The translations under genes were made by a program, and so were the position numbers. Below, piece after piece: positions 1-60,727 of a DNA stretch of 60,727 nt (positions are counted from its first letter, which is position 1; every line of letters begins with the position of its first letter). Under the pieces are notes generated by a model that was given only the letters and a program-made list of their open reading frames with translations, made no database searches and was not told where the DNA came from. The stretch lies in the NCBI GenBank assembly GCA_947381965.1, contig CANCXX010000027.1:1-60727 (forward strand). Direction: 5' to 3'. The DNA is from an uncultured bacterium (lineage in GTDB: Bacteria; Bacillota; Clostridia; Lachnospirales; Lachnospiraceae).

Positions 1-196
1 AAAAAACTTTTTAAACATTTTTATTTTACCTATTGACATTTCTTAGCTGGACTATTCCAGTACCGTAATCTCCCTCTCTGGCGCCTTGTCCGGCAGAGCA
101 AATCCTGTCTGCTCCGCATCCAGTCTTTCCTCTGTGGCTCCTGTTCGGGCGATTACTGATTGTTTCCAGTACCGTAATCTCCCTCTCTGGCGCCCC
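1..196. repeat. Intergenic region with 31-bp direct repeat
   Basis: Two identical 31-bp copies lie at 55-85 and 164-194. Each begins TTCCAGTACCGTAATC and ends CTCTCTGGCGCC. The second copy ends two bases before the stop codon of the sensor kinase. The segment between the copies ends GCGATTACTGATTG, and a related arrangement (CGTAATCT then AGATTACTGATT) occurs at 22536-22597. A weaker relative may be present at 5255-5345. This is probably a short dispersed intergenic element. No gene is visible here. The partner response regulator of the kinase would be expected to the left of the window. Confidence 0.7.
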
Positions 197-1903
197 TCAC
201 ATTTCTTTTAAGAATCTTAAGGTGACTGTCAGGCCGTCCATGCTGCTCTTACTTAGAGTAAGGCCGCACTCCGGCCCGTACACTGCTTTCAGCCGTCTGT
301 TTACATTTCCAAGCCCCATGGATTTGTGAAAGTCCAGCTCGTCCGCCCGAAGAGCGGCGTTTTTTTCCTCCATCTCAGGCTCAGTCATTCCCCGTCCGTT
401 ATCTTCCACCAAAATCAGTATAAATTTCCCAATTTCTTTTACGGACAGGTTGATAATATTGTCATTTGCTTCCAGCCGTATCCCATATTCAAAATAGTTC
501 TCAAGCACTGGCTGAACCACAAATTTTATAATAGGAACCTGCAAAAAACTGTCCCCACAGCTTACTTTCCATATAAATTTGTCATGGTAACGGTATTCAA
601 AAAGTTCCATATACCGCTTTGCATAATGCAGCTCCTGGGCAAGGGTAATCACGTCCGCTTCCTTTAACTGGCTTTGAAACAGCGCAGCCATGCTGTAAAG
701 CATTCTTCCCACTTCCCGGTCTCCATTGCAGATCGCCTTCATCCGTATGGATTCCAGCGTGTTATATAAAAAGTGAGGGTTAATCTGACTCTGCAGAGCT
801 TCCATCTCCGCATTTTTCTGTTCAATTTCCGCCAGATAGCTCTTCTGGATATACAGATTCAAATCCTGACACATCAAATTAAAGTTATCTGCAATAATAT
901 CCAGCTCATCTCCCTTTTGGCGGAAAGCAATTCTAGTATTCAAATCCCCTTTTTTGACCCTCTCCATCCCCTCCACAATCTCTTCCAGCCTTTTCATTAT
1001 TTCCGCCAGATATAAAGTAATTCCTGCCTCTCCCACTCCGATCAGCAAAGCGCCGAGCGTTAAAATAATCAGCAGGTTCCAAAGAGGAATATTTGCTGCG
1101 TCTTTCTTTGACAGAATCGTCATAATCCAGTATGTGTCCGCCACCTCTTCCCTGGTATACGCGCTTTCTTCCCCATATAATGATTTGATGCCTTCCTCCG
1201 GATCCCAGGAAATGCTCTCATCCGATAAAAATACCGCCTCATTATGGCTGTTGCATACCACCATCTGAGCCTTATCGTAAAATGCAACTATATCATCAAA
1301 CCGTTGGCCGGAAAATCCCAGCTCTATCCAGCCCAAAGGCGCTAAGGTTACAGGATCCAGCAAATCCTTGCGGAAGCTAATGGCATCTTTTGGCTGTTCA
1401 CTGCTTATCATCTCCCTGTCCGTACCTTCCCCCTGCAGATTCTCCATTATCTCCCTGCGTCTTGTTCCGTCCGCTTCATAATAAGTCAAAACCTCCTGAG
1501 TCAGGCTGTAAAGCCGGATACTCTCCAACTGATTGTAGCTGCCAAACATAGAAGAAAAAAATCCCTCAATACCAGAATAAGCTACGGAAGCGCTGCTTCC
1601 GTAGCTGTCAAGTCTGAACTTCATATAGTCATCCACATCATCGGTTAAATAATGGCGCAGATCCTCCAGCTCATTATAAGAATTATACAAAACACTGTGA
1701 AAATAATCTGCATTCTGGGAGCACTGCAAAATATATTCCCTTGCCTCTGACCCCGCCATACGCATATATTCCAGATTGGTATCCTGCTCCTGCCTCCGGG
1801 AAGCTGATATGGAATAAGCTACCAAAAGCCCCACCACACAGATTAAAATTACTGTATAAAAAAACCGCAGCTTCTTATATAACTGTCTGGAATCTCTTTT
1901 CAT
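197..1903 (-). CDS. YesM-type sensor histidine kinase
   Basis: Membrane sensor kinase of the LytS/YesM class, which normally pairs with an AraC-type response regulator to control sugar genes. From the chosen start it is 568 aa. It has a transmembrane helix near residues 12-33, an extracellular sensor region of about 240 aa, a second helix near 273-300, a HAMP linker, and a His_kinase domain with the phospho-acceptor in NPHFLYN (His377). The ATPase domain shows DNGRGM at about 501 and GLGNVNRRL at about 530. The N box reads PVLENYFEYG, so the usual His is Tyr. The ATG at 1903 was chosen because GGGAGG sits six bases upstream. An in-frame GTG at 1981 is an alternative. It lies downstream of the GH85 and GH38 genes on the same strand, so it may sense N-glycan products (inference). 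Confidence 0.9.
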   Translation of the reverse strand: MKRDSRQLYKKLRFFYTVILICVVGLLVAYSISASRRQEQDTNLEYMRMAGSEAREYILQCSQNADYFHSVLYNSYNELEDLRHYLTDDVDDYMKFRLDSYGSSASVAYSGIEGFFSSMFGSYNQLESIRLYSLTQEVLTYYEADGTRRREIMENLQGEGTDREMISSEQPKDAISFRKDLLDPVTLAPLGWIELGFSGQRFDDIVAFYDKAQMVVCNSHNEAVFLSDESISWDPEEGIKSLYGEESAYTREEVADTYWIMTILSKKDAANIPLWNLLIILTLGALLIGVGEAGITLYLAEIMKRLEEIVEGMERVKKGDLNTRIAFRQKGDELDIIADNFNLMCQDLNLYIQKSYLAEIEQKNAEMEALQSQINPHFLYNTLESIRMKAICNGDREVGRMLYSMAALFQSQLKEADVITLAQELHYAKRYMELFEYRYHDKFIWKVSCGDSFLQVPIIKFVVQPVLENYFEYGIRLEANDNIINLSVKEIGKFILILVEDNGRGMTEPEMEEKNAALRADELDFHKSMGLGNVNRRLKAVYGPECGLTLSKSSMDGLTVTLRFLKEM

Positions 1904-2067
1904 GCCAGTCCTCCCATTTCTATATAGCCCTGTCAACTGCTGCCCAACCTGCCGCAGCCTCATATGCAGTCTGCCGCTCACACCACAATTCCCTGCAGCA
2001 GCTCTCCTGCCGTCCGGGTACTTGGGAATAGCCCCATCTCCATACTAATTCCATTCTTGCTCAACCC

Positions 2068-2095
2068 GCGAATTTGGGCGCAAGCACAAATTTGC
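2068..2095 (-). terminator. Hairpin after alpha-mannosidase
   Basis: The arms GCGAATTTG and CAAATTTGC are separated by ten bases. They lie 12 bases past the GH38 stop codon and before the kinase gene. There is no T-run, so this may be an mRNA-processing or attenuating hairpin rather than a strong terminator. Confidence 0.4.
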
Positions 2096-2106
2096 CTGTA
2101 AAAAAT

Positions 2107-5100
2107 TTATTTTTCACAGTACACTTCAAACAGCATGGTTATTATCTCATAGGGCTTTATGGTAAGTAAAATATCTTCCTTCTGTCTCCACTCCATAACG
2201 GGGCGCTCCCTTAAGTCACTTTGACAGTACCTTCTCCATGAAAATCCGGTGTTTACCTTAAGAGTGTTTCTCCCTCCCGTAAAATCGTGGAAACGGACAG
2301 CAATAAATTTTCCATCCTGGGTTTTCTTCACTGCATCCACCTCTACACACTCTTTATCAAAAGAAAGAAAACTTTCAAAGGGAAGTTTTGCCGCTCCTTT
2401 TACCGCTTCCAGCGGTTGATTCAGCGCACAGGCTGTCTGTACCGTCCGCCCCTTAACAAAATCTCCTTCATGAGGAAGCAGGGAATACGTAAATATATGC
2501 TCTCCCTGATCCTGACTGTGATCAGGGTACGTCGCAGTCTTAAGCAAGGTAATCCGCAGTACATTATCCTTTACATCATGTCCATACTTGCAGTCATTTA
2601 AAAGACTTACACCATAGCCATATTCAGAAAGATCTGCAAACCGGTGGGCAACTGTCTCAAATTTTGCCTGATCCCAGCTGGTATTCCAATGATTGGGACG
2701 GCGCACATTGCCGTACTGGACATCAAAGGTTCCATACGTAGTGCGGACATCCACAGGAAACGCTGCCTTAAAAAGCTGATGGGTTTCATGACATTCCATT
2801 TTTGTTTTAAAGTCAATTCTTCTGTCCTGTCCATATAAAACCATATCCTGACTTATCTTAGAATGTCTGTAGTTCCATTCCATATGAATGACAAGACGCA
2901 AAGCCCCCTGCCTGGTTACTTCAAAAGCAGTCAAATCTGTAATTTCCCTCATTTTCTGCTGATAAAAAATATCAATATCCCAGGCGTCATTGTTAAGCGG
3001 CTTATCCTCAAAAACCTGCAGCACATTTGCCCTCTGTCCGGCCGGAATTACTTCCCGCTTTGCCTCCTTATCGTAAAGCCGGATCATCTGTCCGTAATCA
3101 TTCAGCACAATGGTGTAAAAAGGCGTCTCAAATTTACGGTTATCTGCCAAAAATACTTCTTTTTCCGCCTCTGCCTGCCCCTTTTCAACTATCACCTGTA
3201 CCCATCCCATAGAGGGCACATCCTTTACCACAGCAAAAAGTCCTTCTGCGCTCTGCTGTACCATAAGCCTGCTTCCGTCCATAAGCCTTGCGCCGGTTCC
3301 GTTCTTTTCCGGTAAAAAGACCATTCCGTCCAGATTAAAGCCGCTGTCATTAAAAATAGTATACACTTGCTCCTTTTCCTCAATCGCGCAGGAAAGGAAA
3401 TCTTCCTCCACTTCTTTCCCGATTTTTTCAATCAGCGCATAATCCTTTTTACAATCCTCATAAACCTCAAAAATGGCAGAACCGGGAATAATATCGTGAA
3501 ACTGGTTTGTCAGCAGATGCTTCCACCCTTCTGTCAACTGCTCCTGCCTCGCTTCCTTTAAGTCTCCGCCCAAAAGCAATGCTTTCATTACGGCAAACCA
3601 CTCAGCCTTCCGGTAAAGCAGCTCCATTTTCCGATTCATACGCTTGTTATAGCCATGGCTGGTATAGGTTCCCCGGTGATATTCCAGATATAACTCCCCA
3701 TCCCAGGTATTTACAAAGCTGTCCGTATTTTCCACATTTTCCTTCAGTTTTTCAAAATAAGCGCCGGCAGTGGATGTTTTCAGATTAGGCATTCCCGGCA
3801 CCTTGTCAATTCTGCGGCGTCTCTCCAGCATATCACGGGTAACGCCTCCGCCTCCGTCCCCAAAACCATAGGAAATCAGTAAATCCTGATTCATGTCCTT
3901 TTCACTGTAGGTATCCCATACCCCTTTCACCGTTTTGGGGATCAGCTCTCCATTATAGGTGTAAAACCAGCTTCCCGGCTGGCTGTCCACTGTAGGTGTG
4001 GTGATAAAGTGAGTAAGCACCTGGCTTCCGTCTATCCCTTTCCAGTAAAAGGTGTCATGGGGCATCCGGTTATACTGGTTCCAGCTTATCTTCGTGGTCA
4101 TAAACATATCAATGCCGGACTTTTTTAAAATCTGAGGCAGCGCCCAGGAATAGCCAAACACATCTGGCAGCCACAAATAATGAACATCTTTTCCAAACTC
4201 TTCCTTTATAAACTGACTTCCAATTAAAATCTGGCGTGTCAGGGATTCCCCGCTGGTGAGATTACAGTCTGCTTCCACCCACATTGCACCGTCCGCTTCC
4301 CAGCGGTTTTGTGCTATACGCTCCTTAATGGCTTCATACAATTCCGGGAAATCTTCTTTTATATAAGCATATAACTGAGGCTGGGTTTGCAGGAAAACAT
4401 ATTCCGGGAACAGCTCCATCAGCCGCATAACTGTAGAAAAAGAACGGGAACATTTTTCTCTGGTGTGCTTTAGCCGCCATAGCCATGCAGTGTCAATGTG
4501 CGTATGGCCAACCGCATACACATTCACATCTGAATGTTTTCCCATTTTTTCTATTTTTTCATTTAGCAGTTCGTCTGCCTGCGCTACCGACTGGTAAAAC
4601 TCATCACTTCCCGGCTCCGACCAGTCAATGCAGTGCATTGCTCTGTCAAGATTTGCCAAAAGGCTGTGCCGTAACGGGTCGTTTTCATCTAACTGGGCTA
4701 TGGTTTTTAGCACAACATCGGCCATAAAGTACAAATCATCGGTCTTTTCATCCAGCCATCCTATCCACGCCCATTTCAGCTTATGCTCCATTTCCTTCGG
4801 CTCCCCGCCGCCCTCCAAACCGGACCAAAGCCGGAAAGTAAGACTTACGGACCTGCCGCACACCGGGCTTTCAAAAAATACCTCTTTGTGGTTGCGGTCC
4901 ACTCCCTGATAGGGCTTTCCATCCAGATAAAGCATGGATTCAAAGCCAGAGTTATTCCCTTCTCCGGTCATACCAAAGTCAAATACCCCCAATACCTTTC
5001 TTCCGACTCTTTCATCAGGTATCTGCACATCCATATGGAGCCAGAGATATTTGTCTCTTCCCCTCCACACATCTCCCAGACCCAGTTCTTCCCAGCCCTC

Positions 5101-5241
5101 GAAAGATACAGGCACAGCCGGGGCTGCCTTTCCCTGGGTATCTTCACACACCATAAAATGTTCCGTTACTTTTCCGTCCCTGTAACGGAACTTCTCTAAT
5201 TCCTTTACCCGGCATTCCAGTTTGTTGTAAGTTAAAAACAT
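2107..5241 (-). CDS. GH38 alpha-mannosidase
   Basis: Cytoplasmic class II alpha-mannosidase that hydrolyses alpha-mannosyl linkages from N-glycans or oligomannose. The 1044-aa length is normal for bacterial GH38. Zinc-site residues appear in GHTHIDTAWLW (His246, His248 and Asp250 region). The nucleophile Asp360 is in WLPDVFGYS, and a further conserved motif is FHDIIPGSA. There is no signal peptide, so substrate must be imported. AGGAGG lies five bases before the ATG. The gene is downstream of the GH85 lipoprotein on the same strand, a pairing expected for N-glycan use: the endoglycosidase releases the glycan outside and the mannosidase trims it inside. The specific linkage (alpha-1,2, 1,3 or 1,6) cannot be read from sequence. 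Confidence 0.93.
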   Translation of the reverse strand: MFLTYNKLECRVKELEKFRYRDGKVTEHFMVCEDTQGKAAPAVPVSFEGWEELGLGDVWRGRDKYLWLHMDVQIPDERVGRKVLGVFDFGMTGEGNNSGFESMLYLDGKPYQGVDRNHKEVFFESPVCGRSVSLTFRLWSGLEGGGEPKEMEHKLKWAWIGWLDEKTDDLYFMADVVLKTIAQLDENDPLRHSLLANLDRAMHCIDWSEPGSDEFYQSVAQADELLNEKIEKMGKHSDVNVYAVGHTHIDTAWLWRLKHTREKCSRSFSTVMRLMELFPEYVFLQTQPQLYAYIKEDFPELYEAIKERIAQNRWEADGAMWVEADCNLTSGESLTRQILIGSQFIKEEFGKDVHYLWLPDVFGYSWALPQILKKSGIDMFMTTKISWNQYNRMPHDTFYWKGIDGSQVLTHFITTPTVDSQPGSWFYTYNGELIPKTVKGVWDTYSEKDMNQDLLISYGFGDGGGGVTRDMLERRRRIDKVPGMPNLKTSTAGAYFEKLKENVENTDSFVNTWDGELYLEYHRGTYTSHGYNKRMNRKMELLYRKAEWFAVMKALLLGGDLKEARQEQLTEGWKHLLTNQFHDIIPGSAIFEVYEDCKKDYALIEKIGKEVEEDFLSCAIEEKEQVYTIFNDSGFNLDGMVFLPEKNGTGARLMDGSRLMVQQSAEGLFAVVKDVPSMGWVQVIVEKGQAEAEKEVFLADNRKFETPFYTIVLNDYGQMIRLYDKEAKREVIPAGQRANVLQVFEDKPLNNDAWDIDIFYQQKMREITDLTAFEVTRQGALRLVIHMEWNYRHSKISQDMVLYGQDRRIDFKTKMECHETHQLFKAAFPVDVRTTYGTFDVQYGNVRRPNHWNTSWDQAKFETVAHRFADLSEYGYGVSLLNDCKYGHDVKDNVLRITLLKTATYPDHSQDQGEHIFTYSLLPHEGDFVKGRTVQTACALNQPLEAVKGAAKLPFESFLSFDKECVEVDAVKKTQDGKFIAVRFHDFTGGRNTLKVNTGFSWRRYCQSDLRERPVMEWRQKEDILLTIKPYEIITMLFEVYCEK

Positions 5242-5565
5242 TGTTCCTCCTATTCCAGTACCGCATCCCTTTCAAGTACCAATGCTCTTTTCTCCGGGCA
5301 CCTGTGCGGGCGGCGGCTGATTTTCCTGTATCGCTTCCGCTGCCTTCATTTGGCAGCTCTTTACTTTTATCCTATAATATTTAAGAAAAAGGAACAACTA
5401 TTAAAATTCTATTTTTGCTTGCTAAATAATATTTATAGGAAACAGCAAGTCTGCCGTTTCCCATATCTTAAAATGCAGTAAACGCCATAAAGGTTTCCCT
5501 ATGGCGTTTACTATAACCTATTTTATTTTCCGGCCTGACGCCGCAATTCTTTTTTGGTCAGTTGT
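5242..5565. other. 324-bp intergenic region, GH85 to GH38
   Basis: It contains the GH85 terminator (5477-5512) on the right and a GC-rich stretch, 5255-5345, that weakly resembles the dispersed elements at 61-164 and 22536-22597. AT-rich sequence at 5360-5440 (TATTATAGGATAAAAG on the minus strand) could hold a promoter for the mannosidase. No ORF with a ribosome-binding site was found. Confidence 0.45.
5477..5512 (-). terminator. Terminator after GH85 gene
   Basis: A perfect 13-bp inverted repeat, AGTAAACGCCATA and TATGGCGTTTACT, around a ten-base loop, 54 bases past the GH85 stop. It suggests the GH38 gene is transcribed separately or by read-through. Confidence 0.7.
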
Positions 5566-8466
5566 TTACTCCGCCGTGCCGTCCATACCATAAACTTCAA
5601 TTTCGTAAATACGTGCGGCTGTGTCAGAACCTTGCGTCGGTTTTACAACTGATACTTTCACATATCTTGCATTTACCGGCGCAAAAGTATCTTTTGTCAC
5701 ATCCAGCGTGTTCCTTGTAACGCTTTTCACTTCCGTAAATGTAGCTCCGTCTTCGCTGACCAGAATTACATAGCTCTTGGTATTCATATCCGGCGATTCC
5801 CCGCCTGCCTGTGCATGGGAAATATTAACGCCGCTTACAGTCTTTATACCGCCAAGGTCAATTGTAATTTCATGAGGAGGTGTCCCTGTTGCACACCACT
5901 TTTTCGTTACATCTCCATCCACTGCAAACTCCGGCGCTTCATTGGAATTAACAAAAGCGGTTGCCTCTGTGGGCATTCCCTGTGACAGCAGTGTCAGTTC
6001 TTCCCCTGCGCTTTCTGTTACCACAATATAGCCTTCTACTGCCTTTTCCGCTTCTCCTTCCCCATTCTTTGCCTTCATGGTCACACCATAAACACCTGCC
6101 TGCCCATAGGTAACGGTTGGTGATGCTTCTGTGGAAGATGCAGGTTCTCCGCCTTCAAAGGTCCACTCTACTTCTGTGGTGTTCTGGGAAGCAAGGCTTT
6201 CAAACTTCACTGCCATACCAGGAGCCACTAAGGTTCTGTCCGCAGTAAAATCTGATTTTGGCAGACTGTTGTTTGGCCAGTCCATAGTAACTTCCCCGCC
6301 CTTTCCTTCTACCAGCCCTTTGTTTACCGGAATCACCTGAAAGTTTGATTTATTCGTATCATCTGTTCTTGGCAGAGTATTAATATAGAAGCATGTGTTA
6401 TTGGTAACCCCAAGCAGCGATTTCGTGCCGTCCTGGTTGATGCGGAACACTTCATAGTAATCCGCCGGTGTGTCCACGCTAAAGGAAAGCCTTACCCCTG
6501 CTAAAAGCGCATCCTCGTCAAACTCACTTCCATCCACCTTTACATCAGATACTGTGCTTACAGGCACAGATTCCATATCACCGATGGATATGTTTCCAAG
6601 CAGCAGTTCATAAGCATCATCCGCTGTGTCAGAAACAATACTGTAAGAGATTGCCGTCACTGTCTTTCCCACAGCTCCGGAAATATCGTAATTTATTGTC
6701 GTCCAGTCGGCGCCTGCCTTTGCATCTCCTTCAATTGTAAGCTCCGAACCGTCCTCCAAAGTAAGAACCAGCGTAAGCGCTGTGGGATGTAACGCTTTTG
6801 CGGTTGTTGTAAATGCAGTTCCATCCGTTATCGGAAGCAGCGCACTGTAAAGCTTGATTTTAGTAGCTGATCCGGCATCCATTTTTCCAAACAGACGCAG
6901 ACTGTTTCCTCCATAGTAGGCGTCCGCCATATAAAAACTGGGTGTCAGGCTGTTGCCACCCTCGTTCTCCATTATCCAGCGGTAAGTAGGCAGTACATCC
7001 GCAAGACTTCTGTTGTTCCAGTCCATGGATGAAGCTTTTTCCCCTTTGATAAAGAAATTATATCCATTGCCTACATTAAAGTTTGTGGTAAAAGGCAGGG
7101 AAGTAAGCGCCGTTCTTTCCACAACATACCTTGAAACGCCTCTCCAGGCAGTAGGGTCCGTATATTCTATTTCCGCCGAAGGATCCCCTTTGCCATTTAC
7201 CCACATGACATTTTCCTTCTTTTCCATATCAATGGGATCGCTGGAGGCCTGCCATGCCCAGCTTGGACAATAAAGTCCCAAAGAGGTATACGTTCCGCCT
7301 TCCGGATTTTCAAATAAATCCCATCTCTCTGCTGTCATATATCCGTTTGCCTGTACGTCCATCCCCGCATAAAGAGAATAGGGATTCACGCCTGCTTCTC
7401 CAGCCAGCTGTGCGGAACTCTTTAAAAGCTCCTGGTCTGCCAGTTTCTCCGTGGTCCACCAGAAGTTCAGGAACATATCATCCGCCACAGCCTTTCCTTC
7501 TTCGTCCACCATAAAAGCAAGGTTTTCTTCTGTCAGGGCATTCTGCCAGTCCATCTCCCCTGAAACAGTCATGGAATCATAATACACCAGTTCCAAGTGG
7601 GGATATTCCGATTTGAAAGACTTAATAAACTCCTGCATCAAATCCGCATGGTTCTTTGTGAGCTTTCCGTTTTCATCCTCTTCTGTCTCCTGGTTAATGA
7701 ACCATCCGTCAAAACCATAAGTATCGGCAACCTCCGCCAGCTTTGCCGCTATAGGGAAAGAGCCGTCCTCGTCCTTTTGAAGGAAGGTATCCAGCCATTC
7801 CAGTTTTCCTCCGTGAGCTGCCTGGGGGAAAAAGCATGTTCCAATAACCTTTACCCCATTTTTATGGGCCATATCTGTTACATCCGGGCTGGGCGCCACA
7901 ATCAGCCCTTCCCCTGAAGAACCGCCCCAGTAAACCAACAGGTCTACATATTGCAGATAACCAAAAGTGTTGCTCTTAAATTTGTTCAGTCCATGAGGGG
8001 AATTGCCGCTGGTGCTGCTGTTCATAATGGAAATTGCCATCACCTGCGTATCCCTGTTTTGCGTACTGTTAACCGTCTGAAGCTTTTCCCTATCCGCCCT
8101 CTTTGCAAGAGGTACCGTGCTTATATTGTAAGCAAGGTCCGGGTCCTCCTCCGCATTCCAGTCAAGAAGCTGCTGGGGAAACCAGTAAGACGACTCCGGC
8201 TGGTCATTCATGACCACCTCTTCATTTTCGTTTTCCTCCGTTGGCAGGTAATTGGAAGCGCTCTCCTCCCCACCAGACGTCTCCTCATCCGGTGCCTGCG
8301 TCTCCTGCTCCGTACTTTCCTGATTTTCCTCCGTTCCTGCCTCTTCTGTCGGCTGAGTTACGGTTTCCTGGGGCTTCTGACAGGCGCTAAGTCCCAGAAC
8401 CATTGCCGCCGCCATGAAACCGGCTATTCCCCGTCGCAGCGGCAGGCTTAACTTATGCAATTTCAT
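5566..8466 (-). CDS. GH85 endo-beta-N-acetylglucosaminidase lipoprotein
   Basis: Surface enzyme that cleaves the GlcNAc-beta-1,4-GlcNAc core of N-glycans, leaving one GlcNAc on the protein. It is 966 aa. A lipoprotein signal ends LGLSAC with Cys29, followed by an acidic Glu/Thr-rich linker to about residue 90. The GH85 barrel (about 95-470) has GFDGWFINQET, with Asn258 and Glu260 matching the substrate-assisted catalytic pair of the family. A galactose-binding-like beta domain, a PKD-like domain (VEWTFEGGEPASSTEASPTVTYG) and a C-terminal F5/8 type C (discoidin) domain, about 825-966, follow and probably bind glycans. GGGAGG precedes the ATG. It is probably anchored to the outer face of the membrane, upstream of the mannosidase. 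Confidence 0.93.
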   Translation of the reverse strand: MKLHKLSLPLRRGIAGFMAAAMVLGLSACQKPQETVTQPTEEAGTEENQESTEQETQAPDEETSGGEESASNYLPTEENENEEVVMNDQPESSYWFPQQLLDWNAEEDPDLAYNISTVPLAKRADREKLQTVNSTQNRDTQVMAISIMNSSTSGNSPHGLNKFKSNTFGYLQYVDLLVYWGGSSGEGLIVAPSPDVTDMAHKNGVKVIGTCFFPQAAHGGKLEWLDTFLQKDEDGSFPIAAKLAEVADTYGFDGWFINQETEEDENGKLTKNHADLMQEFIKSFKSEYPHLELVYYDSMTVSGEMDWQNALTEENLAFMVDEEGKAVADDMFLNFWWTTEKLADQELLKSSAQLAGEAGVNPYSLYAGMDVQANGYMTAERWDLFENPEGGTYTSLGLYCPSWAWQASSDPIDMEKKENVMWVNGKGDPSAEIEYTDPTAWRGVSRYVVERTALTSLPFTTNFNVGNGYNFFIKGEKASSMDWNNRSLADVLPTYRWIMENEGGNSLTPSFYMADAYYGGNSLRLFGKMDAGSATKIKLYSALLPITDGTAFTTTAKALHPTALTLVLTLEDGSELTIEGDAKAGADWTTINYDISGAVGKTVTAISYSIVSDTADDAYELLLGNISIGDMESVPVSTVSDVKVDGSEFDEDALLAGVRLSFSVDTPADYYEVFRINQDGTKSLLGVTNNTCFYINTLPRTDDTNKSNFQVIPVNKGLVEGKGGEVTMDWPNNSLPKSDFTADRTLVAPGMAVKFESLASQNTTEVEWTFEGGEPASSTEASPTVTYGQAGVYGVTMKAKNGEGEAEKAVEGYIVVTESAGEELTLLSQGMPTEATAFVNSNEAPEFAVDGDVTKKWCATGTPPHEITIDLGGIKTVSGVNISHAQAGGESPDMNTKSYVILVSEDGATFTEVKSVTRNTLDVTKDTFAPVNARYVKVSVVKPTQGSDTAARIYEIEVYGMDGTAE

Positions 8467-8880
8467 TTACGCATCCTCCCTTCCTTTTGCGTTAAAAGAA
8501 CTGACTGACAATTCCTAAACGCTTCTACACAAAAGGTAACACGTAAATTTGCATAAAGATAGTGGAGAATTTCTGAATTACTTGTACATATTTTACATTC
8601 CTTCTCCAAACCACCAATACACCCTGACCGTTTTTTAACTTAATATAACTTTATTTTTTATATTCTTTTCTATATTTCACCCTTTGTCAATAAACGAAAT
8701 CCCCCTCCTGTTCTTTATACGTCAAATATTGCAGTAGATATTCTGTTTGCAAAAGCATTCCATATGGCTATGGGTCGATTTATGTCGAAAAAAACATACC
8801 ATTGTAATCCCTTTTGCATATAATTTACTGTGATGAAATGTGTCATTGCTCAATATCAAAAGTAAATAAGGAAGTGTAAA
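8467..8880. promoter_or_regulatory. Divergent promoter region, GH85 / collagen-like gene
   Basis: A 414-bp AT-rich spacer between divergent genes. On the minus strand TTGACA (8685-8690) is a candidate -35 for the GH85 gene, with AAGAAT/AATATA-like -10 options about 17-20 bases downstream. On the plus strand GCATATAATTTA (about 8817-8828) lies about 55 bases before the collagen-like gene and resembles a sporulation sigma-factor -10 (CATA-N3-TA), which would fit a spore-surface protein. These assignments are tentative. No ORF in the spacer is convincing. Confidence 0.4.
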
Positions 8881-9750
8881 GTGAATAATTTTAATATGAA
8901 CCAAATGTTTGGTCCGCCAAATCTGTTCGGCATGAGGGGGCCTAACAGGAACTGTAATCAAAACATGCCACAGCATTCCTCTGATGATATGTCTGATAAA
9001 AGCAGTAAGGTATCGCCGGCTTTTCAATATGCGGACTCTGCGGAAGCAGAATATAATGCCTCTTGCTATTGTGACCCAGGGCTAATGGAATCGAGGGAAA
9101 TGTCGATGCAGTCTGACAGTTATTTTGAACGCAGGGAGCCCTGGGTATCAGGTTGTCCCGGAGAACGCGGGGAACCGGGTCCTATGGGACCAAGAGGAGA
9201 ACCGGGGCCCCCAGGCTGTCCCGGAGAACGCGGAGAAACCGGGCCCCAGGGGGTTACAGGTCCTCAGGGGCCACAGGGAGCTACAGGTCCTATGGGGCCG
9301 AGAGGCGATCCGGGACCACGCGGTCCGGCGGGACCATCCGGTTACCCGCAAAACAGTGTTTTTGCAACATTTTCGGGTCAGAAGATAATTATGCCGGAAG
9401 ACACCAATCTTCCATTTAAAACAGAGATACCGGATATTACCCAAAACATTTCTCTTCGCAATAGCTGCTCAATTGCGCTGACACCGGGATATTATGCCGT
9501 TAATTATTATGTATCCGCATCAATGAAAAGGCATGGTTTCATAAGCATTACGCCTATATTTAATAACTGCGAGCAGTCTTTGTACAGAGCATATGGGGAA
9601 ACGTCTAAGAAAAAGGAAATGCTGACACTGTCAAGATATTTTATTGCCAGCATTCCCTCTGAAACCTTGCTGTTTTTTGTATGGCGAAGCTCGGCAGGGG
9701 CTTCCAGGGTTAATGTGAATTTGAGCATAGAAAAACTATACAGGCAGTAG
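8881..9750 (+). CDS. Collagen-like surface/exosporium protein (BclA type)
   Basis: A 289-aa protein with a non-repetitive Met/Asn/Ser-rich N terminus (1-90), a short collagen-like Gly-X-Y tract (about 91-156, [16 protein letters not shown] and similar), and a globular beta-rich C terminus of about 130 aa like the C1q/TNF-like trimerising heads of BclA proteins. There is no signal peptide, as in exosporium proteins deposited from the mother cell. The start is GTG, with AAGGAAG six bases upstream. It lies directly upstream of a glycosyltransferase and a second, longer collagen-like gene, consistent with a glycosylated spore-surface or cell-surface fibre. The spore location is inference from family resemblance. 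Confidence 0.85.
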
Positions 9751-9790
9751 AGCGGGGAGATTTTGAAAGAAAAAAGAAAAGAGGGAGCAT

Positions 9791-10858
9791 ATGTCAACAA
9801 TCAGCCTTTGTATCATTGTCAAAAATGAGGAAATTCATATTGCACGCTGTCTTAACAGTGTAGCGGAACTTGTAGATGAAATTATAATTGTAGATACCGG
9901 TTCTACGGACAGAACGATAGAGATAGTGTCCAATTATACTCGGAAGGTTTATTCTTATCCATGGAAGGACGATTTTGCTGACGCCAGAAACTATTCTTTT
10001 TCCCATGCGTCAATGGACTACTGTATGTGGATGGATGCAGATGATATTCTGGAAGAGGCGGAAAAGGATAAATTTTTACAGTTAAAGTATTCTATATCGC
10101 CAGATACGGATATGGTAATGATGAAGTACAATACATCTTTTGATGAAGCCGGAAAGCCTTCTTTTTCCTATTTTCGGGAAAGGTGGATCAGAAACAGTGG
10201 GGAATATCGTTGGATTGGAGCAGTCCATGAGGTGATTCCTCCAAAAGGAAAGATTTTGTATTCTGATATTGCAATTAGCCATAAAAAGATGACCGCCGGG
10301 GAGCCGGATCGAAATTTGAAAATATACCAGAAGATGATTGTAACCGGGAAGCCTTTGGATGCGCGACAGCAATATTATTATGGGCGGGAGCTGTATTATC
10401 ATAAACAATATGAAGAGGCTGCTTCTGTACTGGAACAGTTTTTGCTCTCAGCAGACGGGTGGGTCGAAAATAAAATAGAAGCATGTTCTGTATGCGCCGA
10501 CTGTTATTACCGGATGGGGCGGGAACAGGACGCGCTGACCACCCTTTTGCGCAGTATGAGTTTTGATCTGCCAAGAGCGGAACTGTGTTGTGAAATCGGA
10601 AAATATTTTTTGGAGCATGGGAATTTTCATAATGCCATCTATTGGTATGAAACTGCCTTAAATACACCGAAAAATGATCATCCCGGAGGATTTGTCCTGC
10701 CAGACTGCTATGACTATGTGCCCTTTTTGCAGTTATGTGTATGCTACGATAGATTGGGAGATTGTCAGAAAGCAAAAGAGTATAATGAAAGAGCCGGGAA
10801 CTGCAAACCATATTCTGAGGCATATCTGTATAACAAGCGGTATTTTGAAAGCCTGTAA
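9791..10858 (+). CDS. GT2 glycosyltransferase with TPR domain
   Basis: A 355-aa family-2 (GT-A) glycosyltransferase of the SunS/bacterial-protein-glycosyltransferase kind. The N terminus, SLCIIVKNEEIHIARCL, is the typical nucleotide-sugar fold. DTGSTDRT (35-42) and the metal-binding DADD (82-85) are visible. From about residue 195 the sequence becomes helical with TPR-like repeats (YYYGRELYYHKQYEEAASVLEQ; GNFHNAIYWYETAL), which often bind peptide acceptors. GAGGGAGC precedes the ATG. Its position between two collagen-like genes suggests it O-glycosylates Thr-rich Gly-X-Thr repeats, as known for BclA-type proteins. Donor sugar unknown. Confidence 0.88.
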   Translation: MSTISLCIIVKNEEIHIARCLNSVAELVDEIIIVDTGSTDRTIEIVSNYTRKVYSYPWKDDFADARNYSFSHASMDYCMWMDADDILEEAEKDKFLQLKYSISPDTDMVMMKYNTSFDEAGKPSFSYFRERWIRNSGEYRWIGAVHEVIPPKGKILYSDIAISHKKMTAGEPDRNLKIYQKMIVTGKPLDARQQYYYGRELYYHKQYEEAASVLEQFLLSADGWVENKIEACSVCADCYYRMGREQDALTTLLRSMSFDLPRAELCCEIGKYFLEHGNFHNAIYWYETALNTPKNDHPGGFVLPDCYDYVPFLQLCVCYDRLGDCQKAKEYNERAGNCKPYSEAYLYNKRYFESL

Positions 10859-10865
10859 TCTTTTT

Positions 10866-10889
10866 GGAGCGTGTTAAAAGCACGCTTCC
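10866..10889 (+). terminator. Hairpin after glycosyltransferase
   Basis: GGAGCGTG, a seven-base loop and CACGCTTCC form a short hairpin eight bases after the stop codon. It has no long T-run, so termination may be partial. Confidence 0.45.
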
Positions 10890-10969
10890 ATTTCGTCTGG
10901 AAAGAAAAGAGTTATGGGAAATATCTGTCAGCAATTTTTCGACAAAAAGTGTCATTTATTGCAAAATTA

Positions 10970-11020
10970 CATAAAATATTTGTAGAAAAGATACTTTTTT
11001 GTGTCTTTCACAAATATTTT
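10970..11020 (+). promoter_or_regulatory. Candidate sporulation promoter and inverted repeat before collagen gene
   Basis: CATAAAATA at 10970-10978 fits the sigma-K/E-type -10 pattern CATA-N3-TA. It overlaps an 11-bp inverted repeat, AAAATATTTGT (10973-10983) and ACAAATATTTT (11010-11020). The repeat could be an operator or a 5' mRNA hairpin. A matching -35 was not clear. Confidence 0.35.
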
Positions 11021-11038
11021 GTAAAGGATGTGTTTTGA

Positions 11039-12676
<1,638 letters not shown>

Positions 12677-13076
12677 TTATACGGAAAAATAGCGGATGAA
12701 ATGTAAGCCGTTCCTATGCTGAATCATTTCATTAGCAATAGGATTGTGGAAAATAGGCAATTCTAAAACAGGGGAGCCAATGACCCATATGGGGCACTGA
12801 CTCCTCTCGTATCATTCCCTTTTCATAAACTGTGCAAAACAAATCCGCCGCCCGTATGCCCCCCCCGATTGCCGCACGGTTCTTCTCTATTCCTCTCCTG
12901 TATATAAATGCACCATGCTGTTTTTCCCTTTCTCTGTTTTTGTGATTTACATTGCATCAAATCCAATCTGCTAAATACAAGGCGGCATTCCCCTCAAATT
13001 ATACCTTCAAAATTTCCCAATACTTTCGGCTGGTTCAGCTCTCTCCTACTCTCTTATTATGAAATCAGGGGAGTTT
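12677..13076. other. 400-bp intergenic region between convergent genes
   Basis: Holds an imperfect terminator-like palindrome, GGGGAGCCAATGACCC/GGGGCACTGACTCCTC (12771-12806), after the collagen gene, and a second hairpin, AGGGGAGT/ACTCCCCT (13067-13086), overlapping the stop of the convergent flavoprotein gene. No ORF with a convincing ribosome-binding site was seen. Confidence 0.5.
12771..12806 (+). terminator. Terminator-like palindrome after collagen gene
   Basis: A long imperfect hairpin about 95 bases past the stop codon, with no strong T-run. Confidence 0.45.
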
Positions 13077-13086
13077 TCACTCCCCT
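13067..13086 (-). terminator. Hairpin at end of flavoprotein gene
   Basis: AGGGGAGT and ACTCCCCT form a perfect 8-bp stem with a four-base loop that includes the last codons and stop of the gene at 13077. Confidence 0.5.
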
Positions 13087-14738
13087 CTCGCCACCTTTGC
13101 CGGATACCACTTTTGAAACCATCCGGTAAAAATCCCCATTCCAACCGGAAGCGCTGCGTTAACCAGCCCTGTTAAAGATGCCGCCTCTGTTCCCATAATC
13201 TCATAAGTCCACACAGGCGTTACCAAATACAATATACCCCACAGCAAGGTCAAAATCCAGTTTGTCTTTATAAAAAGGGGATTTTTAAGCGCCTTTGTTC
13301 CCCCATATCCGTTCATGGAATAGTGGGCGGAAAGTGGTATTTTCAAAAAACAGGAAACAATCCACATCAGGCCAAAAACAAAATATGACAAAGGAATCAC
13401 CATCCGGGCCGCTATGCCTGCTAACAGTGCAAGGGCCAAAACAGCTGTACAGGCTCCTGAAAGTAAATCGTATATCGTCTTCTTGTTCTGGTAAAAGAAC
13501 AGCGGCAGCAGCGCACAGGCTCCCAAACAAAAAAACGCCCCTCTGTAGCCATCAAATGGCACAGCCGTCCAGAATATAATCCATGGCGCCAGAAAAATCA
13601 TCATGTTGGTGTTGGCTCTTTTTCCGTCATCTATGTCATATTCAGTGTCATAATCTTTATTTTTTATGTCATTTCCGTCACTTTTCCCCAACCCAAAACA
13701 GTCGTCCCATTTCAACATCAAATCAAAATCGCCCTTCACTTTATACAGCCGCTTCATCAATGCTTCATCTCCCCGGATTTCCCCTGCCCCAATAGATCTC
13801 CACAGAGTAACTGGCGTTTCAATTCTTGTGGTAAAGGTTTCAAAATCATCTGTTAAAACCCTGCTGCCCTCTTTTCCCATAACAATCTGATAACATTCAT
13901 CTATGTCCGTATAGTACATCTCCAACACCCGTTCTCTGCCTGGAAAGCTTTCCTTCCGGTACAAGGCGGCCATTTGTCTGGTAAATATCAGGGCTTCCGA
14001 CTCCTTTGTCCCATTTTCCTTACTGATTCCCCAGCTTGCATCGGCCATACGTTCAAAGATCTCCTTAGGATATAATAAACAGCTTAACAGTTCCCATGTT
14101 TTCTCTGAAATGCCCCCCTTTACATATTCCCTGCCTGCTCTGCGTACATATTCCAGATATTCTCCTGTCCTTGCAGATACTTCCGGCACCCGAAATAATT
14201 CTCCCTGTCCGCAAAAAATGGATGTATACTGGTTTTTGCCACACATATGGTCAAAAAGGCTATATATCCCGTCATAATTTCCTTTCGTCGTATAAAATCC
14301 GCAAGTAGATATCAATACCGTTTTTTTACCACTCATATCATATCGGGAAGGATGTGCCCCTTCCCCTACTCCGTCCTCCCGCTCCGCCATAAAAGGAAGC
14401 GCCATGGGAAGCTGCCGGTCAATCAGTGTTTTCAGGCCCCCTGGTACGGTATAGTAATAGAGCGGAAAGCTCCATATAACAATATCCGCCCACAGAAGCT
14501 TTGCAATTACCTCCTGCATGTGATCCTGTATACAGCAGCTTCCTGGAGTTTTATTCCAGCAGCCAAAACACCCAAGACAAGGTTTTAATTCCAGCTGGTT
14601 TACCTGCAACTCTTCCAACTGTACCATATCTTTTTCCTCTTCCGCTCCCAGTTTCATCCCATCCAAAAAGGCACAGGTCAATTTATAGGTATTACTTGTT
14701 TTTCCCTTAGGACTTCCATTTATCACTAAAATTTTCAT
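13077..14738 (-). CDS. Flavodoxin-like reductase fused to SCP2-like and membrane domains
   Basis: A 553-aa fusion. Residues 1-190 form an NADPH-dependent FMN reductase/iron-sulfur flavoprotein-like fold: it starts MKILVINGSPKGKTSNTYKL (FMN phosphate loop) and has a Cys pair in LKPCLGCFGCW. Residues of about 275-365 (VLEMYYTDIDECYQIV ... TRIETPVTLWRSIGAGEI) resemble an SCP2 sterol-carrier domain. From about 385 to the end are five or six hydrophobic segments. The start at 14738 was chosen because GGGGGT lies upstream and because the longer frame runs into a repeat element. It is probably co-transcribed with the PadR gene upstream, so it may be part of a stress- or redox-responsive pair. Substrate unknown. 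Confidence 0.75.
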   Translation of the reverse strand: MKILVINGSPKGKTSNTYKLTCAFLDGMKLGAEEEKDMVQLEELQVNQLELKPCLGCFGCWNKTPGSCCIQDHMQEVIAKLLWADIVIWSFPLYYYTVPGGLKTLIDRQLPMALPFMAEREDGVGEGAHPSRYDMSGKKTVLISTCGFYTTKGNYDGIYSLFDHMCGKNQYTSIFCGQGELFRVPEVSARTGEYLEYVRRAGREYVKGGISEKTWELLSCLLYPKEIFERMADASWGISKENGTKESEALIFTRQMAALYRKESFPGRERVLEMYYTDIDECYQIVMGKEGSRVLTDDFETFTTRIETPVTLWRSIGAGEIRGDEALMKRLYKVKGDFDLMLKWDDCFGLGKSDGNDIKNKDYDTEYDIDDGKRANTNMMIFLAPWIIFWTAVPFDGYRGAFFCLGACALLPLFFYQNKKTIYDLLSGACTAVLALALLAGIAARMVIPLSYFVFGLMWIVSCFLKIPLSAHYSMNGYGGTKALKNPLFIKTNWILTLLWGILYLVTPVWTYEIMGTEAASLTGLVNAALPVGMGIFTGWFQKWYPAKVARGE

Positions 14739-14740
14739 TT

Positions 14741-14814
14741 TTATACCCCCGCATACCGCAAGCTTTGCCTGCGGTACTGCCACCAATAAGCAGTTTGGAA
14801 GTTTACCTCCAAAT
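14741..14814 (-). repeat. Intercistronic repeat element, copy 1
   Basis: An element of about 75 bp between PadR stop and flavoprotein start. On the minus strand it reads a hairpin TTTGGAGG-TAAA-CTTCCAAA, a spacer TTATTGGTGGCAG, a second hairpin TACCGCAGG/GCTTGCGGTA, then GGGGGTATAA, which serves as the ribosome-binding site of the next gene. A close copy at 29868-29947 has the same position relative to its neighbours. A partial copy lies at 57303-57343. Confidence 0.75.
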
Positions 14815-15372
14815 TTAACTCTCTCTGTTTCCATGCAATTCTATCAGTCTGTCGATACAACTCTCAGCCCACTCTATGTACATCCGCATATTTCTCCGCC
14901 CATAATCCACGGTCATCTGCCAGTAAAGCGCTTTTTCCTTATCGTCAAGATAGCCGCTGTAGCCCTCAATGTGCGCCGGGACTGAAGCAAGATTTTCCAA
15001 AAACTGCTCGCAATCTGCAATCAGCCGTTGAAAATAACGGATATTTTCCTGCCAGTCGCGTTCCCCCATAAAAAATACTTTCATAAGAACAGGCTCCCTG
15101 GCAGTCATTCCCGGACTATCCTCTGCCAGCCACCGGAGCAGTTCCGCCTTTCCCTTGCCTGTTATGGAAAAAATATTTTTGTTTGGTTTTCCCTGCTGGG
15201 GAACTGGCATTTTCTCCACCCATCCCTTTTCCTCCAGGCCCTGCAGTTCCCGGTAAATCTGACTTGTCTGGGCGCTCCAGAAAAAATTCAGGGAATCCCT
15301 GAACACTTCCATAATCTCATAGCCTGTCAAACTGTGATAATTCAGCAGTCCTAAAATTCCGTGCTTTAACAT
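14815..15372 (-). CDS. PadR family transcriptional regulator
   Basis: A 185-aa two-domain PadR protein. The winged helix (about 1-80: MLKHGILGLLNYHSLTGYEIMEVF ... SQIYRELQGLEEKGWVE) is followed by a C-terminal helical dimerisation domain (Vir_C type, about 95-180). AAGGAG lies about 13 bases before the ATG. A strong promoter with an internal palindrome lies at 15429-15457, suggesting autorepression. The next gene downstream, probably in the same transcript, is the flavodoxin fusion, so the regulator may respond to a phenolic, drug or redox signal that the flavoprotein handles (inference from PadR biology). Confidence 0.9.
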   Translation of the reverse strand: MLKHGILGLLNYHSLTGYEIMEVFRDSLNFFWSAQTSQIYRELQGLEEKGWVEKMPVPQQGKPNKNIFSITGKGKAELLRWLAEDSPGMTAREPVLMKVFFMGERDWQENIRYFQRLIADCEQFLENLASVPAHIEGYSGYLDDKEKALYWQMTVDYGRRNMRMYIEWAESCIDRLIELHGNRES

Positions 15373-15428
15373 TGGGTTCTGTTATCTCCTTATTAGAGTG
15401 TGTTTGAAAAATCTTTTTCCTGCAAATA

Positions 15429-15457
15429 ATTATATTCCACTTGTAGAATATGTGCAA
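15429..15457 (-). promoter_or_regulatory. PadR promoter with embedded palindromic operator
   Basis: On the minus strand TTGCAC (15452-15457), a 17-bp spacer and TATAAT (15429-15434). The spacer and -10 contain the near-perfect palindrome ATATTCCACTTGTAGAATAT (15432-15451, plus strand). A bound dimer would block RNA polymerase, so PadR autoregulation is likely. Confidence 0.65.
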
Positions 15458-15521
15458 CCTATTAATTAAATTATTTCACTCCACCAAAAGCTCTTGACTA
15501 AAACCTCTTTATAGGGAAGCT

Positions 15522-15665
15522 TTACTGCACTGTTCCTGTTATCAAATTGAGCGCTGTGCCTGCTTGTATCTGCGCTGCTTTCTTTGCAATTTCCTGGTTG
15601 ATCTCAACAATTTCCACGTCAAGAGTATCTACAAGCCGATTACCTTTTGGTAATATTGCTGTCAT
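15522..15665 (-). CDS. Small hypothetical protein, 47 aa
   Basis: A short frame starting MTAILPKGNRLVDTLDVEIV and ending in ALNLITGTVQ. AGGAG lies ten bases before the ATG. The region after the first 18 residues is amphipathic and helical (IVEINQEIAKKAAQIQAG). It is isolated between the GH3 terminator and the PadR promoter. I do not recognise the family. It could be a genuine micro-protein or the remnant of a larger gene. Confidence 0.5.
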   Translation of the reverse strand: MTAILPKGNRLVDTLDVEIVEINQEIAKKAAQIQAGTALNLITGTVQ

Positions 15666-15695
15666 TCTCACGCGGCTCCTTTATATAGATTTAAT

Positions 15696-15736
15696 AAAAT
15701 CGGCACTGGCGGAAATCATCTGCCAGTGCCGATTTT
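15696..15736 (-). terminator. Terminator after GH3 gene
   Basis: A perfect 15-bp inverted repeat, AAAATCGGCACTGGC and GCCAGTGCCGATTTT, with an 11-base loop. It has A/T flanks on both sides, so it works in either direction. It lies 101 bases past the GH3 stop and before the 47-aa ORF. Confidence 0.8.
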
Positions 15737-15836
15737 GTGTTGTACCTTTTCATCTAATTATAACAGTACTAATTTAATATGAATGTTTAACTTTCATATT
15801 CAAATGCCATTCTCCGACATTTCCTTATTAGTGTCT

Positions 15837-18254
15837 TTAATCAATTTTTAATATCAAATCCAGAATCCTTTTTGCGCATGACTCCATCTCCGCTCTGGTA
15901 AGACACCCTTTTTCCATCGCTTCAAGCAGTCGTTCCGGATATCCGCATCCCATTTTTACATCATTCCCGGCTTTCACCTCTTTATAATGCTCGCCGCAGG
16001 TCCACCAGTCAGTTGTCACGCATCCCTCGTACCCCCATTCTCCCCGCAGAATGCCTTCCAGTAAGTCCGCATTCTCCGAAGCACGGTGTCCATTAATAAT
16101 ATTATAGGAAGTCATAATCGACCAGGGCTGTGCTTCCCGCACAATAATTTCAAAAGCTTTCAGATAAACTTCCCTTGCCGCGCGCTCAGATACTCTTGAA
16201 TCACTGTTTTTGCGGTTACTTTCCTTATTGTTTAGTGCAAAGTGCTTTACCGTGGCGCCAACATGGTTTGACTGTATTCCCCGTACCATGGCGCTTGCCA
16301 TTTTACCAGTAAGGAAAGGATCCTCAGAATAATACTCAAAATTCCGTCCGCACAGAGGACTTCTGTGAATATTTACCGCCGGAGTCAGCCACATGGCAAT
16401 ATTGTTTTCTTTTACCTCCGCTCCCCCGGCCATACCTACCGCTTCCACCAGCTCCTTGTTCCAGCTGCATGCAAGCAGTGTGGAGCAGGGCCAGCAGGTA
16501 GTGTTTACACCGCACTGGGGCGTAATACGAAGTCCGGCAGGCCCGTCTGCTGTCATAATAGAAGGCACTCCATACTCTGGCAGATTGCCATATCCAAAGG
16601 TATTTGCCACACCTGTGTTGGGCTGCCCGCCAAGCAGATGTGCCACATCCTCATCTGAAAGCTGAGATAAAAATTCCTCTACGGTAATCGTTCCTTCTGC
16701 CACTTCCTTAAAAACGTGAATCCCCTCTTTAAACGGTTTCCAAAGAATATATCTGTCTCTGCTGCGGACCAAAGGCACATATCCTTCTGTCTGTTTCTCT
16801 GACATATGCTCCAGCACATTGGCGTTGGGGTCCGCCGGCGTTCCCTGTGGCAATTCCTCATAGCTTCCGTCAGCAAGCATTCTCTTTGCAAGGGAGGTGG
16901 GAACAAGACGGCTGTCAAGCTGTCTGATTACCCTGTCTTCATCTACAACATATACGAATGTAAGCTGCCTCACATCACGCACAGAGGTTCCTGCATAGAA
17001 GAAATATTCCCCTTTTTCCAACACATAAGCGGATTTCTTTATCTTTCCAAGATCATCGTAAGATGCCATATCGTCAACAGTAAAGCTTAAACACAATACC
17101 TGCGTCTCTCCCGGTTCCAGTTCCCTTGTTTTTTCGAAAGCAATCAGCTGTTTTTTCGGCTTTCCAAGTTTTCCCCAGGGAGCGCCAAAGTATACCTGTA
17201 CCACTTCCTTGCCTGCCAGACGCCCGGTATTGGTCACATGAACCCGGACGCTTATTTGACCATCGGTTTCTTCTGCCGATACGGTCTGCACATCAAAAGT
17301 GGTATAGGAAAGTCCGTACCCGAAAGGATAATTTACCTTTTCCGCTGCCCCTGGTATGGTTTCAAAGTAACGGTATCCAACATAAATATCTTCTGTGTAA
17401 TCTACATAATCCTTTGACTCATGAAAGTTATACGTAGAGGGATAATCCTCCAGTCTGCCTGCAAATGTATCAGAAAGCTTTCCGGATGGATTACCCTTTC
17501 CCACCAAAAGTTCCGCTGCTGCCAGTCCGCCTTCCATGCCACCCTGCCATGCCATCAGCACTGCCCCTATGCGGCTGTCTCTGACAAACCACGAGGTATC
17601 TACCATACCTCCCACATTCATCACAACTGCCACTTTTGCAAAGTTTTTCTTTACGGCTTCCACCATTGCCATTTCCTGTCTGGAAAGACAAAAATCACCA
17701 TCCGCAAAAATCTTTGCAGATAGCTCCGCCATATCCCGTTCCCCTTCCCAGAGATTTTTGTTCTCCTCAAGCACGCTTTTCCTGTCCCATCCTTCGCCGG
17801 AAAAACGGCATATTGTAATAATGGCCGTGTCCGTATAGGCCTTGGCCTGCCCAAGCAGTTCCGTTGGAACTTCCGGTTCTATGGTCATCCCCGGTACGCT
17901 TCCCTCCTGATACTGTCTCTCCACGTCTTTCCTGTAATAATCACAAAGGGGCTCAAATATGCTGATAGTTTCATTCTGCATTTTCAACCCTTCATACAGA
18001 TTCCTCACATAAGCGACTGTCACATCCCCGCTTCCGCCGCCGCCCTTTACATAATCAAAAGCTGCTTTTCCAAACAATGCTGCCCTGGTTCCTTTTTTAA
18101 AAGGAAGAATGTCTCCTTCATTTTTTAAAAGCACCATACCTTCCTTTGCCGCTTCTTTAGACAGCGCAATATGCTGTGCCGATCCGGTAAGCTTCCGCCC
18201 ATTTTCTCCCAGGGGAAGATTTGGCTGATACATAACCCTTGTCCATTTTTCCAT
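15837..18254 (-). CDS. GH3 beta-glucosidase, domain-swapped architecture
   Basis: An 805-aa cytoplasmic glycoside hydrolase family 3 enzyme that releases non-reducing beta-linked glucose or related sugars. The usual order is reversed. The C-terminal-type alpha/beta sandwich comes first (about 25-300: SKEAAKEGMVLLKNEGDILP), followed by a fibronectin-III-like domain (about 320-440). The catalytic TIM barrel is last (about 530-805), with ITPQCGVN, GRNFEYYSEDPFLTG, VKHFALNNKE and the nucleophile Asp749 in VTTDWW. This swapped order is known for Butyrivibrio and Ruminococcus albus beta-glucosidases. No signal peptide. AGGAGG is ten bases upstream. It has its own promoter at 18293-18322 and a strong terminator, so it is monocistronic. 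Confidence 0.92.
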   Translation of the reverse strand: MEKWTRVMYQPNLPLGENGRKLTGSAQHIALSKEAAKEGMVLLKNEGDILPFKKGTRAALFGKAAFDYVKGGGGSGDVTVAYVRNLYEGLKMQNETISIFEPLCDYYRKDVERQYQEGSVPGMTIEPEVPTELLGQAKAYTDTAIITICRFSGEGWDRKSVLEENKNLWEGERDMAELSAKIFADGDFCLSRQEMAMVEAVKKNFAKVAVVMNVGGMVDTSWFVRDSRIGAVLMAWQGGMEGGLAAAELLVGKGNPSGKLSDTFAGRLEDYPSTYNFHESKDYVDYTEDIYVGYRYFETIPGAAEKVNYPFGYGLSYTTFDVQTVSAEETDGQISVRVHVTNTGRLAGKEVVQVYFGAPWGKLGKPKKQLIAFEKTRELEPGETQVLCLSFTVDDMASYDDLGKIKKSAYVLEKGEYFFYAGTSVRDVRQLTFVYVVDEDRVIRQLDSRLVPTSLAKRMLADGSYEELPQGTPADPNANVLEHMSEKQTEGYVPLVRSRDRYILWKPFKEGIHVFKEVAEGTITVEEFLSQLSDEDVAHLLGGQPNTGVANTFGYGNLPEYGVPSIMTADGPAGLRITPQCGVNTTCWPCSTLLACSWNKELVEAVGMAGGAEVKENNIAMWLTPAVNIHRSPLCGRNFEYYSEDPFLTGKMASAMVRGIQSNHVGATVKHFALNNKESNRKNSDSRVSERAAREVYLKAFEIIVREAQPWSIMTSYNIINGHRASENADLLEGILRGEWGYEGCVTTDWWTCGEHYKEVKAGNDVKMGCGYPERLLEAMEKGCLTRAEMESCAKRILDLILKID

Positions 18255-18292
18255 ATGGTCCCAACCTCCTGTAACTAAAACTAATTTTTCTT

Positions 18293-18360
18293 ATTGTACT
18301 CTTTTTCTTCCTTCTGGGACAATCCGGTTTTTTGACTTAACTTTAGGTTGATTTTGACTT
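18293..18360 (-). promoter_or_regulatory. GH3 promoter with upstream direct repeats
   Basis: On the minus strand TTGTCC (18317-18322), an 18-bp spacer and TACAAT (18293-18298). Just upstream lie two direct repeats AAGTCAAAA at 18330-18338 and 18352-18360, exactly 22 bp apart, on the same face of the helix. This is typical of activator half-sites. Confidence 0.5.
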
Positions 18361-19047
18361 CTACAGTTCTTCCAGATACAACACATACTTCCGTTCCCGT
18401 ATCCATTGAATCAAATCCGGCCGGTCCACCCCTCTGCGCATTTTAAACCCCACAATTGCCGCCTGACCGCTGCCGTCAATTCTGCTTTTTTTCACATCCA
18501 CTGATCCCAGATCTACATTCTGCAATTTGATATCCTCCATAAACTGCCGCAGATCCGGTCCGGTTTGAAACTCAATATAAAGCTCAAAGGACTTGGCATA
18601 ATGGTGCATATACATATCCACTCTTGCAAGCACCTGCAAAGTAAACATAATAATAATCAGTGTGACAATGGCTCCTTTCCAAAAACCAATTCCAATGGCC
18701 AGCCCTTCACAGGCGCACACCCACAATCCTGCTGCCGTGGTCAGCCCCCTAACATGGTTCCTTCCGGTTACAATAATTGTTCCTGCTCCCAAAAATCCAA
18801 TGCCGCTGATTACCTGCGCCCCCAGCCGGGCAAGATCCCCCTGATTATTAAATGTAACCCTGATATACTCGCTTGTAAGCATTACAAGCGCAGCCCCCAC
18901 GCATACCAGTGTGTGGGTTTTCACCCCTGCCCCCCGTCCCTTACTGCTTCTCTCAATTCCCACCAGCATTCCTGTAAGCATCGCAAACGCAAGACGCATA
19001 AAAACAGACCGCAGGGTAAGATCCGTTGTCATTTCCATTACTCCCAT
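18361..19047 (-). CDS. MgtC/SapB family membrane protein
   Basis: A 228-aa protein. Four or five hydrophobic helices in the first 140 residues carry the family signature (RLAFAMLTGMLVGIERSSKG, GAGVKTHTLVCVGAALVM, SGIGFLGAGTIIV), and a small cytosolic ACT-like domain follows (about 150-228). Family members affect magnesium/ATP homeostasis or membrane potential. The ATG at 19047 has GGAGGG nearby. The longer in-frame extension to 19230 is translated repeat-element sequence and was rejected. The gene sits directly downstream of the 219-bp mobile element, which separates it from the membrane protein gene upstream. Confidence 0.88.
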   Translation of the reverse strand: MGVMEMTTDLTLRSVFMRLAFAMLTGMLVGIERSSKGRGAGVKTHTLVCVGAALVMLTSEYIRVTFNNQGDLARLGAQVISGIGFLGAGTIIVTGRNHVRGLTTAAGLWVCACEGLAIGIGFWKGAIVTLIIIMFTLQVLARVDMYMHHYAKSFELYIEFQTGPDLRQFMEDIKLQNVDLGSVDVKKSRIDGSGQAAIVGFKMRRGVDRPDLIQWIRERKYVLYLEEL

Positions 19048-19075
19048 GTAATCCCTCCTCCCTTTTACATAAATA

Positions 19076-19294
19076 CTTAGGTAATTGCGAAACTCGTAAA
19101 CTTGCTGAATATTCTGACAATCTATTCTGCGAAAAGCCTTATGCACCATGGAATCAAGACCATAGAAGGCAGGAGGGACGCTCCCCGACTGTCTTCTGTC
19201 CTGCTGGGCTTGATGGAATGCACGGTGCAACAGGATTTGAGTGGAATATATTGTCAGAATATTTCCATAACTTCAAGTTTCGCAATTACCTAAG
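19076..19294. mobile_element. 219-bp MITE-like element A, copy 1 (complete)
   Basis: Flanked by 19-bp perfect terminal inverted repeats, CTTAGGTAATTGCGAAACT at 19076-19094 and its complement at 19276-19294. The interior can fold back (ATCAAGACCA ... GCTTGAT). No transposase is present, so it is non-autonomous. A near-identical truncated copy lies inverted at 52458-52634, and fragments lie at 34981-35055 and 59115-59165. The right end overlaps the stop codon of the gene at 19290. Confidence 0.85.
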
Positions 19295-20021
19295 ACCGGT
19301 TCACACCTTCCCTATCCTTTCCGGCATCCGCCCTGTTTTCCTTTTCCAGACCGCACCTGTATCCTTCCCTGGCCCATATGTACATACTGATAATCGCCAC
19401 CCCAATACCGATCATAGCCGCAACCCACTGGCTATGCCACCAGCGGGGCGCCAGATCCAGCATATGCAGGAGCCATCCAATAACAAATACCGGCGCACCG
19501 GCTGTCAGCCCCCAATAAAAGGCATAACCTGCCATAGCCATTTTGGAACGGTAGTTTCTGGAAAACTTGTACCAAAACCATGATGTTTTATAATTTTCCC
19601 CATAAAATAACTTCATATAATAGTCAAAAACACCATCAGCGCAAATGGGCACATGCTCATATTTATTAAAATACCACGCTGCCAGCACAATTAACAGAAA
19701 GGAGATAAGATTTGCCGTAAATAAAGCCCCCCATCCCAGACCAAACCGCCGCACCAGAATATTTCCTTCCATGGACAAATTCGGTGTGTTTACAAAGGTA
19801 ATCAGCCCGTCCATCAAATGAATCAGCAGATTGGCAACAGAAAGACGAATAAAACGGTATTTTGTTCTCACACCCGGTTTCCACAATGCAAGAAATGCCG
19901 CCAGTATCAGCACCGCTGTCACAAATATGATAATACCAGTTTTAAAACCAGTTCCCAGCCTTCCTGCAAGGAAAATGGCTGTAGGTCCGTCAGCCCCTCC
20001 TATAATTGAACTATATTCCAT
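19290..20021 (-). CDS. Membrane protein with N-terminal GGADGPT tag
   Basis: A 243-aa protein with about five transmembrane helices. The N terminus, EYSSIIGGADGPTAIFLAG, carries the glycine-rich GGADGPT motif known from sodium-pumping decarboxylase beta subunits (OadB/GcdB), but the rest of the protein does not look like them. The remainder is hydrophobic and aromatic (RRFGLGWGALFTANLISFLL, WWHSQWVAAMIGIG). The ATG at 20021 was preferred to 20027 because of spacing from GAGGGG. The stop codon TAG is supplied by the terminal repeat of element A, so the original C terminus may have been replaced. Function unknown. Confidence 0.7.
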   Translation of the reverse strand: MEYSSIIGGADGPTAIFLAGRLGTGFKTGIIIFVTAVLILAAFLALWKPGVRTKYRFIRLSVANLLIHLMDGLITFVNTPNLSMEGNILVRRFGLGWGALFTANLISFLLIVLAAWYFNKYEHVPICADGVFDYYMKLFYGENYKTSWFWYKFSRNYRSKMAMAGYAFYWGLTAGAPVFVIGWLLHMLDLAPRWWHSQWVAAMIGIGVAIISMYIWAREGYRCGLEKENRADAGKDREGVNRS

Positions 20022-20183
20022 ATCCATCCCCTCTTTCCATATCCCATATCTCTAATTTGCTGCCCTTTTTTTAATTTTAACACTGACAACAGGTTATTAC
20101 AATCCCACTCCCCCAATACATCCCCCTTCACATCTGAATCCTGTTCTCACAAAATACACAGTATAACCCTAAATCTATAATTA

Positions 20184-20220
20184 AAGGCTGCCACATGTCC
20201 TGCATGGGCAGCCCTTTACT
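20184..20220 (-). terminator. Terminator after GH2 gene
   Basis: AAAGGCTGCC and GGGCAGCCCTTT form a GC-rich stem with A/T flanks, 32 bases beyond the GH2 stop codon. It ends the large sugar operon on the minus strand. Confidence 0.6.
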
Positions 20221-20251
20221 TTAGCTGGGTTCATTAAATCCAAATGGTAAC

Positions 20252-22516
20252 TTATTTTTTAATCTTAATCAGCTTTGCGTTCATACTCTCCACAAACCCT
20301 TCCGGCATCATAGATCCCGCCATTGAAGCCATTGTCTCCAAATTCATGGACTTCATCATATTCCACATGCCTTCTCCCGGTTTTACTTCCATATTCATGG
20401 CAAGTTTAACTGCCTCTGTAACTATCTGAAGGGCCTTGGGATTTTTTGAAATTTCCTCCATGCTGTCCTTTACACTGTACATTCCTTCGGGAAATTCCAT
20501 AGGCGCCTTTAAGTCCAAATCCCCCACAGACTTAAACCAGTTGGCAACGCCTTCCGCCCGTGCATTTACTTCAGGCAGCACATAAATGGCGGGCTCCTTT
20601 TCCACCTTTTCCAGTGTCATGGTATCCTTTACACTCCCAGCCTGTGCCATAATGGTATTAAATCCGTTTTTAAGGGAAACTTCAAAAACAAACATCTTTT
20701 CCCCGCCCATCTCTCCTTTTTTTTCACCATTAAGATACAAGGTAACACAGGGCTGGTTTGAATAAACCTTAATCTGTGTGGTTTTCCCTGACCGCTGGGC
20801 ATACCGTCTGCCGCACAAATGCACCATAGGCTCTTTATTCCAGTATGCCTTATAAATATAGTAACTGTCCTTTTTTGTCTTCCGGTCTATGGTTACAAGC
20901 CCTTTGTTGTTGCACCCTGCCACACCACCTTCATTACGGGCGGCGCAGCCAAAGTCAAACATATTCCACACATGACTTGACCAAATCCATGGACGCTCCG
21001 CCAGCGTCTTTGCCATATGCTCATGATACAGCGCCTGATACTCCTCGCTGTAGTCCTTACACGCCGGATTGGGACCATGATACGTAATAATCCCTTCGCA
21101 GCCATACTCTGAAAGTCCAAGGCATATCTCCGGGTGGGCTTTGTGGAAATTGTCAAGCCATGGCCCGTTATCCTCCATCCTGCCGCCATACCAGCCAAAA
21201 TAATGGTTATAGCTTTCCACATCCGTAATGCCGTGCATAGGGCCATCCACCGGCGTCATGCTCACATGGGCAATTGTGGTTAAGCGGGTAGGGTCAAGCT
21301 CCTTTGCCAGTGCATTCAGTTCCTTATGGTTTTCCACCAGCTGTTCAGAGATTCCCCCAATTAGTATTTCATTGGAAATTCCCCAGAAACAAATGGAAGG
21401 GTGGTTGTAATTTTGGATAATTAACTCTTTAAGCTGGCTGATGCAGTTGTTATGGGCCTTTGGATCATTGTTCATCACGCTGATAAAAGGGATCTCCGCC
21501 CACACAACAAACCCCAGCTCGTCACAGGCATCATAAAAATCCTGTGAATGCTGATAGTGCGCCAGCCGGATGGTATTTGCCCCCAATTCCTTAATAATCC
21601 TTGCATCTGCAAAGTGGTCCTCTCTGGTGAGGGCATTTCCTTTATAAAGCTGGTCCTGATGACGGCTCACTCCTCTTAGGGGAGTCTGCACGCCGTTAAA
21701 AATAAATCCCTTGTCCGGATCACAGGCAAAACTGCGCACACCTGCCCTTACCAAAACTTCGTCATAAGCCTCATTGCGCCTCTGCAAAAGAACCCGCACC
21801 GTATAAAGATAAGGATCGTCCATTTCCCACTTCTTTGCATCCGGTACATATATGGTAACTCCGGGGGCCTCTGCCGGACGACAGGCGCCTGCTACCTCCC
21901 TGCCTTCTGGGTCATAAATGGAATACAAAACTGTGAAATTTTCATCCCCATTTTTAACAAATGCGGAAAGGGAAAATGATGCACCGCCATCATTCTCCGG
22001 TACCGGCGTCACCATAATCCCCGGTCCTCCATAATATTCCAGGTCGAAGTGAGTCTCCGGCACACTGATTAAATTTACTCCCCTGTAAAGACCTCCATAA
22101 AAGGTAAAGTCCGCTGACTGAGGGTACACACTGCTCTTCTCTTCATTACTGCAGGCAATCACAAGAAGATTATCTTCCTTCTCCCTGCAAAAGTCTGTAA
22201 TATCTGCGCGGAAAATAGAATAGCCGCCTTCATGATAGGTCACTTCCCTGCCATTTACATAAACCCATGCCTGTTGTCCCGCTGCCAGGATCTCCACATA
22301 AACCCTTCCTTTTCCAAAAGGCTGCTCAGGCGTTACAAAGCTTTTGGCATACCAGCACTTACCACGATAATAAGCGCCCTTTCCGTCGTGACCATCCACA
22401 GCGTTCCAGGTATGAGGCAGATTAATTTGCTGCCAGTCCCCAGGAAGGGAAGCAGGCAGTCCCGCGTCCTTCCGCACAAAACGCCAGTTCTCATTCAAAC
22501 TAATAATATTACGCAT
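20252..22516 (-). CDS. GH2 beta-glycosidase (beta-galactosidase-like)
   Basis: A 754-aa cytoplasmic family-2 enzyme, probably beta-galactosidase or beta-glucuronidase-like. The sugar-binding sandwich domain (about 5-155; NLPHTWNAVDG), an Ig-like domain (about 160-265) and a TIM barrel (about 270-590) are in normal order. The acid/base is Glu383 in WGISNEI and the nucleophile is Glu470 in GLSEYG. A C-terminal extension (about 600-754) has a DUF4982-like beta domain and then a Met-rich helical tail (MNMEVKPGEGMWNMMKSMN) that is unusual. AGGAG lies seven bases upstream of the ATG. It is the last gene of the sugar cluster. Substrate not determinable from sequence. Confidence 0.9.
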   Translation of the reverse strand: MRNIISLNENWRFVRKDAGLPASLPGDWQQINLPHTWNAVDGHDGKGAYYRGKCWYAKSFVTPEQPFGKGRVYVEILAAGQQAWVYVNGREVTYHEGGYSIFRADITDFCREKEDNLLVIACSNEEKSSVYPQSADFTFYGGLYRGVNLISVPETHFDLEYYGGPGIMVTPVPENDGGASFSLSAFVKNGDENFTVLYSIYDPEGREVAGACRPAEAPGVTIYVPDAKKWEMDDPYLYTVRVLLQRRNEAYDEVLVRAGVRSFACDPDKGFIFNGVQTPLRGVSRHQDQLYKGNALTREDHFADARIIKELGANTIRLAHYQHSQDFYDACDELGFVVWAEIPFISVMNNDPKAHNNCISQLKELIIQNYNHPSICFWGISNEILIGGISEQLVENHKELNALAKELDPTRLTTIAHVSMTPVDGPMHGITDVESYNHYFGWYGGRMEDNGPWLDNFHKAHPEICLGLSEYGCEGIITYHGPNPACKDYSEEYQALYHEHMAKTLAERPWIWSSHVWNMFDFGCAARNEGGVAGCNNKGLVTIDRKTKKDSYYIYKAYWNKEPMVHLCGRRYAQRSGKTTQIKVYSNQPCVTLYLNGEKKGEMGGEKMFVFEVSLKNGFNTIMAQAGSVKDTMTLEKVEKEPAIYVLPEVNARAEGVANWFKSVGDLDLKAPMEFPEGMYSVKDSMEEISKNPKALQIVTEAVKLAMNMEVKPGEGMWNMMKSMNLETMASMAGSMMPEGFVESMNAKLIKIKK

Positions 22517-22823
22517 ATTTTTTCTCCTATTTAAAGTTTCGTAATCTGCTTTGCGGCCCGGTTTTCCTCTGGGCCCCCGAAAGGGAGATTACTGATTCCA
22601 CCAATATAAGGTTCCTACATCGTATTATAATTTAGCATCCATATTTTTACAATCATCCACTACACTGCCATTGTATTATTGGTAACAGTTCAGCCTTACG
22701 ATATTCCGCGAGTAAAATCGCTCTGTATGCGATTTTGCGAGTTGTGAAAGCGCCAAAATGCGACCTTGGAGCATTTTGTGTGCATCTGGCGTGACAGTGA
22801 AGCCGAAGGCTGAACTGTTACTA
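22517..22823. other. Intergenic region with two repeat elements
   Basis: Contains a short element at 22536-22597 (GTAATCT ... AGATTACTGATT inverted ends, related to 61-164) and the complete 140-bp inverted-repeat element C (22682-22821). Between them, 22600-22680 is AT-rich and may hold the GH2 promoter (TTGTAA/TATAAT-like sequences on the minus strand). No gene seen. Confidence 0.55.
22682..22821. mobile_element. 140-bp MITE-like element C
   Basis: Perfect 16-bp terminal inverted repeats, GTAACAGTTCAGCCTT and AAGGCTGAACTGTTAC, bound a hairpin-rich interior with no coding capacity. It lies two bases past the stop codon of the symporter gene. The ends and the inner CGATATTCC resemble element B (47110-47255, 55562-55707), so the two are probably related families. 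Confidence 0.8.
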
Positions 22824-24242
22824 TTATTGTCCTGCACGGTTCCGGGTCAGTACGGCCGTATTGTTCTCCACCCTTCCCTTTGTCAACGGATACAGAAACT
22901 TCAGAATCACCGCCAGAAGAAGAAACCCAAGGGCTGGGGCAAGGCAGGTAATGTTGTATATGCCATTCACTACATCCCTATTATACGCCGTGGCCTGGCT
23001 ATAACCAACAAGGGACAGCAAAAGACCGGATAAACCGGAGGAAGCTGCCTGCCCAAGCTTTCTTGCAAAGGAGTACACTGCATAGATTGTTCCATCAGAA
23101 CGCTCCCCAGTCAATACCTCCGTATCGTCAATTACGTCCGTAATCATAGCCCAGCAGATTAAGCCAAATATGGCAAGCCCCACATAGGACAATGCGTAAA
23201 TTCCCACAAACACCCAGGCATTTGTAACATGCAGAAAAAATGCAATTATCAGAACCGCCGCGCCCCACAAAGAGCCAAAGATTGCCAGCTCCCTTCTTCC
23301 AAATTTCTGGGAAAGCTTAACCGTAAATGCTGCACAGATAAAAGTAATTACCATTCCCACAAGGCCGGTGGCAGACTGGGCAGCGGTATTTTTAAAATAA
23401 TTGGGAAACACAAACGTTGTCATAGACTGCAGGGTAAGCTGGGCAAGCAGCAGGCAGATGGACGCCGCCACAATTCCAACCAGCGCACGGTTTTTCAAAA
23501 GGCCCGTTATCAGTTCCCCTAAATCAAATTTTTCTGTTTTTTGCTCTACCTTTACCCGCTCTGTAGTCATATGAATGCAGAGAAGATAACAAATCACTGC
23601 GCCAATGGAGCAGACCAATGCCGCTATAGACATTCTGCTGCCTGAAAGAACCTGATTACCTGCCTGGTCTGTATAAAATACCAGAACGGGAAGCACCACG
23701 CCAATCACCGTGCTTGCAAGGGTTGCGCCGATGGTCCTCCAGTTGGAAAGCTGGGCGCGGTCCTTCGGATCCGCAGATACGGCCGAGGCCATAGAGCCAT
23801 AGGGTATATTGATACTTGTATAAAAAATACTTCCCCACAAGAGATAAGTAAAAAACAGCCAGAAAATCTTAAACCCCATAGGCATATTTTTAAACCAGCT
23901 TGCATACATCAAAAAAGAGGCCAACGCCACCGGCCCGCACATCCTGCGTATCCAGGGTGCAAATTTTCCCTTTGCCGTCGGCCTGCTTCTGTCCACAATC
24001 TGCCCCATTGTCACATCCGTAAAAGCGTCCACAAAACGGGCCGCCATCATCAAAACACCAATCAGCCCTACGGAAACCCCCATTACATCTGAATAAAACT
24101 TCATCAGCATCATACTGGATAAAATAAACGTAAAATCATTTCCAAAGTCGCCAAACATGTACCCTAACTTATCCGCAAATCCAAAAGGCTTTTCCGTATT
24201 CGCCTGTGCTTCTGTCATTTTTACCGCTTCCTGATTTTTCAT
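22824..24242 (-). CDS. GPH (MelB-type) sugar:cation symporter
   Basis: A 472-aa transporter with 12 predicted helices of the glycoside-pentoside-hexuronide:cation family. N-terminal landmarks are KLGYMFGDFGNDFTF and DAFTDVTMGQIVDRSRP, where the conserved Asp residues bind the coupling cation. SINIPYGSMASAVSADPKDRAQLSNWR is the family loop signature. It lies in the sugar cluster between GH9 and GH2, so it probably imports the oligosaccharide cleaved by these cytoplasmic enzymes. Element C sits immediately after its stop codon. A terminator at 24357-24386 separates it from GH9, so it may have its own promoter. Confidence 0.9.
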   Translation of the reverse strand: MKNQEAVKMTEAQANTEKPFGFADKLGYMFGDFGNDFTFILSSMMLMKFYSDVMGVSVGLIGVLMMAARFVDAFTDVTMGQIVDRSRPTAKGKFAPWIRRMCGPVALASFLMYASWFKNMPMGFKIFWLFFTYLLWGSIFYTSINIPYGSMASAVSADPKDRAQLSNWRTIGATLASTVIGVVLPVLVFYTDQAGNQVLSGSRMSIAALVCSIGAVICYLLCIHMTTERVKVEQKTEKFDLGELITGLLKNRALVGIVAASICLLLAQLTLQSMTTFVFPNYFKNTAAQSATGLVGMVITFICAAFTVKLSQKFGRRELAIFGSLWGAAVLIIAFFLHVTNAWVFVGIYALSYVGLAIFGLICWAMITDVIDDTEVLTGERSDGTIYAVYSFARKLGQAASSGLSGLLLSLVGYSQATAYNRDVVNGIYNITCLAPALGFLLLAVILKFLYPLTKGRVENNTAVLTRNRAGQ

Positions 24243-24356
24243 TCCATTACCGCCTTTCCTGCAGATATCATTTCACAACTTTGAAATAATTATTTTCTTA
24301 TTTCCGTACTTTAAAATAAAAAGATTTTTCCTTTTTTCCCAAAATTATACAAAAAT

Positions 24357-24386
24357 AAGGCCGGTTATTTTTAACCAGCCTTACTT
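24357..24386 (-). terminator. Terminator after GH9 gene
   Basis: AAGGCTGGTT and AACCGGCCTT around a six-base loop, followed on the minus strand by ATTTTTG. A good rho-independent terminator 20 bases past the GH9 stop. Confidence 0.75.
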
Positions 24387-24405
24387 CTTTAATGTCTATT
24401 GTATA

Positions 24406-26778
24406 TTATATCTCAGGATACAATTCTGCTGCAATGGAAAGCCAGCGGCCTGCCGGAGTCAGCCATACCTCTTTATATGTGGCATTATTCCCCATGGGAT
24501 AATATGGTTCATCCTCATTGTCCTGCGTCTGCACGCCTACCGGCATCTCTCCTGTCATTTCCCCCGGATAGTTGGCGTCCTGTTGTGCATAACGCTCTCC
24601 TTCTCCGTAAATGAGAGACTGGCAGAACGGGTTTTTCCCGGACATCCAGTAAAGCTGTTCCCTGGCAATCTCCTTCAGCTTCTTATCCCCAAAGTAATTT
24701 CCCACAATAGCCGCTCCCTTCCCCATGGCAAGCATAACTGCTGAGTTGCCCCGAAAAGAAAACCATACGGGAAACATTCTTACATAATATCCATTGCCAA
24801 GGTCTATACCCGCCTTAAGCTGCTTTACATAATTGGGCTGTTCCGTCTCAAAATCTGCCAACAAATGAAGCAGTTGAAACGTCTCCGAATCCTCTGCCTC
24901 GGCAAGGGAATGTAAACCGGCAGGGAGCATTCCATAAGGCGATGCCATCTCAAAAAGCTGTTTTAAGTAATCCCCATACATCCTCATTCCTTCCTCCCAT
25001 TTTCCCCGTTCAGGCGAATCAGGAAACGCCCGGCAGAGCGTCTCCAGCGCCTGTACAAAAGAATGATCCCGCCCCTGATGGTTAAAGTGCACAATCGTTT
25101 TATGGGTTTCGTCTCTGTAAAAAAATCCTTTCATGGGAACCCCTTTCGTTCCTGTCTCCTGACATGCCAAAAGCTTTCTTCCAAAAGATTCCGCCTCCCT
25201 GACAAATTCCCTTTCCCTTCCGTTCAGGCAAATAGAGGCGGCCGCCCATGCTGCGGCCGCATAATACTGTGAGCGGCCGCTGTTCAATGTATGTTCCCAC
25301 ATAACTGGCTGTTCCATCCCCTTTTCTTCAAAACGCTTTTTCCCAAACCAGTAGTCCTCCTTTGCAGCCTGAAGGCATTTCCACGCCACTTCAGGTTCAA
25401 ATTCTTTTAAAATCCGTCCTGCCTGGGCTTCCACTGCGCTGCAGAACAAATTCTGGAATGCCTGATTATGCACTCTCGCTTCCACATCATCCGCACTGCC
25501 AATCAGATTATCTGTCCACAGACCAACTCCTGCACTGGCGGCGCGGTACCCATCACCAAAACGGCTGTTTAGAGTAAACTCTATTCCCCAAAGTCCCTCC
25601 TCCATCAGACGGTGATACAAAAGCGTATCTTCTTTCACTCTGTCTGCCAGTTCCAAAATCTCCTGCGCCACTTCTGCTGTCTGCAGCATCTGCTGTGACA
25701 TATCCCCGGCATCATGCCATCCTCCGCTAAAAGACTTAAGCGCTCCTTTATGCCTGGCAATTACATCTACATGACACCGCCCATGACGTCCCGGCACCGG
25801 ATAACCGCATCTCTCGCAAAATATAAAATTTATAACCTTCCAGATGACGTCGTTCATCACCTTTTCTCCAATCAAAAAAGGAGAGGTGCGGATTTTCCCC
25901 AAAACCAGACGGTAACTGCCCGGCTGGGTAACTTCACTAAAATCCAAAACTTGAAATTTACCTTTATGGTTTTCTACCTTAACCGTTTTTTTTCGCAAAA
26001 CCTCCCGGCCCCGTTGGTCAAGAAGCGAAAACTCTCCCTCTCCTTCACTGGCAACAGCGGTTTTCATTCCGGCGCACCAGTATCCTGACATTGAATAAGA
26101 AATACGATTTGGAGCGCACTCCCATCCTTTTTCTTTTTCAGTTTCAATCATCTTTTGCAGTTGAAAGTCTTCAAAATCAAACTGAAACTCATCCCCTGTG
26201 GAAGTGTCCTGCCCATCTGCGTCCATAACAATGCAAAGCTCTGTAACACGGTCCCGGGGCAAGGACGCCAGTTCCCATATTATCTGATTCCATTTGTGAT
26301 TTTCCAGATTCACCAAATGCTGCCCCACTCTCCCATAAGAATCGGGGACCGGGCGTTCCCCCTCATTCTTAATGTGTATCCGAAAATGGACACTATGGCT
26401 TCCAAAGGAGTCCGGCTTTGCCCAAAAGCACACTCTGTCATACCTCTCCCAGTTTTCCCCCGGAATCAGAAATGTTATCGTACTTTTAAATAAAGCTGCC
26501 GTTGCCCCATCCTCATAGGGCATTGTATTTCTCGCCGTAGGAGCAATAATACGAATGACGCTTCCTCCCTTCCGGCCTGCGCCCTCCACTTTTTCCATTG
26601 TCCCAATGCCGGACTTTAAGGGCATATCCCATAAATCTTCTTTTTTTCCGTCCCACAGACTCCTGTAAGATAAAATTTCTTTTTGCGCCATCTCCGCTTC
26701 CAGAGAATACTCCCTGTGAAGAGGCAGCGGCGAATGAATATATCCCGTTTCAATTAATTCTTTATGAAATGCGTTCAA
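24406..26778 (-). CDS. GH9 family glycoside hydrolase, cytoplasmic
   Basis: A 790-aa enzyme. The N-terminal 210 residues form a beta-sandwich that may bind carbohydrate. Residues of about 220-305 match the Ig-like CelD_N domain. The (alpha/alpha)6 catalytic domain follows, with the family hallmark GGWHDAGD (Asp356, Asp359), MSGKNPF near 675, and a C-terminal NNATYKEVWL whose Glu770 is the likely acid. There is no signal peptide, unlike extracellular cellulases, so it acts on imported oligosaccharides. Some such GH9 proteins are exo-acting glucosaminidases or beta-glucosidases. The SIS protein next door makes an amino-sugar substrate plausible, but this is inference. Confidence 0.82.
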   Translation of the reverse strand: MNAFHKELIETGYIHSPLPLHREYSLEAEMAQKEILSYRSLWDGKKEDLWDMPLKSGIGTMEKVEGAGRKGGSVIRIIAPTARNTMPYEDGATAALFKSTITFLIPGENWERYDRVCFWAKPDSFGSHSVHFRIHIKNEGERPVPDSYGRVGQHLVNLENHKWNQIIWELASLPRDRVTELCIVMDADGQDTSTGDEFQFDFEDFQLQKMIETEKEKGWECAPNRISYSMSGYWCAGMKTAVASEGEGEFSLLDQRGREVLRKKTVKVENHKGKFQVLDFSEVTQPGSYRLVLGKIRTSPFLIGEKVMNDVIWKVINFIFCERCGYPVPGRHGRCHVDVIARHKGALKSFSGGWHDAGDMSQQMLQTAEVAQEILELADRVKEDTLLYHRLMEEGLWGIEFTLNSRFGDGYRAASAGVGLWTDNLIGSADDVEARVHNQAFQNLFCSAVEAQAGRILKEFEPEVAWKCLQAAKEDYWFGKKRFEEKGMEQPVMWEHTLNSGRSQYYAAAAWAAASICLNGREREFVREAESFGRKLLACQETGTKGVPMKGFFYRDETHKTIVHFNHQGRDHSFVQALETLCRAFPDSPERGKWEEGMRMYGDYLKQLFEMASPYGMLPAGLHSLAEAEDSETFQLLHLLADFETEQPNYVKQLKAGIDLGNGYYVRMFPVWFSFRGNSAVMLAMGKGAAIVGNYFGDKKLKEIAREQLYWMSGKNPFCQSLIYGEGERYAQQDANYPGEMTGEMPVGVQTQDNEDEPYYPMGNNATYKEVWLTPAGRWLSIAAELYPEI

Positions 26779-26882
26779 CCCAATACCTCCTGTTCCAGTT
26801 CTTTAGCTGCCCCTGGGGATACCTGCATGGACCTCTGTTTGTTAAAAATTTATAATGGGAATCTATAAACCCAATTGTTTTG

Positions 26883-27950
26883 TCAGTCATGTGTGCTAAA
26901 ATAGCTATACATCTGTGTGTGGTCAATAGGCTTGGAGATATCGCGTCCCTTTCCCGTGGCAAGAAAATATGCCATCACCTGGGGCACAGCGCTAAATTCC
27001 AGACAGGAAAAGTCCCCGCCTCTGATATCCAGCAAGAGATCGCTTTTATCCACTACTTTACAGCCTGCCACCAGACCATTATGAAGCGCCTCTTTACAAA
27101 AACGTGCCAGAGAAAGCGCCTTTTCCGACTCACAGCCTCCATCGTTTAACACCACAACGCAATGATTTCCATTGTATCCATAATTAGGGCCGTGCATGCC
27201 TTCTTCAAGCTCGTATCCCATAGATATTACCTGGGGCATCTCCCAAAATTTCACAGCAGCCTCCTGCGCCACACCATAAAGCGCTCCCGCCCCAGTAAAA
27301 ATCACACATTGAGAGTTCATAATCTGAAATTTATTTTTTTCAAACCATTTCTTTGCCTGCCTGGTTATTACTTTGTGACTGTCCGGGACTGCCTGGGCCT
27401 GTCTCTGGTATAATTCATACTGCTCTGTAGATAAATGCTTTCTCGCTATCCCTATTTTCATTCCCAGAAGCATCTGATTCAGAACACTGGCAGCATAGCC
27501 AATCGTGCGCATGCCAAACTCCTCTTTTCCACAATTTAAACAAATATGACAGGGGGAAATCTTTGCCAGTCTGGTATCCTCCGCCTCCGTAAAAGCAATA
27601 CACCAATACCCGCCGTCTCTTAAATGTTCCATCAGCTGGCAAACTACCTTTGAAGTTCCCGTCTGGGAGGTAAAAACATGCAAAGCATGAGGATTATAAA
27701 CCCGTCCTTCCTTCATATAGTCATTGGGGAATACCGCCTTCGCAGGCAGTCCTGAGGTTTTCTCCACAAAAGCCAGGGATGTAGCTGCCGCCGTCCCGGA
27801 AGTTCCTGACCCGATAAGCACAACTTCATCCACCTTTCCCCACCTTTCCCTCATATACTCCATAAAACTCCCAAAAGCTTTTTCCTGCCCTTTAAGAATC
27901 TCTTCTATTACAGAAGGAATCCTCTCAATACAATCCAATATTGTCGCCAT
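26883..27950 (-). CDS. SIS-domain sugar isomerase/deglycase-like protein
   Basis: A 355-aa protein with two SIS (sugar isomerase) domains, like the isomerase half of GlmS and like FrlB/AgaS proteins. DEVVLIGSGTSGTAA opens domain 1, FTSQTGTSK is the phosphosugar-binding loop, and VIFTGAGALYGVAQEAAVKFWE opens domain 2. It lacks the glutaminase domain of GlmS, so it should act on a phosphorylated amino or ketose sugar rather than make glucosamine-6-phosphate from glutamine. It is between ROK kinase and GH9 in the cluster, supporting a route of kinase then isomerase/deaminase. Exact substrate unknown. Confidence 0.85.
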   Translation of the reverse strand: MATILDCIERIPSVIEEILKGQEKAFGSFMEYMRERWGKVDEVVLIGSGTSGTAAATSLAFVEKTSGLPAKAVFPNDYMKEGRVYNPHALHVFTSQTGTSKVVCQLMEHLRDGGYWCIAFTEAEDTRLAKISPCHICLNCGKEEFGMRTIGYAASVLNQMLLGMKIGIARKHLSTEQYELYQRQAQAVPDSHKVITRQAKKWFEKNKFQIMNSQCVIFTGAGALYGVAQEAAVKFWEMPQVISMGYELEEGMHGPNYGYNGNHCVVVLNDGGCESEKALSLARFCKEALHNGLVAGCKVVDKSDLLLDIRGGDFSCLEFSAVPQVMAYFLATGKGRDISKPIDHTQMYSYFSTHD

Positions 27951-27979
27951 AATTTTTCTCCTGTTTAGAGCCCCGTCCT

Positions 27980-28010
27980 GCAGGCGCCATTATCAGCATT
28001 TAGCGCCTGC
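27980..28010 (-). repeat. Intercistronic hairpin, ROK-SIS
   Basis: A perfect 8-bp GC-rich inverted repeat, GCAGGCGC and GCGCCTGC, in the 100-bp gap between the two genes. No T-run, so it is probably an mRNA-stabilising or processing hairpin. Confidence 0.45.
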
Positions 28011-28050
28011 AAAAGCTAACGCCGCTTTTAAGCTCCCTCTCACACTTATC

Positions 28051-28980
28051 CTAAAAATATTCCTGCTGGTACCCAAACGCAATGGCCGCCGCCCCCATCA
28101 GGCCCGCATACGCCGTCTGCAATCCTGTCAGAATCACACCCTTTTCCAAATGCGCTCTGGCCTTCTGCGTTACCGCTCCGGTAATCCGCTCCAAAATACG
28201 ATTGTCTGTAATAAGTCCCCCTCCAAGGATGACTACTTCCGGGGAAAGCACACAGGTTAGATTTGAAATAACCAGCCCTGTCATCTTTACCATTTCATCC
28301 AAAATGTGACAGGCCATTTCGTCCCCCTGTTCCGCCATCTGAAATACATCCTGCCCCTTTACAATACCGCCTGCCCGGTTTCTTAACATAGACTCAGGAT
28401 ACCTTTCGAGCAGCGCTTTGGTCTGGTGGCTCATTCCCATACCTGAAACCCTAAGTTCCGTCCGGACGCCTTCACCACCGGTCAGGTTCATAAAACCAAT
28501 CTCTCCGGCAAAACCATCACTGCCCCGTATCAGTTTTCCATTAGCAATAATTCCAGCGGACAAACCGGTTCCCAGATTAATATAAACCATATCCCGGCAT
28601 CCGGTCCCTGCGCCAAATTTGTTCTCCGCTATCACCGTGGCTTTCACATCATTATCTGCATAACATTTTACCCCCAGCTCCCTTTCAACAAATTCCGTCA
28701 CAGCAATCTCTCTGTCATTTTCATTGTGCTTCTTCCAAACGCCTTTTACCGGGTCAATTAATCCATTTATGCCTGTTCCCATCCTTTTAGGACGTTTCCC
28801 GTTTTCCCATCCAATTTCACTTTCATAAGCATATACTCCCTGCACCACCCTTTTAAGTATTTCTTCCCTGCCAAGCTTTCCTGTGGGATACCGTTTTATA
28901 TTGACAATCTGGCCGTTCTCACGCACTTCCGCAACCAGCATTTTTGTTCCGCCAATGTCCACGGCTATACATGTTTCCAT
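28051..28980 (-). CDS. ROK family sugar kinase
   Basis: A 309-aa protein with the N-terminal ATP-binding loop CIAVDIGGTKM, the phosphate-2/catalytic region YADNDVKATVIAEN and the ROK glycine motif INLGTGLSAGIIANGKLIRG. The usual ROK zinc motif (CxCGxxGC) is not visible: the corresponding region reads EIGFMNLTGGEG, so the enzyme may be zinc-free. There is no helix-turn-helix, so it is a kinase and not a repressor. The ATG at 28980 has GGAG nine bases upstream, and the longer frame was rejected. It probably phosphorylates the monosaccharide released by GH2 or GH9. Confidence 0.88.
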   Translation of the reverse strand: METCIAVDIGGTKMLVAEVRENGQIVNIKRYPTGKLGREEILKRVVQGVYAYESEIGWENGKRPKRMGTGINGLIDPVKGVWKKHNENDREIAVTEFVERELGVKCYADNDVKATVIAENKFGAGTGCRDMVYINLGTGLSAGIIANGKLIRGSDGFAGEIGFMNLTGGEGVRTELRVSGMGMSHQTKALLERYPESMLRNRAGGIVKGQDVFQMAEQGDEMACHILDEMVKMTGLVISNLTCVLSPEVVILGGGLITDNRILERITGAVTQKARAHLEKGVILTGLQTAYAGLMGAAAIAFGYQQEYF

Positions 28981-29048
28981 TTTACAACTCCTCTCCTTTT
29001 GCAGCCTTACGGCTCTGCCGCCCTGCAGTATAAACAATTACTTTGCTC

Positions 29049-29867
29049 TTAAATAAGATTTACTTTACCGTCAAATGCTAAGGTGTTTTTTACTTCTCCC
29101 GTAGCTGCCCATTCACAGGCCCGGACAAACATCTGCCGGAACTGCACCGGACGATAACTTAACATTGTATTTTCCCCAAGCCCGTGTCCGGTATAATATG
29201 GCCATACATGACCAAGAATCTGGTTGAATATCCTTCCCTTTCCATACGTTCCCGTAAGGGCAACCGGTTCTTCTTCCCCTGTTCCTTTAAGACCATGACG
29301 GGAAATCACTTTGGGATCCGAGTACGCGGTTGCCAGAATATGCAAAGGTACATTATGTACATTTTCACATCTGCAGAAAATTTCATCTTTTGTATCAAAA
29401 TCAGAAAGCCCCTGCATAATGGGATGTTCCCGTTCCCTTATCGTAACATGGGCATCCGTATAATCTCCATGCTGGGTTTTCTCCCTCCACATCAGCCCCG
29501 CCATTTTTTCAACTTCATCCCATTGTGTCATTCCCACTTCCTTCCAATAGCAGACCTGCTGTCCATGCAGGAACACGCACCCGGCCCCTGCCGCCACTGC
29601 CTGTTCAAAACGCTGCTGCTCGCTTTTTACATTGAAGCGATAATTACCACAATCAAAAACAAACACTTCGCACTTCTCCATCACATCTTCCGAAAAGTAC
29701 TTGTCAAAGCTTATCTCTCCTATAGCCGGATTATCACATACCATTAAAATATCAAAAGCTTTTGTCATTTCCAGCATTATCTTGTTATTTTGGGCTGTTC
29801 TGTATATGTCATGTCCTCCTTTGTGGACATCACCTGCCAGATAATGTAATTTTATATTTTTCATCAT
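29049..29867 (-). CDS. ThuA-like domain protein
   Basis: A 272-aa protein of the ThuA (trehalose utilisation) class I glutamine-amidotransferase-like fold. Landmarks are FVFDCGNYRFN, GAGCVFLHGQQVCYW and a C-terminal YGKGRIFNQILGHVWPYYTG. In several bacteria ThuA proteins act beside Gfo/Idh oxidoreductases on 3-keto-glycosides. Here it directly follows such an oxidoreductase, separated by the 75-bp intercistronic repeat whose end provides the GGGGGT ribosome-binding site. The ATG at 29867 was chosen for that reason. A second ATG is one codon later. Confidence 0.8.
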   Translation of the reverse strand: MMKNIKLHYLAGDVHKGGHDIYRTAQNNKIMLEMTKAFDILMVCDNPAIGEISFDKYFSEDVMEKCEVFVFDCGNYRFNVKSEQQRFEQAVAAGAGCVFLHGQQVCYWKEVGMTQWDEVEKMAGLMWREKTQHGDYTDAHVTIREREHPIMQGLSDFDTKDEIFCRCENVHNVPLHILATAYSDPKVISRHGLKGTGEEEPVALTGTYGKGRIFNQILGHVWPYYTGHGLGENTMLSYRPVQFRQMFVRACEWAATGEVKNTLAFDGKVNLI

Positions 29868-29947
29868 GTTTATACCCCCTGCATACCGCAAGCCGCGCTT
29901 GCGGTACTGCCACCAATAAGTAGTTTGGAAGTTTACTTCCAAGCTTC
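29868..29947 (-). repeat. Intercistronic repeat element, copy 2
   Basis: Very similar to 14741-14814. On the minus strand: stem CTTGGAAG-TAAA-CTTCCAAA, spacer TTATTGGTGGCAG, perfect hairpin TACCGCAAG-CGCGG-CTTGCGGTA, then GGGGGTATAA. It starts three bases after the stop codon of the upstream oxidoreductase and ends at the start codon of the ThuA-like gene. Confidence 0.78.
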
Positions 29948-29949
29948 CC

Positions 29950-30804
29950 CTACCTGTCCACCTTCTGCCAGACATCCGGATTCTGACGGGCTGTTCTGGC
30001 CGCATCAATAAGCGCAAGCACTTCTATTGTCTCCTCCTGCCTTACCGGAGAAATTCCCGTTTCAAAAAAATCAAGAATTGCTTTCATAGTATTCACATAA
30101 TAGTCTGAACTGTCCAGACGCTCTCCCTTTTCACCATCCGATACCATAAAGTTAAACTCTGCATAGGGATTTGGCGTCTGGGTAAAGCTTGCCATTCTTC
30201 CATCTCCATAATCCATAATAAGCTGTGTCACATTGCTTCCAACGCAAAAGGCCTTCACTCGTTTTATTCCGGTTCCCATTACCGCCACAATTGGCTCAAA
30301 CTGATGAACCGCATAATTTGACAAATCATGAGGGCCAACGGTAGACATAAATTTTGTATTTCCTTTTTCCCTCTCAAGATAATTTATGATACTGGAGCAA
30401 AAGCGCTGGGCGGAAGTGGACATAATCGGCGTATTGTGTTGTTTGGCCCATGCAAACATGCGCTTTCCCGTCTCCACATCCCTGGCAAATGTTTTATCCA
30501 CAAAAACAGGCTTTCCACTGGAAAGCGGAAGCCTGCATACCTCTTCATGCCAGGCGGAATTATCTGCCGCAATCACCATAATGGCGTCCACGCTTTCAAT
30601 CATTTCTTCCATACTCTCTGCAAGACGTATATGCTGTTTCCTGCTCCACTCTTTGTTCGTCATACCATTTTCACAGTCCTTAAAAGCATATGCGCAGGTC
30701 AGCACCCCATCATACCCGTATTTTACCATTGCCTCTCTCATAAATCCCGGATAATAATTAGCATGCCAGTTATCCAGATAGTAATCAGCAAACCCTATTT
30801 TCAT
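29950..30804 (-). CDS. Gfo/Idh/MocA family oxidoreductase
   Basis: A 284-aa NAD(P)-dependent sugar dehydrogenase-like protein. The N terminus (MKIGFADYYLDNWHANYYPG) has a degenerate Rossmann loop. DAIMVIAADNSAWHEEVCR and GKPVFVDKTFARDVETGKRM are the usual cofactor and lysine motifs (K in VDKTFA). The C-terminal beta-sheet domain binds the sugar. Glycine-rich GxGxxG is not clear near the N terminus, so NAD binding may be altered or lost. The ATG at 30804 is nine bases after GGAGG. It follows the 71-aa gene by 17 bases and precedes the ThuA-like gene. Confidence 0.82.
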   Translation of the reverse strand: MKIGFADYYLDNWHANYYPGFMREAMVKYGYDGVLTCAYAFKDCENGMTNKEWSRKQHIRLAESMEEMIESVDAIMVIAADNSAWHEEVCRLPLSSGKPVFVDKTFARDVETGKRMFAWAKQHNTPIMSTSAQRFCSSIINYLEREKGNTKFMSTVGPHDLSNYAVHQFEPIVAVMGTGIKRVKAFCVGSNVTQLIMDYGDGRMASFTQTPNPYAEFNFMVSDGEKGERLDSSDYYVNTMKAILDFFETGISPVRQEETIEVLALIDAARTARQNPDVWQKVDR

Positions 30805-30821
30805 CTGTCTCATCCTCCATC

Positions 30822-31037
30822 TCAACCGTTTTCATCCATTTTATCATTTATAAAATCTATCTGTGTCAGTTCGGAATAAAATCTGTCTGCCGCATATAAA
30901 GCGATTCCGGCTATATAGCAGATTTCCTCCAGCTCTTTTTCACTTTTTTCCCCAAAGGTACTTTGGAAAGTACCTTCCGGCTCCTTTATCTCATCCATAA
31001 TCCCGGTCAATAGTTTCTTATAGTCTGCACGGTTCAT
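30822..31037 (-). CDS. Small hypothetical protein, 71 aa
   Basis: First gene of the large minus-strand sugar cluster. AGGAGG lies six bases before the ATG. It is acidic, mainly helical and has no membrane segment (starts MNRADYKKLLTGIMDEIKEP, ends NDKMDENG). It overlaps the leader of the oxidoreductase gene and is co-directional with it. I do not recognise a family. It could be a small regulator or an accessory subunit of the downstream enzymes. Confidence 0.65.
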   Translation of the reverse strand: MNRADYKKLLTGIMDEIKEPEGTFQSTFGEKSEKELEEICYIAGIALYAADRFYSELTQIDFINDKMDENG

Positions 31038-31102
31038 TGTTATCCTCCTATCTGAAATTAATGTAAAATTTTTTATTCCTTTGTTCCTTTTTTCCTGTTA
31101 TC

Positions 31103-31111
31103 TGATATAAT
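31103..31111 (+). promoter_or_regulatory. Candidate -10 of the LacI regulator gene
   Basis: TGATATAATG contains TATAAT at 31106-31111, about 43 bases before the regulator start. The -35 is weak (TTGTTC at 31081-31086, spacing 19). The 116-bp divergent spacer would let the regulator control both directions, but no clear CG-centred operator was found here. Confidence 0.4.
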
Positions 31112-31153
31112 GAACCCAGTCATTTAATTCACATGGAAAGGAATGGTCAGCGA

Positions 31154-32206
31154 ATGAGCCGGAACGTCACCATTATAGAGATTGCAAAAGAAAGCGGAGT
31201 TTCCACTGCAACCGTCTCCAGAGTACTTAGCGGAACTGCGCCTGTTTCCCCAAAGACGAAAGCACGGGTACAGGAAGTCATTCAAAAATATAACTACTCC
31301 CCCAATCAGCTTGCCCAGGGATTGATTCTCCGCCAGTCCAAAACTCTTGGAATGATTATCCCAAACATCACTAACCCTTATTTTTCCACCTTAGTCGGCG
31401 TCATTGAACGTGCCGCCCACAAAGCGAATTATTCTGTCATCTTGTGTATCACTTCCTTTACCGCCGCCTCCTACAGAGAAAGCGGGCAGGAGGCAGAAGA
31501 AAGCTACTTCCAAATGGTTCTTGATAAAAAAGTGGATGGTGTTATCATTGCAGGGGGACATATTGACCTGTGTCAGATAAGTGACGCCTATAAAAACGCT
31601 CTTACACATCTGGCCTCCTCCATTCCAGTTGTTGTAATCGGCCAGAAAATTCCTGACGTTCCATGCTGCTTTGTCAATAAAGAACATGAAAAGGGAATTG
31701 TAATTGCAATCCGCTATTTAGCTTCCCTTGGGCATAAACGTATTGGATTTGTGGGAGGCGAGCCTGGAATTATCATAACCGAATCCCGACTGCAGACTTA
31801 CCGCACAACATTAGCGCAGCTTAAACTGGACACAAGTCCTGAACTGGTTTCCCTCTCTGACTATTATCTTCCTGACGGATACAACGCCGCCAAAAAGCTT
31901 CTGGAGCTTGATGAACCTGCCACAGCTATGCTTGCAATGAATGACAATATTGCCATAGGCGCAATACGGGCAATTTCCGATTATTTTCTGTCTGTTCCTG
32001 ATGACATTGCTCTCATTAGCTGTGACCAGTTTATGGACGGAAACTTTCTCACGCCCAGACTCACCAGCCTGGACCGCCACACCGAAAGACTTGCTCTCCA
32101 TGTTATCCGCCTGCTTCTTAGCATGATCCAGAACACTCCGCCGCCGGATGAACCGGATTTATATCCTAACCTGATTATCCGTGAAAGCAGCGGCAGGCAT
32201 ATTTAA
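31154..32206 (+). CDS. LacI family transcriptional regulator
   Basis: A 350-aa repressor. The N-terminal helix-turn-helix (VTIIEIAKESGVSTATVSRVLSG) and hinge (NYSPNQLAQGL) are followed by a periplasmic-binding-protein-like effector domain (TLGMIIPNITNPYFSTLV). The start at 31154 is preferred because AAGGAA lies 11 bases upstream, whereas the ATG at 31133 has no site. It diverges from the sugar cluster and is convergent with the ABC importer genes. The perfect CG-centred operator at 36037-36050 in the importer promoter is a likely target of this protein or of CcpA (inference). Confidence 0.92.
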   Translation: MSRNVTIIEIAKESGVSTATVSRVLSGTAPVSPKTKARVQEVIQKYNYSPNQLAQGLILRQSKTLGMIIPNITNPYFSTLVGVIERAAHKANYSVILCITSFTAASYRESGQEAEESYFQMVLDKKVDGVIIAGGHIDLCQISDAYKNALTHLASSIPVVVIGQKIPDVPCCFVNKEHEKGIVIAIRYLASLGHKRIGFVGGEPGIIITESRLQTYRTTLAQLKLDTSPELVSLSDYYLPDGYNAAKKLLELDEPATAMLAMNDNIAIGAIRAISDYFLSVPDDIALISCDQFMDGNFLTPRLTSLDRHTERLALHVIRLLLSMIQNTPPPDEPDLYPNLIIRESSGRHI

Positions 32207-32283
32207 ATCATATCCCTGCCCGCAACATCCAAACCATATGCTTTAATTCCAACTCCTCAAACCTTTTTGAAAGTACCGCAGAA

Positions 32284-32318
32284 AATAACAGCCCCACCCA
32301 GACAGCGGGACTGTTATT
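32284..32318. terminator. Bidirectional terminator between LacI and SBP genes
   Basis: AATAACAG-CCC and GGG-A-CTGTTATT pair around a short loop, with A/T-rich flanks. It sits between the convergent regulator and solute-binding-protein genes and could stop transcription from both. Confidence 0.65.
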
Positions 32319-32329
32319 CCTGGTTATCT

Positions 32330-34000
32330 TTAATTGGAAAGTCCCTGCTTATATTCCTCCATCTGACGGTTTACTTCTTCAATAAACGTATCCAGTCCTG
32401 CACCCTTTAATGCTTCCCGCAATCCTTCCACTGCCTGAACAGGATCCCCTGCTTTTCCAAACTGAATAGCAGGCAGCCATGTGGTTGCAGCCTCGTTAAT
32501 TGCCGTAACCTCATTTTCAACCTTGGAAGTATCCAGCATAAAGGAGCCCCATGGAGAAAGCACTGACCATGGTTTTATCTTAGCATTAATTTCATCAATC
32601 TTATCCTGTTTGGGATTAAACTCAGGAATGGATAAGCTGTCATTTCTTGTGCTCCACATATCCCAATAATAGGCATCCATCTGTTCATCATATCCATCCG
32701 GCCTGACAATATAGCCATCTGCATCAACCGCATAATTTTCCCCTTCAATTCCATATTGTGTCAGCCGGTAAATCTCCTTGTCATACTGGAACAGGTCATA
32801 CATCATCAGGGCTCTTTCCGGATTTTCTGCATGGGCAGAAATCGCACAGGCGTCCTGTGTCAGGGAGTCCGCAATAACCATTCCTCTCTTTTCCGCATCA
32901 AAGAAAATATCAAGTTCCGCATCCGGATCTTCTTTCTCCATTTTTTCATAAACCGGATACAGGTTTGCTACATTTGCATGATACATCCCGCTCTTTCCTG
33001 AAAGGAACATGGTTTCCGCATCTATTGTTGCACTTAAAACGTCTGTAGGCCAGTATCCCCGGTCCCCCCATTCCTTCATTCTGATGGCAAAGTCCATAAA
33101 GCTGTCATCAAAAACAGGAGATGCAATTTTCCAGCATTCCTCCATACTTACATTGGCAGTAGGCGCATTCATTCCAACTGTTCCCGGTCCAAATACATAA
33201 TCGGTTTCCTGATTAATCCAAAGGGTATAAAACTCTGTGGAGTTAATTGTTCCGCTGACATTAAAAGGAATTACGCCTGGTTTATTTTTAAGTATTTCGT
33301 CACAATACCTTTCCAAATCATCCATGGAAGCAACCTTATCCATTCCAAACTCCTTTGCCCAGTCAAGACGATATATAAAGCCCGGCGTGGACAGCTGCCA
33401 CATTCTATGCTCCGGAAGGGCATAAATTCTGCCATTATACCTGCATTGGTCCCACTCATCCGCTGAAGTGTCCGCCCAAAGCATGGGAGCGTAATAGGGA
33501 AGCATATCCGTAATATCCATAAAGGCGTTTTTAGATACATTGTCCCACAAATTCAGCCATGTGGACGAAGTAAAAATTAAATCATAAGGCGTCCCTGATA
33601 CCAGCTCCATCTGATATTTTGTCTCATAATTATTCCATTCAATCCAGGTGATTTCAAGGTTCGCATTCATCCGTTCTTCCAGAATCGGATTAAGCACTTC
33701 CAGCATCTTTTTGTCCGTTCCCCCGGCCGGAGGATCTCCCAGCACCAGCATCTTTACCGTAACAAACTGGGAAGTGTCGATTTCTCCGTTTAATACAGGT
33801 GTATTGCCGCTTACGCCCTCATACTCGTCTTTTACAACTCCCTGTTCCTCCTGTTTTTCAGTCTGTTCTCCTGTCAGGCTTTCTTCCGCCTGTGCTTGTC
33901 CCTTATCCGTAGTGTCTGCTTTTCCGCAGCCTGTAATAAGCCCCGCCGCCATACATGCAGCCAAAACAATTGCCGCTGCTTTTTTTACTTTTTTTCTCAT
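32330..34000 (-). CDS. Sugar ABC transporter solute-binding lipoprotein
   Basis: A 556-aa extracellular binding protein of the LplA/YtcQ type (family 1). A lipoprotein signal peptide ends LITGC with Cys25, then an acidic Thr/Glu/Gln linker. The mature part opens with VTVKMLVLGDPPAGG-like sequence and contains LDWAKEFGMDKVASMDDLERY, a typical large-SBP feature. It is the third gene of an importer with two permeases upstream. No ATPase is encoded, so an MsmX-type shared ATPase is assumed. YesM-type kinases usually accompany this importer class, and one is at 197-1903. Ligand is probably an oligosaccharide. Confidence 0.92.
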   Translation of the reverse strand: MRKKVKKAAAIVLAACMAAGLITGCGKADTTDKGQAQAEESLTGEQTEKQEEQGVVKDEYEGVSGNTPVLNGEIDTSQFVTVKMLVLGDPPAGGTDKKMLEVLNPILEERMNANLEITWIEWNNYETKYQMELVSGTPYDLIFTSSTWLNLWDNVSKNAFMDITDMLPYYAPMLWADTSADEWDQCRYNGRIYALPEHRMWQLSTPGFIYRLDWAKEFGMDKVASMDDLERYCDEILKNKPGVIPFNVSGTINSTEFYTLWINQETDYVFGPGTVGMNAPTANVSMEECWKIASPVFDDSFMDFAIRMKEWGDRGYWPTDVLSATIDAETMFLSGKSGMYHANVANLYPVYEKMEKEDPDAELDIFFDAEKRGMVIADSLTQDACAISAHAENPERALMMYDLFQYDKEIYRLTQYGIEGENYAVDADGYIVRPDGYDEQMDAYYWDMWSTRNDSLSIPEFNPKQDKIDEINAKIKPWSVLSPWGSFMLDTSKVENEVTAINEAATTWLPAIQFGKAGDPVQAVEGLREALKGAGLDTFIEEVNRQMEEYKQGLSN

Positions 34001-34039
34001 TTTCTTCCTCCTGTATTTTTTATATATCCAAAGGCCCCA

Positions 34040-34957
34040 TCAGCCTTTTACGGACCCAACAGTAATACCTGACACAAAATATTTTTGTACCATGGGATAT
34101 GCCATAATAATGGGAACTGTGGAAATTACGGCAGTTGCCATCTTTACGGTTTCAAGGGGCATATCCTGGGCGGGAATGTTCTGCGCCGCCAGGGAATTCT
34201 TCAAATAGGATGCCTGATTAATCAAATTATACAAAATCAGCTGCATAGGACGATACTTTACACTGGAATCAAGGAACAGCATGGCATTATACCATTCATT
34301 CCAGTAACCCAGACCTATAAACAGGCCAATCGTTGCCAGCGCCGGTTTCGACATAGGCAGTATTACTTTTATAAATGTTACAAACGGAGAAGCGCCGTCA
34401 ATCTCCGCCGCCTCACTGATGGTGTGCGGAATACTGTTTTTGATAAAGTTCTTCATCATGATAATGTTCCATGCGCTCATAAGTGGAGGCAGCAAAATTG
34501 CAAGATATGAATTTTTCAGTCCAAGGTAACGGGTAATCAGCAGGTAAAATGCCACAAGCCCTCCTGAGAACAAGGTTGTTATGTACAAAAACAGGGATAC
34601 GGCATTTCTGCATTTAAAGTCAGGCCGCTGCAAAGTATATCCGGTCAGGGCTGTCAAAAACAGACCCAGACAGGTACCAATTGCCGTAAGAATCAGAGTC
34701 AATATAAACGAACCCACAATTTCACTCCCTGGTCCGAAAATTGCTTTATATGCCTCCACGCTTGGATTTCTCGGCCACAGATAATACCCTTCCAGCGCCA
34801 GTGTTTTTTCTTCCTCAAAGGAAGCCGATAGCATCATAATAAACGGAATCAGGCATGACAGTGCAAATACCGCTATAAAAATATATCCTGTAACCTGAAT
34901 AACACGCCCCGAAAAATCCCTTTTGATTTTATTACTTTTACTTTTCAAAATTTTCAC
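34040..34957 (-). CDS. Sugar ABC transporter permease (LplC/YtcP type)
   Basis: A 305-aa inner-membrane permease with six predicted helices. It belongs to the MalG-like subfamily. The EAA loop, EAAEIDGASPFVTFIKVILPMSKP, contacts the ATPase. It follows the LplB-type permease gene by about 135 bases, in which a fragment of element A lies, and precedes the binding-protein gene by 39 bases. Confidence 0.92.
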   Translation of the reverse strand: MKILKSKSNKIKRDFSGRVIQVTGYIFIAVFALSCLIPFIMMLSASFEEEKTLALEGYYLWPRNPSVEAYKAIFGPGSEIVGSFILTLILTAIGTCLGLFLTALTGYTLQRPDFKCRNAVSLFLYITTLFSGGLVAFYLLITRYLGLKNSYLAILLPPLMSAWNIIMMKNFIKNSIPHTISEAAEIDGASPFVTFIKVILPMSKPALATIGLFIGLGYWNEWYNAMLFLDSSVKYRPMQLILYNLINQASYLKNSLAAQNIPAQDMPLETVKMATAVISTVPIIMAYPMVQKYFVSGITVGSVKG

Positions 34958-34980
34958 TCCTTTTCATTTTTATCCATATA

Positions 34981-35055
34981 GATAATTGCGAAACCCGTAA
35001 ACTGGCTAAATATTCCCACCATATATTCTGCCAAAAGCCTTATGCGCCATGGAAT
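34981..35055. mobile_element. Element A fragment
   Basis: GATAATTGCGAAACCCGTAAACTGGCT and onward to GCGCCATGGAAT matches the left 75 bp of element A (19076-19150) with several substitutions. The right part and right terminal repeat are missing. It lies between the two permease genes of one operon without breaking either. Confidence 0.7.
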
Positions 35056-35092
35056 GTTCTTTGTCACTTTTATATCCAGCCGTTCACCATAA

Positions 35093-36022
35093 TTAAAACA
35101 GCGCGTAATCAGGCTCAATCTTTTTGACAACAAAATTTGTTACCAAAACCACTATCAGGCCAAACACAGACTGAACAAAAGAAACCGCAGCAGCAGTGCT
35201 GAAATTGGAATTACTTACCATTGCACGGAAAATAAATGTTTCCAGTACATCCGTACTGCTTTGAAGCAACACATTATTACTTCCTACCGTATTGTAAAAC
35301 AAGTCAAAATTGCCATGAAGAATTCCTCCCAAAGATAAAAGAAGCAAAATAATGATCGTTGGCCGTAAAGCAGGAAGCGTTATATATCTTATCCGCTGAA
35401 AGCTTGTAGCTCCATCTACCCTCGCGGCCTCCAGCATTTCCCTGTCCATCCCCATTAATGCGGCAAAATATACAATGGAACCATATCCCGACCCTTTCCA
35501 GAGATTAATAAGAACAAGAATTAACGGCCATGCTGCGGCTTTTTCATATACATTAATCGGTTCCCCTCCAAACAGCGAAAGTACTGAATTTAAAATACCA
35601 TTGGTGTTATTAAATATCGCAAAGCTGAACACACCAACCAGAACATAGGAGATAAAATTGGGAAGTATCATAAATGATTGTGTATATTTTCTAAATACTT
35701 TGTTGGTAAGTTCATTAAACAACAGCGCTATTAAAATCTGCATAACTGTGCTGGTTGCAATAAATCCCACATTATAAAGAACCGTATTTCTCACCAGCAT
35801 TCCCAACTTGCCTGACATTGCAATAAATTTTAAATTATTAAGTCCCACAAACTGACTTCCGAAAATTCCCTTTTCATAATCAAATCTTACAAAAGCAACC
35901 CATATTCCAGGCATAGGTAAATAAGCAAATATCAGGAAAAAAATTATTGCCGGAAGGCACATAATAAGAAACCTGCGATCTTTTTTCAATGTTTTCTTTA
36001 ATAATTGAATTTTGTCTTTCAT
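35093..36022 (-). CDS. Sugar ABC transporter permease (LplB type)
   Basis: A 309-aa permease, first gene of the importer. It has six helices (RRFLIMCLPAIIFFLIFAYL; FMILPNFISYVLVGVFSFAIF) and the EAA loop MLEAARVDGATSFQRIRYITLPALRP. The ATG at 36022 was chosen because AAAGGAG lies six bases upstream, whereas the longer frame starts inside the promoter. The promoter and operator lie directly upstream (36037-36085). Confidence 0.92.
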   Translation of the reverse strand: MKDKIQLLKKTLKKDRRFLIMCLPAIIFFLIFAYLPMPGIWVAFVRFDYEKGIFGSQFVGLNNLKFIAMSGKLGMLVRNTVLYNVGFIATSTVMQILIALLFNELTNKVFRKYTQSFMILPNFISYVLVGVFSFAIFNNTNGILNSVLSLFGGEPINVYEKAAAWPLILVLINLWKGSGYGSIVYFAALMGMDREMLEAARVDGATSFQRIRYITLPALRPTIIILLLLSLGGILHGNFDLFYNTVGSNNVLLQSSTDVLETFIFRAMVSNSNFSTAAAVSFVQSVFGLIVVLVTNFVVKKIEPDYALF

Positions 36023-36336
36023 TTGTATCTCCTTTATGTAAACGTTTTCATATATATTAATAACATTTTGGCATGGAAATGTCAATTATTTTTTGACATT
36101 TTACACTAAAAATTTTCATTTATTCCATTTTGTCGCACATTATTTTCATATATATTAAATATATTACATTATTTAAGTCGCTTTTTTCATAATTTTATTA
36201 TATAATGTAATGTAATACATTCATTTCAGTAGCATAAATGTAATAAAATACATTTTTTAAGAACGCGGAACTTCATAAATCCTCTGATGTCAACAGTAAT
36301 CACCACTTTCCAACAAAGTTTTAGATGGCTGTATTG
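36023..36336. other. Divergent spacer, ABC importer / pts region
   Basis: Contains the importer promoter and operator (36037-36085) and a very AT-rich stretch, 36110-36260, with repeated ATATATTAAATATATTAC and TAATGTAATGTAATAC motifs. A plus-strand promoter for the pts genes could lie here (TTATATAATG at about 36199). No ORF of its own. Confidence 0.45.
36037..36085 (-). promoter_or_regulatory. ABC importer promoter with perfect cre/LacI operator
   Basis: On the minus strand TTGACA (36080-36085), a 17-bp spacer and TATTAA (36057-36062). Just downstream, TGTAAACGTTTTCA (36037-36050, plus strand) fits the cre consensus TGWAANCGNTNWCA at every position. It overlaps the expected start of transcription, the classical place for a repressor of the LacI/CcpA family. 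Confidence 0.7.
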
Positions 36337-36549
36337 CCATTCTTCCTTCTGACTGACATCAAACATGCACTTGGTTTCCAAATCCGAAGTAGAACTTATG
36401 TTCTGTTTCGTATCGAAATTAACACAGTTAACCTGAACGGAAAATATTTTACTGTGCATATTAACGAAGGAAGTATTGTTAAAAGGGGCCAGCTTATGGT
36501 AGAATTTGATAAAGAGCAAATTGAGAGGGTGAAATGCGGCATTAATTAA
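36325..36549 (+). pseudogene. Decayed EIIA-Glc domain remnant
   Basis: A 74-codon frame whose middle part reads like the core of a glucose-family PTS EIIA (crr). KHALGF corresponds to the THAxG motif with the first histidine, and NTVNLNGKYFTVHINEGSI, VKRGQLMVEFDKEQIE matches the conserved core. The second, phospho-accepting histidine (HIGIDTV in active enzymes) is replaced: the segment reads LFRIEINTV. The N-terminal third and the C-terminal 40 or so residues are missing. It lies 45 bases before ptsH, on the same strand. It is a nonfunctional remnant or an odd regulatory fragment. Confidence 0.6.
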
Positions 36550-36594
36550 GCCTTTAAAAAATGAAATTTATTTAAAATTAAGGAGGACACAGAC

Positions 36595-36852
36595 ATGAAA
36601 ACATTTGACTACACAATTAAGGACGAAGTGGGAATCCACGCAAGACCGGCAGGGCTTCTTGTAAAGGAGGCCAAAAAGTATGCAAGTAAAGTAACCATCC
36701 GGAAGGATGGAAAGGAAGCCGACGCGTCCAAGCTGATGGCTCTTATGGGACTTGGGGTAAAATGCGGCCAGACCGTTACCGTTACCATTACGGGAGAGGA
36801 CGAAAATACCGCATACGAAGCTCTGATGACTTTCTTCAAAAACAATTTATAA
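36595..36852 (+). CDS. ptsH: Phosphocarrier protein HPr
   Basis: An 85-aa phosphocarrier of the PEP-sugar phosphotransferase system. His15 lies in GIHARPAG and is phosphorylated by enzyme I. In Gram-positive HPr, Ser46 is the target of HPr kinase and gives the CcpA co-repressor. Here the region reads DASKLMALMG, so position 46 is Lys and a Ser sits at 45. Regulatory phosphorylation may therefore be lost or shifted. AAGGAGG precedes the ATG. It is 44 bases upstream of ptsI in an operon. Confidence 0.95.
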   Translation: MKTFDYTIKDEVGIHARPAGLLVKEAKKYASKVTIRKDGKEADASKLMALMGLGVKCGQTVTVTITGEDENTAYEALMTFFKNNL

Positions 36853-36896
36853 AAATACGCAAAACATACGGAACTACAAATTAGGAGGTACAGAAA

Positions 36897-38516
36897 ATGC
36901 TACAGTTTTTGGGAAAATCTGTATATAACGGCATTACAATGGGCCCTGTGGCTTTATTGGAAAAGCAGGATGATTTAGTCAGGAGAAGGCGGATTGATGA
37001 TGCCGAAGCCGAGGTTGCCCGGATTGCACCTGCCTGTTCCAAAGCCCAGGAACAGCTTCAGGCCCTGTACGACAAAGCAGTAAAAGAAGCGGGTGAATCC
37101 AGCGCCGCCATCTTTGAAGTTCACCAGATGATGCTTGAGGATGACGATTACCTGGATTCCATCTATAATATGATAAGGACAGAAAGTGTAAACGCCGAAT
37201 ATGCAGTTGCACAGACAGGCGATAACTTTTCCGAAATGTTTGCCTCTATGGATGATGATTACATGAAGGCAAGAGCCGCCGATGTAAAGGACATTTCCAA
37301 CCGCCTGATACGCATCTTAAGCGGCGCCGCTGAGTCCGATTTGTCTTCCATGGAGCCATCCATTCTGGTGGCAGACGACTTAAGCCCCAGCGAAACCGTA
37401 CAGCTGGATAAAGAAAAGATCCTTGCTTTTGTAACAGTACACGGCTCTTCCAATTCGCACACCGCAATCCTGGCGCGTATGATGAACATACCCGCCTTAA
37501 TTGGCGTTCCCCTGGATTTAAAAGAAATCCATTCCGGTATGACGGCAGTGGTTAATGCCTATGAAGGAAAAGTAACATTTGAACCAGACGAAGAATTATG
37601 CCGCCAGACCAAAGCCAAAATAGAGGAGGAAAAGGAAAAAATTCGTCTTCTGGAAAACCTGAAGGGAAAAGAAAACGTAACCCTTAGCGGAAAAAAAGTC
37701 CATATTTTTGCCAATATCGGAAGTGTGGGCGATGTGGGATATGTACTTGAAAACGACGCAGGAGGCATCGGCCTTTTCAGAAGCGAATTTCTATATCTGG
37801 GAAGAGATACCTTCCCTACAGAAGAAGAACAGTTCCAGGCATATAAACAGGTTTTACAGACAATGGCCGGAAAAAAGGTTATCATCCGTACACTGGACAT
37901 TGGCGCCGACAAGCAGGTGGATTATTTTAACCTTGGAAAAGAGGAAAATCCGGCGCTTGGCTACCGCGCCATCCGTATCTGCTTAAAGCAGCCGGATATT
38001 TTTAAAACCCAGCTTCGCGCCCTGCTCCGTGCTGCTGTTTACGGGAACCTGTCCATTATGTATCCCATGATAACTGCAGTAGAGGAAGTGCAGAAAATCT
38101 ATCAAATTGTAGAAGAAGTGGAGAAGGAATTAAAGGAAACCCAGGTTCCCTACAAGGTGCCGGAACAGGGAATTATGATTGAAACGCCGGCGGCGGTGAT
38201 GATCAGTGATGAACTGGCGCAAATTGTCGACTTCTTCAGCATTGGAACCAACGACCTGACCCAGTACACCTTGGCCATTGACAGGCAGAATGAAAAACTG
38301 GAGGATTTCTATAATCCCCACCACAAGGCAATCTTAAAAATGATACAAATTGTAGCCGATAACTCCCACAAGTATGGAAAGTGGACCGGAATCTGCGGAG
38401 AGCTTGGCGCTGACCTTGCACTGACTGAAGAATTTATCCGCATGGGGGTTGATGAATTATCCGTATCCCCTTCCATGGTTCTCAAGGTAAGACAGCGGGT
38501 ACGGGAAATTTCTTAA
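36897..38516 (+). CDS. ptsI: PTS enzyme I
   Basis: A 539-aa phosphoenolpyruvate-protein phosphotransferase, cytoplasmic, which transfers phosphate from PEP to HPr. The phospho-histidine is His188 in GSSNSHTAILARMMNIPA. The C-terminal PEP-binding barrel shows GIGLFRSEFLYLG, YPMIT and IMIETPAA, and FFSIGTNDLTQYTLAIDR. Slightly shorter than the usual 570 aa. AGGAGG lies eight bases upstream. It is followed by a strong terminator. No EII permease is nearby, as is usual for the general PTS operon. Confidence 0.96.
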   Translation: MLQFLGKSVYNGITMGPVALLEKQDDLVRRRRIDDAEAEVARIAPACSKAQEQLQALYDKAVKEAGESSAAIFEVHQMMLEDDDYLDSIYNMIRTESVNAEYAVAQTGDNFSEMFASMDDDYMKARAADVKDISNRLIRILSGAAESDLSSMEPSILVADDLSPSETVQLDKEKILAFVTVHGSSNSHTAILARMMNIPALIGVPLDLKEIHSGMTAVVNAYEGKVTFEPDEELCRQTKAKIEEEKEKIRLLENLKGKENVTLSGKKVHIFANIGSVGDVGYVLENDAGGIGLFRSEFLYLGRDTFPTEEEQFQAYKQVLQTMAGKKVIIRTLDIGADKQVDYFNLGKEENPALGYRAIRICLKQPDIFKTQLRALLRAAVYGNLSIMYPMITAVEEVQKIYQIVEEVEKELKETQVPYKVPEQGIMIETPAAVMISDELAQIVDFFSIGTNDLTQYTLAIDRQNEKLEDFYNPHHKAILKMIQIVADNSHKYGKWTGICGELGADLALTEEFIRMGVDELSVSPSMVLKVRQRVREIS

Positions 38517-38570
38517 ATTTTTGTCAAGCACCGGCTGTAAATATCAAAATTACATCTGACGGAATCCAAA

Positions 38571-38619
38571 AAATGCCGGAGCATTTACTGTCACAACAGC
38601 TAAAGTTGCTCCGGCATTT
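38571..38619. terminator. Terminator between ptsI and convergent gene
   Basis: A perfect 13-bp inverted repeat, AAATGCCGGAGCA and TGCTCCGGCATTT, with a 23-base loop and A/T flanks, between the convergent genes ending at 38516 and 38633. Confidence 0.8.
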
Positions 38620-38632
38620 GGTTCCATTCCAG

Positions 38633-39922
38633 TTATTTTGACTGCTCCCCTGCTCTTTTCGCCTTCTTTGCGCCAGCCAGTTTCCTTCCTTCATCTGCTG
38701 CACACATTACAGCCAAAACCGTTATACTCAAGGATTTATATGTCATAAAGGAATGGATGTAAGAGTGGTTGATACTGACTGCATACCAGCATAAAGGCAA
38801 GGCGGCAATACACAGATAAACCAGAAACGCATTTGGGGAAAAACCAGCCCTGTTTTCCTTTTTTCCTAAAATAAACAACAGAATGACTGCTGCCAAACAT
38901 ACAAGCACATATGGGTACTTCGCTAATACCATTAAATTTTTGTACACATTCTGCCAATATCCAATTTGTTCCCCCATCACCCTATGCCCGGAACGGATCA
39001 TAATGGATTCCACCCCATCGGCAATCAGATTTTCTCCTGTACATGCCGTACACAAAAGCCATTTCTGCAGCCACATGCCCCCATATCCAAAAGCCCAGTA
39101 TACTGCACTTTTCAGTGCCACCATGGGAAGAGAAATGCTGCTGCCATATTCCCGCATACAAACAGTAAAAAACAATAACGGAAGTCCAAGCGTGAAAACC
39201 GGATATGTCAAAAAATCAAAATAGCTGGTGGCCATTCCAATAGGAAGGAAAAGTAACGGCGTAACAGGCTTGCGTTCCGGTGCCTGATATCTTTTTAAAA
39301 TCAAGATCGAAAAGCCCAGCCCAATAATAAAAACCCATGTGTACTGCATGGACATCCCCACCGTATAAAATTCCATACATGCCATTGCCGCCGCAAAAGC
39401 AGGAACAATTTGCGTCTTTCCCATTTTTTCAAGCAAAATACATACACTAAGAAGTAAGGCAAGGCCTGTAAATTTTAAAATTCCTCTGATATCCCCATAA
39501 TCAAAAAAAAGCAGCAGCGGCTTCAAAATAATCAAATATCCATGCCAGTATCTTGCATAGCTTGTCCTTACAAACCCTGCTTTTCCTTCCAGATATGCTG
39601 TTAAGCGTTCACAGGGTCCTGTCTTTTCTCCATCCACGTAATTATAGGAATACACGTTCATACATTTTTGCAAAGCAGACTCTTCCCCATCATATAAAGC
39701 ATTTTGCATCATCCAGGCATCTGTATAATTGTCCAAAGTCGTTGAAGGATATCCATGAATGTTCTGTGCATAGGCGCCTTCTAATTTAAAAATATCCACA
39801 GATGCCCTTGCATTTTTTATAATGGGGTCTGTTGGAAGTAAATAAGCCAGGAACAGCAGAACAAAGCCCATTCCTCCTCCTCCAATTAAAATCAGCAAAG
39901 CCTTTTTTATTTCCCTGCCCAT
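38633..39922 (-). CDS. Multi-pass membrane protein, unknown (GT-C-like)
   Basis: A 429-aa protein with about ten hydrophobic helices. An extracytoplasmic loop of about 110 aa lies between helix 1 and helix 2 (YPSTTLDNYTDAWMMQNALYDG). A first-loop acidic DNYTDAW is reminiscent of GT-C glycosyltransferases or PMT-like proteins, but no defined family motif could be confirmed. The last 25 residues are basic and cytosolic (AGAKKAKRAGEQSK). AAGGTGG lies upstream of the ATG. It is a single gene. A role in cell-surface polysaccharide or protein glycosylation is possible but unproven. Confidence 0.6.
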   Translation of the reverse strand: MGREIKKALLILIGGGGMGFVLLFLAYLLPTDPIIKNARASVDIFKLEGAYAQNIHGYPSTTLDNYTDAWMMQNALYDGEESALQKCMNVYSYNYVDGEKTGPCERLTAYLEGKAGFVRTSYARYWHGYLIILKPLLLFFDYGDIRGILKFTGLALLLSVCILLEKMGKTQIVPAFAAAMACMEFYTVGMSMQYTWVFIIGLGFSILILKRYQAPERKPVTPLLFLPIGMATSYFDFLTYPVFTLGLPLLFFTVCMREYGSSISLPMVALKSAVYWAFGYGGMWLQKWLLCTACTGENLIADGVESIMIRSGHRVMGEQIGYWQNVYKNLMVLAKYPYVLVCLAAVILLFILGKKENRAGFSPNAFLVYLCIAALPLCWYAVSINHSYIHSFMTYKSLSITVLAVMCAADEGRKLAGAKKAKRAGEQSK

Positions 39923-39984
39923 GTACTTCCACCTTTCTTTTATGAAATTCCACCTTATTATCCGCTAATCCATATCAGTATAAA

Positions 39985-40018
39985 ACCCCTTATAGTTATA
40001 GTCAATACCCCTTGTAGT
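39985..40018 (+). promoter_or_regulatory. Direct repeats before XRE regulator gene
   Basis: ACCCCTTATAGT (39985-39996) and ACCCCTTGTAGT (40007-40018) are near-identical and 22 bp apart, two helical turns. They lie 54 bases before the regulator start and are likely autoregulatory operators of the XRE protein. Confidence 0.5.
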
Positions 40019-40071
40019 AAATTCTTTAATTAGAGTTATCTTTGTAAAATAAGCAAAAAGGGGGTAATTAC

Positions 40072-40407
40072 ATGGATTATAAAAAATTAGGCAAAAGAAT
40101 CCGGGAAGAAAGGCTACGACTAAACCTTACGCAATCACAGCTTGCGGAAGATGTTGACATATCGGATACTTACATGGGAGCCATTGAACGTGGGGAACGA
40201 AGCCTCACTCTGGATACCCTTGTGCGGATCGTCAACAGATTGGGCGTAACTGTTGATTATCTGCTTTCCGATTCTGTATGCGGCAGTGACTTGGGCATCA
40301 TGGAGCAGTTCAGGCAAATCACCGACCGACAGCCTTTGGAACGCAAGCAGTTAGCAATCAATGTATTACGTACTATTTTTTCTTACTTTGAAGCCGGAAA
40401 CAAGTAG
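40072..40407 (+). CDS. XRE family transcriptional regulator
   Basis: A 111-aa protein. The helix-turn-helix (about 6-62; LNLTQSQLAEDVDISDTYMGAIERGERS) is followed by a 50-aa helical C-terminal part that could mediate dimerisation. GGGGGT lies seven bases before the ATG. The direct repeats upstream suggest autoregulation. The gene is not part of an obvious operon. Confidence 0.9.
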   Translation: MDYKKLGKRIREERLRLNLTQSQLAEDVDISDTYMGAIERGERSLTLDTLVRIVNRLGVTVDYLLSDSVCGSDLGIMEQFRQITDRQPLERKQLAINVLRTIFSYFEAGNK

Positions 40408-40712
40408 CCGGTTATTTTAGTTCAAATTTGCCAGCGCGAAAATTTCTCATAAGTTCAACATCATTAGTCAGTCCTGCCCCTTCTCCCCCACTCTTTCGAT
40501 TTCTCCATAATAATTTTGCAGAAGCAATTAACAGAAAGGTATTCTTTTGGCTGCGGTACAAATAATCGTTGAGATAGGGAGGGATTTATAAGATGAATAC
40601 ACACTTGATTGTTTTCCAGATTTCCAGACTTTAAAAAAGTGCAGGGCTTACACAGAAGAAATTGGGAGAGGTAGCAGGAAACAAAGGGGCGGAAGAACCG
40701 CCCCCAAACACT
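40408..40712. other. 305-bp intergenic region with possible HTH remnant
   Basis: After GGGAGGG, a frame begins at 40593 and stops after 13 codons. The same frame then continues KSAGLTQKKLGEVAGN (about 40635-40682), which looks like the first helices of an XRE helix-turn-helix. This may be a broken regulator. The fucosidase terminator follows at 40686-40704. Nothing else is seen. Confidence 0.3.
40686..40704 (-). terminator. Terminator after GH29 gene
   Basis: GGGGCGG-AAGAA-CCGCCCC, a perfect 7-bp GC stem nine bases beyond the fucosidase stop, with TTTG on its 3' side on the minus strand. Confidence 0.65.
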
Positions 40713-42185
40713 CTAATCCACTTTTATCTTAAATACCACAGGCGCGTCACTTTCTATGCCGCTTTTTATATGCAGTCCCTTTTCTTCTCTGTGCCACCAT
40801 GGTTTTTCGCTTTCTCCAAGGACTTCAATATCTTTAATTATCCCATGGAAATTCGCTTCCTTTGAAGCGTCCTGCTCACCCAGAGATGTAATAAAGTATT
40901 CTTTACTTTCACTGCATTTTAAGGCCGTGGCATATAAAAAGCCCTTTGCCGTTGTAAAACGGAAGTCGCTGGAGGTAAAGTTCTTTTTAATGCCATCTGA
41001 AAACTGGCCTTCCACAATCTTTGTAGGACCTTCCCCGTATTTCCGCCATACCTTTGTGCCATATACCGCTTCTCCGTTTATTTTCATCCATTTGCCAATG
41101 CGCCGCAGCACAGCGGTATCCTCCTGGGAAATCGTTCCATCCGCCTTAGGCCCAACATTCAGCAAAAGACATCCGTTTTTGCTTACAATATCCACCAGGT
41201 CACAAATAATATCCACAGCCGGCCTGAACTGATTGTTTTCCGTATAACACCAAGAATTTAACGCTATGGCGGTATCCGTCTGCCAGGAAAAGGGCTTCAC
41301 ATCCGCAAACTGCCCCCGTTCCACATCCGGCAGGGCGCTGCCAAACAAAAAGGCATCCTGTTTATAAGTAATTACTCCTCCCCATCCCCACTCACTTGCC
41401 CTGTTGTAATAATATGCCGCAAGCTTTTTTATATAAGGTTTGCAGGCGCTGTGCTGAATCCACCAGTCAAAATACAGGATTTTGGGTTGAAAACGATCTA
41501 TAATCTCGCAGGTGCGCACCAGCCAGTCCTGTAAAAACTCCTCCGAAGGCTCCGGCTTACTAAACAAATCATAATGATCCGGCTCCGGCATGGCAGGCCA
41601 GTAAAAATCTCCCCGCTGCATTGGCTCCTTAATATCACTGTCAAACTCCTTTCCATGTCCCATGAAAAACCAGTGTTCCATCCGGTGGGAGGAAGCTCCC
41701 ATTTCCATTCCCCGCCTTTCGACGCTTTCCTTTAATTCCCCAAGAATATCCCTTTTAGGCCCCATCTCCCAGGCATTCCAATGGGATATTTCACTGCGGT
41801 ACATCTGAAAGCCGTCATGGTGCTCCGCCACAGGCACCACATATTTCGCTCCCGCTTCCTGGAAAAGCTCAGCCCACTTGTCCGCATTAAAATGCTTTGC
41901 CTCAAACAGAGGGATCAAATCCTTATATCCCGCCTCTGTATGCTTTCCATAGGTTTTAACGTGATGTTCATATTCTGCCGACCCTTTAATATACATATTC
42001 CGGGAATACCATTCGCTTCCAAAAGCAGGAACACTGTAAACGCCCCAATGTATAAAGATGCCAAACTTTGCCTTCTGGTACCATTCCGGCGCCTGCCAGG
42101 ATGACAGGGATTCCCAGTTATCCTTATAAGGCCCCCGCCCAATAACCTCATCAATTGTTTTAAGATAGTTGGTCATATCATACAT
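40713..42185 (-). CDS. GH29 alpha-L-fucosidase
   Basis: A 490-aa cytoplasmic enzyme that releases L-fucose from host glycans. It has the barrel N terminus (WYQKAKFGIFIHWGVYSVPAFGSEWYSRNMY) and the nucleophile Asp240 in ILYFDWWIQHS. EHHDGFQMY and LLLNVGPKADGTI are family signatures. No signal peptide. The ATG at 42185 was chosen because GGAGG lies seven bases upstream; the frame extends to 42200 with no ribosome site. A promoter with TTGATT and TATAAT lies directly upstream, back-to-back with the PadR promoter. It fits the host-glycan theme of the window. Confidence 0.93.
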   Translation of the reverse strand: MYDMTNYLKTIDEVIGRGPYKDNWESLSSWQAPEWYQKAKFGIFIHWGVYSVPAFGSEWYSRNMYIKGSAEYEHHVKTYGKHTEAGYKDLIPLFEAKHFNADKWAELFQEAGAKYVVPVAEHHDGFQMYRSEISHWNAWEMGPKRDILGELKESVERRGMEMGASSHRMEHWFFMGHGKEFDSDIKEPMQRGDFYWPAMPEPDHYDLFSKPEPSEEFLQDWLVRTCEIIDRFQPKILYFDWWIQHSACKPYIKKLAAYYYNRASEWGWGGVITYKQDAFLFGSALPDVERGQFADVKPFSWQTDTAIALNSWCYTENNQFRPAVDIICDLVDIVSKNGCLLLNVGPKADGTISQEDTAVLRRIGKWMKINGEAVYGTKVWRKYGEGPTKIVEGQFSDGIKKNFTSSDFRFTTAKGFLYATALKCSESKEYFITSLGEQDASKEANFHGIIKDIEVLGESEKPWWHREEKGLHIKSGIESDAPVVFKIKVD

Positions 42186-42215
42186 ACATATTTCCTCCAT
42201 AAGTTAATTATTTTT

Positions 42216-42243
42216 ATTATAAACCAAAACCCAAAGAAATCAA
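42216..42243 (-). promoter_or_regulatory. GH29 promoter
   Basis: On the minus strand TTGATT (42238-42243), a 16-bp spacer and TATAAT (42216-42221), about 30 bases before the fucosidase start. It lies back-to-back with the PadR promoter. Confidence 0.55.
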
Positions 42244-42279
42244 TTTTCAAATTTTTAGCCATAACGTGTTTGATTTTAG

Positions 42280-42329
42280 TTGACTAATAATATAATAAGC
42301 TTTATAATATACTTAGTTATACAAAGTAT
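42280..42329 (+). promoter_or_regulatory. PadR promoter and palindromic operator
   Basis: TTGACT (42280-42285), a 17-bp spacer and TATAAT (42303-42308). Immediately downstream lies the inverted repeat ATACTT-N9-AAGTAT (42309-42329) over the likely start of transcription, a probable autoregulatory operator. Confidence 0.65.
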
Positions 42330-42383
42330 ATGTGACGCAGCCATAAAATTTTTCACTTATCCCAGGCAGGAATGAAGATTTAT

Positions 42384-42725
42384 ATGAATGAAAAATATGA
42401 ACGGCAGATGAAAAAAGGAGTTTTAGATATGCTGGTTTTAAAACTTCTGGAATCAGAGCCTAAGTATGGATACCAGATTATCCAGGAATTAAAGGAAAAA
42501 AGCGGAGAAACCTTTTTGCTGAAAGATGGAACTTTATATCCCATCCTGTACCGCTTAGAGGACGACCAGCTGGTAACTGCCCGCTGGAGCGAAGCAAAGG
42601 ACCGGCAGGTACCAAGGAAGTACTATGAAATTACCAAAGCAGGACTTATGGCTTTGCATGAAATAGAAGCAGTATGGAAACATATGTCAGAAGGAATTTC
42701 CAAAATAATGGGAGGCAGTATATGA
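42384..42725 (+). CDS. PadR family transcriptional regulator
   Basis: A 113-aa short PadR protein: winged helix MLVLKLLESEPKYGYQIIQEL, then DGTLYPILYRLEDDQLVTARW and PRKYYEITKAG. It lacks the long C-terminal domain of the PadR at 14815. The ATG at 42384 lies about 12 bases after AGGA; an ATG at 42372 is only one base after that motif. It overlaps the next gene by four bases (ATGA), so the two are translationally coupled. Confidence 0.9.
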   Translation: MNEKYERQMKKGVLDMLVLKLLESEPKYGYQIIQELKEKSGETFLLKDGTLYPILYRLEDDQLVTARWSEAKDRQVPRKYYEITKAGLMALHEIEAVWKHMSEGISKIMGGSI

Positions 42726-43369
42726 CTACAGAAAACTATGTAAATGCTATTGTAAAGAAAATAAAATGCAGCAGGGAGCGAAAAGATGAAATTAAAAAAC
42801 AATTACAGGCTGATATAAACGGACAGCTGCAGCAGGGCATAAGCCTTGAAAAAATTATGGTGCAAATGGGAACCGCCATAGAAATTGCAGAAGGATTTAA
42901 TGAAACGATTCCCGAAGAAGAGAAAAAACGTTATACCCGAAACAAACTTCTGAAAATAATCCTTATCGTCCTTGTTATCCTGTCATTTATTATTTTCTTC
43001 GTCTATTGGACGCTGCCTAAGGGACAGGATATTAACAAAAGTAAACATTTTAATCAGGAACAGGTTACAGAAGCAATGAAGGAAACCATCCGACAACTCA
43101 ATGCCTCCGATTATGAAGCATTACAGACCAGCGCTATCAGCCAGATGCAGCCGTTTCTGACAGAAGAACAGATTGCCGCCATAAAGAGCAGCGTTTCCGG
43201 TGATTGGGGCGAATTCGAAAACTTCGGTCCCTCTTATATCATGGAGCTGTCACAGCAGGGGCAGCATTTTGCAGTAGGGGAAATCACAGTAACCTATGAA
43301 AACATCAGCGTCACTTTCCGGCTTACTTATGATCAGGATATGAAACTGGCAGGTATGTATGTGCGATAA
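42722..43369 (+). CDS. Membrane protein with DUF1700/DUF3887-like domains
   Basis: A 215-aa single-pass protein. An N-terminal cytosolic helical segment of about 75 aa (MTTENYVNAIVKKIKCSRERKD, the DUF1700-like partner of PadR) is followed by one transmembrane helix (KIILIVLVILSFIIFFVYW) and an extracytoplasmic domain of about 125 aa that looks like DUF3887 (FNQEQVTEAMKETIRQLN ... EENISVTFRLTYD-type sheet). Such proteins are usually co-expressed with a PadR regulator. It overlaps the regulator stop by four bases. Function unknown; a sensory or anti-regulator role is plausible. Confidence 0.75.
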   Translation: MTTENYVNAIVKKIKCSRERKDEIKKQLQADINGQLQQGISLEKIMVQMGTAIEIAEGFNETIPEEEKKRYTRNKLLKIILIVLVILSFIIFFVYWTLPKGQDINKSKHFNQEQVTEAMKETIRQLNASDYEALQTSAISQMQPFLTEEQIAAIKSSVSGDWGEFENFGPSYIMELSQQGQHFAVGEITVTYENISVTFRLTYDQDMKLAGMYVR

Positions 43370-43374
43370 AAATC

Positions 43375-43400
43375 CAGAGCGTGTAAACGCTCTGTTTTTT
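43375..43400 (+). terminator. Rho-independent terminator
   Basis: CAGAGCG-TGTAAA-CGCTCTG followed by TTTTTT, six bases after the stop codon. Confidence 0.9.
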
Positions 43401-43422
43401 ATGTTTTATGCACAAAGGGATC

Positions 43423-43899
43423 TTAGCCTTCCCCACCGCCTAATGCCAGATAATCCCGAAGCACCGGAATATGTGTCTCAACAATATTGACTTGCTGCAA
43501 TTCTTCCCTGGTAAAAAAATGCAGTTCCGTGGATTCATTGCCGCAATACAGTAAGGGTTTTTCACTTAATCTTACTTGGAAAACCGCCATAATAGACCTG
43601 TATATATTTCCGTCAGGATAACTGATAATAATAGACGGATCATCATACAGCTTAAACCCGGTCAGCATATCAGGGTGCAGGCATAAAGACGTCTCTTCCC
43701 TTACCTCACGGACAGCGCATTCTATTATAGACTCATCATTGTTAAGACTTCCGCCGATAATCGCCCACCGGTCGCTGTCTTTTCTATGCTCCAAAAGCAA
43801 CCGGTCTTCAAACACAATACAAACGGTTGCACCTATCAAATTAGGTTTATTGGGTTTGGGAGCATTCTTATCACGATAATAAAACTTTGCGTCAGCCAT
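43423..43899 (-). CDS. NUDIX hydrolase
   Basis: A 158-aa pyrophosphohydrolase. The Nudix box GX5EX7REXXEE is complete: Gly50, Glu56, Arg64, Glu65, Glu68 and Glu69 (GSLNNDES, then CAVREVREETSL). The N terminus, TVCIVFEDRLLLEHRK, is the typical first strand. It hydrolyses a nucleoside diphosphate-linked compound; the substrate is not predictable. Confidence 0.9.
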   Translation of the reverse strand: MADAKFYYRDKNAPKPNKPNLIGATVCIVFEDRLLLEHRKDSDRWAIIGGSLNNDESIIECAVREVREETSLCLHPDMLTGFKLYDDPSIIISYPDGNIYRSIMAVFQVRLSEKPLLYCGNESTELHFFTREELQQVNIVETHIPVLRDYLALGGGEG

Positions 43900-44022
43900 A
43901 TGGATGCCCCCCTAATTAACGTTTATAAATATAAATGCTTTATAAAAATTCGCATATCAGAGTGCTATACCGTGATTATACATTTTATAACCTCAAAGTG
44001 CAAGACCCTTTCCAGCCCAATC

Positions 44023-44826
44023 CTACGAACTTGCACTATTATAATGTTTTAATCCCTGCTTCCAAAAAACCCCGGTGATAGCAGAGAATATTACCACAAT
44101 CCCCATTCCATAAGCCGCCATCTGAAAATCCATTTCACCTATTATCCTTTGCACAGGCAAAGTCGCCATAATTCCATAAGGCAGAATAAGATAAAAAATT
44201 ACCTTATATCCTCCATAAAAAGCAATTCCGGGAAGCTTCATACACAAATCAATACATGCTTCCTCCATCTGCTCAAGGCGTGCCATTGAGACAATGTACA
44301 AGGAGACGGCGCGGATAATCACTGCCATCTCATAATATAATACTGTCATAATAAGCACCCAAAAGCCATAGCTGATGACCGCCGCAAACGACAACCGCAT
44401 ATGCCGAATATGAATGCCATAACCAATGATGCAAACACTCATAATAATTAAGGGTATGGAGCCTGGACTGATATTTTCAAAAGTCAGTCGCAGCAAGGGA
44501 CTAACTGGCTTTGTCAGGTATAAGTCCAGCTCGCCGGACCGGACTTTATATGGTATACTGTTTATTCCAAAAAAATAAATGGTCATGTTGAGGGCATTGA
44601 TCAGAGAAAAGGTACCAATGTATGCAATCATTTCTCCCCTCCCCCAGCTTCCGATGGCGTCCACATGGGAATACACCACTCCAAATGCCATTAATTGAAT
44701 TAAAAACAGGCTTCCATCTATAAAAAAAGGGGCAATAAAATCCATCCGAAAAACCATTAATCCGTGCATTCTCAAAAAAAACATTTCCCTTATCACACGC
44801 ATATTCTTCTTTACATTCCTTATCAT
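44023..44826 (-). CDS. ABC-2 family exporter permease (COG3694-like)
   Basis: A 267-aa integral membrane protein with six helices. It is the last gene of a three-gene exporter. LDLYLTKPVSPLLRLTFENISPGS is characteristic of this permease type. The start overlaps the end of the second permease gene by four bases. This family of ATPase plus two dissimilar permeases is known as an uncharacterised drug or viologen exporter type. Confidence 0.85.
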   Translation of the reverse strand: MIRNVKKNMRVIREMFFLRMHGLMVFRMDFIAPFFIDGSLFLIQLMAFGVVYSHVDAIGSWGRGEMIAYIGTFSLINALNMTIYFFGINSIPYKVRSGELDLYLTKPVSPLLRLTFENISPGSIPLIIMSVCIIGYGIHIRHMRLSFAAVISYGFWVLIMTVLYYEMAVIIRAVSLYIVSMARLEQMEEACIDLCMKLPGIAFYGGYKVIFYLILPYGIMATLPVQRIIGEMDFQMAAYGMGIVVIFSAITGVFWKQGLKHYNSASS

Positions 44827-45617
44827 ATTCCCACCCCGTCATACTTTCTAAGATATTTTTTCCATGTGACACTGATAAAAACCTGTATTACCAGGCACCA
44901 GCAGACAATAACCGCAATTCCCGGAATCGCCTCCTCTTTACACTTCCCGGTAAATAGCATTGCCGGAAGATAGGTAACATAATAAAAAGGCAATAACCGC
45001 ATTATCTTTATAATTACCTCCGGGAATAATGCAAGGGGGACAATGCTTCCTGTAACTAATGCAACAAGATTATTCTTAATCATCAGAAAGGTGCCTATTC
45101 CCTGATATTTTAATGTGAGAAGACCTAAAAAATAATTTAACTGCACCATAAATAGCATTCCAATTACCGACATAATCACCGCACACAAAATAACCCATCC
45201 ATTAGAGGCAAACACAAAATCAATTTGAAATACAAAAATCCACACAATGGCCGCCATAAAGTCAAATGCCATATAAAACATTACCACTCCCAGCTCCATT
45301 GCCATAAAATACTTCTCTATTCCCACTGGGATAACCATATATTTTGAAAATGTACCATTACGTATTCTGTCATGAATTTCAGCGCTGATTCCCTGGGACA
45401 TCTCCAGCTGGGATAAAAATGAACTGATAATATAATAAGACAACATCCCGTGAAATGTAAACTCCCCAATTAACTCCCTGTTTTTAAAAACCATCCCCCA
45501 TAAGAGATAAGCAAAGAGAATTTTTGATATGGTAAAAATCATATTAAATACCGCATCCGCTCTCCATACAATCTGTGTTTTCATATATGTTTTGGAAACT
45601 TCAAAATACTTTCCCAT
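44823..45617 (-). CDS. ABC-2 family exporter permease (COG4587-like)
   Basis: A 264-aa protein with six helices and the loop RIRNGTFSKYMVIPVGIEKYFMA, a relative of the next permease. It forms the membrane channel with it. It starts one base from the stop codon of the ATPase gene, so it is translationally coupled. Confidence 0.85.
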   Translation of the reverse strand: MGKYFEVSKTYMKTQIVWRADAVFNMIFTISKILFAYLLWGMVFKNRELIGEFTFHGMLSYYIISSFLSQLEMSQGISAEIHDRIRNGTFSKYMVIPVGIEKYFMAMELGVVMFYMAFDFMAAIVWIFVFQIDFVFASNGWVILCAVIMSVIGMLFMVQLNYFLGLLTLKYQGIGTFLMIKNNLVALVTGSIVPLALFPEVIIKIMRLLPFYYVTYLPAMLFTGKCKEEAIPGIAVIVCWCLVIQVFISVTWKKYLRKYDGVGI

Positions 45618-45618
45618 G

Positions 45619-46605
45619 TCATTCCTCTCCTTTCCGGTAAATTCTTTCTACTATCACTCCTACCTCTTCCTCTTCCACCGCAATGTCATTGGGTTCATAT
45701 TCCATAAGCTCTGATAACAGGTCTTTGGCAGAGTGTTTCGGTACTTCATACACTTTTTTATGGGGCGTATCTTCCGTCAAAAGGACATCCTGCGTTTTAA
45801 AGATAAGGTTCCCTGTAGGTTCGCCAAATGTAGCGATAATCTTTTTATTTTTTTGATATCTGTCAAATAATTCTTCTGTAGCTCCATCATAGATTTTCAT
45901 TCCATGATTAATAACAACCGTCCTCTTACACAATACCTTAATATCGTCCATGTAATGAGATGTCAGAATAATTGTAGTGCCATTTTTCTCATTAATCTCT
46001 TTTAAAAACCTGCGTATCTGTCTGGCTGCCACTGCGTCCAGGCCAATTGTAGGCTCATCCAGAAATAATATTTTCGGATTATGAAGCAATGATACAATAA
46101 GCTCCATTTTCATCCTTTCTCCCAGTGACAGCGTTCTTACCTGGACATCCATCAGCTCTGCAACTCCGAAAAGCTCCACAAAATACTTTTTATTCTTTTG
46201 GAATTGTTCCTCAGAGATTTCATATATTTCCTTAAACAGGCGCAGTGTATCATTTACCGTCAGTTCAAAAAATAACTGGCTTTTCTGCCCCATCACAACA
46301 GCGTATTGTTTTTTAAACTCATTCTTTAAGTCATTGGGATAATAGGAGAGCACATCAATCTTTCCCTCTGTAGGCGCAATAATTCCGGTCAGCATTTTAA
46401 TTAATGTGGTTTTTCCAGCTCCGTTGGGTCCAATCAGCCCAATAAACTCGCCCTGTTTTACGGATAAATCTATATGATTGACAGCCATTTTTTCTTCGTA
46501 GCTTCGATGCCACAAGCTGCCTATGCTTCCACGGATTCCCTCCGCTTTTTTATACCTTTTATATTTTTTTACCAGATTGTTTATTTGGATCACAGTATCA
46601 TTCAT
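45619..46605 (-). CDS. ABC exporter ATPase (COG4586-like)
   Basis: A 328-aa ATPase with Walker A GPNGAGKTT, a Q-loop GQKSQLFFELTV, the signature LSLGERMKMEL and Walker B ILFLDEPTIGLD, then H-loop LTSHYMDDI. The C-terminal 90 residues form the extension typical of COG4586. GAGGAAG lies seven bases before the ATG. It is the first gene of the exporter and is preceded by a long leader with a short ORF and two terminators (46712-47069). Confidence 0.93.
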   Translation of the reverse strand: MNDTVIQINNLVKKYKRYKKAEGIRGSIGSLWHRSYEEKMAVNHIDLSVKQGEFIGLIGPNGAGKTTLIKMLTGIIAPTEGKIDVLSYYPNDLKNEFKKQYAVVMGQKSQLFFELTVNDTLRLFKEIYEISEEQFQKNKKYFVELFGVAELMDVQVRTLSLGERMKMELIVSLLHNPKILFLDEPTIGLDAVAARQIRRFLKEINEKNGTTIILTSHYMDDIKVLCKRTVVINHGMKIYDGATEELFDRYQKNKKIIATFGEPTGNLIFKTQDVLLTEDTPHKKVYEVPKHSAKDLLSELMEYEPNDIAVEEEEVGVIVERIYRKGEE

Positions 46606-46711
46606 TTTTTACTTCCTCTCTTTTCCATACACTTTTACCCTTCCAAGCCACACTCTTTACAGCACAAAGCCGCCCTGCTCCGCATTTAAAAAGCGTTTAT
46701 ACCTTACAGAC

Positions 46712-46758
46712 AAAAAAAGACCATGGCTCCCCTGTAAATACTGGATACCATGGTCTTT
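46712..46758 (-). terminator. Leader terminator 2
   Basis: AAAGACCATGG and CCATGGTCTTT pair perfectly around a 21-base loop, followed on the minus strand by TTTT. It lies about 107 bases before the ATPase start codon. A strong rho-independent terminator that expression of the exporter must bypass. Confidence 0.75.
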
Positions 46759-46827
46759 CCATCTAAAGTAAACGGCAAAAAATATGACGTTTTCTATAAA
46801 AATGATAAATAATCTATTTTAAAAATC

Positions 46828-46851
46828 AAAAAACATGACCATACCGTCATG
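46828..46851 (-). terminator. Leader terminator 1
   Basis: CATGAC-GGTATG-GTCATG followed by TTTTTT on the minus strand, with AAAAATCA/TGATTTTT flanks that could extend the stem. Confidence 0.7.
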
Positions 46852-46905
46852 CTTAAATGATTTTTAATTATATACCATAATATTAAGCAATTGTAAGGCG
46901 AAAAC

Positions 46906-46927
46906 GCTGACCTTCCATACAGTCAGC
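46906..46927 (-). promoter_or_regulatory. Leader hairpin
   Basis: GCTGAC-N10-GTCAGC, a 6-bp stem between the 12-aa ORF and terminator 1. It could be the anti-terminator or pause hairpin of an attenuator. Confidence 0.4.
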
Positions 46928-46974
46928 AAATGGGCGGACTTCCAGCCTAAAACTAAAAATCATCCCTGCAATAT

Positions 46975-47013
46975 TTACTTTGCACTTTTCTCCATTACAA
47001 CCACAATTGACAT
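46975..47013 (-). CDS. 12-aa leader peptide ORF upstream of exporter
   Basis: A minimal frame, MSIVVVMEKSAK, with a strong AGGAGG eight bases upstream and a sigma-A promoter (47040-47069) about 30 bases before it. It lies about 370 bases before the ABC ATPase gene, on the same strand, with hairpins and two terminators between. It resembles the leader peptides that control drug exporters by ribosome stalling. Whether it is translated is unknown. Confidence 0.5.
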   Translation of the reverse strand: MSIVVVMEKSAK

Positions 47014-47039
47014 ACAAAAAATCCTCCTAAATTTTTTTA

Positions 47040-47069
47040 ATATTAACATGCTATCCGTTTTACTGTCAA
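47040..47069 (-). promoter_or_regulatory. Promoter of exporter leader
   Basis: On the minus strand TTGACA (47064-47069), an 18-bp spacer and TAATAT (47040-47045). A strong sigma-A type promoter pointing at the 12-aa ORF and the exporter operon. Confidence 0.7.
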
Positions 47070-47109
47070 GCAGGAAATATGCATAATCGCACAAATCAAT
47101 GTTCAAAGA

Positions 47110-47255
47110 GTTACTATTCACGGCCTGGAAGCCGCTCATAGTAACAATTCGGAGCGATATTCCAAGTTTTGCTTCGCAAAAATCGCCCCTCACTCCTGCA
47201 TCATGTTCTCACGGAATGCGCAACAAGTGCACATTCCTGACCCGTGAATAGTAAC
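47110..47255. mobile_element. 146-bp MITE-like element B, copy 1
   Basis: Terminal inverted repeats GTTACTATTCACGG and CCGTGAATAGTAAC. No transposase. The second copy, 55562-55707, is the same length, in the opposite orientation and almost identical. It lies between the AAA ATPase gene and the exporter leader promoter. A translated read-through of it (MRGDFCEAKLG...) is an artefact. Confidence 0.85.
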
Positions 47256-47285
47256 TTCAAGAACGCTATTGGACTTACCTCATTA

Positions 47286-48140
47286 TTAAAATTCCTTTTC
47301 ATGCTTTTTAAAAAAGTCATAATAGGCGCGGACATTCGTAAGGCGGCTCCAGGGTTTTACATCCACAATTTCTTCATCCATATCATATATTTTTGCACCC
47401 TTCATAGACAAAAGAAAGGGCGAATGGGTAGCCATAATAAACTGACATCCGAAAAAGCGCGCAGAATCTTCCAGAAACTTTAACAGCTCCTGTTGCTTTT
47501 CGGGCGACAGACTGTTTTCCGGCTCATCCAGCAGGTATAATCCGTCATCCCTAATCTTATCTGCAAAATAAAGGAATGCACTTTCCCCATTTGAATGCTC
47601 CCTTACATTGTTTTTTACATTTTTTCGCACGTATTTTGACTGTGTATTACTTCTTGCCGTAGTCACCTTTTTCAAATGCTCATAGTCATCCAGCGACTTC
47701 ATCTGGAAATGGGAATATTTAACATCCAAATAGTCCAAAAGCAGTTCATCTCTCTTCAAATTAATTCCATCGTTGACGCTGCGGATGTTCAGCATAAAGT
47801 CAAAAACATCATCACTGGTGATAATCCTGCTGCCTTTCGGTATTTTCTGTTCTTCTTCAAACTGACACAGCTTCGTATAATCCTCAAAAAAATTAGAGCG
47901 GTTATACAGCGTATCCCGCTCAAGACCCAGTTTTTCCGCAATCACATTCAGCGCTGTGGTTTTCCCAGAGCCATTGCCTCCGTACAGTATAGTGACCGGC
48001 TCAAAATCCAGCCTTTCCAGATGATGCTTTGATAATATCTGAAAAGGATAATATGTATCATAACAGGTTCTTTTCTGTGCAAAAGTAAAATCATACTCTG
48101 CCTCCGCACAGGGAAATTTAAAAGATGACAAATAAACCAT
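47286..48140 (-). CDS. AAA family ATPase (OLD/RecF-like)
   Basis: A 284-aa ATPase with Walker A YGGNGSGKTT at about 54, a long central helical region, the ABC-like signature-region HSNGESAFLYF, Walker B LYLLDEPENSLS and MATHSPFLLS. It resembles stand-alone AAA_21/OLD-type ATPases that occur both in housekeeping and in defence contexts. No partner nuclease or toxin gene is adjacent. AGGAG lies five bases upstream of the start. Confidence 0.85.
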   Translation of the reverse strand: MVYLSSFKFPCAEAEYDFTFAQKRTCYDTYYPFQILSKHHLERLDFEPVTILYGGNGSGKTTALNVIAEKLGLERDTLYNRSNFFEDYTKLCQFEEEQKIPKGSRIITSDDVFDFMLNIRSVNDGINLKRDELLLDYLDVKYSHFQMKSLDDYEHLKKVTTARSNTQSKYVRKNVKNNVREHSNGESAFLYFADKIRDDGLYLLDEPENSLSPEKQQELLKFLEDSARFFGCQFIMATHSPFLLSMKGAKIYDMDEEIVDVKPWSRLTNVRAYYDFFKKHEKEF

Positions 48141-48230
48141 ATCCGCTCCTAATTCTTGCTATTTATTGCCGCGCTTTTCTTTTCTCCAATTGCTGCAATT
48201 CCATTGTCTGACAAGATATCTGCTTTTCAT

Positions 48231-48644
48231 TTATAATACCATTATCAGTGTTCCCGCTCCAATCAGTACACATCCAATAATTGATTTTACCGTAAATTCT
48301 TCGTGTAAAAAAACAAACGCCATCACCAGCGTGATAACTACGCTCAGCTTATCAATCGGAACCACCTTTGAGGCGTCCCCCATTTGAAGGGCCTTATAAT
48401 AGCAAAGCCATGAAGCTCCCGTAGCTAATCCTGATAAAATTAAAAATATCCAGCTTTTTTTTCCAATCTCTGATATTCCCGTCTGCGCATGGGTCAGAAA
48501 CACCATTGCCCAGGCCATTATGAGCACAACTACTGTTCTTATTGCTGTGGCAAGATTAGAATTTACACCCTCAATTCCAACCTTGGCAAGAATGGACGTT
48601 AAAGCCGCAAATACTGATGATAACACTGCAAATAAAAGCCACAT
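48231..48644 (-). CDS. EamA/DMT family transporter (small)
   Basis: A 137-aa protein with about four helices. It starts MWLLFAVLSSVFAALTSILA and has ATGASWLCYYKALQMGDASKVVPIDKLSV, a typical drug/metabolite transporter unit. It has half the usual ten-helix length, so it is expected to dimerise. AAATGGGAGG precedes the ATG. Substrate unknown. Confidence 0.87.
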   Translation of the reverse strand: MWLLFAVLSSVFAALTSILAKVGIEGVNSNLATAIRTVVVLIMAWAMVFLTHAQTGISEIGKKSWIFLILSGLATGASWLCYYKALQMGDASKVVPIDKLSVVITLVMAFVFLHEEFTVKSIIGCVLIGAGTLIMVL

Positions 48645-48666
48645 GTTTTTCCTCCCATTTAAACCT

Positions 48667-49560
48667 TTACACTTTATAAACCTTTCTGTACTTTAATGGC
48701 GATACCCCATAAAATTTGCGGAAAGTCTCACAATAATAACTGACACCGCCAAACCCATATTCATATGCAATATCCGTAATGCCTTCCTCTGTGTCCAATA
48801 AAGCGGCTAGACTTTTCTGCAGGCGTAATTTCGTAGTATAAGTGATCGGCGTATCCCTGAGATATTTTTTAAAGAGCAGGGAACACCGGCTTTTGCAGCA
48901 GGCGCCTGCTGCCGCAATGCCTTCCAAAGTAATATGATCCATAAAATGTTCTTCTATATATGTAATCATGCTTCTAAGCAAAGCAAGCTCCGAAGACTCT
49001 TTTACCACAACCTGGCTTTCCGTCTTCAGATTCCCATAAAGCAGCTTCATAATAAAAACAAAATCTTCCATCAGCTCAAAATAGGATAAATCCTCCAAGG
49101 GCCTTTTCCCAAAAGAGCCATACAGCTTATCCAGCCGTTCCAAAACCGAAGCCTGCCACCCCTTGTTGCCCAGATACAAATACGGATATAAGCAGTTGGC
49201 AGTGATACGTTCTATCAGGTTCTGATAAAACCACCGATTTCCTTTAAGGAGCCCTGGTGAAAGCAGAATACAGATAAATTCGCAGTCATTATGTTCCGTG
49301 GAAAATCCATAATGCAGTTGTCTGCTGTTTACCATAATTCCGCATCCTTCATTAAGCTCTGTCAGCTTTCCATTTACATTATAGGTCATCTTTCCCTTTT
49401 TTACTATAATAAATTCCAAGTCCTCGTGCCAGTGGCTGACACCGGAATAATCCGGGTAAGTAGACAAAATCCCATAGCTGACACAAGCCGGAAATAAAGG
49501 ATTATTATAATTGATTGTTTCTGAAAAATCCTGATTAAAAGCGCTGCTGCATCCTTCCAC
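48667..49560 (-). CDS. AraC family transcriptional regulator
   Basis: A 297-aa regulator. An N-terminal cupin-like sensor (about 1-150; WHEDLEFIIVKKGKMTYNVNG, LNEGCGIMVNS) is followed by a C-terminal double helix-turn-helix (about 195-295; TLEGIAAAGACCKSRCSLLF, GITDIAYEYGFGGVSYYCETFRKFYGVSPLKYRK). GTG start with GGGGGAAG upstream. It is divergent from the two acetyltransferase genes, which it may regulate, and upstream of the EamA gene on the same strand. Confidence 0.9.
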   Translation of the reverse strand: MEGCSSAFNQDFSETINYNNPLFPACVSYGILSTYPDYSGVSHWHEDLEFIIVKKGKMTYNVNGKLTELNEGCGIMVNSRQLHYGFSTEHNDCEFICILLSPGLLKGNRWFYQNLIERITANCLYPYLYLGNKGWQASVLERLDKLYGSFGKRPLEDLSYFELMEDFVFIMKLLYGNLKTESQVVVKESSELALLRSMITYIEEHFMDHITLEGIAAAGACCKSRCSLLFKKYLRDTPITYTTKLRLQKSLAALLDTEEGITDIAYEYGFGGVSYYCETFRKFYGVSPLKYRKVYKV

Positions 49561-49671
49561 AACTACTTCCCCCAGAAAAGAATATTGTTATAAAATTATA
49601 AGTGATTACGAAAGAATTATAAAGAGAAATCTGGTATGGTTATAAAAGTTTTTATAAATGGAGGCATAAAA

Positions 49672-50280
49672 ATGAGTGAAATGAGAGACAAAATACATAC
49701 GGGAGCGCTTTATCTTCCTAACGATGAAACAATTGTAAAAGAACAGGCCGCTTATCAGGATATGCTTTGCGATTATAACATGACCAAGCCCTCCCAGACG
49801 GAAAAAAGGGCGGAAATGCTGAAAAAAATGCTGGGGGACTGTGGAGAGGGCGTATATATTGAAGCGCCGTTTTATGCAAACTGGGGCGGACATCATTGTC
49901 ATTTCGGGAAAATGGTCTACGCAAATTACCACCTGACCTGCGTGGATGATACCCACATTTATATTGGCGAATACACTATGCTTGGCCCCAACGTGACAAT
50001 CGCCACTGCCGGACATCCCATTCTTCCGGAGCTTCGTGAGCAGGTATATCAGTATAACATGCCTGTTCATATTGGACGGAACTGCTGGCTGGGCGCAGGC
50101 GTCATCGTTATGCCTGGCGTTACCATTGGGGACAATACCGTTATTGGCGCCGGAAGCATCGTAACCAAAGATATTCCCGCCAATGTTGTTGCCGTGGGAA
50201 ATCCCTGCCGGGTTTTAAGGCCAATTGGTGAACGTGACCAAAAGTTTTATTTCAAAGACAGAGAAATTAAAAACTGTTAA
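49672..50280 (+). CDS. Sugar O-acetyltransferase (LbH/maltose acetyltransferase type)
   Basis: A 202-aa left-handed beta-helix acetyltransferase using acetyl-CoA. An N-terminal helical segment (MLKKMLGDCGEG) leads into hexapeptide repeats (YIGEYTMLGPNVTIATAGHP, with the catalytic His; RNCWLGAGVIVMPGVTIGDNTVIGAGSIVTKDIP). Typical of galactoside/maltose acetyltransferases. The start at 49672 has GGAGG seven bases upstream; the longer frame was rejected. A paralogue of the next gene. Confidence 0.92.
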   Translation: MSEMRDKIHTGALYLPNDETIVKEQAAYQDMLCDYNMTKPSQTEKRAEMLKKMLGDCGEGVYIEAPFYANWGGHHCHFGKMVYANYHLTCVDDTHIYIGEYTMLGPNVTIATAGHPILPELREQVYQYNMPVHIGRNCWLGAGVIVMPGVTIGDNTVIGAGSIVTKDIPANVVAVGNPCRVLRPIGERDQKFYFKDREIKNC

Positions 50281-50388
50281 GAAATAACTTTTAAATAGTG
50301 ACGCTATTGTTCCTTACCCTGTAAAAACAGCAAAACAGCCACAAGACTTTAAGCAACGGCCGCAAGGCTTTAATTAAGGAGTGCTACA

Positions 50389-51018
50389 ATGACAAATATT
50401 GAACGAAGAGACGCCGGATTAGCCTACATTTCAGATGACAGTATATTTGAAGAGCAGCTAATCTGCCGGAAAATTTTGCAAAAACTAAATTTTATGGACC
50501 GTTCCGACTTTGCCGGAATAAAGGAAACAGTCAGGGAACTTTTTGGGAAATCCGAAGACGCTTTTGTTAATCCTCCATTTTATTGCGATTATGGAAAGCA
50601 TATTGAAGTAGGAAAGAACTTTTTTGCCAATTACAACTGTACCCTTCTGGATGTGGCCAAAATTAAAATTGGCGATAACTGCCAGATGGCTCCTAATGTG
50701 GCAGTCTATACCGCCGGACATCCCGTACATCCTGTAAGCCGTAATTCCGCTTACGAATACGGTAAGGAAGTAACCATTGGAGACAATGTATGGCTGGGCG
50801 GCAATACCGTAGTCTGCCCCGGCGTGCATATTGGAAACAATGTGGTAATCGGTGCAGGCAGTGTAGTGACCAAAGATATCCCGGACTGGTGCATCGCTGC
50901 CGGCAATCCCTGTAAAGTCATACGAAAAATTACAGATGCTGACAAAAAAAAGCTATTCCGCAATGAAGAAATTGATGACCAGGCATGGGCGGATATTGTG
51001 GAACGGATGACGTTTTGA
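50389..51018 (+). CDS. Sugar O-acetyltransferase, paralogue
   Basis: A 209-aa protein of the same type as its neighbour: VYTAGHPVHPVSRNSAYEYG with the active-site His, then repeats (GDNVWLGGNTVVCPGVHIGNNVVIGAGSVVTKDIPDW). AAGGAG precedes the ATG. The two are about 110 bases apart and probably form one transcript. Paralogues rather than fragments; the substrate is a sugar or thiol sugar, unknown. Confidence 0.92.
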   Translation: MTNIERRDAGLAYISDDSIFEEQLICRKILQKLNFMDRSDFAGIKETVRELFGKSEDAFVNPPFYCDYGKHIEVGKNFFANYNCTLLDVAKIKIGDNCQMAPNVAVYTAGHPVHPVSRNSAYEYGKEVTIGDNVWLGGNTVVCPGVHIGNNVVIGAGSVVTKDIPDWCIAAGNPCKVIRKITDADKKKLFRNEEIDDQAWADIVERMTF

Positions 51019-51042
51019 AAACTTGTGAAACGACATCCGTCA

Positions 51043-51072
51043 AAACGGCGCAGTCTGCAGGCTGCGCCGTTT
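51043..51072. terminator. Bidirectional terminator
   Basis: AAACGGCGCAG and CTGCGCCGTTT around an 8-base loop, between the convergent acetyltransferase and CofE-like genes. Confidence 0.8.
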
Positions 51073-51092
51073 CCTGGAAAATTACTTCCAAA

Positions 51093-52283
51093 TCAACTCA
51101 CATAATTGTCAAAATAACCCTGAATGAGAATTACAGGCGTTCCCTTGTCCCCGGACCCGCTGGTCAGATCGCACAAAGAGCCAATCAAATCTGTCAGTCT
51201 TCTGGGGGTGGTTCCCTGTGACGCCATATCCCCCACCAGGTTATCCTTCTTTTCCCTAATCCGGTTAGAAATTGCCTCCCTGAGCGCTTCCCCGGATAAA
51301 TCTTTAAAATCGTTATCAGCAAGATATTTCAGCTTAACCTCATTGGGCGTCCCTTCAAGTCCGGGTGTGCTCGCAGGTGATACGCAAGGGTCTGCAAGCT
51401 CCCAGATTTTCCCAACCGGATCCTTAAAGGCGCCGTCGCCATACACCATAACCTCTACATGCTTTCCTGTCCTGTCTAAAATCTCCTTCTGGATATCCAT
51501 CACCAAACCTGTGCACTCTCTTGGAAACAGCTTAATGGTATCTTCCGTAGATTTATTGGATCCCAGCAGACCGTACTTCTCATTGCACCCACTTCCCTTA
51601 ACGGGACTGCTTAAAATATCGTCCATCCCCATTACAATTTCTGCGCCTGCTGCCTTTAAAAGCCTCTTGGTCCGCACTCTCGTATGGATATCACAATTCA
51701 GCACTTTTTTCGTATAAGGAAGAATGCTGCGACAGTCATTGGCAAAAATAATTTCCACCTCCGCCCCTGCCTCTTTAATCAGCTCTCCATAATAAGCCAC
51801 ATAATCCACACCTGTAAAAGGATGTTTATTCTCTCCAAAAAGTTCACGATACCGTTCCAGCGTCAGCACATCGCTGTAAGGATTGATTCCCGCTTCGTCC
51901 AGCTGATCCAGGGAAACCAATTCATTACCTACTTCATCGCTGGGATAGCTGAGCATCAAAACAACCTTTTTAGCCCCCATTGCAATTCCCCGAAGGCAGA
52001 TTGCAAAACGGTTTCTGGACAAAATAGGAAAAATAACCCCAATTGTCTCCCCGCCTAACTTAGCCCTCACATCCTCCGCAATGGCTTCCACAGACGCATA
52101 ATTGCCCTGGGATCTTGCAACAACAGACTCTGTCACTGCAATAACATCCCTGTCACGGATTTCAAACCCTTCGCTTTGTGCTGCCTCCAATACACTGTCT
52201 GTCACAATTTTTACCAGATTATCGCCTTCCCTGATAATCGGGCAGCGGATTCCTCTTGATACAGTTCCTACTCTTCTCTCCAT
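51093..52283 (-). CDS. Coenzyme F420-0:L-glutamate ligase-like protein
   Basis: A 396-aa protein of the F420 ligase (CofE/FbiB) family, which adds glutamate to F420-0 in methanogens and actinobacteria. Family-like parts are RCPIIREGDNLVKIV, DRDVIAVTESVVARSQGNYA and VYGDGAFKDPVGKIWELADPCVSP. Clostridia of this kind are not known to make F420, so the family member probably has another substrate, perhaps a gamma-glutamyl or amide ligation. The ATG at 52283 has AGGGAG upstream; the GTG at 52304 has no ribosome site. It is a single gene. Confidence 0.78.
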   Translation of the reverse strand: MERRVGTVSRGIRCPIIREGDNLVKIVTDSVLEAAQSEGFEIRDRDVIAVTESVVARSQGNYASVEAIAEDVRAKLGGETIGVIFPILSRNRFAICLRGIAMGAKKVVLMLSYPSDEVGNELVSLDQLDEAGINPYSDVLTLERYRELFGENKHPFTGVDYVAYYGELIKEAGAEVEIIFANDCRSILPYTKKVLNCDIHTRVRTKRLLKAAGAEIVMGMDDILSSPVKGSGCNEKYGLLGSNKSTEDTIKLFPRECTGLVMDIQKEILDRTGKHVEVMVYGDGAFKDPVGKIWELADPCVSPASTPGLEGTPNEVKLKYLADNDFKDLSGEALREAISNRIREKKDNLVGDMASQGTTPRRLTDLIGSLCDLTSGSGDKGTPVILIQGYFDNYVS

Positions 52284-52663
52284 TTCCTTTTCTCCCTTGT
52301 TCACATTTCAGCTAACCACCAGCCTTGCGGCACTGGCGTTTCTTTTTTATTATAATATAAAAACCTGAAAAACAAAAGGAAATTTCTTTTAATGCCAAAA
52401 GGGATTGAAACTTAAACCAAAATATGGTATTACAATCAAAGGTCCCACTGCAGGCTTACAATATATTCCACTCAAATCCTGTTGCACCGTGCATTCCATC
52501 AAGCCCAGCAGGACAGAAGACAGTCGGGTAGCGTCCCTCCTGCCTTCTATGGTCTTGATTCCATGGTGCATAAGGCTTTTCGCAGAATATATTGTCAGAA
52601 TATTCAGCAAGTTTACGAGTTTTGCAATTACCTATTACAATTAAAAAATAGCGAGGTTCCTAC
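52284..52663. other. Intergenic region with element A copy
   Basis: The left part (52284-52457) has AT-rich sequence with TATAATA on the minus strand, probably the promoter of the CofE-like gene. The right part is the truncated element A (52458-52634). The AzlC gene starts 30 bases past it, after GCGAGG. Confidence 0.5.
52458..52634. mobile_element. Element A, truncated copy 2
   Basis: Reverse complement of 19079-19254 with few changes. It keeps one terminal repeat (AGTTTTGCAATTACCTA at its right end) and the hairpin core, but lacks the other end. It stops at ACAATATATTCC, where the sequences diverge. Confidence 0.8.
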
Positions 52664-53377
52664 ATGATAGATAAGTCAAGCGCAAAATTGAAAGCTCTGA
52701 AAGCCGCTTTTCCCTACACAATCCCTATATTTGCCGGATTCTGGTTTCTGGGAATTACTTACGGCATTTATATGAATGTTTCAGGTTTTTCTTTTATCTA
52801 CCCTATGATCATGAGTCTCATTATTTTCGGAGGCTCCCTGGAATTTGTGGCGGTATCCATGCTTCTTGGCAGATTTGCGCCTCTGCAGACACTGGTCATG
52901 GTATTGATGATACAGGCAAGACATTTATTTTATGGTATTTCCATGCTGGATAAATTTAAAAATATGGGCTGGAAAAAGTTCTATCTGATTTTCGGAATGT
53001 GCGATGAAACTTTTTCTATCAACTACACTGCAGATATTCCGCCTGACGTGGACCGGGGCTGGTTTATGTTTTTTGTAACGCTGCTGAATCAGTTCTACTG
53101 GGTTTCCGGCGCCACGATAGGCGGAATTTTAGGCTCCCTTATCACCTTTAATACCGAAGGACTGGATTTTGTTATGACAGCCATGTTCGTAGTGATTTTT
53201 CTGGAACAATGGCTGAAGGAAGGGAAACATTTTACCGCATATATTGGCCTTGCAGCCTCCCTCCTGTGCCTGTTTTGGTTTGGTGCAGACTCTTTCCTGC
53301 TGCCTTCCATGGCCTGTATCATTGCCGGGCTGACATTTTTCCGCAAACCAATTGAAAAGGCAGGTGGTCTGGTATGA
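52664..53377 (+). CDS. azlC: AzlC-family branched-chain amino acid exporter subunit
   Basis: A 237-aa protein with about seven helices. It has the family opening [22 protein letters not shown] and [35 protein letters not shown]. With AzlD it forms an exporter of branched-chain amino acids in Bacillus. It overlaps AzlD by four bases. It lies just after element A. Confidence 0.92.
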
Positions 53378-53706
53378 ACATGACACTCCCACAACAGATA
53401 ATTACCATTACCATCTGTGTCCTTGGCACCATGGCCACCCGTTTTCTGCCTTTTCTTATTTTTTCCTCCAAAAAACCGACTCCAAAATACATCCGCTATC
53501 TTGGAAAAGCGCTGCCCTCCGCTATCTTCGGCATGTTGGTAATTTACTGTCTGAAAAATGTGCATATACTTGAAGGAAGCCACGGCATACCTGAACTGAT
53601 TTCTATCTGTACCGTTGTAACGCTCCACCTTTGGAAACGCCAGATGCTCCTTTCCATCGCCGGAGGAACCATCAGCTATATGCTTCTGGTTCAGCTGATC
53701 TTTTAA
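53374..53706 (+). CDS. azlD: AzlD-family transporter subunit
   Basis: A 110-aa protein with four short helices ([40 protein letters not shown]), the usual partner of AzlC. The ATG overlaps the AzlC stop codon (ATGA). Confidence 0.92.
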
Positions 53707-53728
53707 GAGGCGCATACGGAAACATGCT

Positions 53729-54487
53729 TTAAAGTATAAACATCAAAAATAAAATGACATATGCTTTTTTCAGATCCCTGTTCACCAAAAGATACACACC
53801 GCCCATTCCAAAACCAAGCGCGATTCCCATAAGTCCGGTCAGCAGATCTTTGGAAAAAATATGGGCAAGCCCCCAGGTTAGTCCGCAGATAATTCCTCCA
53901 TAAGGAATAGCGGCCTTATTAAACCACACTTCACAGGCCTTTTGACCAAACACAATAATCAGCAAAAACAGCATGGTTTCAAAAGCATAATAAATATATT
54001 GGAAGGTAAAAAGCAGGGGCCCTCTTCTGACAAATTCCAGATAAATCTTAAATCCTCCCCAGCTGATATAATCTGCCACAAAGGATAGCGCCACAAGCAA
54101 CAGGCAAATGCCCCATTGCCGGCGGGATACGGGACTTCCCTTTTCCAGCACCGGAAACTGGTATTTTTCCTGAGCCTTTTTGATCAGGACAGCCGCAAAA
54201 ATCCCCCAGGTAGCGCATGTCACAATCCAGTGCATAATCGTCTGCACCGTCGTCCATTCCCCCATAGGCGCGCCATAAACCGCTGGTTCCAGCAGATAGG
54301 CATAAATCATTTCCATTCCCAGTCCCCCAAAGGCATCCACCCCTAACCAAAAGAAGTCGCCTCCTGTCACTTTGCCCCTTTCCCCCTTATTTTTCCGCCT
54401 GCCTCTGATTCTTTCCATAATGTTTCCCCCGTCAATCCCCTTCCATATACCTTCCTGCTTAAACTGCCCGTTTATCTGATTTCTCAT
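53729..54487 (-). CDS. Multi-pass membrane protein (CPBP-like?)
   Basis: A 252-aa protein with about seven helices. ICGLTWGLAHIFSKDLLTGLMGIALGF near the C terminus resembles the last motif of CPBP/CAAX-protease-like proteins, but the catalytic EExxxR motif is not visible. GGAGG is seven bases before the 54487 start; a second good start is the ATG at 54418. It overlaps the DUF3021 gene by 29 bases and is the third gene of the LytTR module. Confidence 0.65.
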   Translation of the reverse strand: MRNQINGQFKQEGIWKGIDGGNIMERIRGRRKNKGERGKVTGGDFFWLGVDAFGGLGMEMIYAYLLEPAVYGAPMGEWTTVQTIMHWIVTCATWGIFAAVLIKKAQEKYQFPVLEKGSPVSRRQWGICLLLVALSFVADYISWGGFKIYLEFVRRGPLLFTFQYIYYAFETMLFLLIIVFGQKACEVWFNKAAIPYGGIICGLTWGLAHIFSKDLLTGLMGIALGFGMGGVYLLVNRDLKKAYVILFLMFIL

Positions 54488-54911
54488 TTTGATACCTCCG
54501 TATATCCTCTAAAGCATTATTCACACGTTTTACTTCATATAATAAAGAAATGTAATAGACAACCGCCCCTATCACATAAGGAATGGAAAAAGATAAAAAC
54601 ATATCCCTGTAACCATCCTTATGAAGCGGCTGAAAAAAGGAAGACAGCCAGGTAATTCCCATTACCAGCCCCACCAGCAGTATATACTGCCCCAAAATGA
54701 CCACAAGCAACGGAAGATTTTGAAACCGGTAATGCTGGGAAAGCACAAAGGTTGCCATAACGGAAATTCCAAACATCAGCAGCAGGTTTCCCTGATAGTT
54801 CCCAAAAAGCCCCAAGAATACAGCTTCCAGCAATATTTTCCCAAGGGACAGCAGGGTGTAAATCACACAAACAGTAGGGAAAAAATTCTGTTTATTTATA
54901 ATTTTCATCAC
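54459..54911 (-). CDS. DUF3021 membrane protein
   Basis: A 150-aa protein with four helices (FFPTVCVIYTLLSLGKILLEAVF and similar) and a charged cytosolic tail (LYEVKRVNNALEDIRRYQNEK). DUF3021 proteins are almost always paired with LytTR regulators and act as their membrane partners. It overlaps the LytTR gene by 20 bases. GTG at 54911 or ATG at 54908. Confidence 0.87.
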   Translation of the reverse strand: MMKIINKQNFFPTVCVIYTLLSLGKILLEAVFLGLFGNYQGNLLLMFGISVMATFVLSQHYRFQNLPLLVVILGQYILLVGLVMGITWLSSFFQPLHKDGYRDMFLSFSIPYVIGAVVYYISLLYEVKRVNNALEDIRRYQNEKSDKRAV

Positions 54912-55356
54912 ATACCTCCTTTATTCTTTGCAATGCCTCCAAAAACGCCTTTTTATAACTCCTGTTCAAAATTAAAATTTCTCCGTTATCCATCACCAGA
55001 CGGAGCCGCATATTGATATCGGCCTTTACTCTGCTGACCTTATAAATGTTTACCGCCATAGACTTTCCAATCTGGACAAACCCCTCCGCCCCAAAGCAGT
55101 CAAGGAATCGGCGCAAACTATAGTCAAGCTGATAAACCTCTTTTTCCTTATAGGCAAACAGTTTCCGGTCAACCACCTCCAGATAAAAAATGCTGGCAGG
55201 ATGAATCTTTTGCATGCCATCCTCTTTTTTTCCAATAACGCTGTGAAAGGATAGAAAAAAATCCCTGATTACATCTATGGTTTCAGACTCCTTGCGGTAA
55301 TGTACGTCCACATGGTCTTCTTTTATGGATGGTTCTTTTAAATAATTTACCTTCAT
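54892..55356 (-). CDS. LytTR-domain transcriptional regulator
   Basis: A 154-aa protein. The N-terminal part (about 1-50) is variable. The C-terminal LytTR DNA-binding domain (about 55-150) has ASIFYLEVVDRKLFAYKEKE, LDCFGAEGFVQIGKSMAVNIYKV and ILNRSYKKAFLEAL. No REC domain, so it probably responds through its membrane partner DUF3021. Gene order LytTR-DUF3021-membrane protein. GGGAGG precedes the ATG. Confidence 0.92.
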   Translation of the reverse strand: MKVNYLKEPSIKEDHVDVHYRKESETIDVIRDFFLSFHSVIGKKEDGMQKIHPASIFYLEVVDRKLFAYKEKEVYQLDYSLRRFLDCFGAEGFVQIGKSMAVNIYKVSRVKADINMRLRLVMDNGEILILNRSYKKAFLEALQRIKEVCDENYK

Positions 55357-55433
55357 CCTGTACCTCCCTGGAACCGCGTTCGCCTTATTTGACTTATCTG
55401 CAGATATTTCTTTTGGCCGCCCCTATGAAAATG

Positions 55434-55461
55434 ATTATACTTCACCTGACAAAATCCGCAA
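55434..55461 (-). promoter_or_regulatory. LytTR operon promoter
   Basis: On the minus strand TTGCGG (55456-55461), a 16-bp spacer and TATAAT (55434-55439), about 80 bases before the LytTR start. Confidence 0.55.
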
Positions 55462-55561
55462 GCCTGATACGCTTAACCTGCGTGTGGGGACGCGTATATT
55501 GCAATCGCTGTATTTACAAAAGAAAAATTATATTTATGTCCTTGGTAAACATGTAAGATTG

Positions 55562-55707
55562 GTTACTATTCACGGGTCAGGAATGTGCACTTGTTGCGCA
55601 TTCCGTGAGAACATGATGCAGGAGTGAGGGGCGATTTTTGCGAAGCAAAACTTGGAATATCGCTCCGAATTGTTACTATGAGCGGCTCCCCGGCCGTGAA
55701 TAGTAAC
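55562..55707. mobile_element. 146-bp MITE-like element B, copy 2
   Basis: Inverted with respect to copy 1 (47110-47255), the same length and nearly the same sequence, ends GTTACTATTCACGG/CCGTGAATAGTAAC. Differences cluster near one end (GCTCCCCGG here, GCTTCCAGG in copy 1). Confidence 0.85.
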
Positions 55708-55848
55708 TAATATTGGTCTGCTGTAAATTTTCATGTGAAATATATTGCGGGCTGCATACAATGGCAGTTATAATATGATTAATAGCTTAATTAAAGAAAC
55801 TTGGCGCGTGCGAAATTCTTTAAAAGAATTTTAGAATGGAGAAACCCA

Positions 55849-56709
55849 ATGAAAATTGCAGTACTGTCAGATATCCATGGTAATTACACTGCATTGGAAA
55901 AGTGCATCGAATATGCCGGGGAACAAAACATCAGCACTTTTCTGTTCCTTGGCGATTATCTGGGAGAGCTTCCCTATCCGCAGATAACAATGGGGATTCT
56001 TTATTCCATGATGAAAAAATATTCCTGCCATTTTGTAAAAGGGAATAAAGAAGATTACTGGACAGGATACAAGAACAGTGGGGAACAGGGCTGGCGGGAA
56101 ACCGACTCTGCCACAGGTTCTCTTTTCTATACTTATCATAACCTGACCCCAAAGGACTTAGAATTTTTTGAAAAGCTTCCTCCTAGCAGGGAGCTTTGTT
56201 TTGAAGGGCTGCCTCCCCTTACCATCTGCCACGGCTCTCCAGAGAAAGTGAATGAAAAGTTACTGCCTGAATGCGAAAATACCTTTTCAATTATGGACGC
56301 CAGTCCCAACGCCTATATTTTATGCGGCCATACCCATATTCAGGGACTTATTGAACATAATGGAAAGTTTGTGCTAAATGCCGGCTCTGTAGGCATTCCC
56401 CTGCAAAGCCATGGGAAGTCTCAGTTTATGATATTAAAAGGCACAGACGGAATATGGGAACCGGAATTTGTCAGTCTGGATTATGATGTGGAAAAGGTAA
56501 TTGGGGAGCTTTCTTCTTCCGGGTTAAATGAAAAAGCGCCTTCCTGGTCTAAAATATCAGCCCACCTGCTGCGTACCGGGGAAGTATCTCACGGCGATAT
56601 CCTTCAAAGAGCCATGGAGCTGTGCACAGCAGCTACAGGGAAATGCATCTGGCCGGATATCCCGGAAGTCTGCTGGGAACAAGCCATAAATGAAATGATA
56701 GGAGACTGA
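55849..56709 (+). CDS. Metallophosphoesterase
   Basis: A 286-aa calcineurin-like phosphoesterase (YfcE/ApaH family). Metal ligands are in DIHGN (Asp8, His10), FLGDYLGELPYP, KGNKED, ICHGSPEK and ILCGHTHIQG. The ATG at 55849 is seven bases after GGAGA; the TTG at 55801 has no ribosome site. A C-terminal helical segment of about 70 aa is additional. Substrate unknown; it precedes a GNAT gene by one base. Confidence 0.93.
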   Translation: MKIAVLSDIHGNYTALEKCIEYAGEQNISTFLFLGDYLGELPYPQITMGILYSMMKKYSCHFVKGNKEDYWTGYKNSGEQGWRETDSATGSLFYTYHNLTPKDLEFFEKLPPSRELCFEGLPPLTICHGSPEKVNEKLLPECENTFSIMDASPNAYILCGHTHIQGLIEHNGKFVLNAGSVGIPLQSHGKSQFMILKGTDGIWEPEFVSLDYDVEKVIGELSSSGLNEKAPSWSKISAHLLRTGEVSHGDILQRAMELCTAATGKCIWPDIPEVCWEQAINEMIGD

Positions 56710-56710
56710 T

Positions 56711-57208
56711 ATGCAGGAGAATAAAATGAACATTCATGTAAGAAAAATGACGGCAGCGGATACAGACGCAGTCCGCCTGCTTTATATTCATGGATGGCAG
56801 AACGCCTTTCGGGGCATTGTTCCCCAGGATTACCTTGACCATATGAATCTTGACCATTGGGCGCCGCCTTTAGAAGGCGCCTATGTGCTAACAGACGGAA
56901 AACAGCTTCTTGGAACATCCTCTCTTTCCGCCGCAAGGGATATGGCCTTCGCCGGATGGGGCGAAATTATATCTCTCTATGTCAGGCCGGAGCTTATTGG
57001 TCAGGGATATGGACACACCTTGTTTGAATTTGCCGTAAAAAGGCTTCAAAGCCTTGGTCACTCCCAAATATATCTTACTGTATTTGAAGAAAATATGCGT
57101 GCAAGAAGCTTTTATGAAAAACATGGATTTTCATGGAATGGTGAGAGGTTACCCTTAAATGTGGGAGGGAAAGATTTAATAGAATTACGGTATGTTCTTG
57201 GTGCCTAA
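56711..57208 (+). CDS. GNAT family N-acetyltransferase
   Basis: A 165-aa acetyltransferase with the family fold: MTAADTDAVRLLYIHGWQNAF at the N terminus and acetyl-CoA motif A LYVRPELIGQGYGHTLFEFAVKRL, then YEKHGFSWNG. Two ATGs, at 56711 and 56726, each have AGGAGA five bases upstream, so the true start is ambiguous. It is downstream of the phosphoesterase by one base and is probably translationally coupled. Confidence 0.9.
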   Translation: MQENKMNIHVRKMTAADTDAVRLLYIHGWQNAFRGIVPQDYLDHMNLDHWAPPLEGAYVLTDGKQLLGTSSLSAARDMAFAGWGEIISLYVRPELIGQGYGHTLFEFAVKRLQSLGHSQIYLTVFEENMRARSFYEKHGFSWNGERLPLNVGGKDLIELRYVLGA

Positions 57209-57302
57209 TATTGAATCGTCATCTGTAGGGACTTGCGGTATTTCTCCACAAGCCCCTGAACATGATTTCATAGTTTGCTACAGCTTTTGGATTTTGAGTA
57301 CA

Positions 57303-57343
57303 CTGCACCAATAATGAGTTTGGAAGTTTACTTCCAAACTTTT
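57303..57343 (-). repeat. Intercistronic repeat element, partial copy 3
   Basis: On the plus strand CACCAATAATGAGTTTGGAAG then TTTACTTCCAAAC. It matches the hairpin-and-spacer half of copies 1 and 2. The hairpin forms the last codons and stop codon of the regulator gene that ends at 57328. The GC-rich hairpin half is absent. Confidence 0.65.
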
Positions 57344-58140
57344 ATACTGTCAAGCTGATCCTGCATTTTAGAAAACAGCTCCGCATATCTTATAGTATTA
57401 AATTCTATTTTATAGTGTGTCACATGAAGTATAAGAGGAATATCCTTGTCACCATACTTAAATGTTTCACCATTATGAGAAAGTATTTCATTTACTATTT
57501 TTTCTGCATAATCCATATCCCCGGAATTGGTAAGTGCAACAAATTCATCTCCTCCAATTCTAAACACTATGTCTTCATCACCCGATGCCGTTTCAAGTCG
57601 GTTCAATGCGGTAAGAATCGCAATATCTCCGGCTTCACGGGAAATTTCATTAATAGGGGTTAAACTTTTTATATCTACACCAACAAGATAGCAGTTACGT
57701 CTTTCTTTTATATAATCATATAATTCACTAATATCAACTTTCTTTTTACTTTTCATTTTTTCGTCCTCCATCAGTTCCGGCTCAAGATTAAGTGCCGGAA
57801 ACAATTCAAAATTCATAGGATTTTTCCGAAACCTGGATGGTGTAACATGCCATACATTTTTAAACGCTCTCGTAAATGCTTCATTACTTCCATATCCATA
57901 TTTAAATGCAAGCTCCAGAAATGAAACATCAGAAAATGTAACAATGTCCTTTGCCGCTCTGCTCATCCGCCTTCGGATAACATAGTCCCTGATACTCATA
58001 TTCGTTACATATTTGAAAAGCTTTTCAATAGAAGATTTGGAACAATACAACTCTTTCGCTATATCAACTGTCTTTATGTCTTCTGTAAGGTTATTTTCTA
58101 TAAGCTCTAAAGCTCTTGTGATAAGTAGCAGCTTTTCCAT
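57328..58140 (-). CDS. AraC-type HTH fused to degenerate GGDEF domain
   Basis: A 270-aa protein. An AraC double helix-turn-helix (about 5-105; IAKELYCSKSSIEKLFKYV, FLELAFKYGYGSNEAFTRAFKNVWHVTPSRFRK) is followed by a GGDEF-like domain (about 140-260). It has the signature IGGDEFVAL at 196-200. The other catalytic regions are altered: the metal-binding strand reads VGVDIKSL and not DxDxFK. Diguanylate cyclase activity is therefore doubtful; it may be a nucleotide sensor. The C-terminal residues are encoded by an intergenic repeat. It is divergent from the HTH-REC gene. Confidence 0.8.
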   Translation of the reverse strand: MEKLLLITRALELIENNLTEDIKTVDIAKELYCSKSSIEKLFKYVTNMSIRDYVIRRRMSRAAKDIVTFSDVSFLELAFKYGYGSNEAFTRAFKNVWHVTPSRFRKNPMNFELFPALNLEPELMEDEKMKSKKKVDISELYDYIKERRNCYLVGVDIKSLTPINEISREAGDIAILTALNRLETASGDEDIVFRIGGDEFVALTNSGDMDYAEKIVNEILSHNGETFKYGDKDIPLILHVTHYKIEFNTIRYAELFSKMQDQLDSIKVWK

Positions 58141-58291
58141 TGCCCGTTCTCCTTTTGTGCGATACCGTAATCTTACTATATCATTTAGTCTCTAACATTT
58201 CTTGATATTTTGAGCATTCATAACTTTAAATTCCTTGAATATATGTACGACTCTTTCGAAACATAACGGTTTAGATTGATACTGAAAGGAA

Positions 58292-58311
58292 AAAGCTTTC
58301 CCGGTGGGAAA
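58292..58311 (-). terminator. Hairpin with T-run in spacer
   Basis: CTTTCCC-ACC-GGGAAAG then CTTTTT on the minus strand. No gene on that strand ends just upstream, so its role is unclear; it could be the leader terminator of the AraC-GGDEF gene. Confidence 0.4.
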
Positions 58312-58331
58312 GTTATTTGAAAAACCCTCCA

Positions 58332-58376
58332 TTGTATTTTTTCTGGTATTCTTTATACTGTAACTATACCGGTATA
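58332..58376 (+). promoter_or_regulatory. HTH-REC promoter and palindromic operator
   Basis: TTGTAT (58332-58337), a 16-bp spacer and TATACT (58354-58359). The perfect 12-bp palindrome TATACCGGTATA (58365-58376) covers the expected start of transcription. It is a good candidate operator for the encoded HTH protein or the divergent AraC protein. Confidence 0.55.
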
Positions 58377-58517
58377 AACCATCAGGTAATTGCAAAAATT
58401 GACTCGTCGTAGCGCCTTTGTCCAATCCGCATCGGATTATCCTTTTTACGCTTTAACGGCCAATTGATTATTTTGCAATTTCATAACATAAACCATAGCA
58501 AGAAGGAGGAATATCAC

Positions 58518-59066
58518 ATGTATATAGGAGAACAGATACGAGCTTTGCGCAGCAAAAAGAAAGTTACACAGGAAGTACTGGCAAAAGAGATGGGTGTTAC
58601 CATAGGCGCCGTAAGTAAATGGGAAAGCGGCGCCACGCTGCCGGATGTGCAGATGCTTTGCAGCCTTGCAGATTATTTTGATGTTACCACAGATAAACTG
58701 CTGGGGCGTGCTTATAAAGGCAGCTTTGCGGTCTGTGATGATGCCGAATTCATTCGGGAAACGATCAAGGGAATTTTGGAAAAAGAGGGGTATACCTGCG
58801 TCGGCCTGGCGGAAAACGGCACACAGCTTCGTGAAATTTTAGGCAGAAACACCCCAAATATGCTGTTTCTGGATATACATCTTGGGAAGGAAAACGGGCT
58901 TGAACTTTTAAGAGAATTAAAAGAAAAATGCAGTGACACCAGAATCATTATAGTCACAGCGGACAATGCCCAAAAGACAATACAAACCGCAATTTCATAC
59001 AAGGCGGATGCCTTTGTCACAAAACCTTTTTTACCCCAGCATATTATAACAGCGCTGACTTCATAA
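58518..59066 (+). CDS. XRE HTH - response-regulator receiver fusion
   Basis: A 182-aa protein with an N-terminal XRE helix-turn-helix (about 1-62; VTQEVLAKEMGVTIGAVSKWESGATLP) and a C-terminal REC domain (about 69-182). The REC residues are all present: Asp74/Asp75, phospho-acceptor Asp119 (FLDIH), Thr147 (IVTAD) and Lys169 (VTKPF). The order HTH then REC is the reverse of the usual response regulator. No kinase gene is adjacent. AGGAGG is nine bases before the chosen ATG. The longer frame to 58464 was rejected. Confidence 0.88.
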   Translation: MYIGEQIRALRSKKKVTQEVLAKEMGVTIGAVSKWESGATLPDVQMLCSLADYFDVTTDKLLGRAYKGSFAVCDDAEFIRETIKGILEKEGYTCVGLAENGTQLREILGRNTPNMLFLDIHLGKENGLELLRELKEKCSDTRIIIVTADNAQKTIQTAISYKADAFVTKPFLPQHIITALTS

Positions 59067-59068
59067 AT

Positions 59069-59112
59069 AAGCAGCCTGTCAAAAAGCAGTCTGTACAACC
59101 AGGCTGCTTTTT
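59069..59112 (+). terminator. Rho-independent terminator
   Basis: AAGCAGCCTG and CAGGCTGCTT around a 21-base loop, then TTTT, directly after the HTH-REC stop codon. Confidence 0.8.
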
Positions 59113-59114
59113 GT

Positions 59115-59165
59115 ATTAGGTAATTACGAAATCCAAAAACCTGCTGAAGACAAAATATTCCACTG
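59115..59165. mobile_element. Element A terminal fragment
   Basis: ATTAGGTAATTACGAAAT matches the terminal inverted repeat of element A with two or three mismatches, followed by AACCTGCTGAA that matches its inner sequence (AACTTGCTGAA). The rest is missing. Confidence 0.55.
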
Positions 59166-59167
59166 TT

Positions 59168-59935
59168 TCACCTGTTCGTTCTTTTATTCTTATAAAAAGA
59201 ACCCATCAGGATAATTCCTGCAACCGCCCCAAGAAAGATAAATGACTGGATAAAGGGCATAAAGTTATAGGAACCTCCCTGCCAGAAGTCAATAAAATCA
59301 TTGCTCACATAGGTCATGGGAAGGGTTTTCGCCACTTTCTGCAAAACTTCCGGAAGCTGCTTTGTCTTGACTCCCATCATGCCTGTTAAAATCATAATAA
59401 TAAAATAAATAAACATTGTAAGACCAAAAGTCAGGCTGAACTTCTGAAAAATATTGGCAACCGCATGGGCAATAATAAGAAAAATTACTCCCATCAGATA
59501 CAGAGATACCAAAAGACACAGGAAGGAAGAAAACGCTGGTTTGGTAATTCCCATTACCGTAACCTGGAAAATTCCAAATACCACAAGGGCAAGTGTCATA
59601 AAAATCAGATGGGCAAGTATTTTGGCTGTTATTTCCGTCTTCCCTCCATATCCGAAAAGACCCATTCTTAAGGGAATTCCTTTTTCAACTTCATTGGAAT
59701 ATAAGGCTCCATATCCCAAAAACATAATGGAAAGGGGAATAACCAGCGTCATAGTCAGCATAATGGAGGTGGCCACCTCCCCCTGCATTTCCTCCGGTAC
59801 CTGGCTTCCAATCGCTTTAACCAGCAGCAGACTCATAAGGTTCGGAAAAACAATTCCGAAAAAATGAGGCATAAAATTACCATTAATATTTCTCAGTTCA
59901 TATATAATCAGTTTTAAACTGCACTTCTTTTTCAT
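59168..59935 (-). CDS. ABC-2 type transporter permease
   Basis: A 255-aa permease with six helices (MKKKCSLKLIIYELRNINGN start; SIMLTMTLVIPLSIMFLGYGALYSNEVEKGIPLRMGLFGYGGK). It follows the ATPase gene by one base. The ATG at 59935 was chosen because GGGGG lies nine bases upstream. Together with the ATPase it forms a two-component exporter of unknown substrate. Confidence 0.85.
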   Translation of the reverse strand: MKKKCSLKLIIYELRNINGNFMPHFFGIVFPNLMSLLLVKAIGSQVPEEMQGEVATSIMLTMTLVIPLSIMFLGYGALYSNEVEKGIPLRMGLFGYGGKTEITAKILAHLIFMTLALVVFGIFQVTVMGITKPAFSSFLCLLVSLYLMGVIFLIIAHAVANIFQKFSLTFGLTMFIYFIIMILTGMMGVKTKQLPEVLQKVAKTLPMTYVSNDFIDFWQGGSYNFMPFIQSFIFLGAVAGIILMGSFYKNKRTNR

Positions 59936-59936
59936 A

Positions 59937-60727
59937 TTAGTTTTCCCCCTGTTCTTCGTGAAATTTATATCGGGCATTGATATACATGATTTCTATATCT
60001 GAATTGCTTCTCTTAAAATTCACATCATTTTCCATTAAAACTGTTGTTATTTTCCCTTCTTCATTTCTGTCCCTGCAGGATATGGCAATCAAATGGTCAG
60101 GAGACTTCAAAACCGGAAAGCCTGCCGATAACTTCCTGTTTCTTTCATTATTTTCCAATATAAAGACTACCCTTCCGCAATAAGTCCTGAAAAGCTCTTC
60201 CTTTTTTCCATAAGCCGCCACCTTTCCCTTATCCAGAATCAGAATTTTATCTGCCAGTTGCTCTAGTTCTTCATAATAATGGGATATTACCACCAGTGTA
60301 TCTTCCTTATCCCGATACCAGTCCACAAGCTTTTCCATTAACTTCTGCCTGGTTTCAAAATCCAGCCCAGATGTAACCTCATCATAAAAGGTCAGTTCCG
60401 CCTTTTGAAGCATCACCATAATAATAGTAAACTTCTGCTTCTGTCCCCCTGAAAGAGCACTAAACTTTTTAGAAAGACACGGCTCAAAGTCAAAAAAAGC
60501 AATTAACTCCTGTAAATCCTTGTTATCCCTGATTCTGGTATTTAAAATGCTTTCCATAATATACCGGACAGGCATGGTAGTTACATACTCATTAAACTGC
60601 ATATGTACCGCCATCTCTTCCGGTGACAGCCCGGTTATTACTCTGCCCTTATACGGCACCAGACCTAAAAGCGCTTTTACCAGTGTGGTTTTTCCTGCTC
60701 CATTGGAACCAATAATGCCAATGCGCT
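59937..60727 (-). CDS. ABC transporter ATPase (5' end outside window)
   Basis: Partial gene, at least 263 aa; the start codon lies beyond the right edge. Walker A GSNGAGKTT is encoded at about 60695-60721. The Q-loop is not clear. The signature is KFSALSGGQKQKFTI and Walker B is LTFYDEVTSGLD, where the second acidic residue is Glu as usual. The H-loop is VVISHYYEELEQLAD. The C-terminal 70 residues are an additional domain. It is upstream of the permease and overlaps its leader. Confidence 0.9.
   Translation of the reverse strand, partial: RIGIIGSNGAGKTTLVKALLGLVPYKGRVITGLSPEEMAVHMQFNEYVTTMPVRYIMESILNTRIRDNKDLQELIAFFDFEPCLSKKFSALSGGQKQKFTIIMVMLQKAELTFYDEVTSGLDFETRQKLMEKLVDWYRDKEDTLVVISHYYEELEQLADKILILDKGKVAAYGKKEELFRTYCGRVVFILENNERNRKLSAGFPVLKSPDHLIAISCRDRNEEGKITTVLMENDVNFKRSNSDIEIMYINARYKFHEEQGEN

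Follow-up and report, generated by a model that had tools for sequence, protein, structure and literature searches.

A conserved leader with a short ORF, probably a ribosome-stall-controlled attenuator, ahead of an ABC exporter and of Smr-less MutS2 genes in Lachnospiraceae and their relatives

Described leaders of the same plan and the leader of the exporter operon

In Bacillus subtilis, a leader ORF lies ahead of bmrCD, which encodes a heterodimeric ABC exporter. The vmlR leader of the same species carries a 3-codon uORF inside a stem that serves as anti-antiterminator, and a stall on the uORF frees the antiterminator arm; one terminator and a hairpin sequestering the Shine-Dalgarno (SD) sequence complete this leader (excerpts of PMC9226507). 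In Listeria monocytogenes, the drug-induced leader rli80 of hflXr (lmo0762) combines a short ORF in the anti-antiterminator region with an antiterminator and an intrinsic terminator, and its target is a homologue of a ribosome-splitting factor, of the HflX type; its peptide is 14 aa long and contains RLR (excerpts of PMC6310831). Stalled ribosomes in B. subtilis are also split by the MutS2 ATPase, and strains without mutS2 are hypersensitive to chloramphenicol, tetracycline and erythromycin, as described in the accessible parts of PMC10897456.

The leader described here was found in front of an ABC exporter operon in the window, the whole stretch of 60,727 nucleotides that was analysed, from an uncultured member of the Lachnospiraceae. 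All of its features lie on the minus strand. Transcription would start from a sigma-70-type promoter, TTGACA-N18-TAATAT with a TG ahead of the −10 box (47040..47069), visible in the sequence and found by the promoter scan. It is followed by the SD sequence AGGAGG (47023..47028) and by the leader ORF of 12 codons, ATG to TAA, MSIVVVMEKSAK (46975..47013). The ORF overlaps a structured element (46864..47026), which is matched by the covariance models R1 and R2 described below and is multibranched, closed by a long stem, P1. The 5' arm of P1 is formed by the codons of the leader ORF from ATG to AAA (46987..47013) and is proposed, from folding and covariation, as the anti-antiterminator arm. Its 3' arm, TTTTCGCCTTACAATTGCTTAATATT (46879..46904), lies about 110 nt downstream and is the proposed antiterminator arm, the alternative partner of both terminators. 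A small hairpin encloses the leader stop codon (46967..46984), and the junction is occupied by P2 (46932..46966; GGG...CCC, with a variable apical part) and P3 (46906..46927; GCTGAC...GTCAGC), which is variable and covarying and is missing in some members. The stop-codon hairpin and P2 are helices of the fitted alignment.

Two intrinsic terminators follow. Terminator 1 (46831..46854) was located by the terminator scan; terminator 2, GAAAGACCATGGTATCC...GGAGCCATGGTCTTTTTTT (46716..46759, ends approximate; −22.4 kcal/mol), was missed by the simple scan but is readily recognised in the sequence. A distance of 107 bases separates the end of its T-run from the ATG (46605) of the exporter ATPase gene (ABC_tran, 45619..46605; best NCBIfam model drrA, below its cut-off). 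Two permease genes come next (44823..45617 and 44023..44826), both assigned to ABC2_membrane_6 by the family scan. In the scan of positions 46200-47500, no promoter-like site was listed on the minus strand between terminator 2 and the exporter ATPase gene; a weak site with 9 of 12 matching positions was listed on this strand between the two terminators (46829-46802). The promoter, AGGAGG, 12-codon ORF, hairpins and two terminators of the original prediction were thus all found in place, as was its reading that no clear promoter separates the second terminator from the exporter gene.

Judged from its sequence, the leader has the anatomical features of the uORF attenuators of the vmlR/hflXr type: a conserved ORF with an SD sequence, a stem overlapping this ORF, and an intrinsic terminator. 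It resembles the vmlR leader in plan, with the uORF inside a stem; its ORF has 12 codons, its element is multibranched and it has two terminators, in contrast to vmlR (excerpts of PMC9226507). With rli80 it shares a short ORF in the putative anti-antiterminator region, a candidate antiterminator and an intrinsic terminator, and, in most relatives, a target homologous to a ribosome-splitting factor. It is a different RNA, and its targets are an Smr-less MutS2 or an ABC exporter and not an HflX-type protein (excerpts of PMC6310831). The RLR (Arg-Leu-Arg) drug-arrest motif was absent, by eye, among the listed leader peptides. The window shares with bmrCD a leader ORF in front of an ABC exporter; the exporter is of another family here, with ABC2_membrane_6 permeases. 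The RNA family is new, and the type of mechanism is already known.

The stretch is probably a transcription attenuator of a translation-stress operon, controlled by ribosome stalling and run by translation of the leader ORF. During normal growth, ribosomes would finish the 12 codons and depart, P1 would form and lock away its own 3' arm, and RNA polymerase would stop at terminator 1 or 2 (off). A ribosome held on the first codons (M-L-x-V), for instance by a drug hindering the first peptide bonds, would keep P1 from forming. The free 3' arm could then pair with each terminator in turn, 1 first and 2 afterwards, while the terminator hairpin is still unfinished, and the operon would be transcribed (on). 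The operon would be a translation-stress set, most often with an Smr-less MutS2 paralogue that would split stalled ribosomes, and the exporter of the window would remove the offending compound. Close versions of the switch occur in many related gut bacteria, mostly ahead of the MutS2-like gene, and this suggests that cells detect with it drugs or stress by which translation is stalled.

Several further observations were made around the operon. A NUDIX gene (43423-43899, minus strand) lies about 120 bases after the exporter on the same strand and is possibly on the same transcript. A palindromic MITE-like repeat of about 146 bp is present at 47110-47255 (minus strand), ending just upstream of the leader promoter, and at 55562-55708 (plus strand), with 20 further copies of at least 97% identity in the same genome. 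The stretch between the terminators (46761-46800) is 85% identical to a hairpin, GTAAACGGCAAA...TTTGCCGTTTAC, at G000:C13:14190-14230 of the same genome.

Distribution of the leader and conservation of its ORF

The leader is real and a member of a conserved family; it is not a product of chance, because ORF, stem and terminators recur in relatives. In a DNA search of 150 genomes of the same family, 8 others than that of the window contained leader-like DNA. Of their loci, six (L010-L014 and L016) read as true leaders, each ahead of a MutS2-like gene, and the remaining matches were short. The genome of the window contains a second, diverged copy of the leader ahead of its own Smr-less MutS2 gene. 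The assembly of this genome (G000) has a listed contamination of 7.31%, and the window and the MutS2 copy are on separate contigs.

Covariance model R1, built from 8 copies out of 7 genomes, matched 31 of 397 genomes of the same family, including the 7 that had supplied the model. Model R2, built from 31 copies, matched 13 of 344 genomes of the same order (4 model suppliers and 9 new; 5 outside the family) and 2 of 341 genomes drawn from the class, namely the window's own and one of the same family. These whole-genome searches are incomplete, since the exporter leaders of genomes G136 and G163 were missed by R1 and found via the protein. With a degenerate DNA pattern, 91 loci were retrieved from a collection of 84,980 species, mostly from records labelled Lachnospiraceae or near relatives, with Parablautia intestinalis and Eubacterium plexicaudatum among the named carriers, and all 91 scored with R2; near-duplicates are among them (L149 and L153 gave identical results), and several share organisms with the genomes of the family and order searches. 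A mobile origin of the leader was considered and rejected: plasmids and phages gave no blastn match, and viral contigs gave no match to the DNA pattern.

A known RNA family was likewise rejected as the identity of the leader, Rfam scans of the window stretch and of 13 loci having produced chance-level matches alone, with none at or near the gathering score. In a literature search that covered few subscription papers, no title or abstract start described a leader before MutS2, and MutS2 and uORF never occurred together. The accessible text of PMC8632094, PMC11109978 and PMC2864571 held a single mention of mutS, concerning the crcB motif.

For the leader ORF, 116 distinct elements were drawn from 130 entries, with the exclusion of some matches (L183, L186 and L189) and of 11 loci (L154-L164). 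The original prediction had made conservation of the short ORF in relatives its own point of refutation; an ORF was present at the leader position in 116 of 116 elements and usually read M-L-x-V-x-V. Codons were counted in 115 of these, leaving out L073, where the sole ORF of sufficient length begins upstream at a GTG and the ATG gives MLA. The ORFs are 6 to 14 codons long, one-codon differences in length occur, and 109 of 115 copies have an SD-like motif. In 103 of 115 copies the element is preceded, at a distance of at most 120 nt, by a loosely similar promoter pattern, a count made without a shuffled control.

Codon 2 is Leu in 110 of 115 elements, codon 3 is Ser, Ile, Asn or Thr in 111, and codon 4 is Val, Leu or Ile in 112. 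At codon 4 the variation is found mainly at the third base (entropies of 0.66, 0.17 and 1.54 bits). At position 5, Ile occurs in 44 of the 115 and Val in 39, and Ser, Asp, Asn or Thr is found in others. The same picture was obtained for the 48 elements that the exact pattern had missed. The conserved core of the peptide is thus M-L-x-V, and the proposal that the Val-Val-Val stretch of the window is a stall or valine-sensing site was not supported, with Val at position 5 in just 39 of the 115. Part of the conservation of the ORF is imposed by the pairing in P1.

With Leu, Val and Ile frequent at positions 2 to 6, the ORF could also be read as an amino-acid attenuator in which these codons sense a shortage of branched-chain amino acids. 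This is very unlikely: some members have few such codons (MLSVVK, MLSVVGE), codon 5 is variable, and the identified downstream genes encode a MutS2-like ATPase, an ABC exporter, a GNAT acetyltransferase or a methyltransferase. Valine or branched-chain sensing was rejected on these grounds, as neither a run of regulatory codons nor, among the downstream genes identified, an operon for synthesis or uptake was found. No branched-chain biosynthesis gene was seen by eye in 33 operon clusters, part of which had been scanned against family libraries.

Stem P1, the two terminators and their alternative pairing

In the model-fitted alignment, double changes were observed in 27 of the 36 pairs of P1, P2 and P3, compared with 12.1 in shuffles. 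A structure-blind alignment of 31 sequences, selected for diversity, contained 74 cells changed on both sides versus 29.2 in shuffles, a value reached by 0 of 500. Counted by pair, double changes occurred in 12, six in P3 and six in P1, which was no more than in shuffles (125/500). Covariation in the aligned sequences thus establishes the P1 stem itself, and its role would be that of an anti-antiterminator.

The leader RNA is strongly structured: none of 100 dinucleotide-shuffled versions folded as well (z −5.2). Among close members, the sequence of some parts of P2 (GCTAGAAGTCTGCCC) appears by eye to be conserved. Both features would suit a ligand-binding riboswitch, with an aptamer formed by P2 and P3, a small molecule choosing between P1 and the antiterminator, and an ORF that is incidental or couples translation. 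Such a riboswitch is improbable, given the retention of the short ORF in all 116 copies tested, the third-base variation of codon 4, the variable size of P2 and P3 with P3 lacking in some members, and the lack of an Rfam riboswitch match.

At least one terminator-like hairpin was found in 78 of 91 family regions, against 14 of 91 shuffled ones; these 91 regions are those of the 116 elements that were long enough. Terminator 1 was callable in 102 of the 116, and 82 of these passed filters on position and length; removal of 6 other hairpins and 4 duplicates left 72 records. In this set, 72.2% of cells could pair when the P1 3' arm was set against the 5' half of terminator 1, versus 33-47% when the arm was slid. 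Covariation between the two is weak: shuffled rows were still paired for 70.2%, a value equal to or above the observed one was reached in 3 of 500 shuffles, and the number of pair types was no higher than in shuffles (301/500). The original prediction had looked to relatives with the same leader and covarying terminator and antiterminator stems, of which the leader was found and the covariation holds for P1, with little of it in the pairing with terminator 1. The idea that terminator 1 is a sequence copy of the ORF was dropped, as the alignment test was not significant (p 0.056).

A ribosome held at the beginning of the ORF was imitated by masking the start region and first codons, upon which the pairing between the 3' arm and terminator 1 rose from 2.0 to 13.1 expected pairs in the 72 records; 63 of these gained more than 3 expected pairs. 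With the 5' half of terminator 1 shuffled, the masked value was 8.1; a ribosome set at the stop codon gave 5.9 expected pairs. Only a third of the 72 records beat all 20 of their own shuffles, and in the window alone the pairing with terminator 1 was not significant, 6 of 20 shuffles being as good. Terminator 1 still wins at equilibrium when the first codons are masked (mean probability 0.91), and control would therefore have to be kinetic, during transcription.

The dominance of terminator 1 at equilibrium would also be expected of a constitutive leader, in which two leaky terminators set a low level of expression and the ORF and P1 stem only insulate or stabilise the mRNA. Little likelihood is given to this explanation. 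It does not account for a conserved ORF in a stem that covaries and has a 3' arm with complementarity to terminator 1 as well as terminator 2, and the vmlR and hflXr leaders, which share the plan, are inducible according to the excerpts of PMC9226507 and PMC6310831.

The second terminator, callable in 86 of the 116 elements, is complementary in its own 5' arm to the flank of the P1 3' arm, with a mean of −8.4 kcal/mol for the predicted pairing, compared with −6.1 kcal/mol for shuffled sequences. In the window this pairing amounts to −10.7 kcal/mol, with 2 of 100 shuffles as good, and 37% of the records rank within the best 5 of 100 shuffles. The Wilcoxon values obtained for the pairings with terminators 1 and 2 ignore relatedness. 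By eye, the 3' arm of terminator 1 could also pair with the 5' arm of terminator 2 as a second antiterminator, an idea set aside in favour of the pairing between the P1 flank and terminator 2.

Two sequence features stood out by eye in this part of the leader. The apical part of P2, TTTTA-GCTAGAAGTCTGCCC (window 46966-46932), is conserved among close members and is a possible pause or binding site. The second terminators of the diverged loci L054, L053, L057, L025 and L188 share an elaborate stem (like CCACGGAAGUAGUAUGCC...GGGCAGAUACUUCCGUGG), conserved beyond the need of a terminator and perhaps a further RNA element.

Genes behind the leader and short MutS2 genes beyond the order

The first recognisable gene at the 91 pattern loci encodes an Smr-less MutS2 in 65 cases, an exporter ATPase in 16, a methyltransferase in 2 and a GNAT acetyltransferase in 1; two loci were unclassified and five had too little downstream DNA. 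At one unclassified locus (L146) the ORF after the leader resembled an ABC half-transporter by eye and had no Pfam match; at the other (L161) the reference proteins were absent from 6160 bases downstream. Reading-frame chains were drawn for the first 80 pattern loci. The gene kinds occur together: a MutS2-like gene follows the exporter at 4 of the 16 exporter loci, and GNAT and/or methyltransferase genes come after MutS2 at three loci. The searches of the family and the order found the same four kinds downstream. The first proposal, an attenuator under peptide control ahead of the exporter, is supported by the conserved ORF, the covarying stem, the terminators and complementarity of the antiterminator type; its link to exporters turned out not to be specific, most relatives having an Smr-less MutS2 in this place. 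Most of the identified downstream genes fit translation stress and not a metabolite, which argues further against the riboswitch.

Reverse searches started from the proteins. In 200 genomes of the family, all 5 exporter ATPases at E ≤ 1e-120 (from 4 genomes) carry the leader, two of which, including the window's own, had supplied the model. Of 24 Smr-less MutS2 loci, which came from 23 genomes out of 120, 19 were matched by R2 at E ≤ 5; 17 were still matched at E ≤ 0.003, and 10 of these 17 had supplied R2. A similar short ORF was seen by eye at the unmatched loci L172, L182 and L192, and at the unmatched L190 and L193 the start of the search match lay within the gene. A role of the operon in anti-phage defence was rejected, as PADLOC gave the exporter ATPase nothing beyond generic ATPase matches and did not match the permeases or the MutS2-like protein. 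For the substrate of the exporter, no paper combining two of COG4586, COG4587 and COG3694 was found.

The MutS2-like protein of the window's own genome, the sole copy scanned, scored 550 bits against the NCBIfam model mutS2 TIGR01069 (cut-off 400; positions 4-510 of 790) and matched residues 14-567 of the solved B. subtilis MutS2 (E 2e-103). In Pfam it matched MutS_V alone, without a C-terminal Smr domain; both Smr and MSSS are present in the canonical MutS2 of this genome. All 69 collected short MutS2 proteins are too short for an Smr domain, judged by their length after the Walker A motif. When the C-terminal profiles of short and canonical proteins were compared, the MSSS/KOW-like part aligned with E 0.0005 and a probability of just 32.5%. 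Compared with the B. subtilis protein, the copy of this genome shares the MutS2 core and the short proteins differ in lacking Smr; by analogy, the Smr-less form would likewise split stalled ribosomes.

Short MutS2 genes were also found beyond the order. Those in the plasmid collection belong to Paenibacillus (2), Cytobacillus and Acetoanaerobium, and the uORFs of these four records encode MTTGVLN, MSVNVLN, MLGVVLN and MSVIVLL; by eye, the first three uORFs include a stretch, GTTCTTAACTAA, with complementarity to an arm further downstream. A draw of 219 genomes from the phylum gave 46 MutS2 matches, 30 of which were taken as loci. In 13 of these the match was full-length and the frame measured about 650-710 aa; in the other 17 the match covered the core only, and most frames measured about 800 aa. 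Short and canonical genes were separated by match extent and frame length and not by a domain scan. R2 matched three short loci outside the class (L205-L207) and the copy of the window's own genome, and 0 of 17 canonical loci at E ≤ 0.1.

The upstream regions were compared for 16 short loci, made up of 12 of the 13 phylum loci, including that of the window's genome, and the 4 plasmid-collection records; L202 was left out since only 350 bases of its contig precede the match. By criteria fixed after the sequences had been seen, and thus post hoc, a consensus-like uORF lies upstream of 15 of 16 short genes and 1 of 17 canonical genes across the phylum. On the same post hoc footing, 12 of 16 short loci and 0 of 17 canonical loci combine the uORF with a terminator and a helix of −12 or lower. 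When the peptides were not filtered, the groups differed less, an ORF accompanied by such a helix being present at 15 of 16 short and 10 of 17 canonical loci. Earlier, stricter uORF detectors had returned 2 of 13 and then 8 of 16 short loci, with 0 of 17 canonical loci both times (L213 and L222 were cut off-place). These distant leaders before short MutS2 genes retain the uORF and a long helix, most of them without a model match, which again speaks against a riboswitch.

In common gut bacteria, an additional, Smr-less MutS2 paralogue placed after what is likely a sensor of ribosome stalling points to a system of ribosome rescue or resistance that can be induced, much like HflXr. Having the leader in common ties the exporter, the acetyltransferases and the methyltransferases to the same stress and is therefore a guide to their function. 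In a wider and more tentative proposal, whose chances are put slightly below even, Smr-less MutS2 would be a widespread inducible class of ribosome-splitting resistance proteins in Bacillota, silenced by a dedicated uORF attenuator. In Lachnospirales the switch would have spread to exporter, acetyltransferase and methyltransferase operons and would form an unrecognised drug-response regulon of gut bacteria.

Three MutS2-type genes contain one in-frame stop codon: the short genes at L175 (G003, TGA) and L204 (G1149, TAA) and the canonical gene at L217 (G1181, TGA).
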